IMG/VR virus record: IMGVR_UViG_3300050015_000096
Location: 1 to 32,971 of that record
Length of the DNA stretch: 32,971 nt
From: a virus
Direction: 5' to 3' (one strand)
Of the stretch, positions 1-32,971 are shown piece by piece; position 1 is the first letter of the stretch, and each line of letters starts with the position of its first letter. Made by a program: the position numbers and the translations under genes. A model generated the notes under the pieces. That model saw only the letters and a program-made list of their open reading frames with translations, had not been told where the DNA came from and did no database searches.

Positions 1-954
1 GCCCTCGGGAAATCTCCCCTACAAACAGAACACTGGATTAAGGGAACCTTTGGAAAAGTTGGAGAAGAAGCGCTTCATTACGGTGACGTGGCTATGAACA
101 AGGCTGGCATGATTCCAGATAACCAAGTAAAAGGGACTGGCGTAGTATCCGACGTAACCTCTAGGTTTGCCAAGGCTGTTGGCGGAGAACAACAAAACCG
201 AGTATACGACCAAAATAATAAACAAAATTCAATCACCAGTATTCAGAACGCATTTAAAGACGGGAAGATGAGCGAACAAGCCGCTATTGACGCCATAAAT
301 AAACTCAACCAAGGCGGAAAGCAGATTAGACTTCCAGGGAACGGCTCTATGCAATTAAGTAATGGCAAAACTGCAGTTGTCTCTAACGGACAAGTTGTTA
401 TTGGAAAGAACCTACAGGCCGCTAAGGAAACTCAGGCTAAGAACAGTTTAGACGGTAAACCAGTTGGAAGTAAACAAACCATAGGAGATAAGATATTTTA
501 CGTTAAATCAGATGGTTCTGTCGGTACCGCATCTCAATCTAGTATCCAAAGGTCAGTTAAGGGAATAGGGCTTGACCAGTCAATTTCTTCCGCTAAGAAA
601 AATAATGACCTTAAGTCTTTGGGTTCATACTATGACCAAAAGACCAAGTTATTACAGGAAGACATTAACAACCTTGACCCAGTAGTAGACCAAGCCACCA
701 TTCTAACAAAACAGGCTCAGATACAGAAGATTCAAGATGACTGGGCTAAATATCAAGAACGGGGATATGTGACTAAAGGTAAGTCAGCGCCAAAGATTGC
801 GAAAGTCGCTGTTAAAGGAATCCCCTCGACATCAACCCCAGGTCTTAAAGCGATTAAATTAAACGTTAAAAAATTAGGAGGAACAAGTGCTGGAAGAGCA
901 ACAACAACCAAACAAAGAGGAAGAAGCAACCCAAACATCAAACTCTACCACTAA
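1..954 (+). CDS. C-terminal part of a large virion-associated protein (partial at left edge)
   Basis: The reading frame is open from base 1 with no stop, so the window holds only the C-terminal ~317 residues; a GTG at 88 is an internal codon, not a convincing start. The visible part is hydrophilic, rich in Gln, Lys, Asn and Gly, with no membrane segment and no enzymatic motif that I recognise. The first ~60 residues (around HWIKGTFGKVGEEAL) faintly recall C-terminal ends of very large phage polyvalent or internal virion proteins; this is only an impression. The tail ends in a basic, Thr/Ser/Lys-rich stretch. It lies at the head of a run of small plus-strand structural genes and overlaps the next gene by 68 bases, so a virion role is inferred from context. 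Confidence 0.6.
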   Translation, partial: ALGKSPLQTEHWIKGTFGKVGEEALHYGDVAMNKAGMIPDNQVKGTGVVSDVTSRFAKAVGGEQQNRVYDQNNKQNSITSIQNAFKDGKMSEQAAIDAINKLNQGGKQIRLPGNGSMQLSNGKTAVVSNGQVVIGKNLQAAKETQAKNSLDGKPVGSKQTIGDKIFYVKSDGSVGTASQSSIQRSVKGIGLDQSISSAKKNNDLKSLGSYYDQKTKLLQEDINNLDPVVDQATILTKQAQIQKIQDDWAKYQERGYVTKGKSAPKIAKVAVKGIPSTSTPGLKAIKLNVKKLGGTSAGRATTTKQRGRSNPNIKLYH

Positions 955-1105
955 TATAGTGTTTGACGGTGTGTGTGACCATTACTGGTTATATATAGGC
1001 AAAGACCCTGAAGGTAAAGGACAAGCAATGTGTAAGAACTGTCCGATGGGTAGATACTTCACAGATGAATACGAGGTGAAAGATGGACGAATCGTCAGTA
1101 GATAG
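887..1105 (+). CDS. Small Cys/His protein, putative zinc-binding
   Basis: This 72-residue protein starts at GTG 887, chosen because AGGAGG lies 4 bases upstream inside the end of the previous gene. The first ~24 residues are acidic, Gln/Thr/Ser-rich and probably disordered. They are followed by a compact domain with Cys30-x-His32 and Cys49-x2-Cys52, spacing that fits one zinc site, embedded in aromatic residues (HYW, RYF). Small proteins of this shape sit near tail or neck genes in many phages, but I cannot name a function. It overlaps both neighbours, so it is translationally coupled to them. Confidence 0.7.
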   Translation: MLEEQQQPNKEEEATQTSNSTTNIVFDGVCDHYWLYIGKDPEGKGQAMCKNCPMGRYFTDEYEVKDGRIVSR

Positions 1106-1565
1106 CACTCTGGCTAGACAGCCAGTAACCGTTGCAGAAATCTCCACCGAGAAACCCTCAGACGGACCGACAATAAGTGTTTCGTCCGAGACCGAGATAC
1201 CACCGTCACTTAAACAAGAGATGAAGCAGAAACCCTATTTTGCGGACATCTTTGAACTAGGAGACGCCTATCACCACTTTGACATGGAAAGCCACACCCA
1301 CGAAATAGACTCGTTTATAAACTCGGAGATTAAACGAAAAGAACTGGACGATACCAAGGCTAACTACAAGAAGGTTTTAGACGAACTTTACAGGAATGTT
1401 AAACCAACAGATAACGTCTACACCAATACCGAGAAACTTCTAGAGTTCATCCGCATCCAAAGGAAACTGCTAGAAGTAATAAAAGAAAAAGAAGAATTTG
1501 AAAAGAAACCATTAGAGTTAATGAATAGTAAAGAATTGAAGAGATATATAGATGGCAAGAGATGA
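1083..1565 (+). CDS. Hypothetical protein with C-terminal coiled coil
   Basis: A 160-residue protein whose ATG lies inside the last codons of the upstream gene, after a GAGGTGAAAG ribosome site. Residues 1-45 are Ser/Thr/Pro/Glu-rich and look disordered; residues ~60-150 are strongly helical with Lys/Glu heptads (for example the KLLEVIKEKEEFEKK region), suggesting a coiled coil. No catalytic motif is seen. It overlaps the next gene by 14 bases. Context suggests a structural or assembly role; nothing specific can be claimed. Confidence 0.65.
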   Translation: MDESSVDSTLARQPVTVAEISTEKPSDGPTISVSSETEIPPSLKQEMKQKPYFADIFELGDAYHHFDMESHTHEIDSFINSEIKRKELDDTKANYKKVLDELYRNVKPTDNVYTNTEKLLEFIRIQRKLLEVIKEKEEFEKKPLELMNSKELKRYIDGKR

Positions 1566-1881
1566 TACCCAAGACTCGCAACAAGCGTTAATAAATAGGT
1601 CGTTTGACACTACCAATCAGTTGAATATGGTAGAACCCGTTTCTTTTGACGGTTATACTTTCAGAAAAACGCCTTCTACTCTTGTGGCCCAGAAGATAAC
1701 TAAACCAGACGCCAATACTACATATATTGCCATCGCCCCAATTGGGACAGACCAAGCAACGGCAGGTTGGCAAGTAAAAAAGGTCTTAGTAGCAGGAAAT
1801 GACACCACAATTACTTGGTGTGATGGTAATGCTAATTTTGATAACGTGGCAACAGATTTAACAACATTAACATACGGATAG
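1552..1881 (+). CDS. Small virion-like protein, unknown
   Basis: A 109-residue protein with no signal peptide, rich in Thr, Asn, Asp and Ala and predicted mostly beta by composition. Alternating hydrophobic segments (for example TYIAIAPIG and WQVKKVLVAG) suggest a small beta-sandwich, as in many phage decoration or fibre-attached proteins. The start overlaps the previous gene's last codons. It is followed by a TAG that abuts an AGGAGG for the next gene. Function unknown; structural by context. Confidence 0.65.
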   Translation: MARDDTQDSQQALINRSFDTTNQLNMVEPVSFDGYTFRKTPSTLVAQKITKPDANTTYIAIAPIGTDQATAGWQVKKVLVAGNDTTITWCDGNANFDNVATDLTTLTYG

Positions 1882-1888
1882 GAGGAAT

Positions 1889-2068
1889 ATGGAAGTAACA
1901 ACCGAAAACAAAAAGATGACCATAACTACAGACGAAGGTTCGCAAGAGGTTCTCTGTGAGGTGGTTACCACAAAAGACGGGGTTGACGAAGAAGGAAACC
2001 CTAAAATAAGTGTAGAAATTAAAGTGCCGCCGATTGACCTCGGGGCAGAACCAGGAAAGGTAGAATAA
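1889..2068 (+). CDS. 59-residue acidic hypothetical protein
   Basis: A short gene with a near-ideal ribosome site (AGGAGG, 3-4 bases before ATG 1889) filling the space between two structural genes; its TAA at 2066-2068 is one base before the next ATG. The product is acidic, Thr/Val/Glu-rich, with one Cys and a central charged loop (KDGVDEEGNPK). No known family was recognised. The tight spacing and clean ribosome site argue that it is real. Confidence 0.6.
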   Translation: MEVTTENKKMTITTDEGSQEVLCEVVTTKDGVDEEGNPKISVEIKVPPIDLGAEPGKVE

Positions 2069-2069
2069 T

Positions 2070-2510
2070 ATGGCAGTAGTAACACAAATCTACTCTGCGT
2101 ATAAAAACGATATGGTCACTGGAGCCAATAGTTGGTCGGCAGCGACTATAAACTGTGCTCTATTTAGTGCATCAACGTTTACAGCAGGAGACGCTGCATA
2201 CACCACAAGTGGAACCGAAGTAGCAAATGCTAACGGTTATACAACTGGTGGGGGAGCGGTAGGAACAAGAACAGTAACAGGGACAACCACAAAGGTCTGT
2301 AAGATTACAGGTGCTTTCGGTGGTGGTGCCGCAGGAACAACGACTTGGACAGCAACAGGAGCTGGCTTTACAGCAGTTGCAGCAAAGGTCTATGTTTCAG
2401 CAGGCAGTCCAATCGCCCACGTTGATTTTGGTGGGTCAAACACAGCCTCAGGTGGCGGTACATTCGTTATCACTTGGGACGCAACAAATGGAGTTTTCTC
2501 TCTAACTTAG
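2070..2510 (+). CDS. Gly/Thr/Ala-rich virion-type protein
   Basis: This 146-residue protein resembles a widespread family of small phage structural proteins. Its N-terminal part contains ATINCALFSASTFTAGDA followed by an EVANANGYTTGGG motif, matching the family pattern in which a strand-rich segment giving 'kvALfts..t' is followed by 'EV.g.GYt.GG'. The rest is very Gly/Thr/Ala-rich, consistent with beta strands and tight turns. It sits directly before a fibre-type protein, fitting a virion surface or tail-adaptor role. The family's exact role is not established to my knowledge. Confidence 0.65.
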   Translation: MAVVTQIYSAYKNDMVTGANSWSAATINCALFSASTFTAGDAAYTTSGTEVANANGYTTGGGAVGTRTVTGTTTKVCKITGAFGGGAAGTTTWTATGAGFTAVAAKVYVSAGSPIAHVDFGGSNTASGGGTFVITWDATNGVFSLT

Positions 2511-2517
2511 GAGCATT

Positions 2518-3243
2518 ATGGCAGACGCAAAAATAAGTGCACTCCCAAGTGTAACAGCCCCCTTAGGAGCTGATAATATTCCATTGGTAGAATCTGGCAC
2601 AACCAGCCAGGTTACTGTTGGTAATCTAATTGGAACTGGTTGGGTGAGTTGCTCGGAATCTTGGTCTTATGCTTCTGCTACCACAATTACCGTTCCGTCT
2701 GATGCTACGACTAAGTATCAGGTCGGGGATAAGATTAAAATCACCCAGACGACGGTTAAATACTTCTATATTGTAGCTGTTGCCGCTACAACTCTTACAG
2801 TAGCTACGTCAACCGACTATACGGTAGCAAATGCGGCCATCTCGGCTAACTTTTATTCAAGGGCAGTCAGACCGTTTGACTTTGCTTCTTGGATGGCCTA
2901 CACCCCAACACATACGGCTTCATCGGGAACATTCTCGGGGGAAACGGTTACAGATACGGCTAATTTTATGATTATCGGTCAAGAGATGATAGTTAGAGGA
3001 ACAACTACATTTGGTGCGTTAGGTGCTGGCTCTCCCGCTGGGGAGTATCAATTAAGTTATCCAGTCGGACCAACGATAACAGACACATATAATACTGGTG
3101 CTGGTCGTGAATATCAATCTACGGGAAAGATAGTGGCAGTAGACCATAATTCATCAAAGATTATTTTCAGATTTGCCGACAATTCAACCGTAATTGTGAA
3201 TGGCTACGTAATTCACTGGCATGCAATTGTTAGAATAACATAG
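2518..3243 (+). CDS. Tail-fibre-type structural protein
   Basis: A 241-residue protein starting at ATG 2518 after TAGGAGCATT. Its N-terminus (KISALPSVTAPLGADNIPLV, then SGTTSQVTVGNL) matches the leader found on many phage fibre or spike proteins, where 'KIS.LP..t...g.d.i.v...GtT.kvt..nL' is thought to attach the protein to the tail. The body is Thr/Ser/Ala-rich beta sequence and the C-terminal ~100 residues contain alternating hydrophobic strands typical of receptor-binding or carrier domains. There is no catalytic motif. It lies upstream of a repeat-built protein, suggesting that the two form an appendage together. Confidence 0.7.
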   Translation: MADAKISALPSVTAPLGADNIPLVESGTTSQVTVGNLIGTGWVSCSESWSYASATTITVPSDATTKYQVGDKIKITQTTVKYFYIVAVAATTLTVATSTDYTVANAAISANFYSRAVRPFDFASWMAYTPTHTASSGTFSGETVTDTANFMIIGQEMIVRGTTTFGALGAGSPAGEYQLSYPVGPTITDTYNTGAGREYQSTGKIVAVDHNSSKIIFRFADNSTVIVNGYVIHWHAIVRIT

Positions 3244-3256
3244 CGAGGGGGAAAAT

Positions 3257-4507
3257 ATGGCGCTTGATTTTCTCCTACAAGAATCAGCTAGTTACATCTT
3301 ACAAGAAGATGGCACTAGCAAAATACTCCTAGACCAACAATCTATTGCAATAGCCCAAACCGTAGCAACCTTAACACTTTCTGGTCAGACTCAAGTAGTT
3401 GCTTCATCAAGAAAAGTGGCAATTACTCAGGTTGCGGCCACTATGACCATCGGTGTCGGGACGCAAGTAGATACGGTGGGTATTCCCCAAGTTTCACAGG
3501 CACTTACTCTATCGGGTGGAACCCAACAGGTTGCCTCAGTCAGAAACGCCTCGATTGCTCAGGTGGCAGCCAATATAGCTATATCGGTTGGAACCCAGGT
3601 TGTAAATGCAGTTCAGGCAGTCAGCTCCGCCATATCTCAGGTTTGCAGAACCTTATCAATATCTGGAGGAACAGCGGCAGTTGCGGCAGTAATTATTGCC
3701 TCAGCCTCGGTCACACAAGTAGCTACACCTCTCGCCCTTAGCGGCGGAACGCAATCAGTCGCCTCGGTAGCGAACACTTCTGTGACTCAAGTGGCAACCT
3801 CAATGTCTCTATCGGGCGGACTTCAGACAGTCTCAGCAGCAGGGATAAACAATGCAAGCGTCTCGCAGTTAGCAGGGGCGGTTTCGGCAAGCACAGGAAC
3901 ACAAACGGTAGCCTCGTCTCAGAAGGCGGGAGTAACTCAGTTATCGGTAACACTTTCGACCTCTACGGGCACTCAGTCCGTTAGTTCAATCCAAACCTCT
4001 TCCGTAACTCAGGTCAATACCAGCCTGTCAGCAAGCGGCGGATTACAGGTAGTAGCTTTTTCACAAAAAGCTTCGGTTACTCAAACATCAGCAGGATTAT
4101 CCTTAGCTGGTGGGACACAGGTAGTTTCATCTGCCGACTACGGATATAACAACCCTGCCATTACCCAGGTATCTCAGTCAGTCTCTCTTTCTGGAGGGAC
4201 ACAGGGGGTTAACGGCACGGTGCTATCCAACGGCTCCGTCTCACAGGCCAGCCAAACAGTTGCACTAACAGGCGGGACACAAGTAGTCACCACAGGCTCT
4301 ATCGTTAATGGAACGGTAGCACAGGTATCGGAGGCCTTAACCCTAACAGGGGGAACCCAGGTCCTAGGCATCCCAACACCGACAACGACCATCACAATAA
4401 ACTGGGAACCATATAACGAACAATACATTCAAATAAACAGTTCAATAATCCAAGATAAAGACGGATTAGCGTATAAACTAAGTAGCGATAATTATATAAG
4501 AATATAA
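3257..4507 (+). CDS. Repeat-built fibre-like protein
   Basis: A 416-residue protein after a GAGGGGG ribosome site. The N-terminus contains LLQEDGT/ILLDQ-type phrases common at the start of small phage tail proteins. Residues ~30-375 are made of about 14 imperfect repeats of roughly 23-30 residues with the core 'sLSGGTQVVas' preceded by 'svtQva'. This regular spacing of small polar and aliphatic residues fits a beta-solenoid or stacked beta-hairpin shaft. The last ~40 residues (TITINWEPYNEQYIQINS onward) break the pattern and may be a cap. It is the last gene before the lysis cassette. Role inferred: elongated virion appendage. Confidence 0.6.
   Translation: MALDFLLQESASYILQEDGTSKILLDQQSIAIAQTVATLTLSGQTQVVASSRKVAITQVAATMTIGVGTQVDTVGIPQVSQALTLSGGTQQVASVRNASIAQVAANIAISVGTQVVNAVQAVSSAISQVCRTLSISGGTAAVAAVIIASASVTQVATPLALSGGTQSVASVANTSVTQVATSMSLSGGLQTVSAAGINNASVSQLAGAVSASTGTQTVASSQKAGVTQLSVTLSTSTGTQSVSSIQTSSVTQVNTSLSASGGLQVVAFSQKASVTQTSAGLSLAGGTQVVSSADYGYNNPAITQVSQSVSLSGGTQGVNGTVLSNGSVSQASQTVALTGGTQVVTTGSIVNGTVAQVSEALTLTGGTQVLGIPTPTTTITINWEPYNEQYIQINSSIIQDKDGLAYKLSSDNYIRI
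3344..4375 (+). repeat. Coding tandem repeats (about 14 units) in the fibre-like gene
   Basis: Repeated units encoding variants of LSGGTQVV (for example SGQTQVVAS, GVGTQVDTV, SGGTQQVAS, SGGLQTVSA, STGTQSVSS, AGGTQVVSS, TGGTQVLGI), each preceded by a 'vtQv' element. The DNA copies are diverged at third positions, so this is an old repeat array kept at protein level, not a recent slippage product. Confidence 0.75.
4469..4478 (+). promoter_or_regulatory. GCGTATAAAC motif ahead of the lysis cassette
   Basis: A perfect copy of the motif that precedes the portal gene. It lies inside the end of the fibre-like gene, 84 bases before the holin-like start. Because it is within coding sequence it may be chance; it is listed because its position ahead of the lysis genes would suit a late promoter. 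Confidence 0.25.
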
Positions 4508-4552
4508 GATGATTAAACTCCAATCAAAGAAGTGGAATAAAAAATAAAGAAA

Positions 4553-4816
4553 ATGACAACTGTAGAAAGGCTTGCCGTGATAGACGAACAGATGAAGCAA
4601 AACGTGAAGGACCACCAAACAATCCTTGGCGAGGTTCGCCATAACTGCCAAGCTAATACAGACAGATTTGACCGAATTGAAGAAATACTCAACCGTGCTT
4701 TTGAGCAAAAAGCTGATAAATGGGTTGAGTGGTATGTCAAGATGAGCATCGGAGCTATTATTGTTGCCGCACTTGGCGTAATCGCATTTTTATTACAAGG
4801 ACATATAAGTTTTTAA
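4553..4816 (+). CDS. Holin-like protein: coiled coil plus C-terminal TM segment
   Basis: An 87-residue protein: residues 1-60 are an amphipathic coiled coil (heptads through DRIEEILNRAFEQK), followed by one strongly hydrophobic helix at ~64-83 and a very short tail. This is the layout of haemolysin XhlA-type phage proteins, which sit in the inner membrane and help the holin and endolysin. It lies immediately upstream of a CHAP endolysin, supporting a lysis role. Tail- or membrane-anchored structural protein is the alternative. Confidence 0.65.
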   Translation: MTTVERLAVIDEQMKQNVKDHQTILGEVRHNCQANTDRFDRIEEILNRAFEQKADKWVEWYVKMSIGAIIVAALGVIAFLLQGHISF

Positions 4817-4828
4817 GAAAGGAGGAAC

Positions 4829-5227
4829 ATGACCTTACAACAATTCATGGCCGCTGAAAACGGCAAAAAAGTAGACTGGGACGGCTGGTATGGAGCCCAA
4901 TGTGTCGACCTAGCCCAACTCTATAATCAGCAAGTAAACGGAGTCCCTGTTGGACTCACGGGGAATGCGTGTGACATTCAATTCACATATCCTAGAGCAT
5001 ACTATACCTTTATTGGTAACTTGCCTTGGAACGCCCCAAAGACGGGAGATATTGTCATTTGGAAGAAGTCAGCCACTTTACCTTATGGACATATCGCTAT
5101 CTGTATCAACGCAGGACACTGGTCTCTAACGACTTTTGACCAGAACTGGCCACTAGGCTCAGGCTGTCATGCACAAAATCATAACTATTTAAGCCCAGCA
5201 ATCGCTGGTTGGTTAAGGAGAAAATAA
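4829..5227 (+). CDS. CHAP-domain endolysin
   Basis: A 132-residue single-domain CHAP (NlpC/P60-like) peptidoglycan amidase or endopeptidase that degrades the host wall at lysis. Cys25 in GAQCVDLAQ is the nucleophile, His88 in YGHIAIC is the general base, and the polar residue after it is in FDQNW (Asp104/Asn106), all at the expected spacing. The PKTGDIVIW strand is also typical. No signal peptide and no wall-binding domain are present, so export depends on the neighbouring holin-like proteins. AAGGAGG lies 4-5 bases before the ATG, one of the strongest ribosome sites in the window. Confidence 0.9.
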   Translation: MTLQQFMAAENGKKVDWDGWYGAQCVDLAQLYNQQVNGVPVGLTGNACDIQFTYPRAYYTFIGNLPWNAPKTGDIVIWKKSATLPYGHIAICINAGHWSLTTFDQNWPLGSGCHAQNHNYLSPAIAGWLRRK

Positions 5228-5257
5228 TGGAAAAATGTAAACCGAGAAAGGGATAAT

Positions 5258-5398
5258 ATGAAAGTAATAAAATTCTTAGAAGGTAAAAAGACCTTCATCA
5301 TCGCCGCTCTTATGGTAGTCCTCGGACTATTGCAAGGTAACAACGATATGATTCTTCAAGGCTTAGGTCTTGTCGGACTTAGACTCGCTATCAAATAG
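5258..5398 (+). CDS. Small membrane protein of the lysis cassette
   Basis: 46 residues: a short basic N-terminus with the phrase FLEGKKTFIIAA, a hydrophobic helix (~14-25), then QGNNDMILQGLGLVGLRLAI. This pattern (GKKT-hydrophobic-GLxGLRxAI) is common in small phage and bacterial membrane proteins next to endolysins and is often labelled holin-like. It has an AAGGGATAAT ribosome site and is the last plus-strand gene before the terminator. A second holin or antiholin is the likely role, inferred from place and shape. Confidence 0.6.
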   Translation: MKVIKFLEGKKTFIIAALMVVLGLLQGNNDMILQGLGLVGLRLAIK

Positions 5399-5406
5399 CT
5401 GGCCAG

Positions 5407-5433
5407 GCCCGTAGGCTACCTCCTCCTGCGGGC
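5407..5433 (+). terminator. GC-rich hairpin after the lysis genes
   Basis: GCCCGTAGG pairs with CCTGCGGGC around a 9-base loop, starting 8 bases after the last lysis gene stop. The following TATTATATA is only weakly T-rich, so it probably acts together with the second hairpin. Confidence 0.5.
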
Positions 5434-5445
5434 TATTATATATTC

Positions 5446-5475
5446 AAAAGAGCCTCATTCGAGGCTCTCTTTTAT
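5446..5475. terminator. Bidirectional terminator between convergent operons
   Basis: AGAGCCTC and GAGGCTCT form a perfect 8-bp stem around ATTC, with TCTTTTATTT after it on the plus strand and an A-run before it that becomes a T-run on the minus strand. The stop codon of the minus-strand HNH gene lies within the stem, so one hairpin serves both transcription units. Confidence 0.8.
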
Positions 5476-5790
5476 TTCTTCATAATCTATTACTGCGGTT
5501 GAGTTTCTTAACTCATCTATCCTTGTTTTCCGCTCAGGAAATCTCTCGCTGAACCAATCAATGAACCAAATTGGGTCTTGATGAGCCGACTCAATTCCGA
5601 AAGTATGATGTAGAGGACATAAACAAATGCCGTTATTAGCATCCCAACGAAGATGACGGTTCCTACGCCCAACAACGTGGTGAACGTTAATATGAGTGGT
5701 ACCTCCACAAACTGTACAACAAAATCCATCTCTTTCCTTTACCCTTTCTCTCCAAAGTTTATCAAGTTTGTTGGTTTGTGATTTTGTCAC
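5455..5790 (-). CDS. HNH endonuclease
   Basis: 111 residues with a Cys-x2-Cys (CTVCG), then [19 protein letters not shown] and ICLCPLHH, i.e. the His-His, Asn and Cys/His residues of a zinc-stabilised beta-beta-alpha-metal HNH nuclease. Small HNH proteins of this type (including NinG-like ones) are found beside phage recombinases and cut recombination or packaging intermediates. Its start overlaps the end of recA by 29 bases, so the two are co-translated. A free-standing homing nuclease is the alternative, but the overlap with recA favours a recombination role. Confidence 0.85.
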
Positions 5791-6703
5791 GAAGTTCTTT
5801 CTCGACCTTTGGATTTTCTTTTATATACTCTATTGCTTTTAGTTTTCCCTGCATTTGCTTACCGCAGACATCTAACCACGAACCACGCTTCTCTACACCT
5901 AAGTCTACCAACTCTCCGTAGTAAGATATACCTTCTCCATATATGATATCGAACTCGGCTGTTCTAAAGGGTGGGGCGACTTTGTTTTTAACCACTTTGG
6001 CTTTAACTCTATTCCCAGTAACCCTATCACCCTCTTTTAGCTGTTCGCTTCTTCTTAGGTCTATCCTTATTGTAGAATAGAACTTGAGGGCTTGTCCACC
6101 GCTTGTGGTTTCTGGGTTACCAAAAAATACCCCTATCTTCATCCTTATCTGGTTTATAAACACGACAATGGTGTTAGAACGAGATATACCGCCAGACAAC
6201 TTCCTCATTGCTTGGCTCATTAACCGTGCCTGTAGACCGATATGGGAATCTCCCATCTCTCCATCTATCTCCGCCCGAGGGACAAGAGCAGATACAGAGT
6301 CAACAATAACCACATCCACCGCCCCTTCTTTAACAAATGTATCAACGATTTCAAGTGCTTCTTCTCCCGTGTTAGGTTGCGATATATATAATTTATCTAA
6401 ATTAACTCCGATGTTTTGGGCGTAATCTGGGTCAAGAGAATGCTCGGCATCAATAAACGCCGCTTCTCCGCCAAGTTTCTGTACTTCGGCAATTATGTGG
6501 TACGAGAGTGTAGTCTTTCCGCTCATCTCTGGGCCATAGATTTCAATAATCCGTCCACGAGGTAAGCCTCCACCTGTAGCGATATCAAGTCCGATAGAAC
6601 CAGTTGATACCCGCTCTATGCTAGAGTTTCCTGCGGTTAACTTTATGACCGCTTCCTTACCAAAGGCCTTCTCAATATGCTTCAATGCTTCTTCTATACC
6701 CAT
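5762..6703 (-). CDS. recA: RecA recombinase
   Basis: A 313-residue bacterial-type RecA that forms filaments on single-stranded DNA and drives strand exchange. Walker A is GPEMSGKT (57-64), the catalytic Glu is in IDAEH (~86), Walker B is VVIVD (~130-134). The [14 protein letters not shown] and [20 protein letters not shown] regions carry the allosteric and L2 DNA-binding loop. It is ~40 residues shorter than E. coli RecA, lacking most of the acidic C-terminal tail that restrains activity, so it may load more readily. It is followed by an overlapping HNH gene and preceded by a small gene overlapping by 10 bases. No polymerase or helicase is seen nearby. Confidence 0.96.
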
Positions 6704-6966
6704 TTTCCTCCTTTAACGAATTTAAGTAATTCTGGCTCTGTCCACGAATCTAGGGCTAAGCATAAATCGTGGTAATTATAGAAGGTTCCATCGTTATGGA
6801 CGTTATGGCCATAGGAAACCTTGATATAGATGCCCTGTTTGCTCTCTTTTCGTGCTCGACAAAGTGCCAATAATCGCTTTTTAGAGGATGGGTGGTAGGG
6901 TAGCTCCACTTTGCCATTTATTTTCAAAAACAGCGAGTAACCGTGCTCAGTTTTTTTACCTGCCAT
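6694..6966 (-). CDS. Hypothetical protein upstream of recA
   Basis: 90 residues when started at ATG 6966, preferred over an upstream ATG because AAGGAG lies 7 bases before it. The protein is basic in its first half ([32 protein letters not shown]) with beta-strand character, then aromatic ([16 protein letters not shown]). The end overlaps recA by 10 bases, suggesting coupled translation and possibly a helper role in recombination. No family was recognised. Confidence 0.65.
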
Positions 6967-7126
6967 ATCGGCACTCCTTACTACCATTTACTATGACATT
7001 AAACGGACAACTCCCCTTTTGCCTCCATTTTGGACACTTTCCATTTTCAAAGAATGTGATACAGCTTATCTCAGGCTTTAGACCACCAGTTGGGGTCGAG
7101 GGCGTCTTGGTAAATTCTTGGTTCAT
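6956..7126 (-). CDS. Small Cys-rich protein
   Basis: 56 residues with five cysteines (SC, GKCPKW, GSCPF, KECRYGR) spaced like a compact metal-binding or disulphide knot. It overlaps the upstream gene by 56 bases and the downstream start by 11 bases, in a different frame from both. The composition reads as real protein, but the ribosome site before ATG 7126 is weak, so it may depend on coupled translation. Function unknown. Confidence 0.45.
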   Translation of the reverse strand: MNQEFTKTPSTPTGGLKPEISCITFFENGKCPKWRQKGSCPFNVIVNGSKECRYGR

Positions 7127-7256
7127 TTATTTCTCGGTAGGTTGACCAAACCTTCTTTGCTTGTTCTGGCGTGATTGTACCCGCCTTCATTCTTTTCCCT
7201 ACTTCGTGAAAGACCTCTACTGATGTTTTTCCCTTTAACCATTCCCTCCATGTCAC
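7071..7256 (-). CDS. Hypothetical 61-residue protein
   Basis: Starts at GTG 7256, immediately after the TAG of the upstream gene, with GGAGGAG 2-4 bases away. Basic helical N-terminus (WREWLKGKTSVEVFHEVGKR), a PEQAKKVWSTYREI helix and a Trp-rich end. No motif recognised; the tight junction and good ribosome site support it. Confidence 0.6.
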   Translation of the reverse strand: MTWREWLKGKTSVEVFHEVGKRMKAGTITPEQAKKVWSTYREINEPRIYQDALDPNWWSKA

Positions 7257-7460
7257 CTACTCCTCCGCCTTAAACATTACCCTATCTCCAATGCTCTGCC
7301 TTATTCCCTCATTAGCCGAGTCTATCGGCCTGACATATCCCACAATGCGGGCATATATCTCGGCTTCTTGTCGGTCTATTGTTTTAAGACAAGCTTTACA
7401 CTTCCACTGCTTGCCATTTTTATTCATTGTTGTTTTGCAACTAGGACATTTTACTATCAT
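7257..7460 (-). CDS. Zinc-ribbon protein resembling the C-terminal end of anaerobic ribonucleotide reductase
   Basis: 67 residues: a zinc ribbon (CPSC at 5-8, CKAC ~21-24) followed by RIVGYVRPIDSANEGIRQSI. The second part recalls the segment near the C-terminus of class III reductase NrdD ('R..GY.rPv..wN.Gk..e...R'), where the nearby Cys pairs bind zinc and the glycyl radical lies beyond. No reductase body and no RCxGY radical loop are present, so this is not an enzyme by itself; it may be a relic or a standalone partner. AAAGGAAATT precedes the ATG. Confidence 0.55.
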   Translation of the reverse strand: MIVKCPSCKTTMNKNGKQWKCKACLKTIDRQEAEIYARIVGYVRPIDSANEGIRQSIGDRVMFKAEE

Positions 7461-7480
7461 AATTTCCTTTCATAGTTATA

Positions 7481-7513
7481 GGGGGCCTATAAAAAGACCC
7501 CCCTTTTGTTTTT
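7481..7513. terminator. GC-rich hairpin with T-run on the plus strand
   Basis: GGGGG (7481-7485) and CCCCCC (7498-7503) can pair around a 12-base loop, followed on the plus strand by TTTTGTTTTT. It lies in the short gap between two minus-strand genes, so its obvious terminator orientation opposes them; it may block antisense transcription or only partly attenuate the minus transcript. Confidence 0.4.
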
Positions 7514-8258
7514 ATTTCCGTCCAAACTCTCGGCCAGCATAGACAGCCTTCCCATCGGTGATACAGATGTCGTCAATGTGGAAGCGGGTGTTGTTCTTCT
7601 TAAAGAAGCCGACACTAAAGCCGTTCTGCCAATCAGGATTCTTAACATAGTCTGGTTTGCGGTCACAGAGACAGCCGTTCTCAACCCAGAGATAGTCTCC
7701 CGAAAGGTCGGTGTGGTAGTGCTTCCCCATTCTGTGAGTGTGTCCCGAAATACCAGAAAGTCCGTTCTTCTCCATCATTCCCTTAGCGGTATAGCCAGAA
7801 AACTTTCTGACAATAGAGCCGTGTTCTAGGGAATATTCGTGGTGGAGATAAGTTTCAAGGGCTCCAACCCATTTAATATCATACTGCTTAAGGGTTAGAA
7901 GTTCTTGTATTGATAAAGCCCTTAGTGATGACACCTCTGGATTGTTCCAGAGCCACTTACGGAGACGAGTCTCGTGGTTTCCCTCAAACAGAACAATCTC
8001 TGACCGAGGATTAGCGGTTCTGATTCTTTCTAGTTCACCTCTTGCTGAATCAATATCGTCCTGAAGGTGGTCCATTCTCTTTGGGTCTTTATCAAACCGA
8101 GAAAGCTGGTAGAAATCTACCAAATCTCCGAGAATGAAGACTTTTTGTGGCTTGAACCACAGCGAGAACTCTTCAATAATTTTCATACACATCGGGTCTT
8201 GATAGGGACAATGGATATCGCTGATAAACAACGACTTCTCATAGTTTCTCATTTCCAT
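7512..8258 (-). CDS. Calcineurin-like metallophosphoesterase
   Basis: 248 residues with the complete metallophosphoesterase motif set: DIH (14-16), GDLVD (44-48), GNHE (93-96), His146 in LEHG, and GHTH (172-175), binding two metals. The family includes phosphatases, phosphodiesterases and SbcD/Mre11-like nucleases. The size and single domain here fit a small phage phosphoesterase, possibly acting on nucleotides or nucleic-acid ends. GGAGGAAGG precedes ATG 8258; a second ATG two codons on is possible. It is the longest gene in its neighbourhood, downstream of a run of micro-genes. Confidence 0.9.
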   Translation of the reverse strand: MEMRNYEKSLFISDIHCPYQDPMCMKIIEEFSLWFKPQKVFILGDLVDFYQLSRFDKDPKRMDHLQDDIDSARGELERIRTANPRSEIVLFEGNHETRLRKWLWNNPEVSSLRALSIQELLTLKQYDIKWVGALETYLHHEYSLEHGSIVRKFSGYTAKGMMEKNGLSGISGHTHRMGKHYHTDLSGDYLWVENGCLCDRKPDYVKNPDWQNGFSVGFFKKNNTRFHIDDICITDGKAVYAGREFGRK

Positions 8259-8332
8259 ACACCGCCTTCCTCCTTAGTGGCGTGGGTGGAGGGAAGAACC
8301 GATAGTTTCTGACGGTAAGCCAGTCTTCTCGG

Positions 8333-8555
8333 TTATCCCTCCGAATAATAGCAACAAATTTTCTTAAAGCGACAGTTACGAGCTTCACACCCTCTCTGAC
8401 AGTATTCATACCAGAAGTAGTGGTACTGTTTCTCGCAGTCTCGGTGAACCGTCATAATGATGTTCTTACCCTTATGCTTCTTCTTAGGCCAGTAGTTAAT
8501 AGTGGTGCTCGACAGTTTTCCCGTTCATTGGGCGGCGACATACTGGACACAACAC
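8333..8555 (-). pseudogene. Frameshifted HNH-type zinc nuclease gene
   Basis: Two adjacent frames join into one HNH-like protein. Frame 1 (from GTG 8555, after AGGTG) gives CPVCRRPMNGKTVEHHY and then a TAA at 8496-8498. A +1 shift at that point continues through YWPKKKHKGKNIIMTVHRDC, then a Cys-rich tail ending at 8333. Together this gives the Cys-x2-Cys, the catalytic His-His pair and the distal His/Cys of a small HNH domain. Either a base has been gained (broken gene or sequencing error), or ribosomes shift at TAT-TAA-C. Reading only the second frame from ATG 8455 gives a 40-residue Cys-rich peptide. Confidence 0.45.
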
Positions 8556-8561
8556 CTGGCA

Positions 8562-8630
8562 TCACCTCTTCTCTCGATAGACGATTGCCATAAAGAGGAT
8601 AATCATCGGTAGATACCAGTGCCAGTTCAT
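8562..8630 (-). CDS. 22-residue membrane micropeptide
   Basis: Starts at an ATGA overlap with the stop of the upstream zinc-ribbon gene. The product is one hydrophobic helix (WHWYLPMIILFMAIV) with a short basic end (YREKR). The overlap implies coupled translation. The length is at the limit of what sequence alone can support. Confidence 0.4.
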   Translation of the reverse strand: MNWHWYLPMIILFMAIVYREKR

Positions 8631-8809
8631 AGGTCAGCCAGTTCTATTCCTGATTCGATGAACATGACATGACAGTTGTAGCAAGAGTGAATCCTGCCCG
8701 TAACAGGAATTATGATAGCCGTATGGGCGAAACAAATCGGGCAAGTAATCCACCAGAAGCCACAAGTCTTTGCTATTTCGGTGTAACCATATCCGCAGGA
8801 GATTTCCAT
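8627..8809 (-). CDS. Zinc-ribbon protein C of a tandem set
   Basis: 60 residues from ATG 8809, five bases after AGGAGG; a GTG three bases earlier is too close to the ribosome site. Two Cys pairs, CPIC and CYNC, frame a beta hairpin (FAHTAIIIPVTGRIHS), giving a zinc ribbon. A further Cys pair-like C6 and C17 precede it. The start overlaps the stop of the preceding zinc-ribbon gene in TGATG. Likely a nucleic-acid or protein-binding adaptor; the specific role is unknown. Confidence 0.65.
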   Translation of the reverse strand: MEISCGYGYTEIAKTCGFWWITCPICFAHTAIIIPVTGRIHSCYNCHVMFIESGIELADL

Positions 8810-8973
8810 CACAGCCTCCTATAGTAGAATATCCTGCAATTAAGACAGTAGTAGAATAGTTTTAGTTGGTCTCCGTGTTGATTCATTTCTCCACATTTAG
8901 GACACTGTGAACCGATGATTATCCTCATGTAGACGGGAACGAGCTTCAGGGAATAAGATACAAGTCCTGACAT
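8809..8973 (-). CDS. Zinc-ribbon protein B of a tandem set
   Basis: 54 residues with Cys pairs CPKCGE (24-29) and CLNC (43-46), a classical zinc ribbon, after a hydrophobic N-terminal stretch (LVSYSLKLVPVYMRIIIG) that could be a strand pair or a membrane-facing segment. The ATG overlaps the end of the preceding ribbon gene by 28 bases; an internal Met16 is an alternative start. GAGGTG lies 7 bases upstream. Confidence 0.6.
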   Translation of the reverse strand: MSGLVSYSLKLVPVYMRIIIGSQCPKCGEMNQHGDQLKLFYYCLNCRIFYYRRL

Positions 8974-9119
8974 GACCAGCACCTCACTACTTTGTGATGT
9001 TTAACCTTACCAGTTATTTGACTTAACTCTCCACAATGTGGGCACTTGACTACCGTTACGACTTTATCTCCGACATTGAAGGTCATAATTGCTCCAACAA
9101 TCTTCAACTTGTCGCACAT
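8946..9119 (-). CDS. Zinc-ribbon protein A of a tandem set
   Basis: 57 residues, AGGAGGAGCG before ATG 9119. CPHCGE (~26-31) and CWSC (~47-50) form a zinc ribbon around an ITGKVKHHKVVR hairpin. It leads a chain of three ribbon genes (A, B, C) that overlap head to tail, so they are made together. Possible roles are transcription or translation modulators or nuclease partners; none can be proven here. Confidence 0.65.
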   Translation of the reverse strand: MCDKLKIVGAIMTFNVGDKVVTVVKCPHCGELSQITGKVKHHKVVRCWSCQDLYLIP

Positions 9120-9161
9120 CGCTCCTCCTAGTTGTTGCTAATTTTTAAAGAACTATTACAG

Positions 9162-9290
9162 TTACAGATGCCAGTGAAAACACTGACAGATAATACCGAA
9201 CGCTAAGATACCGATAACGAAACAGATACAGAAACAACCGACTAGACTGTAGGTTTCTACTCGTTCTTCTTCGTACCAATCGTCTTCCAC
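9162..9290 (-). CDS. 42-residue single-pass membrane protein
   Basis: Acidic N-terminus (EDDWYEEERVE) then one hydrophobic helix rich in Cys, Phe and Ile (GCFCICFVIGILAFGIICQC). AGGAGG is four bases before GTG 9290, an unusually good site for so short a gene, and it overlaps the previous gene by 34 bases in another frame. Function unknown; part of the window's series of membrane micropeptides. Confidence 0.55.
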   Translation of the reverse strand: MEDDWYEEERVETYSLVGCFCICFVIGILAFGIICQCFHWHL

Positions 9291-9403
9291 ATTCCCTCCT
9301 TATTTAATTGTTCCGTAGCCCTATAAATCTCGGCGACTGTTACGCCAGGATAGGCTTTTAGGCATTTGTTAAAATCTGGTTTTACGATACTTTCTATTTT
9401 CAT
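9257..9403 (-). CDS. 48-residue hypothetical protein
   Basis: Begins with MKIESIVKPDFNKCL after a GGGGGAAAA ribosome site; helical, charged, one Cys, ending in KTIGTKKNE. Overlaps the following membrane micro-gene. No family recognised. Confidence 0.5.
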   Translation of the reverse strand: MKIESIVKPDFNKCLKAYPGVTVAEIYRATEQLNKEGMWKTIGTKKNE

Positions 9404-9420
9404 TTTTCCCCCTTAGTGTC

Positions 9421-9483
9421 CTTTATCTTAAGCCTCTTGGTCGTTGAGGCTCAAGATAGAGGGCACTATTTCTAGTGCTCCCT
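9421..9483 (-). other. Two consecutive RNA hairpins
   Basis: On the minus strand, ATCTTGAGCCTC pairs with GAGGCTTAAGAT (12 bp, one G-U) and, just before it, GCACTA pairs with TAGTGC around GAAA, a stable tetraloop. They follow the lysozyme-like gene and precede a small gene. There is no T-run, so these may be a processing or attenuation element and not a simple terminator. Confidence 0.45.
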
Positions 9484-9537
9484 TAATGCGGCGTAGGTGA
9501 ACCAGAAGGCAAGACTCCATAAGAGTATTACCACCAT
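9472..9537 (-). CDS. 21-residue membrane micropeptide
   Basis: An ATG inside the last codons of the lysozyme-like gene opens a short frame encoding one hydrophobic helix (VVILLWSLAFWFTYAAL) with charged end REH. It would be translated only by re-initiation. Its place beside a wall-active enzyme makes a holin- or spanin-like helper conceivable, but length limits confidence. Confidence 0.3.
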   Translation of the reverse strand: MVVILLWSLAFWFTYAALREH

Positions 9538-9980
9538 CGGTGACCCACCCAGAAACAGTAGGCGTTGTACCAACTTCCATACCGAGATATGGCGTAGTTG
9601 GTGAACCAAGCGTCTTGACAAGCGTAGTCGGTTAGACTACAGCCCATTTTACTACAAGGAAGACTCTGGCCTAGACCACAGGCTCCCGAGTAAGCGTTAA
9701 CGGCGTTGGTTCTGTTTCCTGACTCCATTGTGTAGATGAACAGTTTATAAGAGTTTGCAGGAATCTTCGGAATCTTTGGAATCGGTCGTAAAACTTGCGT
9801 CAGCGTTGGTTCTGCAACCGTGACTTTTGAATATTCACCTACGGGAAATTTTAAAGGTTCTGCTTTTGTTTTTACCGTCACCTGATAGATGACTTCTTTA
9901 GTTTTTGTGTTAAGGTTGGCTTTTCTAGAGTTGGCTAGAGCGATTAGTGGAATCGCCAGTATCAGTATACAGATGACCAC
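9528..9980 (-). CDS. Secreted lysozyme/transglycosylase-like protein
   Basis: About 150 residues: an N-terminal hydrophobic signal or anchor (VICILILAIPLIALANS), a Lys/Thr/Pro-rich linker, and a C-terminal lysozyme-like fold domain. The domain has the candidate catalytic Glu in MESGN, then GLGQSLPCSKMG, a Cys-bearing segment and the typical ending ISRYGSWYNAYCFWVGHRWW seen in bacterial and phage proteins with a transglycosylase-like C-terminal domain. It would cleave or bind peptidoglycan outside the membrane. The annotated GTG lacks a ribosome site. The frame is open upstream to an AAAGGA-preceded ATA, which would add Asn-Lys-Lys and make a more normal signal peptide, so a rare ATA start is possible. 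Confidence 0.7.
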   Translation of the reverse strand: MVICILILAIPLIALANSRKANLNTKTKEVIYQVTVKTKAEPLKFPVGEYSKVTVAEPTLTQVLRPIPKIPKIPANSYKLFIYTMESGNRTNAVNAYSGACGLGQSLPCSKMGCSLTDYACQDAWFTNYAISRYGSWYNAYCFWVGHRWW

Positions 9981-10232
9981 TATTAGCTTTTTGTTTATCT
10001 CTATCCTTTCTTTAATCAGTCTTTCGACCCCCTAAAGATGTATAAGCACTCCTTTCCCCATATTTATAAGAACACTAAAAGACCCCCGTCGGTTAAGGCG
10101 GTGGTTTCTGCGTCCTTCTTTAATATTCTTCATGTTCCCTCGCTTTTTGTTTCTAAAGCGATTACTCGCTTTTTGTTTTTACTTATTTAATTCTATATTA
10201 TTATATTACTGTTGTCAGGAAGATTATTCCTT
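9981..10232. other. Short gene-poor stretch
   Basis: About 250 bases with no convincing gene. A 33-residue basic frame on the minus strand (10032-10133, after AGGGAAC) is the only candidate and is doubtful. The interval also holds the hairpin and direct repeat listed separately. Confidence 0.5.
10139..10180. terminator. Direct repeat and hairpin with T-run
   Basis: CTCGCTTTTTGTTT occurs at 10139-10152 and again at 10166-10179. Between them AAAGCG and CGCTTT form a hairpin followed on the plus strand by TTGTTTTT, i.e. an intrinsic-terminator shape facing the plus direction although the flanking genes are on the minus strand. Confidence 0.4.
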
Positions 10233-10493
10233 CTACTTCATCTCATTCAGTTTAGCTAATAGGTCGTCTACTAATTCTTCTATTGTCGCCACTGAATCAC
10301 GGAATAACTCAACCGATTCTTCATAGTGGGTAAATTCACATTCGGACTTAATCTTTTTTAATTCTGGCTCTATCTCCTTAATGGTAGCTTGGCGTTCTGC
10401 TTTTAAGAGGTCATATATTTTTTCCGCCAGAGTTACCGTGCTTTCGGTGGTATGGATTAGTGCCAATATTTTTGCTATTTCTTTATCACTCAT
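10233..10493 (-). CDS. Helical hypothetical protein
   Basis: 86 residues, almost entirely charged helix (for example ERQATIKEIEPELKKIKSE and EELVDDLLAKLNEMK), suggesting a coiled-coil dimer. A GGGGGAG site lies about 9 bases before the ATG, immediately after the upstream stop. No motif or relative recognised. Confidence 0.6.
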   Translation of the reverse strand: MSDKEIAKILALIHTTESTVTLAEKIYDLLKAERQATIKEIEPELKKIKSECEFTHYEESVELFRDSVATIEELVDDLLAKLNEMK

Positions 10494-10496
10494 TTA

Positions 10497-10679
10497 TTAT
10501 TTCTCCCCCTTTATTACTTCTTCTCCCTCAATAATCTCTACCACGTGTTGACCACCAGAAAAATATGTTCTTACTTTGTGGTCTTTTTTGGCATCTTTTC
10601 TTGTGTTATAAATTCCAAGAATCTCTGTTGATTCCCCGCACTCAATACACCCAATATCAACTACTACATACTTTTTCAT
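10497..10679 (-). CDS. Hypothetical 60-residue protein
   Basis: AAGGAGTGATAG precedes the ATG. The sequence opens with a beta strand (KKYVVVDIG), a Cys-x2-Cys (CIEC) and a small alpha/beta pattern, ending acidic-basic (EVIKGEK). The single Cys pair could bind metal as a dimer. Function unknown. Confidence 0.6.
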   Translation of the reverse strand: MKKYVVVDIGCIECGESTEILGIYNTRKDAKKDHKVRTYFSGGQHVVEIIEGEEVIKGEK

Positions 10680-10710
10680 CTATCACTCCTTACTTTATCT
10701 AAGCCCTTAG

Positions 10711-11175
10711 TCATCTCTCCTTTATATAATTCTCAAGGTCGTCTAAGTATAAAATGTTTCCGTCTGGGTGTGCCGTGTCCGTATTTTCTCTCGCCCACTC
10801 TAACAGGGATTGTTGGTAGTCGGAGATAGCTTGGTTCACAATAGAGTCTGCTTGTTTCTGTTCAAGAACCAAAAATACCGAACCTTTCGGGTAAAACTCT
10901 TTCAATTTCTTAAATGTTTCTTCAATGTTGTCCATCTTACTCTCCTTATAATTATTCCAACTTAATACCATTAAAGCTTCCTCATATTTCTTATCCCATT
11001 TAGTCTCAAGATGCCTTTCTATCGCTTCTTTTACCGCTTTAGCTTTTTCTTGTTCTATGAGAGCTTTTATCTTTGACGAAAACTCCTTATAATAGTCACT
11101 GTGGTTATTAAAGTCTTTTTCTCCGTCCCAATAAAACCACTCAACTGTTTCTCTTAATATCTCTTTAATTTCCAT
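10711..11175 (-). CDS. Helical hypothetical protein with an internal start
   Basis: 154 residues after AAGGAGGAACT, mostly amphipathic helices (KALIEQEKAKAVKEAIERH; QAISDYQQSLLEWAREN). Met81 (10935) has its own AAGGAG at the right distance, so a shorter 74-residue product beginning MDNIEETF may also be made. That internal start region is duplicated near 11458 (see repeat entry). No family recognised. Confidence 0.6.
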   Translation of the reverse strand: MEIKEILRETVEWFYWDGEKDFNNHSDYYKEFSSKIKALIEQEKAKAVKEAIERHLETKWDKKYEEALMVLSWNNYKESKMDNIEETFKKLKEFYPKGSVFLVLEQKQADSIVNQAISDYQQSLLEWARENTDTAHPDGNILYLDDLENYIKER

Positions 11176-11184
11176 AGTTCCTCC

Positions 11185-11280
11185 TTAAAATATTCTTCTT
11201 AAGATTTCAAGAAGCAAAAGACAAGCAATTGCCATTACTCCAATTGAGATTATTAATAAAATAACTATTAGTTGTTCCAT
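11185..11280 (-). CDS. 31-residue membrane micropeptide
   Basis: AAAGGAGTTAA places an ideal ribosome site before ATG 11280. The peptide is one long hydrophobic helix (VILLIISIGVMAIACLLLL) with a basic tail (EILRRIF), so a single-pass N-out/C-in membrane peptide. It is followed two bases after its stop by AGGAGG for the next gene. Confidence 0.55.
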   Translation of the reverse strand: MEQLIVILLIISIGVMAIACLLLLEILRRIF

Positions 11281-11419
11281 TTAACTCCTTTCAATCTTTA
11301 TTTATTTTTCATTCTGACGGGTTATAATGCGTTTTAACGGGCGTTTAGATGCTAAGTGGTATGATTTATCATTTCCTGCATAGCGCTTATTATACTAAAC
11401 TGGTCAACCTAGCTAACTT

Positions 11420-11458
11420 CTAGCTAAAAAAAGGTTTCTTTTCTTCAATGTTGTCCAT
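11420..11458 (-). repeat. Duplicated gene-start fragment (second copy)
   Basis: 22 bases spanning a start codon and its first five codons after Met (MDNIEE) are identical to the internal start at 10935, together with a similar AAGGAG site. Here the frame ends after 12 codons (MDNIEEKKPFFS), leaving a remnant between two genes. It looks like a copied or left-over gene beginning. Confidence 0.55.
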
Positions 11459-11460
11459 CT

Positions 11461-11715
11461 TTACTCCTTTGCCAATGATTTAAGTCCTTTAACCATAACT
11501 TCTTGACCCATCTGTTTGGTTATTCGTTCCATTTCTTCCACAAATTTAGTCCGCAATTCTGGCATAAATTCCTCTAATAGTTTATCTGATGATTTATCTA
11601 CCATTTGCCTAAATACTTCTACTGACTGGAACTTGTCCAACATCTCCATATCGTCTATCTCGGTTGTGATTATTGTTGACGCTCTGCTTGGACATTTTGC
11701 TTTTGATACTTTCAT
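11461..11715 (-). CDS. Helical hypothetical protein
   Basis: 84 residues, GGGAGAAAAT before ATG 11715. The first 20 residues hold one Cys and a polar stretch, the rest long amphipathic helices with many Met and Glu (EFMPELRTKFVEEMERITKQ). Unknown function. Confidence 0.6.
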   Translation of the reverse strand: MKVSKAKCPSRASTIITTEIDDMEMLDKFQSVEVFRQMVDKSSDKLLEEFMPELRTKFVEEMERITKQMGQEVMVKGLKSLAKE

Positions 11716-11724
11716 ATTTTCTCC

Positions 11725-11781
11725 CTAACAATTAAAACCAATTAACGAACATCTTACAGAATACTTATTTATTGTTTTCAT
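11725..11781 (-). CDS. Possible 18-residue leader peptide
   Basis: A full AGGAGG lies three bases before ATG 11781, opening a frame of MKTINKYSVRCSLIGFNC then TAG, ending 9 bases before the next gene's start. Such a short, well-primed frame could be a translational leader for the next gene. Confidence 0.35.
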   Translation of the reverse strand: MKTINKYSVRCSLIGFNC

Positions 11782-12082
11782 ATACCTCCTATATACTATA
11801 CTTATATTCATTGTATAATATACTTGTGATGGTTCACTAGATTGTAGGGATTACCCCCCTTCCCCCCAAAGCTTAATTGAATAATGGGGAGAAGGTTGGT
11901 ACGTCATGCTCCACTGAGTTGCTTTTCATACCCCGAGACTTGATTTATAGTCAGCTATCCCAGCAAAACCCCTTTCTGACTTTATTCTGTTAGTTAAATC
12001 ATAATCCCATTATACATTGTTTGTCAATGAGAATATCCTCACTAAGTTTATACGCAGTTTTTTCTAACTTATGCTAATTGAC
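11782..12082. other. Gene-free regulatory interval
   Basis: Three hundred AT-rich bases without a convincing gene. On the minus strand it holds TATAAT (12009-12014) with a TTGACA only 7 bases upstream of it, a GCGTATAAAC box (12046-12055), and a GTCAG/CTGAC hairpin near 11950-11980. It also has a C-run pair (CCCCCC twice near 11850-11870) that could fold with the GGGG downstream. Probably a leader or promoter region for the genes to its left; the exact start cannot be fixed. Confidence 0.45.
12046..12055 (-). promoter_or_regulatory. GCGTATAAAC motif on the minus strand
   Basis: An exact copy of the ten-base box found before the portal gene, here pointing leftward into the gene-free interval. 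Its continuation CTTAGT also resembles the CTAAGT after the copy at 4469. Confidence 0.35.
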
Positions 12083-12142
12083 TTAACTAGATACCATAGC
12101 ACAGAATACCATCAGAATTATACAAGCTATTATGAAGTCCAT
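12083..12142 (-). CDS. 19-residue membrane micropeptide
   Basis: GAGGGAGTAATT precedes ATG 12142. The whole product is one hydrophobic helix (DFIIACIILMVFCAMVSS). It follows another membrane micropeptide by two bases. Confidence 0.4.
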   Translation of the reverse strand: MDFIIACIILMVFCAMVSS

Positions 12143-12144
12143 AA

Positions 12145-12210
12145 TTACTCCCTCACAATCGTTATAAAGAATAGCGACAATGTGCTAGTAAAGATTATCC
12201 ACCCCAACAT
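12145..12210 (-). CDS. 21-residue membrane micropeptide
   Basis: The ATG overlaps the TAA of the SSB-like gene (TAATG), with GAGGAA upstream. It encodes one hydrophobic helix (LGWIIFTSTLSLFFITIV) and ends in Arg-Glu. Coupled translation with the SSB-like gene is likely if it is expressed. Confidence 0.4.
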   Translation of the reverse strand: MLGWIIFTSTLSLFFITIVRE

Positions 12211-12608
12211 TAGAAGGGTTCCTCGTCATAAGGTGGTTCTTCGGTGATTGGAGGCGCTTCATCTAATTTGTCTAAGGTTGCCTGTTTTGGGTTAACTAAC
12301 TTAGCATTGATATTTGCTATCTCGGTCCAGAGTTTATCAATCTCTTCGTAGATATCGGCGGTTGTTTTACTTACCATGGTGAAATCATACGCAGTCTTTT
12401 GATTACCGTCTTTGTCGGTATATGGTCTCTCTGAGATGAATCCCTGTACCGTCATGCCCTCTTTCAAGTTCTCGGCACCATATCCCTTAACTCCATAGAT
12501 TCTGTTGTTAGCGGTGATTGAGTAACTCCAGAAGTCATAGTGTCTTCCGTTCTTATCACCAGTGATGTGCTTCGGGTCTAATACTTTCTCGATTCTAATC
12601 TTTTCCAT
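12210..12608 (-). CDS. Single-stranded DNA-binding-like protein
   Basis: 132 residues. The first ~85 residues read as an OB-type beta barrel (for example HYDFWSYSITANNRIYGVKG and a GMTVQGFISERPYTDKDGNQ hairpin typical of SSB loop regions), followed by a helix and a Pro/Glu-rich tail ending EEPPYDEEPF. That acidic tip with a terminal Phe is the hallmark by which SSB proteins recruit replication and repair partners. It lies next to a RecB-type nuclease, with RecA in the same arm. The sequence is diverged from E. coli SSB, so this rests on the tail and the context. Confidence 0.7.
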   Translation of the reverse strand: MEKIRIEKVLDPKHITGDKNGRHYDFWSYSITANNRIYGVKGYGAENLKEGMTVQGFISERPYTDKDGNQKTAYDFTMVSKTTADIYEEIDKLWTEIANINAKLVNPKQATLDKLDEAPPITEEPPYDEEPF

Positions 12609-13306
12609 TACTTTCTCCTCTTTAATGCGTTATATATAGTGAGACAAGCCATAAAGACTCCAAACAATTCGACCTCTCGTTCGGTTTCGGCTATCTCTTC
12701 GAAGACGAATGCGCCGTTGTTCTTTAATTGAACAACCGCCATTCGGTCTACTTTCTTTCCCATTTCTTCTAGAGCATGTTTATAAGCACAGAGTTGTATT
12801 CGTGCTTCGTCGTGGATTTGGTTAGACGTTTTCCAGTCTAGTAACCATATCTCGCCAGCGATTTCGAATAAACCGTCGTAAGTGCCAGCATACTCACGTT
12901 TATGTGAATATACCATTCCTTCGGTTTCTACCACCTTTGGTCGATGCATCTTATAGAACTCTTCAAAGGCAGTTAGATATGCTTGAGCTTTCTCTGATTC
13001 GTCGGCTTTAACATATTTAGTACCGCCGAAGTATTCGTCAATTAGCTTGTGGACTCGTGAGCCTTCTTTTCCCGCACTTCTCATTACTGCGTTAGGTGCA
13101 TCTATGGCTCGGGCTTTATCTATCGTTGGGTCGGCTGTAACGGCGTCATAGACCGTACCAAGTTTCCAGTAGTCTAACTCTGGTTTGCTTAATACTCGAA
13201 GTATCGTTGTAACGCTTGGGTAGCCAGTCTCAATCGGTTTATCTGGTATCTCGTAGTACAGTCCAGCCCTGCGTTTAGGTATTTCTACTCCGTCTGTTGT
13301 TTTCAT
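12608..13306 (-). CDS. PD-(D/E)XK (RecB/Cas4-type) nuclease
   Basis: 232 residues. The catalytic core is the GTYDG motif (Asp144), LLDWKT (Asp157, Lys159) and IQLCAY (Gln171, the RecB-family motif), with a conserved His86 in the upstream helix. These are the residues of a RecB-like exonuclease that degrades DNA ends and creates single strands. No Fe-S cysteines of the Cas4 kind are evident. The stop overlaps the SSB-like start, and the 5' end overlaps a small gene by 4 bases, so end-processing and strand-coating are co-expressed. Confidence 0.88.
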   Translation of the reverse strand: MKTTDGVEIPKRRAGLYYEIPDKPIETGYPSVTTILRVLSKPELDYWKLGTVYDAVTADPTIDKARAIDAPNAVMRSAGKEGSRVHKLIDEYFGGTKYVKADESEKAQAYLTAFEEFYKMHRPKVVETEGMVYSHKREYAGTYDGLFEIAGEIWLLDWKTSNQIHDEARIQLCAYKHALEEMGKKVDRMAVVQLKNNGAFVFEEIAETEREVELFGVFMACLTIYNALKRRK

Positions 13307-13497
13307 TGTTCCTCTCTTAATTTATCGGCATCATTTAAGTTTGATTCCAAGATATACTTTCTAATTCTGTCCGACGCTGATTGGTCGTACAGGAGTTTAG
13401 ACATAGCCTGAAACCGTTGCCACTCTAATGGGTCAAGAATAACTGGTACTACCTTGTTGCCGTTTGGTAACATTCGGCTGTCTTTAGTATTCTCCAT
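13303..13497 (-). CDS. Small ribbon-helix-helix-like protein
   Basis: 64 residues from ATG 13497; the frame is open further upstream but that part overlaps another gene and lacks a ribosome site. A strand (KVVPVILDP) precedes two helices (EWQRFQAMSKLLYD, then SASDRIRKYILESNL), the pattern of Arc/CopG DNA-binding proteins. Likely a repressor or partition-type regulator; not certain. Confidence 0.55.
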   Translation of the reverse strand: MENTKDSRMLPNGNKVVPVILDPLEWQRFQAMSKLLYDQSASDRIRKYILESNLNDADKLREEQ

Positions 13498-13636
13498 TTC
13501 CGTCTTCTTTCCAAGCGTCGTAAGCCATTTCGGCTCGGTTAGCATCGTGGTCTAATATCCAAGTTTCGGCTTCTTTTTTTACTCTTGGTAACTCTGACTG
13601 CATTTTGATAAATGCTTTTGCAAATACGTCTTTCAT
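13484..13636 (-). CDS. Hypothetical 50-residue protein
   Basis: ATG overlaps the stop of the upstream gene (ATGA) and the end overlaps the next start by 14 bases. Helical and Trp-containing (KKEAETWILDHDANRAEMAY). No family recognised; strongly coupled to its neighbours. Confidence 0.55.
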   Translation of the reverse strand: MKDVFAKAFIKMQSELPRVKKEAETWILDHDANRAEMAYDAWKEDGNGEY

Positions 13637-13785
13637 TTCTTATTTCTTTCAACATACTCTTTCCAGAGCATTTTAGTTGTTTTGGTTACGTCAGAGGCGT
13701 TGTCCTTAGCAACTTGCCTAAATTCTTCGGCTAGTTCCAAGTCTGAAACCTCTCTTAATTTAATTGGTATTGTCTTACTTTTCAT
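13633..13785 (-). CDS. Possible ribbon-helix-helix-like 50-residue protein
   Basis: AAGGAGAATT precedes ATG 13785. A basic strand (KSKTIPIKLREV) followed by helices (ELAEEFRQVAKD; SDVTKTTKMLWKEYVERN) resembles an Arc/CopG dimer. With the neighbour at 13303 it may form a small regulator pair. Function inferred from pattern only. Confidence 0.5.
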   Translation of the reverse strand: MKSKTIPIKLREVSDLELAEEFRQVAKDNASDVTKTTKMLWKEYVERNKK

Positions 13786-13793
13786 AATTCTCC

Positions 13794-13964
13794 TTATTTA
13801 TCAATTCCATAACTCTCTTTGTCGCTGTCGATATAGGTTATCGGGCGACTGATGGTAATATTCATCAATGATTTTTCTACGACTTTAAATACTTTCTTCT
13901 GCGACTCTTGATAGTTTTCAAAAGCCACCCCAAACTCCTCAATCGCTTTTTCTAACTCTTTCAT
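13794..13964 (-). CDS. Hypothetical 56-residue protein
   Basis: Starts in an ATGA overlap with the zinc-finger gene upstream. Helical first half (KELEKAIEEFGVAFENYQES) and a beta second half (NITISRPITYIDSD). No function recognised. Confidence 0.5.
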   Translation of the reverse strand: MKELEKAIEEFGVAFENYQESQKKVFKVVEKSLMNITISRPITYIDSDKESYGIDK

Positions 13965-14215
13965 TCTGTCTCCGTTTCTTCTGCCATTTCCTTACAGTCG
14001 TTACAGCGTCCGACCCCGTTATTGTCTACACCATACATAGTTGCTCCACAACAATTAGAGACCTTTTCTACTGGCTCTCCCCACCTGTCTGCTTGGTCTT
14101 GTACCATATCTGCATAACAGTCTTGGCACAAACCCTCGCATTTATTGTCGTCTATGTCGGTTATCTCTATGTCGCAACTCCGACACCAAAACTTTTCCTG
14201 TGCGTAATTGTCCAT
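13961..14215 (-). CDS. Cys-rich zinc-finger protein
   Basis: 84 residues with four Cys clusters: CRSC, C..LCQDC, NCCGA and CNDC, likely two zinc sites. The last pair (VSNCCGATMYGVDNNGVGRC) is a motif seen in many small phage proteins that hold a zinc ribbon. Acidic C-terminus (EEETETE-like). AAGGAG precedes the ATG, and a palindromic operator with a promoter lies directly upstream. Likely DNA- or protein-binding; the first gene of this transcription unit. Confidence 0.7.
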   Translation of the reverse strand: MDNYAQEKFWCRSCDIEITDIDDNKCEGLCQDCYADMVQDQADRWGEPVEKVSNCCGATMYGVDNNGVGRCNDCKEMAEETETE

Positions 14216-14227
14216 ATCTACTCCTTT

Positions 14228-14263
14228 CTATATTAGTCTATCACAACTAATATAGATTGTCAA
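14228..14263 (-). promoter_or_regulatory. Early promoter with overlapping palindromic operator
   Basis: On the minus strand: -35 TTGACA (14258-14263), 17-base spacer, -10 TAGACT (14235-14240) preceded by TGA, an extended -10. A perfect 10-bp inverted repeat CTATATTAGT / ACTAATATAG (14228-14237 and 14246-14255, 8 apart) covers the -10 and the spacer, so a dimeric repressor bound there would block RNA polymerase. A winged-helix gene lies just upstream. Confidence 0.7.
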
Positions 14264-14336
14264 TAACTTTATATAGTCTTTCTAATTCTTTTTTGGTAAT
14301 AAACCCAAAGTACCACCACCGAAACAATCTTTCCAT
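14247..14336 (-). CDS. 29-residue basic/aromatic peptide
   Basis: GGGGGTGTA before ATG 14336; encodes an aromatic, Arg/Lys-rich peptide (MERLFRWWYFGFITKKELER...). Its last codons run into the promoter for the next unit. Short, so only moderately supported. Confidence 0.4.
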   Translation of the reverse strand: MERLFRWWYFGFITKKELERLYKVIDNLY

Positions 14337-14344
14337 TACACCCC

Positions 14345-14554
14345 CTAAAATAATTTAAGCTCTTTCTCAAAAACTCTGAACTCAACATACTTGCCGTCAT
14401 ATCTTTTTTCCAAGATACCGTCTTCCGCCATTTGTCTTAACAGCCTATCAATCGTGGCAGGGCTAACCCTGTCGGTTATATTGCGCTGTAATTCGTAACT
14501 GTGTACCCAGCCGTTTTGCCTTAAATATCGTAATATTTTCTCTTTATTGGTCAT
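14345..14554 (-). CDS. Winged-helix DNA-binding protein
   Basis: 69 residues forming a compact helix-turn-helix with wing: KEKILRYLRQNGWVHSYELQ (helices 1-2), SPATIDRLLRQMAEDGILEK (recognition helix) and YDGKYVEFRVF (wing strands). This is the shape of small MarR/ArsR-like or phage repressor winged helices. Its ATG overlaps the upstream gene (ATGA). The perfect palindrome at 14228-14255 lies just downstream, so it may control that promoter. Confidence 0.75.
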   Translation of the reverse strand: MTNKEKILRYLRQNGWVHSYELQRNITDRVSPATIDRLLRQMAEDGILEKRYDGKYVEFRVFEKELKLF

Positions 14555-14742
14555 TTATGCTCTCTTTCTTCCTTAACTTGCTCGCCAAAGTATTTTATTG
14601 TGTCCCAATTTACGCCTTCATCGGCGTCGTGGTATTTTTCAACCCTTCTTAATGCTTCTCTTTTCTCGTCTTTCGTCAGTCCTTCTACTTGGCTTTCAAC
14701 GTCATCTATGTGCCAAATAATACTAATAGTGTCCTTGTCCAT
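14551..14742 (-). CDS. Conserved small phage protein, unknown role
   Basis: 63 residues. IWHIDDVESQ, LTKDEKREALRRVEKYHDAD and GVNWDTIKYF match a widely distributed phage protein family with pattern 'iw..dDv......lt.ee..evL....r.hDa..GinWd.i'. The family's function is not known. ATG 14742 overlaps the previous stop as TAATG. Confidence 0.7.
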   Translation of the reverse strand: MDKDTISIIWHIDDVESQVEGLTKDEKREALRRVEKYHDADEGVNWDTIKYFGEQVKEEREHK

Positions 14743-14897
14743 TACTCCTCACTTTCTTCTTTTAATTTAACTTCCCAATACTTATCAGCTATATCGATAG
14801 CTTCTTTTAACACTTGGTTTAATCTCGCACACTCTACCTGTAATTGTCTTATGCTCCAAAGAGCAAAAAATTCAGGCTTGGTTGGGTCTTCGTTCAT
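14742..14897 (-). CDS. Hypothetical 51-residue helical protein
   Basis: GTGAGGAGAA before ATG 14897. Sequence FFALWSIRQLQVECARLNQV then KEAIDIADKYWEVKL suggests a helical hairpin. Coupled to the next gene by a one-base stop-start overlap. No function known. Confidence 0.55.
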   Translation of the reverse strand: MNEDPTKPEFFALWSIRQLQVECARLNQVLKEAIDIADKYWEVKLKEESEE

Positions 14898-14937
14898 TTC
14901 TCCTCACTTTCTTTTACAAATTGGTTAACAATTATTT

Positions 14938-15171
14938 CTAGTCCGTTCCAATTATTTTTACTTCTTCAATCGCCCTGTTTGTTTTTTCAATATTTGTTAG
15001 TATGTCGCTATCTGTAGCTTGTCTGCCAAAATGCCACAAAGCCAACAGTATTGTTTCATAAGACTCTTTACTAAAATTTGGGTATGATATAAGTTCAGCG
15101 TCTTTCGTAATATCTCCGTCAATTCTAACAACATACTTAGTTTTCTTAGTTCTTGTTCCCTCTTTTTTAGG
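14938..15171 (-). pseudogene. Coding-like frame without a usual start codon
   Basis: An open frame of 77 codons that reads as ordinary protein (KYVVRIDGDITKDAELISYP; SYETILLALWHFGRQATDSD; NIEKTNRAIEEVKIIGTD) but contains no ATG or GTG start; only an internal TTG. It follows two strong hairpins. It may be a gene that lost its start, or one that uses an unusual start. A 45-residue alternative frame (14997-15134) overlaps it. Confidence 0.35.
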
Positions 15172-15176
15172 TCAGG

Positions 15177-15241
15177 GAGAGTGCAAGTTCAAAAAACCTA
15201 CACTCTCACAAGATAAGAGGTTATTGAGGGTAAGCCCTCAA
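15177..15241 (-). other. Two hairpins between small genes
   Basis: GAGAGTG/CACTCTC (15177-15207) closes a long stem whose inner part also pairs weakly, and TTGAGGG/CCCTCAA (15224-15241) forms a 7-bp stem with a 4-base loop. On the minus strand they lie just after one gene and before the start-less frame. They could be terminators, RNA-processing sites or an inserted element. Confidence 0.5.
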
Positions 15242-15259
15242 ATGAGAGAGGAAATTATA

Positions 15260-15466
15260 TTATTTTAGCCAAGACGGTTTGTCTTGCTCATTTTTCCAGT
15301 ATAAACCGTTTAAATATCCGTTTGTTTCTTGCCACAAAATTTCTGTGTCGTTAATCTTTTCCAATTCTTCAATATCTTCCGTTGTTAATTCTTCCCATTG
15401 TGTCGGTTGATATTCTTTAAAAGCCCTGTTTAAAACTTTCTTTTGTGAAACTGTTAATTGTCGCAT
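15260..15466 (-). CDS. Hypothetical phage protein
   Basis: 68 residues: a helical first half (VSQKKVLNRAFKEYQPTQWEE) and the phrase EILWQETNGYLNGLYWKN, which recurs in small phage proteins of unknown role. CAGGAAAGGAAAAG lies upstream of the ATG. Confidence 0.6.
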   Translation of the reverse strand: MRQLTVSQKKVLNRAFKEYQPTQWEELTTEDIEELEKINDTEILWQETNGYLNGLYWKNEQDKPSWLK

Positions 15467-15520
15467 AACATCTTTTCCTTTCCTGTCCTCTCTCGTTTGA
15501 AGGCTTGTTAGCTACCCAAT

Positions 15521-15539
15521 AGGCAAAGTCAATTTGCCT
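15521..15539 (-). terminator. Hairpin after a small gene
   Basis: AGGCAAA and TTTGCCT form a 7-bp stem around GTCAA directly after the stop of the gene at 15540. No T-run follows on the minus strand, so it is at best a weak terminator or an end-protecting hairpin. Confidence 0.35.
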
Positions 15540-15782
15540 TTATCTGCCTAATCTTTGGGCGATTGTGAACATAGCACCAAGAGTAATCACAAATTCACTT
15601 GCTTTCTGTCTTGTTGTTGTAATTTCCCAAACTCCACCCGTTTCGTTATCTACTGCGACCAATTTATATCCACCATAAAGCGAATAATAATCATAAGCCA
15701 AGTGCTGATTTTCCCCACATAATTCGGGGACTTTTTCTGCTAACACGTCAATATAATTCTGAATTCTTTCTTTTTTAGTCAT
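15540..15782 (-). CDS. Hypothetical 80-residue protein
   Basis: The N-terminus is helical (KKERIQNYIDVLAEKVPEL), then AYDYYSLYGGYKLVAVDNET and GGVWEITTTRQKASEFV, a beta-rich middle, and a final helix. It resembles uncharacterised phage proteins with a 'dYy..yGGy.l' core. CAGGAAAAGAAAGAGG precedes the start. Confidence 0.55.
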   Translation of the reverse strand: MTKKERIQNYIDVLAEKVPELCGENQHLAYDYYSLYGGYKLVAVDNETGGVWEITTTRQKASEFVITLGAMFTIAQRLGR

Positions 15783-15859
15783 TTCCTACCTCTTTCTTTT
15801 CCTGACTTCGCCTACTAGATAGCTAACTACTACCCATAAATAACGAGGCCAACCTTAAT

Positions 15860-15994
15860 TTAATAACTTAACATATTCCCGTAATAGAACATCAAAGCAA
15901 TAAATAATATTGTTGCTCCAATAACTAGCATGGCAATAAGTCCTTCTGTCTTCTCTTCTTCGTTTCGTTTTTGAATTTGTTTTGATAGTGGCAT
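15860..15994 (-). CDS. 44-residue single-pass membrane protein
   Basis: A charged, Gln/Lys/Glu-rich N-terminus (SKQIQKRNEEEKTEG) then one hydrophobic helix (LIAMLVIGATILFIALMFYY). GAGGAAT lies before the ATG and overlaps the upstream stop. Membrane anchored, function unknown. Confidence 0.55.
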   Translation of the reverse strand: MPLSKQIQKRNEEEKTEGLIAMLVIGATILFIALMFYYGNMLSY

Positions 15995-15995
15995 T

Positions 15996-16151
15996 TTATT
16001 CCTCTATTGTTTCGCTGTAAAAGCTAGTTTGAAAGTTCACCCTTTTGTCAGTTGCTCTTGCAACTGCTTGTGCGTGATTTTCGGCTCTTACCTGTTCAAT
16101 TATGATGTCCTCTTTTCCCTCTACTTCTTTCAGAAATGTATATAGCTTCAT
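15996..16151 (-). CDS. Hypothetical 51-residue protein
   Basis: ATG 16151 overlaps an upstream stop (ATGA); AAAGGGG upstream. Alternating strand-helix pattern (KLYTFLKEVEGKEDIIIEQV then RAENHAQAVARATDK) as in small alpha/beta phage proteins. Unknown function. Confidence 0.55.
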   Translation of the reverse strand: MKLYTFLKEVEGKEDIIIEQVRAENHAQAVARATDKRVNFQTSFYSETIEE

Positions 16152-16246
16152 AATAACCCCTTTTCCTGACCTCGCTGTTTATGAGTAGTAATCTGTCGTT
16201 CAATTCCTTTGAAGTATTTATCAAAGGTTATTGTCGAATCCGCCAC
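16148..16246 (-). CDS. Possible 32-residue peptide
   Basis: A GTG-started frame (VADSTITFDKYFKGIERQ...) ending in an ATGA overlap with the next gene. It is the first coding frame downstream of the promoter at 16290-16319. No clear ribosome site, so support is modest. Confidence 0.35.
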   Translation of the reverse strand: MADSTITFDKYFKGIERQITTHKQRGQEKGLL

Positions 16247-16289
16247 TTTGGACTTGTACCTCGTACCAAGCTGTCATCTGCTGTAATGA

Positions 16290-16319
16290 AGCATATCACA
16301 CATATCATAATCGTGTCAA
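16290..16319 (-). promoter_or_regulatory. Minus-strand promoter
   Basis: TTGACA (16314-16319), 18-base spacer, TATGCT (16290-16295) preceded by TGTGA. The -10 region TGTGATATGCT closely resembles TGTGATAGACT of the promoter at 14235, suggesting a shared class of early promoter with extended -10. Confidence 0.65.
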
Positions 16320-16767
16320 TAGTTATGTAATTGGTGGCATATCGTGCCTCTTATTATCTGTATATATCAACTACTTATATGAATAACACGCTTGATTGAG
16401 CTTATGTATAGTAACGTAGCTAGACTCATACCATAATCTTAAGCCTCACATATACATATATAAAGGCTTTGCGTAAGCATATTACAAAGGTATACCAATA
16501 TAAAACCCAAGCCTCACCCCCTTCGGTTTCAAGGTGGTCGTTATAGTCCGTGTATCAACAAATCAGGTTCTTTTAGGGTGGTCAGGAAATAGTTATGGGT
16601 AAGTTATGGTGGTCAAAAGCTACTCTTGTGCTCAATGCCGCCTCAACCGCCCGAGAATAGATAGATAATATGTTATAATATGTTTTAGTAAAAAGGCTTA
16701 GGGTGGGGATTAATATAGATTTCTCCACGGGTGGAATAGATTCAGGGTGGTCATCTTGTCAAGAGTA
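16320..16767. other. Gene-free stretch with iterated motifs; candidate origin or operator region
   Basis: About 450 bases with no convincing gene on either strand. It contains an AT-rich tract (TATACATATATAAAGG near 16450), AAGCCTCAC twice (16441-16449 and 16509-16517), an AAGCCT/AGGCTT inverted repeat, and a series of GGTGGTC words listed separately. It lies between one operon's terminator and the next operon's promoter. Iterons beside an AT-rich region are typical of replication origins or of multi-site repressor regions; which one cannot be decided here. Confidence 0.5.
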
Positions 16768-16815
16768 TAAAAAAGACCCCTTGGCGGGGTCTAGTGGTCG
16801 GGGTCTAGGGTGGTC
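16533..16815 (+). repeat. GGTGGTC iterons
   Basis: The seven-base word GGTGGTC occurs at 16533, 16577, 16608, 16746 and 16809, all on the same strand, often as AGGGTGGTC. The spacing is irregular (about 31 to 138 bases). The last copy overlaps the stop of the adjacent gene. Confidence 0.6.
16768..16792 (-). terminator. Intrinsic terminator of the rightmost minus operon
   Basis: On the minus strand AGACCCC-GCCAA-GGGGTCT forms a perfect 7-bp stem followed by TTTTTTAT. It stands 23 bases after the stop of the gene at 16815 and closes the unit that begins at the 18221-18249 promoter. Confidence 0.85.
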
Positions 16816-17111
16816 TATTTAGTTATTTTTATATTGTGCTTGTCTTCCATTAACTTGACGAAGTAACCCTTAGAGAACTTAGGGGCCGCTTCTTCTATCT
16901 CCTTAATGGCTTTTCTTTGTTTGTCTTTCGGGACATAGACTTTCACCATCTCCCTAAGGTTGTGTCGGAACATTCGTTGCTGGTGGTCAAACTGGGACAT
17001 AGCGACGTTTAGGATAACGTCAGATGTCTTCTTAATCTTCTTCAGGTCTCTCTGACCGTAACTCCCGATTAGATAACCGAGGAGGGCTGCTAGGGCAATA
17101 AATACTATCAT
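16815..17111 (-). CDS. Membrane-anchored coiled-coil protein
   Basis: 98 residues: N-terminal hydrophobic helix (IVFIALAALLGYLIGSYG) and then a basic, helical cytoplasmic part (QRDLKKIKKTSDVILN; KVYVPKDKQRKAIKEIEEA). The arrangement is a short N-terminal anchor with a long charged tail. AAAGGA precedes the ATG. Last gene of its operon. Function unknown; could tether a phage complex to the membrane. Confidence 0.6.
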   Translation of the reverse strand: MIVFIALAALLGYLIGSYGQRDLKKIKKTSDVILNVAMSQFDHQQRMFRHNLREMVKVYVPKDKQRKAIKEIEEAAPKFSKGYFVKLMEDKHNIKITK

Positions 17112-17131
17112 GTGTTCCTTTCTGGGGACTC

Positions 17132-17854
17132 TTAGTAAAATCTTATTCTATTCTTTTCTCTTAGGCCGAAGTTGTAAACATCCTCTAACTGTCTAAGGTA
17201 GTTCTTCTTCCAGCCTGACCTCTCAATTATGGTTCCACTGGTTCTGAACCTCTTTACCAGGACTTCTATCTTAGCAATTTCTAAGACCTCTTTAATGGCG
17301 TTAACGAACTCTCGGTCGTTGACAATGCTGTCATTCTCTAAGTATGGTTTGAGTTCATTTAACTTCTCGGCCATATCTACCGCTTCATCCCAACTATCGA
17401 TAATGAACTTACCGTCTTTGAAGTTTCTCATATAGGCCGAGTCCTTTTTCATTGAGTTGCTGTTTAGAAGTAGGATGCTCATTGAGATAGAGATACCATA
17501 CTTCTCGGAGAAGGTCTTGAGGCCTCGGTAGTCTCCCCTATCTAACTTGATATAACTTTCTAAATAATCCTTTATTCCCCAGGAACGATTGTCTAGGTTT
17601 AAGAGTTGGGCGGTTTCCAGGTCTGCCTCTTTCGCTACGGTGTAGTAGACTTGGGTCTCTAACTCTTTAGCGGAGAGCAGTCTATGTTGACCGTCAATCA
17701 CTTCCATCTTTTCGTTCACGATGATTGGATTGTTCTTTAATCTGTTTTGGTTTTTGATGGACTTAATCAAGCTTCTCAGGTGAGCTTCGTTAACCGCTCG
17801 GTTACCCTTTAAAATCTTGAACTGACTGAACCGCATGGTTTGTTGAATTTCCAT
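17132..17854 (-). CDS. ParB-like (ParB/Srx fold) protein
   Basis: 240 residues. The first ~75 form a ParB N-terminal-type domain: RAVNEAHLRSLIKSIKNQN then NNPIIVNEKMEVIDGQHRLL, with the GQHR motif (55-58) that binds nucleotide or phosphate in ParB and sulfiredoxin-fold proteins. The C-terminal two thirds are helical and do not look like the KorB/ParB HTH plus dimer domain. Phage proteins of this kind may act as CTP-dependent DNA-binding factors, nucleases or transcription modulators. AAAGGAG precedes the ATG, which lies inside the preceding gene's end. Confidence 0.75.
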   Translation of the reverse strand: MEIQQTMRFSQFKILKGNRAVNEAHLRSLIKSIKNQNRLKNNPIIVNEKMEVIDGQHRLLSAKELETQVYYTVAKEADLETAQLLNLDNRSWGIKDYLESYIKLDRGDYRGLKTFSEKYGISISMSILLLNSNSMKKDSAYMRNFKDGKFIIDSWDEAVDMAEKLNELKPYLENDSIVNDREFVNAIKEVLEIAKIEVLVKRFRTSGTIIERSGWKKNYLRQLEDVYNFGLREKNRIRFY

Positions 17855-18038
17855 TGCGCTCCTTTCTTTTCCTGTTTAAATTATTCTGGTACTTGTTGTG
17901 TAAGAGTCTATGCTCCTCACATAAATGCTTCGTTCGTGTCGGTCGACCGCAGATGATACACCTGCCATCCCTCGCCCGTCTCTTTTGATACCTTAACTGT
18001 CGGGACATTTCTAGGTGAGAGAACTCGTCTTCTATCAT
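17802..18038 (-). CDS. Basic zinc-finger protein
   Basis: 78 residues, strongly basic. CIICGRPTRTKHLCEEHRLL holds Cys-x2-Cys and Cys-x2-His, one zinc site, flanked by basic helices (RQLRYQKRRARDG; NKYQNNLNRKRKERNG), a pattern of nucleic-acid binding. The start overlaps the upstream stop (ATGA) and the end overlaps the ParB-like gene by 53 bases. Similar 'CxxCGRP' small proteins are frequent in phages, function unknown. Confidence 0.6.
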   Translation of the reverse strand: MIEDEFSHLEMSRQLRYQKRRARDGRCIICGRPTRTKHLCEEHRLLHNKYQNNLNRKRKERNGNSTNHAVQSVQDFKG

Positions 18039-18193
18039 GCCGTCACCTGTCTTCGGGCGACTTCACAGATTATGCCGAAATAGGTCAAGATGACCGCACC
18101 CATAAAGGTGTCTAGGCTACTTGTCCAACTCGCCGCACTCAGAACGATGAGAACTGCGATGGTTATTTCGTTCACTAGGAAGAACGTCTTCAT
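18035..18193 (-). CDS. 52-residue two-helix membrane protein
   Basis: AAAGGAGTAGAA before ATG 18193. Two hydrophobic segments (FFLVNEITIAVLIVLSAASW and FMGAVILTYFGIICEV) separated by a short polar turn, basic C-terminus. It is the first gene after the strong minus-strand promoter. Possibly a superinfection-exclusion or membrane-targeting protein; no direct evidence. Confidence 0.55.
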   Translation of the reverse strand: MKTFFLVNEITIAVLIVLSAASWTSSLDTFMGAVILTYFGIICEVARRQVTA

Positions 18194-18220
18194 TTCTACT
18201 CCTTTCTTTTATCTCTAATA

Positions 18221-18249
18221 AGTATAGTCTATAACTATAGTCTTGTCAA
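18221..18249 (-). promoter_or_regulatory. Strong minus-strand promoter
   Basis: TTGACA (18244-18249), 17-base spacer, TATACT (18221-18226): nearly consensus. The sequence ATAAAGTTATTGACAA around the -35 is the same as at the 14258 promoter. AGACTATA is repeated within the spacer and a CTATA-GT-TATAG palindrome lies between the boxes, suggesting regulation. Confidence 0.8.
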
Positions 18250-18284
18250 TAACTTTATTTAATAATCTTCTTGACTCCGTATAT

Positions 18285-18309
18285 TATTAGTAATAGGTAA
18301 TAACTAATA
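18285..18309. promoter_or_regulatory. Possible operator in the divergent intergenic region
   Basis: TATTAGT (18285-18291) and ACTAATA (18303-18309) form an inverted repeat, and the same half-site makes up the palindrome at 14228-14255, although the spacing here is 11 instead of 8. GTAATA is also repeated between them. Confidence 0.4.
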
Positions 18310-18319
18310 GCGTATATAC
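18310..18319 (+). promoter_or_regulatory. GCGTATATAC motif before the packaging operon
   Basis: A ten-base box 25 bases before ATG 18335, one base different from the GCGTATAAAC before the portal gene and followed by a similar ATAGTAGGAGG. Candidate phage-specific promoter element for the late operon. A TTGACT (18271-18276) lies upstream but no good -10 is found at the normal distance from it. Confidence 0.5.
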
Positions 18320-18334
18320 ATAGTAGGAGGAACA

Positions 18335-18487
18335 ATGCAATTTGAGTTTGAAGTAAAGAAAGTGAACGTAGGACTGGATAGAGATGGGTCTCGTTTTGTG
18401 GAGTGGGTTATTCGAACCGCCGATTTACAGGCTCAAGCAATCTCTTATAAGGTCGGTAAAGAAACAGTAAAATTGGAAGTGAAATAA
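18335..18487 (+). CDS. Hypothetical 50-residue protein leading the packaging operon
   Basis: AGGAGGAACA before ATG 18335. A small beta-rich sequence (QFEFEVKKVNVGLDRDGSRF; ISYKVGKETVKLEV) with alternating strands. Its TAA overlaps the small terminase ATG (TAATG). Function unknown. Confidence 0.6.
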   Translation: MQFEFEVKKVNVGLDRDGSRFVEWVIRTADLQAQAISYKVGKETVKLEVK

Positions 18488-18801
18488 TGGCAACTTGGAA
18501 ACAAAAACATTTAGTAAAAGCAATAGTAAAGAATAACGGTAATTTAAGGAAATCTATGAAAGAAGTAGGCTATTCAGATTCGGTATCTAAAAGGCCGAAG
18601 ACTATCACCGAGACCAAAGGGTTTAAGGAAGCCGCTGCAAAGCAGGGCTTAACTGAAGACTTGATAACGGAATCTCTGGTAGACGATATCATCGCTAAGC
18701 CAGCTAACCGAAAGGGTGAGTTGGAACTAGGGGCAAAGATACTTGGTCTCACCGACAAAAAAGAAGTGTCGGGCGATATCACTATCAAATGGGAGGAATA
18801 G
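18487..18801 (+). CDS. Terminase small subunit
   Basis: 104 residues. An N-terminal HTH-like region (HLVKAIVKNNGNLRKSMKEV then GYSDSVSKRPKTITETKGFK) matches small terminases that recognise packaging sites; the C-terminal half (DIIAKPANRKGELELGAKIL) is the usual helix pair followed by an acidic end that contacts the large subunit. Directly upstream of, and overlapping by one base, the large subunit gene, which confirms the call. Confidence 0.85.
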   Translation: MATWKQKHLVKAIVKNNGNLRKSMKEVGYSDSVSKRPKTITETKGFKEAAAKQGLTEDLITESLVDDIIAKPANRKGELELGAKILGLTDKKEVSGDITIKWEE

Positions 18802-20099
18802 TGGAAATAACGATTCCATACAAACCAACACCAATACAAAAAATCGTACATCAAGACAAAAACCAATACATCGTTTTAAACTGGGGGAGACAGTCTGGGA
18901 AGTCAACTTTTGTTATGAACGAAATGATTCGTGAAGCAATGGCTACTCCTAAGGGAAGATTCTGGATTGTCGCTCCCACCTATAAGCAAGCCAAAGCGAT
19001 TTACTGGAAAGACCACGTTAAACATTTTATACCGAAGCAACTAATCAAGAAGATGAATGAGACCGAACTCTCGGTTGAGTTTGTCAACGGTGCCACTATC
19101 GAATTTAAGGGAGCCGACAACGAAGACTCGCTTAGAGGTTCTCGCTTACACGGTGTGGCTTTAGATGAATACGCATTTATGAAACCCCACGTCTGGGATA
19201 CGATTATCTCGGCTATGTTGAATACAACCGACGGGAGGGTATTTTTTATTTCGACACCTAATGGGTTTGACCACTTCCACGAGATGTGTGTTAAGGCTCA
19301 GAAGTTAAGGGACTGGTCTTACTACCACTGTACCTCTTATGACAACCCATACTCTAGTCGGGCCTACATAGAATCAAAGAGACTGGACCTACCTGATGAT
19401 GTCTTTGCTCAAGAGTACCTAGCCGACTTTACCCGTAAGGCGGGACTCGTCTATAAGGAATTTGATAAGAAGCTAAACGTTGTTGATATGCTCCAGCCAG
19501 AATCGGCCTGGACTAAGTTCGTGGCAATCGACTTTGGTCAGATTAACCCCACCGCCGTTCTCTTTATCGGCGTTGACCACGAAGACAACCTATATATTTA
19601 TGATGAAATCTATGAAGCCAATTTGTTCACGAGTGAATTGGCTCATTTGATTAAGGTGAAAACTGGAGGGTTTTATATCACCACATTCTATGGAGACCAA
19701 GCGGCATCGCAGTCCATCAAAGATTTATCCGAGCATGGTATTTATGTGATGCCCGTCTCCAAGAAGCGAGGCACCACAACCGAGGACTACTTTAAGGGTG
19801 GCATTGAGAAGATTCGTGGCTACCTCAAGGTCCAAGAAGGTACAGGTAAGCCGAAACTATTTGTGGCAGGTAACTGCAAGAACACGATAGATGAGTTTGA
19901 GGCCTATTCGTGGAAAGAAGTTAAAGAAGGCGATATCAGAAACAAGCAGGAGCGTCCAGAGAAGTCTCATGACCACTGCATGGATGCTTTGAGGTACTTT
20001 ATATATGAACATAAAGAAGATAAGGGTCCAGTTGTTATCCCACCGATGACCTTACTAGGTGGAATTGAAGCTGAGGCCTATGTTTTGGGGGGAGAATGA
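18801..20099 (+). CDS. Terminase large subunit
   Basis: 432 residues from GTG 18801 (GGGAGG is 4 bases upstream; an ATG 12 bases earlier would overlap the ribosome site). The ATPase half has Walker A GRQSGKST (29-36) and Walker B VALDEY (119-124), with coupling motif FISTPNG (149-155). The RNase H-like nuclease half has Asp244 in AIDFGQ, Asp299 in YGDQA and Asp391/Asp395 in HDHCMDALRY. It packages the genome into proheads and cuts it. The overlap with the small subunit and the following HAD gene points to one operon. Confidence 0.95.
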   Translation: MEITIPYKPTPIQKIVHQDKNQYIVLNWGRQSGKSTFVMNEMIREAMATPKGRFWIVAPTYKQAKAIYWKDHVKHFIPKQLIKKMNETELSVEFVNGATIEFKGADNEDSLRGSRLHGVALDEYAFMKPHVWDTIISAMLNTTDGRVFFISTPNGFDHFHEMCVKAQKLRDWSYYHCTSYDNPYSSRAYIESKRLDLPDDVFAQEYLADFTRKAGLVYKEFDKKLNVVDMLQPESAWTKFVAIDFGQINPTAVLFIGVDHEDNLYIYDEIYEANLFTSELAHLIKVKTGGFYITTFYGDQAASQSIKDLSEHGIYVMPVSKKRGTTTEDYFKGGIEKIRGYLKVQEGTGKPKLFVAGNCKNTIDEFEAYSWKEVKEGDIRNKQERPEKSHDHCMDALRYFIYEHKEDKGPVVIPPMTLLGGIEAEAYVLGGE

Positions 20100-20395
20100 T
20101 TATTGCGGTTGATTTTGACGGGGTTGTAATGGACCCAAACAACGTTCCTGAGGGGTTTAGGATGGGAAATCCGAAGGAAGGGGCTAAGGATTCGTTGGAA
20201 AAGATGAGAAAAGACGGTCATACTATCGTGATTTTCTCTTATCGGGCCAAACACCCCAAACATATTGCCGAATGGATGGAGTTTTTTGAGATACCATATG
20301 ACGAAATAACAAATATTAAGGGTGATTTTGACCTAATTATTGACGATAAAGCGGTTAAATTCACCACATGGGAAGAAGTAAAGGGGGAACTATGA
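20096..20395 (+). CDS. Small HAD-type phosphatase
   Basis: 99 residues with HAD motif I DFDGVV (6-11), a motif II-like Ser in FSYRA, and motif IV DDKAVKF near the end. Compact HAD proteins of this type often sit in surface-sugar gene clusters and dephosphorylate a sugar- or nucleotide-phosphate. Its position just before a sugar-nucleotide dehydratase supports that. It overlaps the terminase end by 4 bases (ATGA). Confidence 0.75.
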   Translation: MIIAVDFDGVVMDPNNVPEGFRMGNPKEGAKDSLEKMRKDGHTIVIFSYRAKHPKHIAEWMEFFEIPYDEITNIKGDFDLIIDDKAVKFTTWEEVKGEL

Positions 20396-21132
20396 ACATA
20401 ATCATAACAGGTGGTGGCGGGAGTCTCGGTCAAACCTTTGCCAAAAAACTACACAAAGAACACAAAGTAACCCTAATTGACAACAACGAGTGGAGCCTGG
20501 CTCAGTGTCAACTCCCTGTTGAGAAACTCTTAATGGACTTTTCCGACTGGAAGTTTGACCGACATCCTTGTGATTTAGTAATTCATTGTGCCGCCTACAA
20601 ACACGTTAACCTAGGAGAAGAAAATGTCGAAAGTTTTATTGAAAACAACATCGGAAAAACAACCAGACTCTTTAGAGAGGCCTATAAGTATAATAGTGAT
20701 GTCCTTTTCATTTCCACTGATAAGGCGGTTGAGCCCATCTCGGTTTATGGAGTTACGAAGTTTATGGGGGAACGGTTATGCCGTACCTTTAATTTTGCCG
20801 TGGTTCGTCTTGGTAATATCCTTTCTTCCAATGGCTCGGTTATCCCGTTATGGGAAAAGCAAATCGAGAACAAAGAACCAATAACAATAACCGACGAACG
20901 GATGGTGCGGTATGTTATCGAAGACTATGATGCCGTCAACCAAATCTGGGATATATACATGAGTGGGAAGAAGTTGATTATTCCTAAGTGTAAAGAGATT
21001 AGATTACTAGACCTTCTAACCGAGGTTTTGGTAAAACACGGACTGACTATTTCCGACGTTAACGTAAACGTTATCGGAATGCGTCCAGGCGAAAAGTTAA
21101 GAGAAGTTTTAAAATGGGAGGACGAGGAATGA
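20392..21132 (+). CDS. UDP-sugar 4,6-dehydratase-like SDR (CapD/PglF/FlaA1 type)
   Basis: 246 residues from ATG 20392, right after AAGGGGGAAC; the longer frame upstream overlaps the HAD gene. GGGGSLG (7-13) binds NAD(P); STDKAV (108-113) and Tyr119-x3-Lys123 are the dehydratase active site. LGNILSSNGSVIPLW followed by ITITD..MVRY is the substrate signature of the polysaccharide-biosynthesis dehydratases that turn UDP-GlcNAc into a 4-keto-6-deoxy sugar. It is soluble and ~80 residues shorter than FlaA1-type enzymes. First step of a sugar pathway completed by neighbouring genes. Confidence 0.82.
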   Translation: MNIIITGGGGSLGQTFAKKLHKEHKVTLIDNNEWSLAQCQLPVEKLLMDFSDWKFDRHPCDLVIHCAAYKHVNLGEENVESFIENNIGKTTRLFREAYKYNSDVLFISTDKAVEPISVYGVTKFMGERLCRTFNFAVVRLGNILSSNGSVIPLWEKQIENKEPITITDERMVRYVIEDYDAVNQIWDIYMSGKKLIIPKCKEIRLLDLLTEVLVKHGLTISDVNVNVIGMRPGEKLREVLKWEDEE

Positions 21133-21133
21133 G

Positions 21134-21361
21134 ATGAGGGGATACTTAAAGGAATATGTTTTGATAAAAAAGGCAAAACATTGGTGGCAAGATAACGAAT
21201 ACAAATTAAAACTAACGCCAATTATAATTATTGGAGTTACGGACAGAATCAAGGGAGAAACATATAAGTATGTAGAGGGTAAAAATTATGTAATCCAAAA
21301 TGGAAAAGAAATAATAGAAATTCCAGATATTGAAGGGAATATAGTTCGGGAGGAGAAATGA
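21134..21361 (+). CDS. Hypothetical protein between sugar genes
   Basis: 75 residues, basic first half (LKEYVLIKKAKHWWQD), beta-rich middle (TPIIIIGVTDR; KYVEGKNYVIQNGKEIIEIP). No motif recognised. The stop overlaps the next ATG by 4 bases, so it is co-translated with the epimerase. Confidence 0.6.
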   Translation: MRGYLKEYVLIKKAKHWWQDNEYKLKLTPIIIIGVTDRIKGETYKYVEGKNYVIQNGKEIIEIPDIEGNIVREEK

Positions 21362-22275
21362 AAATACTAATCACAGGCGATAAGGGTTTTGTCGGGACCG
21401 AGACGAGGAAGTTATTAGAGAGCCTTGAAAGTGACGTTGCGGGTAAATTATTTGGTCTTGGAACCGCTGTCCCCTTCAAAACTAAAGACCACGAAGTCAT
21501 CGGCTACGACCTAATGGACGGTTATGACATCAGAGACTATGACCAGTTTAGAGCTTTCTGTATTAACAAAAGGCCAGATAGGGTTCTACATCTTGGAGCT
21601 ATTGCTAGATTTGCTGACGCCGACAAGAATCCTAAACTCTGTTATGAAACCAACGTAGAGGGAACTAAAAACGTGGTAGATGTTTGTAAAGAACTTCACA
21701 TCCCTCTGGTCTATTCATCTACGGGTTCAGTATATATGCCGATTAAAGAAGAACCACCAATTACTGAGGAATTTCAAGCTTGCGGAAACTCGGTCTATGG
21801 TTGTAGTAAATATTTAGGAGAAACATATGTTAAAGAGCATAATCCCTTCATTATATTGCGTTACGCTCACCTCTACGGCAAAGAAAAAAGGATGCACGGG
21901 CTCATTGGAGGTTACTATGACCGAATTAAAAGGGGTATGGCCCCTACTCTTTATGGTGGTAAGCAGAGTAACGATTTTACGTACATTAAAGATGTGGCTA
22001 AGGCTAATCTGTTGGCACTTACGGCACCGTGGGATAAGTGGAATCAAGTATATAACGTGGGTACAGGCGAAGAGTTAACCGCCGAAGATGCAGGTAAAAT
22101 CATTTGTGAACTTACTGGTTGGAAGGGTGGAGTAGAAAAGAAAACTCAACGAGAAGTAGACCCAGGAAGATTTGTCTACGATATGACCAAGAGCGAAACG
22201 ATGCTCGGTTTTAAAGCTGATTATGATTTTGAATCAGGGTTAAGGGATATGTTTGATGAATCCACGAATTCATAA
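21358..22275 (+). CDS. NAD-dependent sugar epimerase/dehydratase (extended SDR)
   Basis: 305 residues. TGDKGFVG (6-13) is the Rossmann glycine motif, HLGA (78-81) and SSTGSVY (120-126) line the active site, and YGCSK (147-151) holds the catalytic Tyr147 and Lys151. C-terminal TYIKDVAKANLLAL and YNVGTGEELT are typical of GalE/RmlB-like enzymes. A UDP- or dTDP-sugar is the expected substrate; the exact reaction cannot be read. An odd insertion (~ESDVAGKLFGLGTAVPF) follows the first helix. Confidence 0.82.
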   Translation: MKILITGDKGFVGTETRKLLESLESDVAGKLFGLGTAVPFKTKDHEVIGYDLMDGYDIRDYDQFRAFCINKRPDRVLHLGAIARFADADKNPKLCYETNVEGTKNVVDVCKELHIPLVYSSTGSVYMPIKEEPPITEEFQACGNSVYGCSKYLGETYVKEHNPFIILRYAHLYGKEKRMHGLIGGYYDRIKRGMAPTLYGGKQSNDFTYIKDVAKANLLALTAPWDKWNQVYNVGTGEELTAEDAGKIICELTGWKGGVEKKTQREVDPGRFVYDMTKSETMLGFKADYDFESGLRDMFDESTNS

Positions 22276-22597
22276 TTATTGTTTCATCGGCGATAAAGTC
22301 GAGATAGGGAAGGGGTCTAAAGTTCAAGCCTTCGCCTTCATCCCGAATGGAGTCACGATAGAGGAAGATGTCTTTATCGGGCCTCATGTGTGTTTCTGTA
22401 ACGACCGCTACCCGAATGCCAAAGAGTTCGGCGAGTATAAAGAAACTCTAGTAAAAAAAGGAGCCAGTATCGGGGCGAACTCGACCATCTTACCAGGAAT
22501 TACTATCGGAGAAGATGCAGTTATCGGGGCTGGTTCTGTTGTAACTAAAGATATTAAAAAGGGGGGGAAATGGATTGGGACATCTATCGTCCAGTAG
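22256..22597 (+). CDS. Left-handed beta-helix sugar N-acetyltransferase
   Basis: 113 residues made of hexapeptide repeats (I-G-x-x repeats: FIGDKVEIGKGSKVQAFAFI; GASIGANSTILPGITIGEDA; VIGAGSVVTKDI), forming a trimeric beta-helix that binds acetyl-CoA between subunits. The insertion CFCNDRYPNA and the pattern of coils match WlbB/WbpD-type UDP-amino-sugar N-acetyltransferases. It would acetylate the amino group added by the aminotransferase. It overlaps the epimerase by 20 bases and the next gene by 28. Confidence 0.82.
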   Translation: MNPRIHNYCFIGDKVEIGKGSKVQAFAFIPNGVTIEEDVFIGPHVCFCNDRYPNAKEFGEYKETLVKKGASIGANSTILPGITIGEDAVIGAGSVVTKDIKKGGKWIGTSIVQ

Positions 22598-22779
22598 AAG
22601 ACTTTGAGAAAGCTATCGCTGAATACGAACAAGAAGATGTAGTCTTTGGACTTTTAGAAAAAAGGCAACGATGGATAGAAAAACACGGCACTACGGATGG
22701 ATTTTGGGAGCAGTTTATGCCGAAAAAACTAATGCTCAGTGCATACTGTGTTAACAAATACGATACGGAGTGGAAATGA
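22570..22779 (+). CDS. Hypothetical protein with an aminotransferase-like N-terminus
   Basis: 69 residues after AAAAGGGGGGG. The first ~20 residues (DWDIYRPVEDFEKAIAEYE) match the N-terminal motif with which short DegT-type phage aminotransferases begin, and the same motif appears again inside the next gene (YEVVEQFELAIAKYT). The rest (KRQRWIEKHGTTDGFWEQFM...) is unrelated to that enzyme. It may be a chimera left by insertion of the nuclease domain. Overlaps the following gene by 4 bases. Confidence 0.55.
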   Translation: MDWDIYRPVEDFEKAIAEYEQEDVVFGLLEKRQRWIEKHGTTDGFWEQFMPKKLMLSAYCVNKYDTEWK

Positions 22780-23813
22780 AACCAAAAATATGTCCGATGT
22801 GTGAAAAAGAATTTACCCCATCAAGTGGAAGTCATATTTATTGTGGGAGCGAAAGAAAAAAGACGGGGTGTTCCTACAAGAGGAGCTTTCTTAGAATGGC
22901 AGAACACAAAGAAAGGGCGAAGTTAAACCCAGAAGAATATAAAAGAAAATCAAGAGACCATTATATTTACAGCACATACAGGATGAGACTTAAAGATAAA
23001 GAAAGAATGGTCTCCTATCAGAGTAACAAATGTCTGATATGTGGAGATGAATTTGAAACTATGGGAGATGCTCATATTGACCACTGTCATAAGAGTGGCG
23101 AAATAAGGGGGGCCTTATGTGGCAAATGTAACCGTGGTATCGGTATGTTCGGAGATGATGTCTCAAAACTGAAGGCAGCAATAAACTATCTTGGGAGCGA
23201 TGATAACCCCTATGAGGTGGTAGAGCAGTTTGAACTAGCGATAGCAAAATATACAGGAGCTCCGTTCGCTATAGCGGTCAACTCCGCAACGAATGCTCTC
23301 CTACTTGCTTGTGCCTATAACAAAGTGAAAGAAGTAACTATTCCTAAACATACATACACAAGTGTTCCTATGTCAATCATCCATGCAGGGGGGACGGTTA
23401 AGTTTGGAGGACAGGAAAGGTGGCAAGAGATTGGAATGTATGGACTATTTCCATATCCGATTATTGATTCTGCAAGACACCTAACAAGTGATATGTATCG
23501 GAATTGGCATAGAGACGAGTTTGTCTGTATCTCTCTCCATTGGGGGAAAACCCTGAACTTAGGTCAAGGTGGCGTTATCCTACACTCCGACCCCGAAGCT
23601 CAAGAGTGGTTCAAGAAAGCTCGCTTCGATGGCAGAACACCTGGAGTTCACCCAAAAGACGATACTCCTATCTTAGGTTGGCACTGTTATATGAGTCCGA
23701 GAGACGCAGCAGACGCTCTAACTAGATTACATTTCCTGCCGAAACACAACGACCCTTTACCGATAGAACCAAACTACCCTGATTTAAGCAAGTTGGATAT
23801 ATGGAAAAAATAG
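22776..23813 (+). CDS. Endonuclease VII-type HNH domain fused to a DegT-type aminotransferase
   Basis: 345 residues from ATG 22776 (GGAG five bases upstream). Residues 1-40 hold a first Cys cluster (CPMC, YC, GC). Residues ~80-140 are a recombination endonuclease VII-like domain: CLICG (86-90), IDHCH (101-105), IRGALCGKCNRGIG (110-123). Residues 145-345 are a PLP aminotransferase of the DegT/DnrJ/EryC1/StrS family: VEQFELAIAKYTGAPFAIAV, Asp231 (IIDSARH) for the pyridine nitrogen and the Schiff-base Lys258 in HWGKTLNLGQGG. The aminotransferase part is short (~200 versus ~370 residues) and ends DYPDLSK-like, as in other compact phage versions. No stop or frameshift separates the domains. Confidence 0.85.
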   Translation: MKPKICPMCEKEFTPSSGSHIYCGSERKKTGCSYKRSFLRMAEHKERAKLNPEEYKRKSRDHYIYSTYRMRLKDKERMVSYQSNKCLICGDEFETMGDAHIDHCHKSGEIRGALCGKCNRGIGMFGDDVSKLKAAINYLGSDDNPYEVVEQFELAIAKYTGAPFAIAVNSATNALLLACAYNKVKEVTIPKHTYTSVPMSIIHAGGTVKFGGQERWQEIGMYGLFPYPIIDSARHLTSDMYRNWHRDEFVCISLHWGKTLNLGQGGVILHSDPEAQEWFKKARFDGRTPGVHPKDDTPILGWHCYMSPRDAADALTRLHFLPKHNDPLPIEPNYPDLSKLDIWKK

Positions 23814-24124
23814 AAGACGACATCGGTTATTGGTCAAAATACTATCATATTCCAGGATATGAGGCAGAAGACCTGGCTCAGGAACTAAGAATACAGCTAC
23901 TCTTAAAGGAACCTAAGTTCAATCCAGAGAAATCGGCCTATCGGACGTGGGCAAACTACGTTATGAAGAATAAAATGATAGATTTGCTCCGAAAACACAA
24001 GAATGAGATAGGTTTGATGGTAGAATTGAGAGTTTCTGACAACCCAACGCCAGGTTTTGATGAATTATTTGAGATTTTAGACGACTTACCTGACAAAACT
24101 ATCAATATTTGGGACTATCTGTAA
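23801..24124 (+). CDS. Mini sigma-factor-like protein (region 2 only)
   Basis: 107 residues. GYEAEDLAQELRIQLLL (19-35), FNPEKSAYRTWANYVMKNKM (40-59) and IDLLRKHK (60-67) reproduce sigma-70 region 2: the DLxQE core-binding helix and the aromatic tWa..vmkN..iD..R segment that melts the -10 element. The rest is an acidic tail, with no region 4 HTH. This is the minimal architecture of phage late sigmas such as T4 gp55-type proteins that recognise only a -10-like box. It starts inside the end of the aminotransferase gene and directly precedes the portal, whose upstream box matches a recurring motif. Confidence 0.7.
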   Translation: MEKIEDDIGYWSKYYHIPGYEAEDLAQELRIQLLLKEPKFNPEKSAYRTWANYVMKNKMIDLLRKHKNEIGLMVELRVSDNPTPGFDELFEILDDLPDKTINIWDYL

Positions 24125-24130
24125 GATTTT

Positions 24131-24140
24131 GCGTATAAAC
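24131..24140 (+). promoter_or_regulatory. GCGTATAAAC motif before the portal gene
   Basis: The box lies in the 35-base gap between the sigma-like gene and the portal start, 29 bases before ATG 24160, followed by CTTATAGAAGGG. It matches boxes before 18335 and 26085, and is the reference copy for this motif. Confidence 0.55.
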
Positions 24141-24159
24141 CTTATAGAAGGGAATGAAA

Positions 24160-26058
24160 ATGGCGCAAAAAAAAGACAATGTAGTAAAATATCGTGATGA
24201 ATTTAACAAATGGTTACCAATTCTACAACCATACCACCTACGTTTTAACTCAAACTATGAAAAATACACCGCTAATCAACGGTTATCGGGTCAAAAGACT
24301 AAAATAAACGACCCAGTAGCTTCAGAATTAGTAGAAAGAGTTATTCAGAAACTCTTTGAAAGAGAACCTAAGTTCTTTGCCGAGGCTCGTGGTAAAAATA
24401 TACCCCCAGAAGTTAAGAGTATACTAACGGCTGTAGCTGGGCACCTTTGGTCTAACCAGGATATGGTCCAATCTACTGGAGCAATGAGAAATAAGCTCAA
24501 AGTTCTAGGAAGAGAGTTCTGTGTTACTGGTAATGGAGCTACCGAAGTTTATTGGAACCCACAATCAGACTGTCCAGACATGAGGGTTATACCGATTGAG
24601 GACATCGTCTTTGACCCAACTAAGAACCTAAAAACATCCCCTATATTATATGTAAGACAATTTGTTTCCCTTGATTATTTAAAAGATAACGTCGAAATAA
24701 AGAAGGACGGCAATGTTGTTACTGGTATCTTCGACGCTAAAGGCGTAAAGAAACTAGAGGCCTGGGCAAAGGGTGAAGAAAACCTTAAGAAAGACGACCC
24801 AACCCCTCAAAGAATAAACCGTTCTGGTGGAGCCTTCCAACGCAAGGTTGACCGATTCCAACTAATCTCTCGATATAAAAGAGATGAGGTTTGTCGGTTT
24901 ATCATTGATGACGACCTAGAAGACCCAGTACTTATTCAGGAATTTACGAATGACGTCTATGACACACCGCCCGTACAGGTGGCTATGGACATGGAAGTTG
25001 TTAAAGAACCATATTCACGTTCCTTTATTGACGACCTAAAGGGTCTCTTTACCCTTAAGAATCTATTCTTAAATCAACTTTCGGACTACGGTTCTAAAGT
25101 GTTAAACCCCCCGACGATTGTTAACCCAAATGTTGGTCCAGTTAATCTAAAGACCGTCGCCAATATGTACAAGTTTGGTGGAATTGTTGTTGCTGACCCG
25201 CAGATGATTGACCAAAAACCAATCGCCCCTATCGGTAACTTCCCCCACGACATGTTGTCTTGGATTGAGCAACGCAGTGAATCTGTCTCTGGTATCGGAG
25301 CCTACTTGGCTGGTGTGCCAAATCAAACCTCAGACCAAACTCAAGGCACTAAAGGCGGTATACAGTCTTTAATTCAACAGGCGGTATCCCCTGTCCGTGA
25401 CCGACAACTTAATATTGAAGAATCAATTATCGAACCTTGGATTAACAAGGCCGTTAAGATGGTTGGCGCCACTATGGGCAAAGACGAATTTAAATGGGTT
25501 CTTGTTTCAGGCGAAGACCGCAAGTGGGTTAAGGTTACTAAAGGTCTTATCGAAGGCAAGATTCGTTTAGATGACCTTATGCAGGCTGGCGCAGTCCAAG
25601 ACGAAGAATTACAAGAGATTGTTAACCTTATGTTGCAGTCTGGTAAAGACCCGCAGAAGGATATTATCTTTGACGTTGACTGGTTAATAAAGGTAGAGGC
25701 TGGTTCTCTTGCAGAAGTAGACCCTGCCGATTCAGTCCCTAAGATTCAAATGTGGGCAGACTTTAGAATGAGTCACTATGTTCCAACAGACTACAAGAAA
25801 GTATCTGACGAAATGGCCCTAAGGCTTGGTATTAAGAACCCGTCACAGTTTGACGAACCAGGACAACAACCACAACAGATGAGATTCCCTCGTGAAGTTA
25901 TGAACTATAAAGACCTTCCACCACAAGGACAGGAACAGATGGCCCAACAGGCTGGTATCCAGATTCAACCGCCTCAACCGCCGCAACAGACACAACCTCA
26001 ACCGCCAATGCCACCAACCCCACCTGTACCACAACAGGGTCAAACTCCAACACAATAA
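24160..26058 (+). CDS. Portal protein
   Basis: 632 residues from ATG 24160, preferred over ATG 24154 because AAGGG would touch the earlier codon. It forms the dodecameric ring through which DNA enters and leaves the head. The body has typical portal features: an N-terminal helical clip (NKWLPILQPYHLRFNSNYEK), a beta-rich wing with DPTKNLKTSPILYVRQFVSL, the long stem helix region around LKNLFLNQLSDYGSKVLNPP, and a Ser-rich GIGAYLAGVPNQTSDQTQGT crown loop. The C-terminal ~50 residues are Pro/Gln-rich (QPPQPPQQTQPQPPM), a flexible tail probably inside the capsid. Placed between terminase and scaffold as expected, though separated from the terminase by the sugar cassette. Confidence 0.85.
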   Translation: MAQKKDNVVKYRDEFNKWLPILQPYHLRFNSNYEKYTANQRLSGQKTKINDPVASELVERVIQKLFEREPKFFAEARGKNIPPEVKSILTAVAGHLWSNQDMVQSTGAMRNKLKVLGREFCVTGNGATEVYWNPQSDCPDMRVIPIEDIVFDPTKNLKTSPILYVRQFVSLDYLKDNVEIKKDGNVVTGIFDAKGVKKLEAWAKGEENLKKDDPTPQRINRSGGAFQRKVDRFQLISRYKRDEVCRFIIDDDLEDPVLIQEFTNDVYDTPPVQVAMDMEVVKEPYSRSFIDDLKGLFTLKNLFLNQLSDYGSKVLNPPTIVNPNVGPVNLKTVANMYKFGGIVVADPQMIDQKPIAPIGNFPHDMLSWIEQRSESVSGIGAYLAGVPNQTSDQTQGTKGGIQSLIQQAVSPVRDRQLNIEESIIEPWINKAVKMVGATMGKDEFKWVLVSGEDRKWVKVTKGLIEGKIRLDDLMQAGAVQDEELQEIVNLMLQSGKDPQKDIIFDVDWLIKVEAGSLAEVDPADSVPKIQMWADFRMSHYVPTDYKKVSDEMALRLGIKNPSQFDEPGQQPQQMRFPREVMNYKDLPPQGQEQMAQQAGIQIQPPQPPQQTQPQPPMPPTPPVPQQGQTPTQ

Positions 26059-26061
26059 ATT

Positions 26062-26071
26062 ACGTATAACA
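26062..26071 (+). promoter_or_regulatory. ACGTATAACA motif after the portal gene
   Basis: A variant of the GCGTATAAAC box, 23 bases before ATG 26085, followed by TTATAGGAGG much like the TTATAG after the portal box. Third member of the same spaced set. Confidence 0.45.
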
Positions 26072-26084
26072 TTATAGGAGGAAT

Positions 26085-26369
26085 ATGAAACAAGAAGACA
26101 TTACCGAGGTTATCTCAAGGCTAACCATTCACCCAGACTTTCTTAGATGGCGTGATGAAGTGGCTAAGAGTGAACTTGACCGTATTGAACAAATGAAACA
26201 CGAAGCTCTAGCCCTGTCAGAAGCAGAAGTTAAGGCAGTCATATTGTATGAAATTTATTTAAAAGAATTGTTTATTCGTTCTTTCGAGCGAGCAGCCGTT
26301 CTAAAGGAAATGGAAAATGAGCATCAAGAAACCAGCAAACAAGAAGGCGAACAGCCAGAAATTGGCTAA
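26085..26369 (+). CDS. Hypothetical helical protein after the portal
   Basis: 94 residues, AGGAGGAAT before the ATG. Almost entirely helical (DFLRWRDEVAKSELDRIEQM; AEVKAVILYEIYLKELFIRS), with an acidic C-terminus. Position between portal and scaffold is where head-completion or scaffold-helper proteins are found. No family recognised. Confidence 0.6.
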   Translation: MKQEDITEVISRLTIHPDFLRWRDEVAKSELDRIEQMKHEALALSEAEVKAVILYEIYLKELFIRSFERAAVLKEMENEHQETSKQEGEQPEIG

Positions 26370-26460
26370 AACACGACCCCTAAAAACAAACAACATCCCC
26401 GTTAACGCTCCTTTTGTTGGTAAGTTCGGTCGTAGTCAACACAACGGAAAAATGAAATAG
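26317..26460 (+). CDS. 47-residue very basic peptide
   Basis: A frame overlapping the end of the previous gene, starting at ATG 26317 with AAAGGAAATGG upstream. The product is Lys/Asn/Arg/Gln-rich (SIKKPANKKANSQKLAKTR; KFGRSQHNGKMK) with no hydrophobic core, so probably disordered and nucleic-acid binding. It may be a small internal or DNA-condensing head protein. Confidence 0.5.
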   Translation: MSIKKPANKKANSQKLAKTRPLKTNNIPVNAPFVGKFGRSQHNGKMK

Positions 26461-26483
26461 AACATTAAAAACTTGGAGGAACT

Positions 26484-26545
26484 AACAGGTTTAAGCAAGA
26501 GGGGTTTGAGACCACGGCCCCACGCCCCTTTCTCTCAAGCCTGTT
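26484..26545 (+). other. Long imperfect hairpin before the scaffold gene
   Basis: AACAGG (26484-26489) pairs with CCTGTT (26540-26545) and the arms continue inward with several G-U pairs and mismatches to GGGG/CCCC, giving a ~20-bp imperfect stem. A full GGAGGA ribosome site stands just upstream without a start codon after it. Confidence 0.5.
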
Positions 26546-26601
26546 AAACACCCCTTCTAACCGAGACTGAACTCGTTAAAAAGTAGAAAGGATTCATCTA
26601 A

Positions 26602-27249
26602 ATGGATGAACAGGAAGCTGTAACTCAGGTAGAGCCAACTACCGACACGGAATCAGCACCCGTAGAAACAACCAGCGAGCCCTCTGTTGAAACGCCAGCC
26701 AGTGTGTCAACTGAGCCAGAGACAAGTTCGTCGGTACCCTATGAGCGATTCAAGGAAATCAACGACAAGTATCGTGACCTTGAGGAACAAGTATCTCGTA
26801 TACAAGCTCAACAGGCACCAACCCCGCAGTATCAAGCACCAAGCGCAGACCCAGACACCGATTCTTATGTAGATGCCCGAGCCGAACAAAAAGCAAAGGT
26901 AATATATGAACGGAATGAAGAGGCAAGGTTTGATTCTAAACACGCTAAAGAATTTGACAAGGATAAGCTCCTTCGAGCGGCTTATATCCTGGAAGTCCAG
27001 GACCTAATGTCAAAAGGTCGTTATGTCGACCGTGAAACAGCGTTAGAACAAGCTAAAGAAGTGGTAGAGGGTAGGGCAAAACCTATCGTCGCCGCCGCCA
27101 AACAAGAGGGTTTGAAAGAGGGACAAGATATTGCAAAAACCAAGCAACAGCTTGGCGCTATCGGTGAGACTGGCAAACAGCCAGAATTAGACGACTCAAA
27201 GTTGTCCGCCGATGAGTTCGCAAAGAAATACAACATCCCTCGTGCGTAA
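26602..27249 (+). CDS. Scaffolding protein
   Basis: 215 residues: an acidic Thr/Ser/Glu/Pro-rich N-terminal third (residues 1-45), a coiled-coil segment (VPYERFKEINDKYRDLEEQV) that is characteristic of phage scaffolds, a Gln/Pro linker, and helical C-terminal parts rich in Lys and Glu (KQEGLKEGQDIAKTKQQLGA; ADEFAKKYNI). Charged helical scaffolds sit directly before the major capsid gene, as here. It guides prohead assembly and is later released. Confidence 0.75.
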   Translation: MDEQEAVTQVEPTTDTESAPVETTSEPSVETPASVSTEPETSSSVPYERFKEINDKYRDLEEQVSRIQAQQAPTPQYQAPSADPDTDSYVDARAEQKAKVIYERNEEARFDSKHAKEFDKDKLLRAAYILEVQDLMSKGRYVDRETALEQAKEVVEGRAKPIVAAAKQEGLKEGQDIAKTKQQLGAIGETGKQPELDDSKLSADEFAKKYNIPRA

Positions 27250-27257
27250 GCACTTCT

Positions 27258-27310
27258 AGCTATCAGAAATTCCCTAAAGGATAACTCGGTCGAATAGCTG
27301 AATGGGAATT
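27258..27310 (+). promoter_or_regulatory. Crossed inverted repeats before the capsid gene, possible pseudoknot
   Basis: AGCTAT (27258-27263) can pair with ATAGCT (27294-27299) and AATTCCC (27268-27274) with GGGAATT (27304-27310). The pairs interleave, so both together would form a pseudoknot just before the capsid ribosome site (AAAGGA). Possible translational control. Confidence 0.4.
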
Positions 27311-27326
27311 AAAGGACCTTAAAAAC

Positions 27327-28313
27327 ATGGCATATACAATTACCACTAACACTGGTACAGTAACCGCCGTTCCTAAGTTTTACGACAAAACTTGGTTAGA
27401 GAGATTATTTCCTCAACTCGTTATGCTTGACTATTGTATCAAAAAACCAATAGACAGCAACATGGGTACTACTATCTACTTCCCAAGAATGCAGAATACA
27501 ACTGGCTTCACCGCCGCTTCTGCTTATGCGTTAACTCAGGGTACAATTGTCACTCCACAAGCGGTATCCGACCAACAGGTTTCTGCAAATATCGAGCAAT
27601 ACGGTAATGCACGAGCTATCTGGGATATCACGCAAATGGCTGCAATTTCTACCTTCGTTACCGAAGCCGTCAAGGAACAAGCTGACTTTGCTGCTAAATT
27701 AGTCGACCTAAGAATCATTGAGGAATCCCTTGGCACATCCTCACACGCTTCAGGCGACGCAGGCGCAGGCTTCCCAGTTATCGTCTTCAACACCAACTCT
27801 GCTGTTGAAGAAGCTGGCGCAGTCTCAGGCCGTATCTTAGCTGCAGGCAGTGAGCACAGATTAACGGGTAAAACAATCCGACGTGGCGTAAGTCAATTAC
27901 GTTCATTAAACGTTCGTCCTTACGACGATGGTTTATACGCTTTGGTTGTTAGCTCAATCAGTGCTTATCGGTTAATGGCTGATAGTGAATGGCAAGCTGC
28001 ATACGAATACACAGACCCAGAGAACATGAGAAAAGGCGTCGTTGGCTCAATCTTCGGTGCTAAAGTTATCATTGATAACAACATCTTCTCCTCGGCTTGT
28101 GGTTCAAATGGCGCAACCGTTTACTACTCCTTGTTACTTGGGCAGGGCGCTCTTGGCGCTACAGAACTTGGTGGCGGATATGAAACATATTCAACCGCTG
28201 GTGCTGATAGTTACAACCCGCTAGCTCAATTCACAACCTTTGGTTGGAAATGGCAGTTCGTAGCTAAGAGACTTAATGTCTCCTGCGGTACCGTCATCGT
28301 AACAGCTGACTAG
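27327..28313 (+). CDS. Major capsid protein
   Basis: 328 residues, like the N4 gp56/P22-type coat proteins with HK97 fold. Typical N-terminal segment (DYCIKKPIDSNMGTTIYFPR: 'P.p...G.ti.fpr'), a T-rich loop (ALTQGTIVTPQAVSDQQVSA), the long spine helix (ISTFVTEAVKEQADFAAKLV), and an A-domain-like region (YDDGLYALVVSSISAYRLMA; SIFGAKVIIDNNIF). No proteolytic leader is apparent. It follows the scaffold and is followed by a hairpin, as is common for the most abundantly expressed phage gene. Confidence 0.85.
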   Translation: MAYTITTNTGTVTAVPKFYDKTWLERLFPQLVMLDYCIKKPIDSNMGTTIYFPRMQNTTGFTAASAYALTQGTIVTPQAVSDQQVSANIEQYGNARAIWDITQMAAISTFVTEAVKEQADFAAKLVDLRIIEESLGTSSHASGDAGAGFPVIVFNTNSAVEEAGAVSGRILAAGSEHRLTGKTIRRGVSQLRSLNVRPYDDGLYALVVSSISAYRLMADSEWQAAYEYTDPENMRKGVVGSIFGAKVIIDNNIFSSACGSNGATVYYSLLLGQGALGATELGGGYETYSTAGADSYNPLAQFTTFGWKWQFVAKRLNVSCGTVIVTAD

Positions 28314-28315
28314 TT

Positions 28316-28360
28316 CTAACGAAAGTTAGTTCCACATAAGGGGGGCGATTCGTTCGCCCC
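28316..28360 (+). terminator. Hairpins after the capsid gene
   Basis: CTAAC-GAAA-GTTAG (28316-28329) is a small stable tetraloop hairpin, and GGGGCGA/TCGCCCC (28342-28360) a 7-bp GC-rich stem around TTCGT. The following TCTAGTTGTG is not a clear T-run, so this is a partial terminator or 3'-end stabiliser that could raise capsid over downstream expression. Confidence 0.55.
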
Positions 28361-28385
28361 TCTAGTTGTGTAAAAAAGGAAAAAC

Positions 28386-28556
28386 ATGGCAGATATGGGA
28401 AACATCAAAACCGTTGTCGACAACCATAAGACAACTTTGGCGAGTACGGCCGCTCAGAAGAAAAGAGACTACATTCAGGCAACAGATTTAAGTCAAGCTC
28501 AGAAGTATATTCTAAGAAGATATGCAGATACGGGTGCGGCTGAAATCAATAACTAA
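28386..28556 (+). CDS. 56-residue helical protein after the capsid
   Basis: AAAAAAGGAAAAAC before ATG 28386. Helical with Lys/Gln/Arg (KTTLASTAAQKKRDYIQATD; QAQKYILRRYADTG). Position right after the capsid suggests a head-completion or minor capsid-linked protein; no family recognised. Confidence 0.6.
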   Translation: MADMGNIKTVVDNHKTTLASTAAQKKRDYIQATDLSQAQKYILRRYADTGAAEINN

Positions 28557-28574
28557 TATTTAAAAGGAGGAACA

Positions 28575-30161
28575 GTGAATCCATTTTCAGAAGATGAGAA
28601 GAAATTCTCTCTAATTGCTCCCTGTTATGGGATAACTTATCAGCATCTACCGCAATGGGTAGAAGCTCTATCAAAACAAGAATATAAAAACTTTGAGGCT
28701 ATCGTGGTTTTCGATGGCCCGCACCGAAAGGGTCGTAATCTACTCGATAAACTCATCAAGGAGTATAAGGACCTAGATATCGCCTACTATACCATCCCGC
28801 ACGGGGGCGCCTGTGCTGCTCGTAATCATGGAGCAAAGATGGCTAAAGGTGATTTTTTGGCTTTTCCGTCACCCGACATCTATCTATATCCCTCATGCTT
28901 AAGGATATGGGCTAACGCCTTTGACGAACATCCAGAATGCAACCGTGTTTGGGGTCTATATGACCTAATAAGAGAAGACGGGTCCATTTCAAGCCCTATT
29001 GGGAACGCTCCCACCTTTCCAGACGGAACGGTCTGGTATGAGGGGTTTAAGTTCTCTCCGTTCGCCGATGGTACCTTCCCTTGTCGAGCTAACGACTTTA
29101 TTGGCTGGGACGAGGACTGTTACTCACTAAATGACTGGGAGTTCTCGGTTAGGATGCTTAAGAGAGATAACTTTAAGGGTAAGGACTGGCAATATATTCC
29201 AATATCCTTCTTTAAGGCCGAAATGCCTAAGGCTGGTGGTCTATCCGACGACTCTCACAAGAACTGGGTTGAACGTAAGGAATATATCCAAAAACATAAC
29301 GGAATTGAACCTAAACCAATCTGTGTTTCCTCACTAGGGGCACCGACTCACGGTTACAATGTCTCTAAAATACTTGATGCTGAGTTCCTGTCTCGACCGA
29401 TGTTTAAGGACAATAACTATAAAATAATCTACCTCTTGGGTTTCTATACAGGACAAGACTCCTATACGGCTCAATCACACATGGAAGTCCTTCAAGGCTT
29501 CAAGGGCAAGAAGATTATTCACTGGATTGGCTCTGATATCATGCAATTACACTGGAATTGCTCTTTTGAGAAGCTAAAAGCTCTTAAGAAGTGGTTTAAG
29601 GACGAGAAGGTCATCCACCTATGTGAGGCAGACTTTACTCAGAAAGAACTCGCCGAAGTCGGGATTAAGGCCAAAATAGTCCCAATTCCTCCAGATAAAC
29701 TCTATAAACCGCTACCACTACCAGAAGAGTTTGCGGTTGCTATCTATAGCCCTAACTCAGAACTCTATAACAATGATTTAATGTACGAAATCGTTCGGTC
29801 TATGCCCGACGTAAAGTTCTACTTCTTTGGCGATGCCGAGAAGAAGGGACAAAAGGGTGACAACTGGGAACAGTTAGGTTGGATTGACCTAGATGAATGG
29901 ATGCCCAAGTTCTCCTGTAACCTACGGGTTATGGGTCACGACGGTCTTCCTCTAACGCCGATTAAGTTCATCACGGCTGGCAGACACGTCGTCATGAACA
30001 AACCGCTGTTTGGAGCGATAGAATGTACAAACAGTCGACCCGACATCGTAAAAGCCGTTAGAAAGGCTCAGGAGAGCCCGTTTTTAGCCAAAAATGCCAA
30101 ATATTGGCAAAAAGAGATGGATTTTGCTAAATATAACGAAACGATTAGGGGGCTAAAATGA
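28575..30161 (+). CDS. Two-domain glycosyltransferase (GT2-like plus GT-B-like)
   Basis: 528 residues starting at GTG 28575 (AAGGAGGAACA upstream). Residues ~9-230 are a GT-A/GT2-like domain: FSLIAPCYGITYQHLPQWVE, VVFDGP (44-49), ACAARNHGAKMAKGDFLAFP, with PSPDIYL where the DxD region usually lies and DWEFSVRML as the catalytic-base region. Residues ~270-528 look like a GT-B transferase or its C-terminal half (IHWIGSDIMQLHW; HLCEADFTQKELAE; TAGRHVVMNKP). Such fusions attach more than one sugar or work on a repeating chain. Downstream of the capsid, so virion glycosylation is plausible. Confidence 0.75.
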   Translation: MNPFSEDEKKFSLIAPCYGITYQHLPQWVEALSKQEYKNFEAIVVFDGPHRKGRNLLDKLIKEYKDLDIAYYTIPHGGACAARNHGAKMAKGDFLAFPSPDIYLYPSCLRIWANAFDEHPECNRVWGLYDLIREDGSISSPIGNAPTFPDGTVWYEGFKFSPFADGTFPCRANDFIGWDEDCYSLNDWEFSVRMLKRDNFKGKDWQYIPISFFKAEMPKAGGLSDDSHKNWVERKEYIQKHNGIEPKPICVSSLGAPTHGYNVSKILDAEFLSRPMFKDNNYKIIYLLGFYTGQDSYTAQSHMEVLQGFKGKKIIHWIGSDIMQLHWNCSFEKLKALKKWFKDEKVIHLCEADFTQKELAEVGIKAKIVPIPPDKLYKPLPLPEEFAVAIYSPNSELYNNDLMYEIVRSMPDVKFYFFGDAEKKGQKGDNWEQLGWIDLDEWMPKFSCNLRVMGHDGLPLTPIKFITAGRHVVMNKPLFGAIECTNSRPDIVKAVRKAQESPFLAKNAKYWQKEMDFAKYNETIRGLK

Positions 30162-30835
30162 AGAAGTTTAGTTTTATCATGCCGACCTTAAATCAGGAGA
30201 CCTATATTGCAGAAGCGATTCAGTCGGTCCTTGGTCAGACCTATAAGAAGTGGGAACTGATTATCATAAATGACGGATGCACCGACGCTACCGACAAGGT
30301 GGTTAATTACTACGTCAACAAGTACCCAGACAAGATTAAGTACCTAAGTAACGAGAAGAACCTAGGTATGGGGTTAACTCGTAATAAAGGTATCGCCGCC
30401 TCCGATGGCGACTACATCGTCGTTATTGACTCAGATGACTATTCCCATCCAGAGAGGCTTAAGAAAGCTCTCCCTTATCTAAAGAAGTATGACTTCATCT
30501 ATACTGACTACGTGAACTGCGACACCGCACTACGGGCCGAGAGTATGTACTCTGCTCCAAGCGTTATAAACCTTGAGAATATTGCGATGAATGCCTCTGT
30601 GCCTCACGGTACGGTTATTGCCAATCGTAAATGCTTCGTTGAGAATCCTTATGATGACCTTAGGGTGAATGAAGACGGTTATATGTGGTTACACTGGTTT
30701 AAAGCGGGATACACCTATAAACATATTACCTTCCCCAGTATCTTAGTTAGGGAGCATCCTAAAAGATGTTCAAACACTGAGTTAAAAGAAGTCAAAGAAA
30801 TCACCAAAAGACTAAAGAAAGATATCAATGTATGA
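30158..30835 (+). CDS. Family 2 glycosyltransferase
   Basis: 225 residues. FSFIMPTLNQETYIAEAIQS is the classic GT2 start, IIINDGCTDAT (36-46) binds the nucleotide, DSDD (91-94) is the DxD metal site, and NEDGYMWLHW holds the catalytic base region. No membrane segment, so it acts in the cytoplasm. Overlaps both neighbours by 4-8 bases, so it is co-translated with the large transferase and the methyltransferase. Confidence 0.85.
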   Translation: MKKFSFIMPTLNQETYIAEAIQSVLGQTYKKWELIIINDGCTDATDKVVNYYVNKYPDKIKYLSNEKNLGMGLTRNKGIAASDGDYIVVIDSDDYSHPERLKKALPYLKKYDFIYTDYVNCDTALRAESMYSAPSVINLENIAMNASVPHGTVIANRKCFVENPYDDLRVNEDGYMWLHWFKAGYTYKHITFPSILVREHPKRCSNTELKEVKEITKRLKKDINV

Positions 30836-31307
30836 CTATAGGGCAAAGTGGGAAAACTCCACGTGGGGTTCTTCTTATGCCGATGAATGGCCTTCTCTTA
30901 TAAAGTCACAGTTAATTCCAGGAACGATACTTGACTTAGGCTGTGGGACGGGAAGATTCAGCGGTATCTTCGACTCAAAAGGATATCTTGGCGCAGACTT
31001 CCCAAAGGCCGTAGAAAGTGCTAGGTGTGAACACCCTAAACACAAATATAAAGTCTTAGACATTATTACCGACAAAATACCTAAGGCTGACAATATCTTC
31101 TGCTGGACAGTATTAGAACATATCCCCGTTGAGGAGATTGACCAGGTAATGGATAAAATACTAAAGGCTGGTAAAAACGTTATTTGTACTGAACCAGACG
31201 GTTTTACAAACGAGATTACCAGTTATTGCCACTGTCACGATTACGCTAAGTACGGTTTGAAGGTGGTTCACGACTTTGGTAACGTCAAGATGTGGAGGAA
31301 TATATGA
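30828..31307 (+). CDS. SAM-dependent methyltransferase
   Basis: 159 residues with motif I ILDLGCGTGRF (34-44) that binds S-adenosylmethionine, a motif II-like Asp in LGADF, and FCWTVLEHIP as motif IV. A compact class I enzyme; placed among glycosyltransferases, its target is likely a sugar hydroxyl or amino group. End overlaps the epimerase start (ATGA). Confidence 0.8.
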   Translation: MYDYRAKWENSTWGSSYADEWPSLIKSQLIPGTILDLGCGTGRFSGIFDSKGYLGADFPKAVESARCEHPKHKYKVLDIITDKIPKADNIFCWTVLEHIPVEEIDQVMDKILKAGKNVICTEPDGFTNEITSYCHCHDYAKYGLKVVHDFGNVKMWRNI

Positions 31308-32197
31308 TTGCTTTAATTGCTGGAAACAGACCACAATATATCAAAGCTGAAATTATACTTAAAAAGTTGAAATGTACTTATATTGATACGGGACAACATT
31401 ATGGGAATATGGCGAGTCCTTTTATTAAGACTAAACCAAACTATTCTTTAAAAGTGGACAATAGTCGACTTATCTCTTTAATGTCTCCCTTATATGACCT
31501 TCTGTCAGAATTACGACCCCAGCTAGTAGTGGTAATTGGCGATACCAATACCACCCTAGCTGGAGCATTAGTCGCCAATGAACTACATATACCCATTGCT
31601 CATATCGAGTCGGGGCTCCGTTCCTATGAAGATATGCCTGAAGAGAGTAACCGAGTAATGGTCGACCATATTTCCAAGTATCACTTCTGTCCCACAAAGT
31701 CGGCGATAGAAAATCTCGCCAAGGAGGGAATTTATAGCGAGGTCTATGCTTCTGGTGACGTTATGGCTGAAGTTATTAGCGGTACTTGGGAACCAGAAGA
31801 TTATATACTAGCAACGATTCACCGTCAAGCGAATGTTGACAAAAAAGATAAATTAGAGAACGTTTTGAATACTATAAAGACCCTATACCCAGGAGAACAC
31901 ATTGTCTGGCCAATGCATCCCAGAACCGCTAAGATGATAAAAGAATTTGGCTTAGATACGGGCGAGATAGACGTGATTGAACCTGTTAATTTCGAAGAGA
32001 TGATTGAACTGGAAAGACACGCCAAAAGCATTGTAACCGACTCTGGGGGAGTAATGAGGGAAGCCTACTTATTGGGTGTCCCTTTTATTGTTCTTAGAAA
32101 CAACACCGAGTGGGAAGAATTAAAGTCTGGAGAACGTGGTCTATTGGGAAGCGACGCATCGGATAGGATTAAGAATATATTGGAGGATTATGAATAA
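31304..32197 (+). CDS. UDP-GlcNAc 2-epimerase-like protein (WecB type)
   Basis: 297 residues from ATG 31304, five bases after GGAGG; a GTG 12 bases earlier overlaps that site. Motifs of the family: GNRPQYIK (7-14), VVIGDTNTTL (77-85), AHIESGLRS (99-107), MPEESNRVMVDH (111-122), TIHR (171-174), MHPRT, DSGGVMREAYLLGVP (246-260), and NTEWEE near the end. It interconverts UDP-GlcNAc and UDP-ManNAc. It is ~75 residues shorter than E. coli WecB, with the losses in loops, and the catalytic residues are all kept. Confidence 0.85.
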   Translation: MIALIAGNRPQYIKAEIILKKLKCTYIDTGQHYGNMASPFIKTKPNYSLKVDNSRLISLMSPLYDLLSELRPQLVVVIGDTNTTLAGALVANELHIPIAHIESGLRSYEDMPEESNRVMVDHISKYHFCPTKSAIENLAKEGIYSEVYASGDVMAEVISGTWEPEDYILATIHRQANVDKKDKLENVLNTIKTLYPGEHIVWPMHPRTAKMIKEFGLDTGEIDVIEPVNFEEMIELERHAKSIVTDSGGVMREAYLLGVPFIVLRNNTEWEELKSGERGLLGSDASDRIKNILEDYE

Positions 32198-32969
32198 AAT
32201 AGCAGGTATTGTAAAACAAGACTCAGGAGTTGGTTTCTATCGAATAGCCCAACCGCTTGCCTTTCTTAAAAGAGATAAGTTAGTTAAAGAGGTACGGATA
32301 ACGCCTTCTAGCGGTCATGGGATAACTACTCGTATTTCCGAGAACGATAACCCAGATAGTATTGTCTGGACCGACAAGATGTTAATGGAAATGTGTAAGG
32401 ATTCTTCGGTTATCTGGTCAACAATGATGTATGACATTGACGAGATGTTAAAGATAATGAATCTCCGTAAGTGGTCTGGAGCAAAGTGGATAGTCGATAT
32501 AGATGACGACCTATATTCAATCTCTTCAGATAATCCCTCTAAGAACTCCGTAGAGAAAGTGACGGGTCTCTTTGAAACCTGTTTGAAACTCTGCGATGGG
32601 GTTACCGTCTCGGTTCCTTCCTTAGTGGAAGTTTATAAACATCTTAATCCCAATATCTACGTCAACCCTAATGGCCTTGATTTTGATGAAATTTGGAACT
32701 CAGAAGGTGATAAGAACAAGGGAAAGATAAGAATCGGGTGGAGAGGCGCATATGGCCATACAGCCGACCTACAGAACATTGAACCAGTTTTACGAGCCTT
32801 ACAGAAGGACTACGACGTCCAATTTGTAACTTTTGGTTCAAAACCCAACTTTAAGAGCGAACATCACGGTTTTGTTCATCTACCAGAATACCCTAAAATG
32901 CTGGCTAGTCTGGCCCTAGATATAGCGGTCGTTCCTTTAATTGACTCAGACTACAACAAAGCAAAATAA
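32190..32969 (+). CDS. GT-B glycosyltransferase, apparently truncated
   Basis: 259 residues from ATG 32190, GGAGGATT upstream. N-terminal half: GVGFYRIAQPLAFLKRD and the TDKMLMEMCKDSS region with WIVDIDDDLYSIS as in phage and bacterial GT4-like proteins; second half: RIGWRGAYGHTADLQNIEPV and VVPLIDSDYNKAK. The family normally continues 'sN.k.lEy...G.P.i' past this point, but here a TAA follows AAAGCAAAA, so about 80-100 residues are missing. A frameshift in the A-rich tract, or a natural short form, is possible; the window edge is two bases beyond. Confidence 0.65.
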   Translation: MNKIAGIVKQDSGVGFYRIAQPLAFLKRDKLVKEVRITPSSGHGITTRISENDNPDSIVWTDKMLMEMCKDSSVIWSTMMYDIDEMLKIMNLRKWSGAKWIVDIDDDLYSISSDNPSKNSVEKVTGLFETCLKLCDGVTVSVPSLVEVYKHLNPNIYVNPNGLDFDEIWNSEGDKNKGKIRIGWRGAYGHTADLQNIEPVLRALQKDYDVQFVTFGSKPNFKSEHHGFVHLPEYPKMLASLALDIAVVPLIDSDYNKAK

Positions 32970-32971
32970 AA

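Follow-up and report, generated by a model that had tools for sequence, protein, structure and literature searches.

Background

Endonuclease VII (EndoVII) of phage T4 is a Holliday-junction resolvase of 157 aa, and in the Pgl/Pse systems a dehydratase, an aminotransferase and an acetyltransferase form the set expected for a 4-acetamido-4,6-dideoxy sugar. The free-standing nucleases of T4 (seg/mob) show the behaviour of mobile genes, and their ORFs share 1-24 nt with those next to them (PMC2988022). Mobile nuclease ORFs in fungal mitochondria bring along a C-terminal host-gene end of foreign origin, leave the native end behind, and are sometimes in phase with the gene; this is described for atp6, atp9, cox2, and nad3 in Glomus and for atp6 in Allomyces, and in Glomus atp6 the two ends share 63.5% nucleotide identity (PMC3630166).

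Here, we describe a locus at which an EndoVII-type nuclease and a small sugar aminotransferase are read as one protein. It is situated in one IMG/VR virus record (IMGVR_UViG_3300050015_000096, positions 1 to 32,971), the whole stretch of 32,971 bases being called the window in the following.

Results

Genome context

The window derives from a tailed phage and encodes, besides a UvsX/RecA-like recombinase and an endolysin, the following proteins outside the fused gene and the ORF preceding it:

18789-20099, terminase large subunit
20368-21132, + strand, PseB-like nucleotide-sugar 4,6-dehydratase (PF02719, E 1.5e-54; TIGR03589, E 1.6e-36, under the equivalog cut-off)
21358-22275, + strand, NAD-dependent nucleotide-sugar epimerase/dehydratase (PF01370, E 1.8e-36)
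22253-22597, + strand, hexapeptide (left-handed beta helix) sugar N-acetyltransferase, NeuD/PglD-like (PF00132, E 2.2e-21; TIGR03570; PDB 7s3u, E 2e-33)
24154-26058, portal-like protein (PHROG "head-tail adaptor", a weak match)
27327-28313, major head protein
28575-30835, glycosyltransferase-like proteins

The sugar cluster is situated between the terminase and portal genes. Its PseB-like dehydratase is the expected maker of the keto sugar consumed by the aminotransferase, and a further stretch, at 31292-32197, presumably resembles UDP-GlcNAc 2-epimerases according to our own reading of the sequence. Besides the fused enzyme, no second DegT match exists anywhere in the record.

Two smaller proteins adjoin these genes. 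Between the terminase and the sugar genes, a protein of 99 aa is encoded (20096-20395), the PHROG match of which is annotated as phosphoheptose isomerase and the start of which, DFDGVV, looks like that of a HAD-type phosphatase. Immediately 3' of the fused gene, a small protein with a sigma-70 region 2 follows (23801-24124; PF04542, E 6.3e-12), the start of its gene overlapping the end of the fused gene by 13 nt.

The fused frame and its nuclease half

The locus itself consists of the following parts:

22570-22779, + strand, ORF of 69 aa, residues 6-19 of which (22585-22626) are very likely a diverged aminotransferase 5' end
22776-23204, + strand, Endonuclease VII-type HNH nuclease, complete (PF02945; phrog_2914; alignment)
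23193-23219, + strand, fusion junction GGGAGCGATGATAACCCCTATGAGGTG (alignment with the starts of relatives)
23205-23813, + strand, mini DegT/PseC-like sugar aminotransferase (PF01041; relatives; model; fold search)

The fused frame extends without a stop from the ATG at 22776 to 23813 and codes for 345 aa; an alternative GTG start at 22770, given by the ORF tool, adds two residues. Pfam domains of both kinds are found in this one protein, namely Endonuclease_7 (residues 64-139, E 1.8e-19) and DegT_DnrJ_EryC1 (best stretch 146-210, E 5.6e-15), and the PHROG matches are to endonuclease VII (phrog_2914, E 2.7e-32) and to an aminotransferase (E 1.4e-4). The 345-residue protein described in a first-pass annotation of this DNA is thus confirmed, as are the HNH motifs it listed.

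The nuclease half comprises an N-terminal CxxC finger, the motifs CLICG, IDHCH, and LCGKCN, and a natural tail (...INYLGSDD); C86/C89, D102-H103-x-H105, and C115/C118-N119 are invariant across an alignment of six EndoVII sequences, and the PF02945 score is 69.8 bits (curated cut-off 23.6). By these features, the half is a predicted intact HNH domain of the Endonuclease VII type; in the structure model it is of low confidence, with few homologues in the alignment. Its ATG overlaps the upstream TGA (ATGA), with GGAG just 5' of the start, and the CN motif is followed by a tail of 25 aa and then by the 200 residues of the enzyme.

The nuclease ORF lies outside any intron or intein. A self-splicing intron was rejected, since Rfam gave no match at E <= 1 in 21000-25000 and since the enzyme start is complete 3' of the nuclease, such that nothing needs splicing.

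The aminotransferase half

The enzyme half is complete from codon 2 of its free-standing relatives (NPYEVVEQFELAIAKYTG...) and begins with NPYEVVEQFE. In viral contigs, these relatives are around 195-220 aa long and begin with M(N)PYxVVExFE or similar, and identity to free-standing proteins of 200 aa amounts to 73% (L002) and 71% (L003 and L013; L numbers denote viral loci). The PF01041 score is 55.9 bits against a cut-off of 19.8. The PLP residues D231, S253, and K258 (numbering of the fused protein) are identical in 33 of 33 aligned relatives; the first-pass annotation had named the lysine and the aspartate with the right numbers, and neither the fused enzyme nor any of these relatives lacks the catalytic lysine. 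Structure modelling, which had been proposed as a check, predicts a DegT-like fold with pLDDT > 95 across most of the domain, and the model matches DegT structures at Z 18-20 with around 210 residues aligned.

The standard DegT length of 360-390 aa is not reached, the enzyme measuring 200 aa as in the free-standing viral relatives; as this length is common to them, the enzyme is not truncated by the fusion. Coverage of the PF01041 profile extends over positions 23-90 and 164-238 of 360, positions 239-360 being absent, which corresponds to a shortened middle and a missing C-terminal part. The arginine position of the family's NxRM motif is occupied by tyrosine in all 33 relatives, and the score with the PseC equivalog TIGR03588 stays below its cut-off (33.4 vs 423.5 bits). 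On these sequence characters, we file the enzyme as a shortened viral branch of the DegT fold and not as a standard member.

Divergence from L002, L003, and L013 is mostly synonymous (pN 0.19-0.20, pS 0.74-0.88), most of which may predate the fusion and is therefore weak evidence on the enzyme's present state. The earlier view that the sugar enzyme stayed in frame agrees with our results: it is read in frame with the nuclease and looks functional from its sequence, and it probably still catalyses the step between the PseB-like dehydratase and the acetyltransferase in a 4-amino-sugar pathway.

Mini DegT aminotransferases of around 200 aa are common in viral contigs (window 23205-23813; L002-L005, L013-L091). 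An alignment search yielded at least 593 aminotransferase candidates there, mostly of lower identity, whereas the patterns used retrieved no relative of the enzyme from prokaryote genomes. In the literature searched, which was covered in part, no report of mini DegT enzymes in phages was found. The finding draws attention to a DegT aminotransferase of very small size, widespread in viruses and little described. In L060, two different mini aminotransferases (4977-5612 and 6373-7008) are separated by a glycosyltransferase-like gene. In L054 (4569-5588), a GNAT acetyltransferase domain is fused in frame ahead of the mini aminotransferase, which indicates that the latter tolerates an N-terminal partner.

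The junction

Neither half has lost anything, the fusion being end to end, and the junction is situated at the exact end of the EndoVII gene and the exact start of the aminotransferase gene: the free-standing enzymes of 200 aa in L002-L005 and L013-L091 begin precisely where the fused half begins. The first-pass annotation had supposed that a nuclease module inserted at the N-terminus of the aminotransferase gene. This holds insofar as an HNH gene lies directly before the enzyme, but not as regards an insertion into it, which is not needed, since the enzyme is complete and the junction coincides with its normal start codon.

The starts of relatives read ATGAAYCCN (L003, L004, L014, L064, L070, L085), whereas the window reads ATGATAACCCC; in codons, ATG-AAY-CCN stands against ATG-ATA-ACC-CC, such that the window has a net surplus of 2 nt right after ATGA. 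The presumed former start ATG at 23200 (GCGATGATAACCCCTATGAG) lies in the +1 frame of the nuclease, is out of frame with the enzyme, and reaches a TAG after seven codons, so that the enzyme can be made only through the fusion or from an internal GTG in a poor position (23217).

Overlapping stops and starts are found elsewhere for this type of nuclease: of the 60 EndoVII ORFs for which a neighbour was detectable, 18 extend 4-14 nt into the start of the following gene. In phages phiM6 and Zappy, EndoVII and a DNA polymerase gene overlap by 8 nt, the polymerase ATG being read in +1 relative to the nuclease frame; both proteins (...ITYLKKNNE and ...ITYLEKYNV, each followed by the stop) end around five residues after the YL of the last helix, where ...INYLGSDD of the window continues. 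Without the two extra bases, the nuclease frame of the window would read GAT GAA CCC CTA TGA and stop, the enzyme would start with ATG AAC CCC TAT, and the unfused arrangement of two overlapping genes would read ATGAACCCC at 23200. We infer that the fusion arose by a net change of +2 nt where a stop and a start overlapped; it would then be one small mutational step away from the ordinary arrangement.

By the same alignment, a sequence error of 2 nt would equally create the appearance of a fusion. Two overlapping genes with a spurious insertion of 2 nt at the junction would fit with the small distance from the ordinary arrangement, with the presence of the fusion on a single contig, and with the unfused state of all related EndoVII ORFs (71 of 71); however, the junction is no homopolymer (GCGATGATAACCCC), which speaks mildly against an error, and the neighbouring genes of the window read as intact long frames. 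Altogether, we consider an assembly or sequencing artefact unlikely.

The upstream open reading frame

The start of the 69-aa ORF is overlapped by the 3' end of the acetyltransferase gene. As a whole, the ORF has no match in phages, viral contigs, or Pfam, and its C-terminal part (residues 20-69) has no recognised relative, the fetched loci included. Its stretch YRPVEDFEKAIAEY (22585-22626) was scored with a profile of 14 columns built from 74 aminotransferase N-termini and reaches 25.5 bits, compared to 26.0 bits for the enzyme's own start and 12.1 bits for the next best site in the window. Among around 870,000 background positions in other loci, only a second aminotransferase (L060, 26.1 bits) and the C-terminus of an epimerase (L014, 19.5 bits) exceed 17.1 bits. 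According to these scores, the motif very likely derives from an aminotransferase 5' end, the match comprising only 14 residues, and the leading motif that the first-pass annotation saw in both frames is indeed shared.

The upstream copy is identical to the enzyme's own start at 25 of 42 nt (60%) and 9 of 14 aa, and to the starts of L002 and L013 at 32 of 42 nt and 11 of 14 aa. Being closer to the enzymes of other phages, it appears as an older or foreign copy and is, judged by its DNA, the remnant of a different aminotransferase lineage and no fresh duplicate; a fresh duplication of the enzyme start was rejected because of the divergence (25/42 nt). The earlier proposal that an inserting nuclease left a copy of the start behind is not supported by these values. 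A nuclease that inserted into the aminotransferase start and duplicated it in doing so would account for a start on either side of the nuclease, but 17 of the 42 nt, for the most part at synonymous positions, are not shared between the copies, and the one on the upstream side is nearer to the genes of other phages, which makes this origin very improbable.

The remnant may be that of a resident gene that was displaced, or of a tandem copy, and a second copy is plausible given the two mini aminotransferases close together in L060. If the stretch is a remnant, a nuclease-free allele is expected to begin with MDWDIYRPVEDFEKAIAEYTG. A search for phages in which the upstream motif runs directly into the aminotransferase had been suggested: viral contigs contain no exact match to DNA of the VEDFEKAIAEYxxG type, although in L002 FEKAIAEYAG continues into an aminotransferase.

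At the overlap with the 69-aa ORF, the acetyltransferase ends with WIGTSIVQ (22561-22600) and not with the usual G-N-P-A-R; a small mutation or the overlap itself may be the reason why the normal end is missing. The upstream motif could accordingly be read as a frame-shifted C-terminal tail of the acetyltransferase, or else as an epimerase-like tail similar by chance, the fusion being unaffected in either case. The relatives have WVGNPARxx where the acetyltransferase of the window stops, RPV follows in the other frame of the window, and the epimerase tail of L014 reaches 19.5 bits in the profile comparison, all of which would agree with such a tail. On the other hand, 14 acetyltransferase tails from other loci end within around 20 residues and none has a DFEKAIAEY-like helix, for which reason the acetyltransferase tail was rejected; moreover, the motif scores as high in the profile as the start of the enzyme itself (25.5 against 26.0 bits), and identity to the aminotransferase starts of L002 and L013 reaches the 32 of 42 nt mentioned. 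We therefore doubt this explanation and prefer to regard MDWDIYRPVEDFEKAIAEY as an aminotransferase-start remnant.

Occurrence of the fusion

The EndoVII-aminotransferase fusion is unique in the sets searched and exists on one contig only. Aminotransferase relatives in > 80 viral loci include none with a fused nuclease; they lack a nuclease altogether, and their gene surroundings are in no case similar enough to those of the window for an allele. No nuclease-free allele of the exact locus was found among viral contigs. Among 71 related EndoVII frames in viral contigs, drawn from 80 viral loci plus three earlier ones, none is fused and all stop 21-48 residues past the CN motif. In phages, no record covers 80% of the fusion and seven match the enzyme, none of them fused; in 50 whole records carrying the aminotransferase, no EndoVII was found. 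Long N-terminal extensions in L036, L058, L061, and L062 were rejected as fusions, as they look like chance open frames in G+C-rich DNA. No report of an EndoVII-aminotransferase fusion was found in the part of the literature covered by our search.

The first-pass annotation had considered that the domains might always be separate in relatives, with an assembly error here. The former is the case in all sets searched, whereas the latter is, as set out above, not what we expect.

A bifunctional protein under selection, in which the nuclease domain would, for instance, tether or regulate the sugar enzyme, is conceivable insofar as the catalytic residues are kept in both halves, which presumably retain their activities, and as the GNAT fusion in L054 speaks for tolerance of an N-terminal partner. 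However, the fusion was found once, a GNAT partner suits a sugar pathway whereas EndoVII does not, and the EndoVII relatives are unfused and situated beside many unrelated genes. We give this explanation hardly any credit.

Discussion

Origin of the arrangement

Among phages, HNH genes of the EndoVII type are widespread, 770 records having a match, and in phage Bas93 an EndoVII is situated inside a split DNA polymerase gene, which is consistent with the behaviour of a mobile element. The position of EndoVII inside or before polymerase genes, together with the behaviour of the free-standing nucleases of T4, leads us to interpret the fused frame as a nuclease gene of the mobile type joined to an aminotransferase. 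We hold it to be reasonably probable that a mobile-type HNH gene beside an aminotransferase gene, a scar of recombination or homing, and a later fusion of the frames within a 4-amino-sugar cluster account for the locus. A mobile-type (homing-like) EndoVII HNH gene would have been situated immediately 5' of the gene for a mini DegT aminotransferase, with a nuclease stop that overlapped the ATG of the enzyme as is common for EndoVII genes. The net change of +2 nt after ATGA (from ATGA-AYCC to ATGATAACCCC) would then have joined the nuclease frame to the enzyme and, at the same time, have put the enzyme's own ATG out of frame, such that the enzyme would now be made as the C-terminal half of the 345-aa protein or, weakly, from the internal GTG at 23217. 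Recombination, possibly aided by DNA cleavage by the nuclease, would have brought in the nuclease-aminotransferase segment and displaced another aminotransferase copy or allele, of which the upstream start would remain. Against this reading stands the absence of EndoVII from the 50 records carrying the aminotransferase; recurrence thus lends no support to a gene-specific nuclease.

Less probably, the EndoVII gene and the aminotransferase 5' end constitute one mobile unit carrying a differently spelled copy of its target's start. The aminotransferase would have been cut near codon 15 and restored with the start carried along, the native start remaining as a stub, and the unit would correspond, in a bacteriophage and at the 5' end, to the fungal mitochondrial elements with their foreign gene ends. 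We see in this a minor possibility.

The fusion is probably genuine but accidental, or a small sequencing error, and not a new machine. If it is real, a mobile-type nuclease gene has been caught becoming part of its neighbour, which would show one way in which unrelated domains are added to phage proteins.

Comparison with known systems

The aminotransferase half shares its fold and the PLP residues Asp, Ser, and Lys with PseC/DegT aminotransferases (PDB 2fni, 3dr7, 5u21), but differs from these enzymes of 360-390 aa by its length of around 200 aa and by the tyrosine at the NxRM arginine position. The nuclease half matches T4 endonuclease VII (PDB 1e7l, 1en7) in the catalytic HNH and zinc motifs (E 1.6e-5); the match is restricted to the catalytic segment, whereas the N-terminal zinc finger and the tail of the window's nuclease are different.

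With the EndoVII genes next to or inside the DNA polymerase genes of phiM6, Zappy, and Bas93, the window has the domain and a similar length in common, but it differs from them in the neighbouring gene and in the fusion of the frames. Equally to T4 seg/mob (PMC2988022), an intron-free HNH ORF is situated between phage genes, with an overlap suggestive of translational coupling; unlike mob/seg, which stay separate ORFs, the nuclease of the window is of the EndoVII type and is fused to the downstream gene, and its cleavage and homing are putative.

Concerning the fungal mitochondrial mobile ORFs (PMC3630166), the window shares with them two diverged copies of a host-gene end that flank a nuclease (25/42 nt = 60%, 9/14 aa). 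The fungal ORFs carry a C-terminal end and a LAGLIDADG or GIY-YIG nuclease, and their expression was tested, whereas the window has a 5' end of 14 codons and an EndoVII and is known from its sequence. The window would be a 5'-end mirror image of the fungal elements, which 14 codons in one genome cannot establish. If the nuclease carries the start of its target gene, phages and fungal mitochondria would share a way in which selfish genes insert into coding sequence without killing the host gene.
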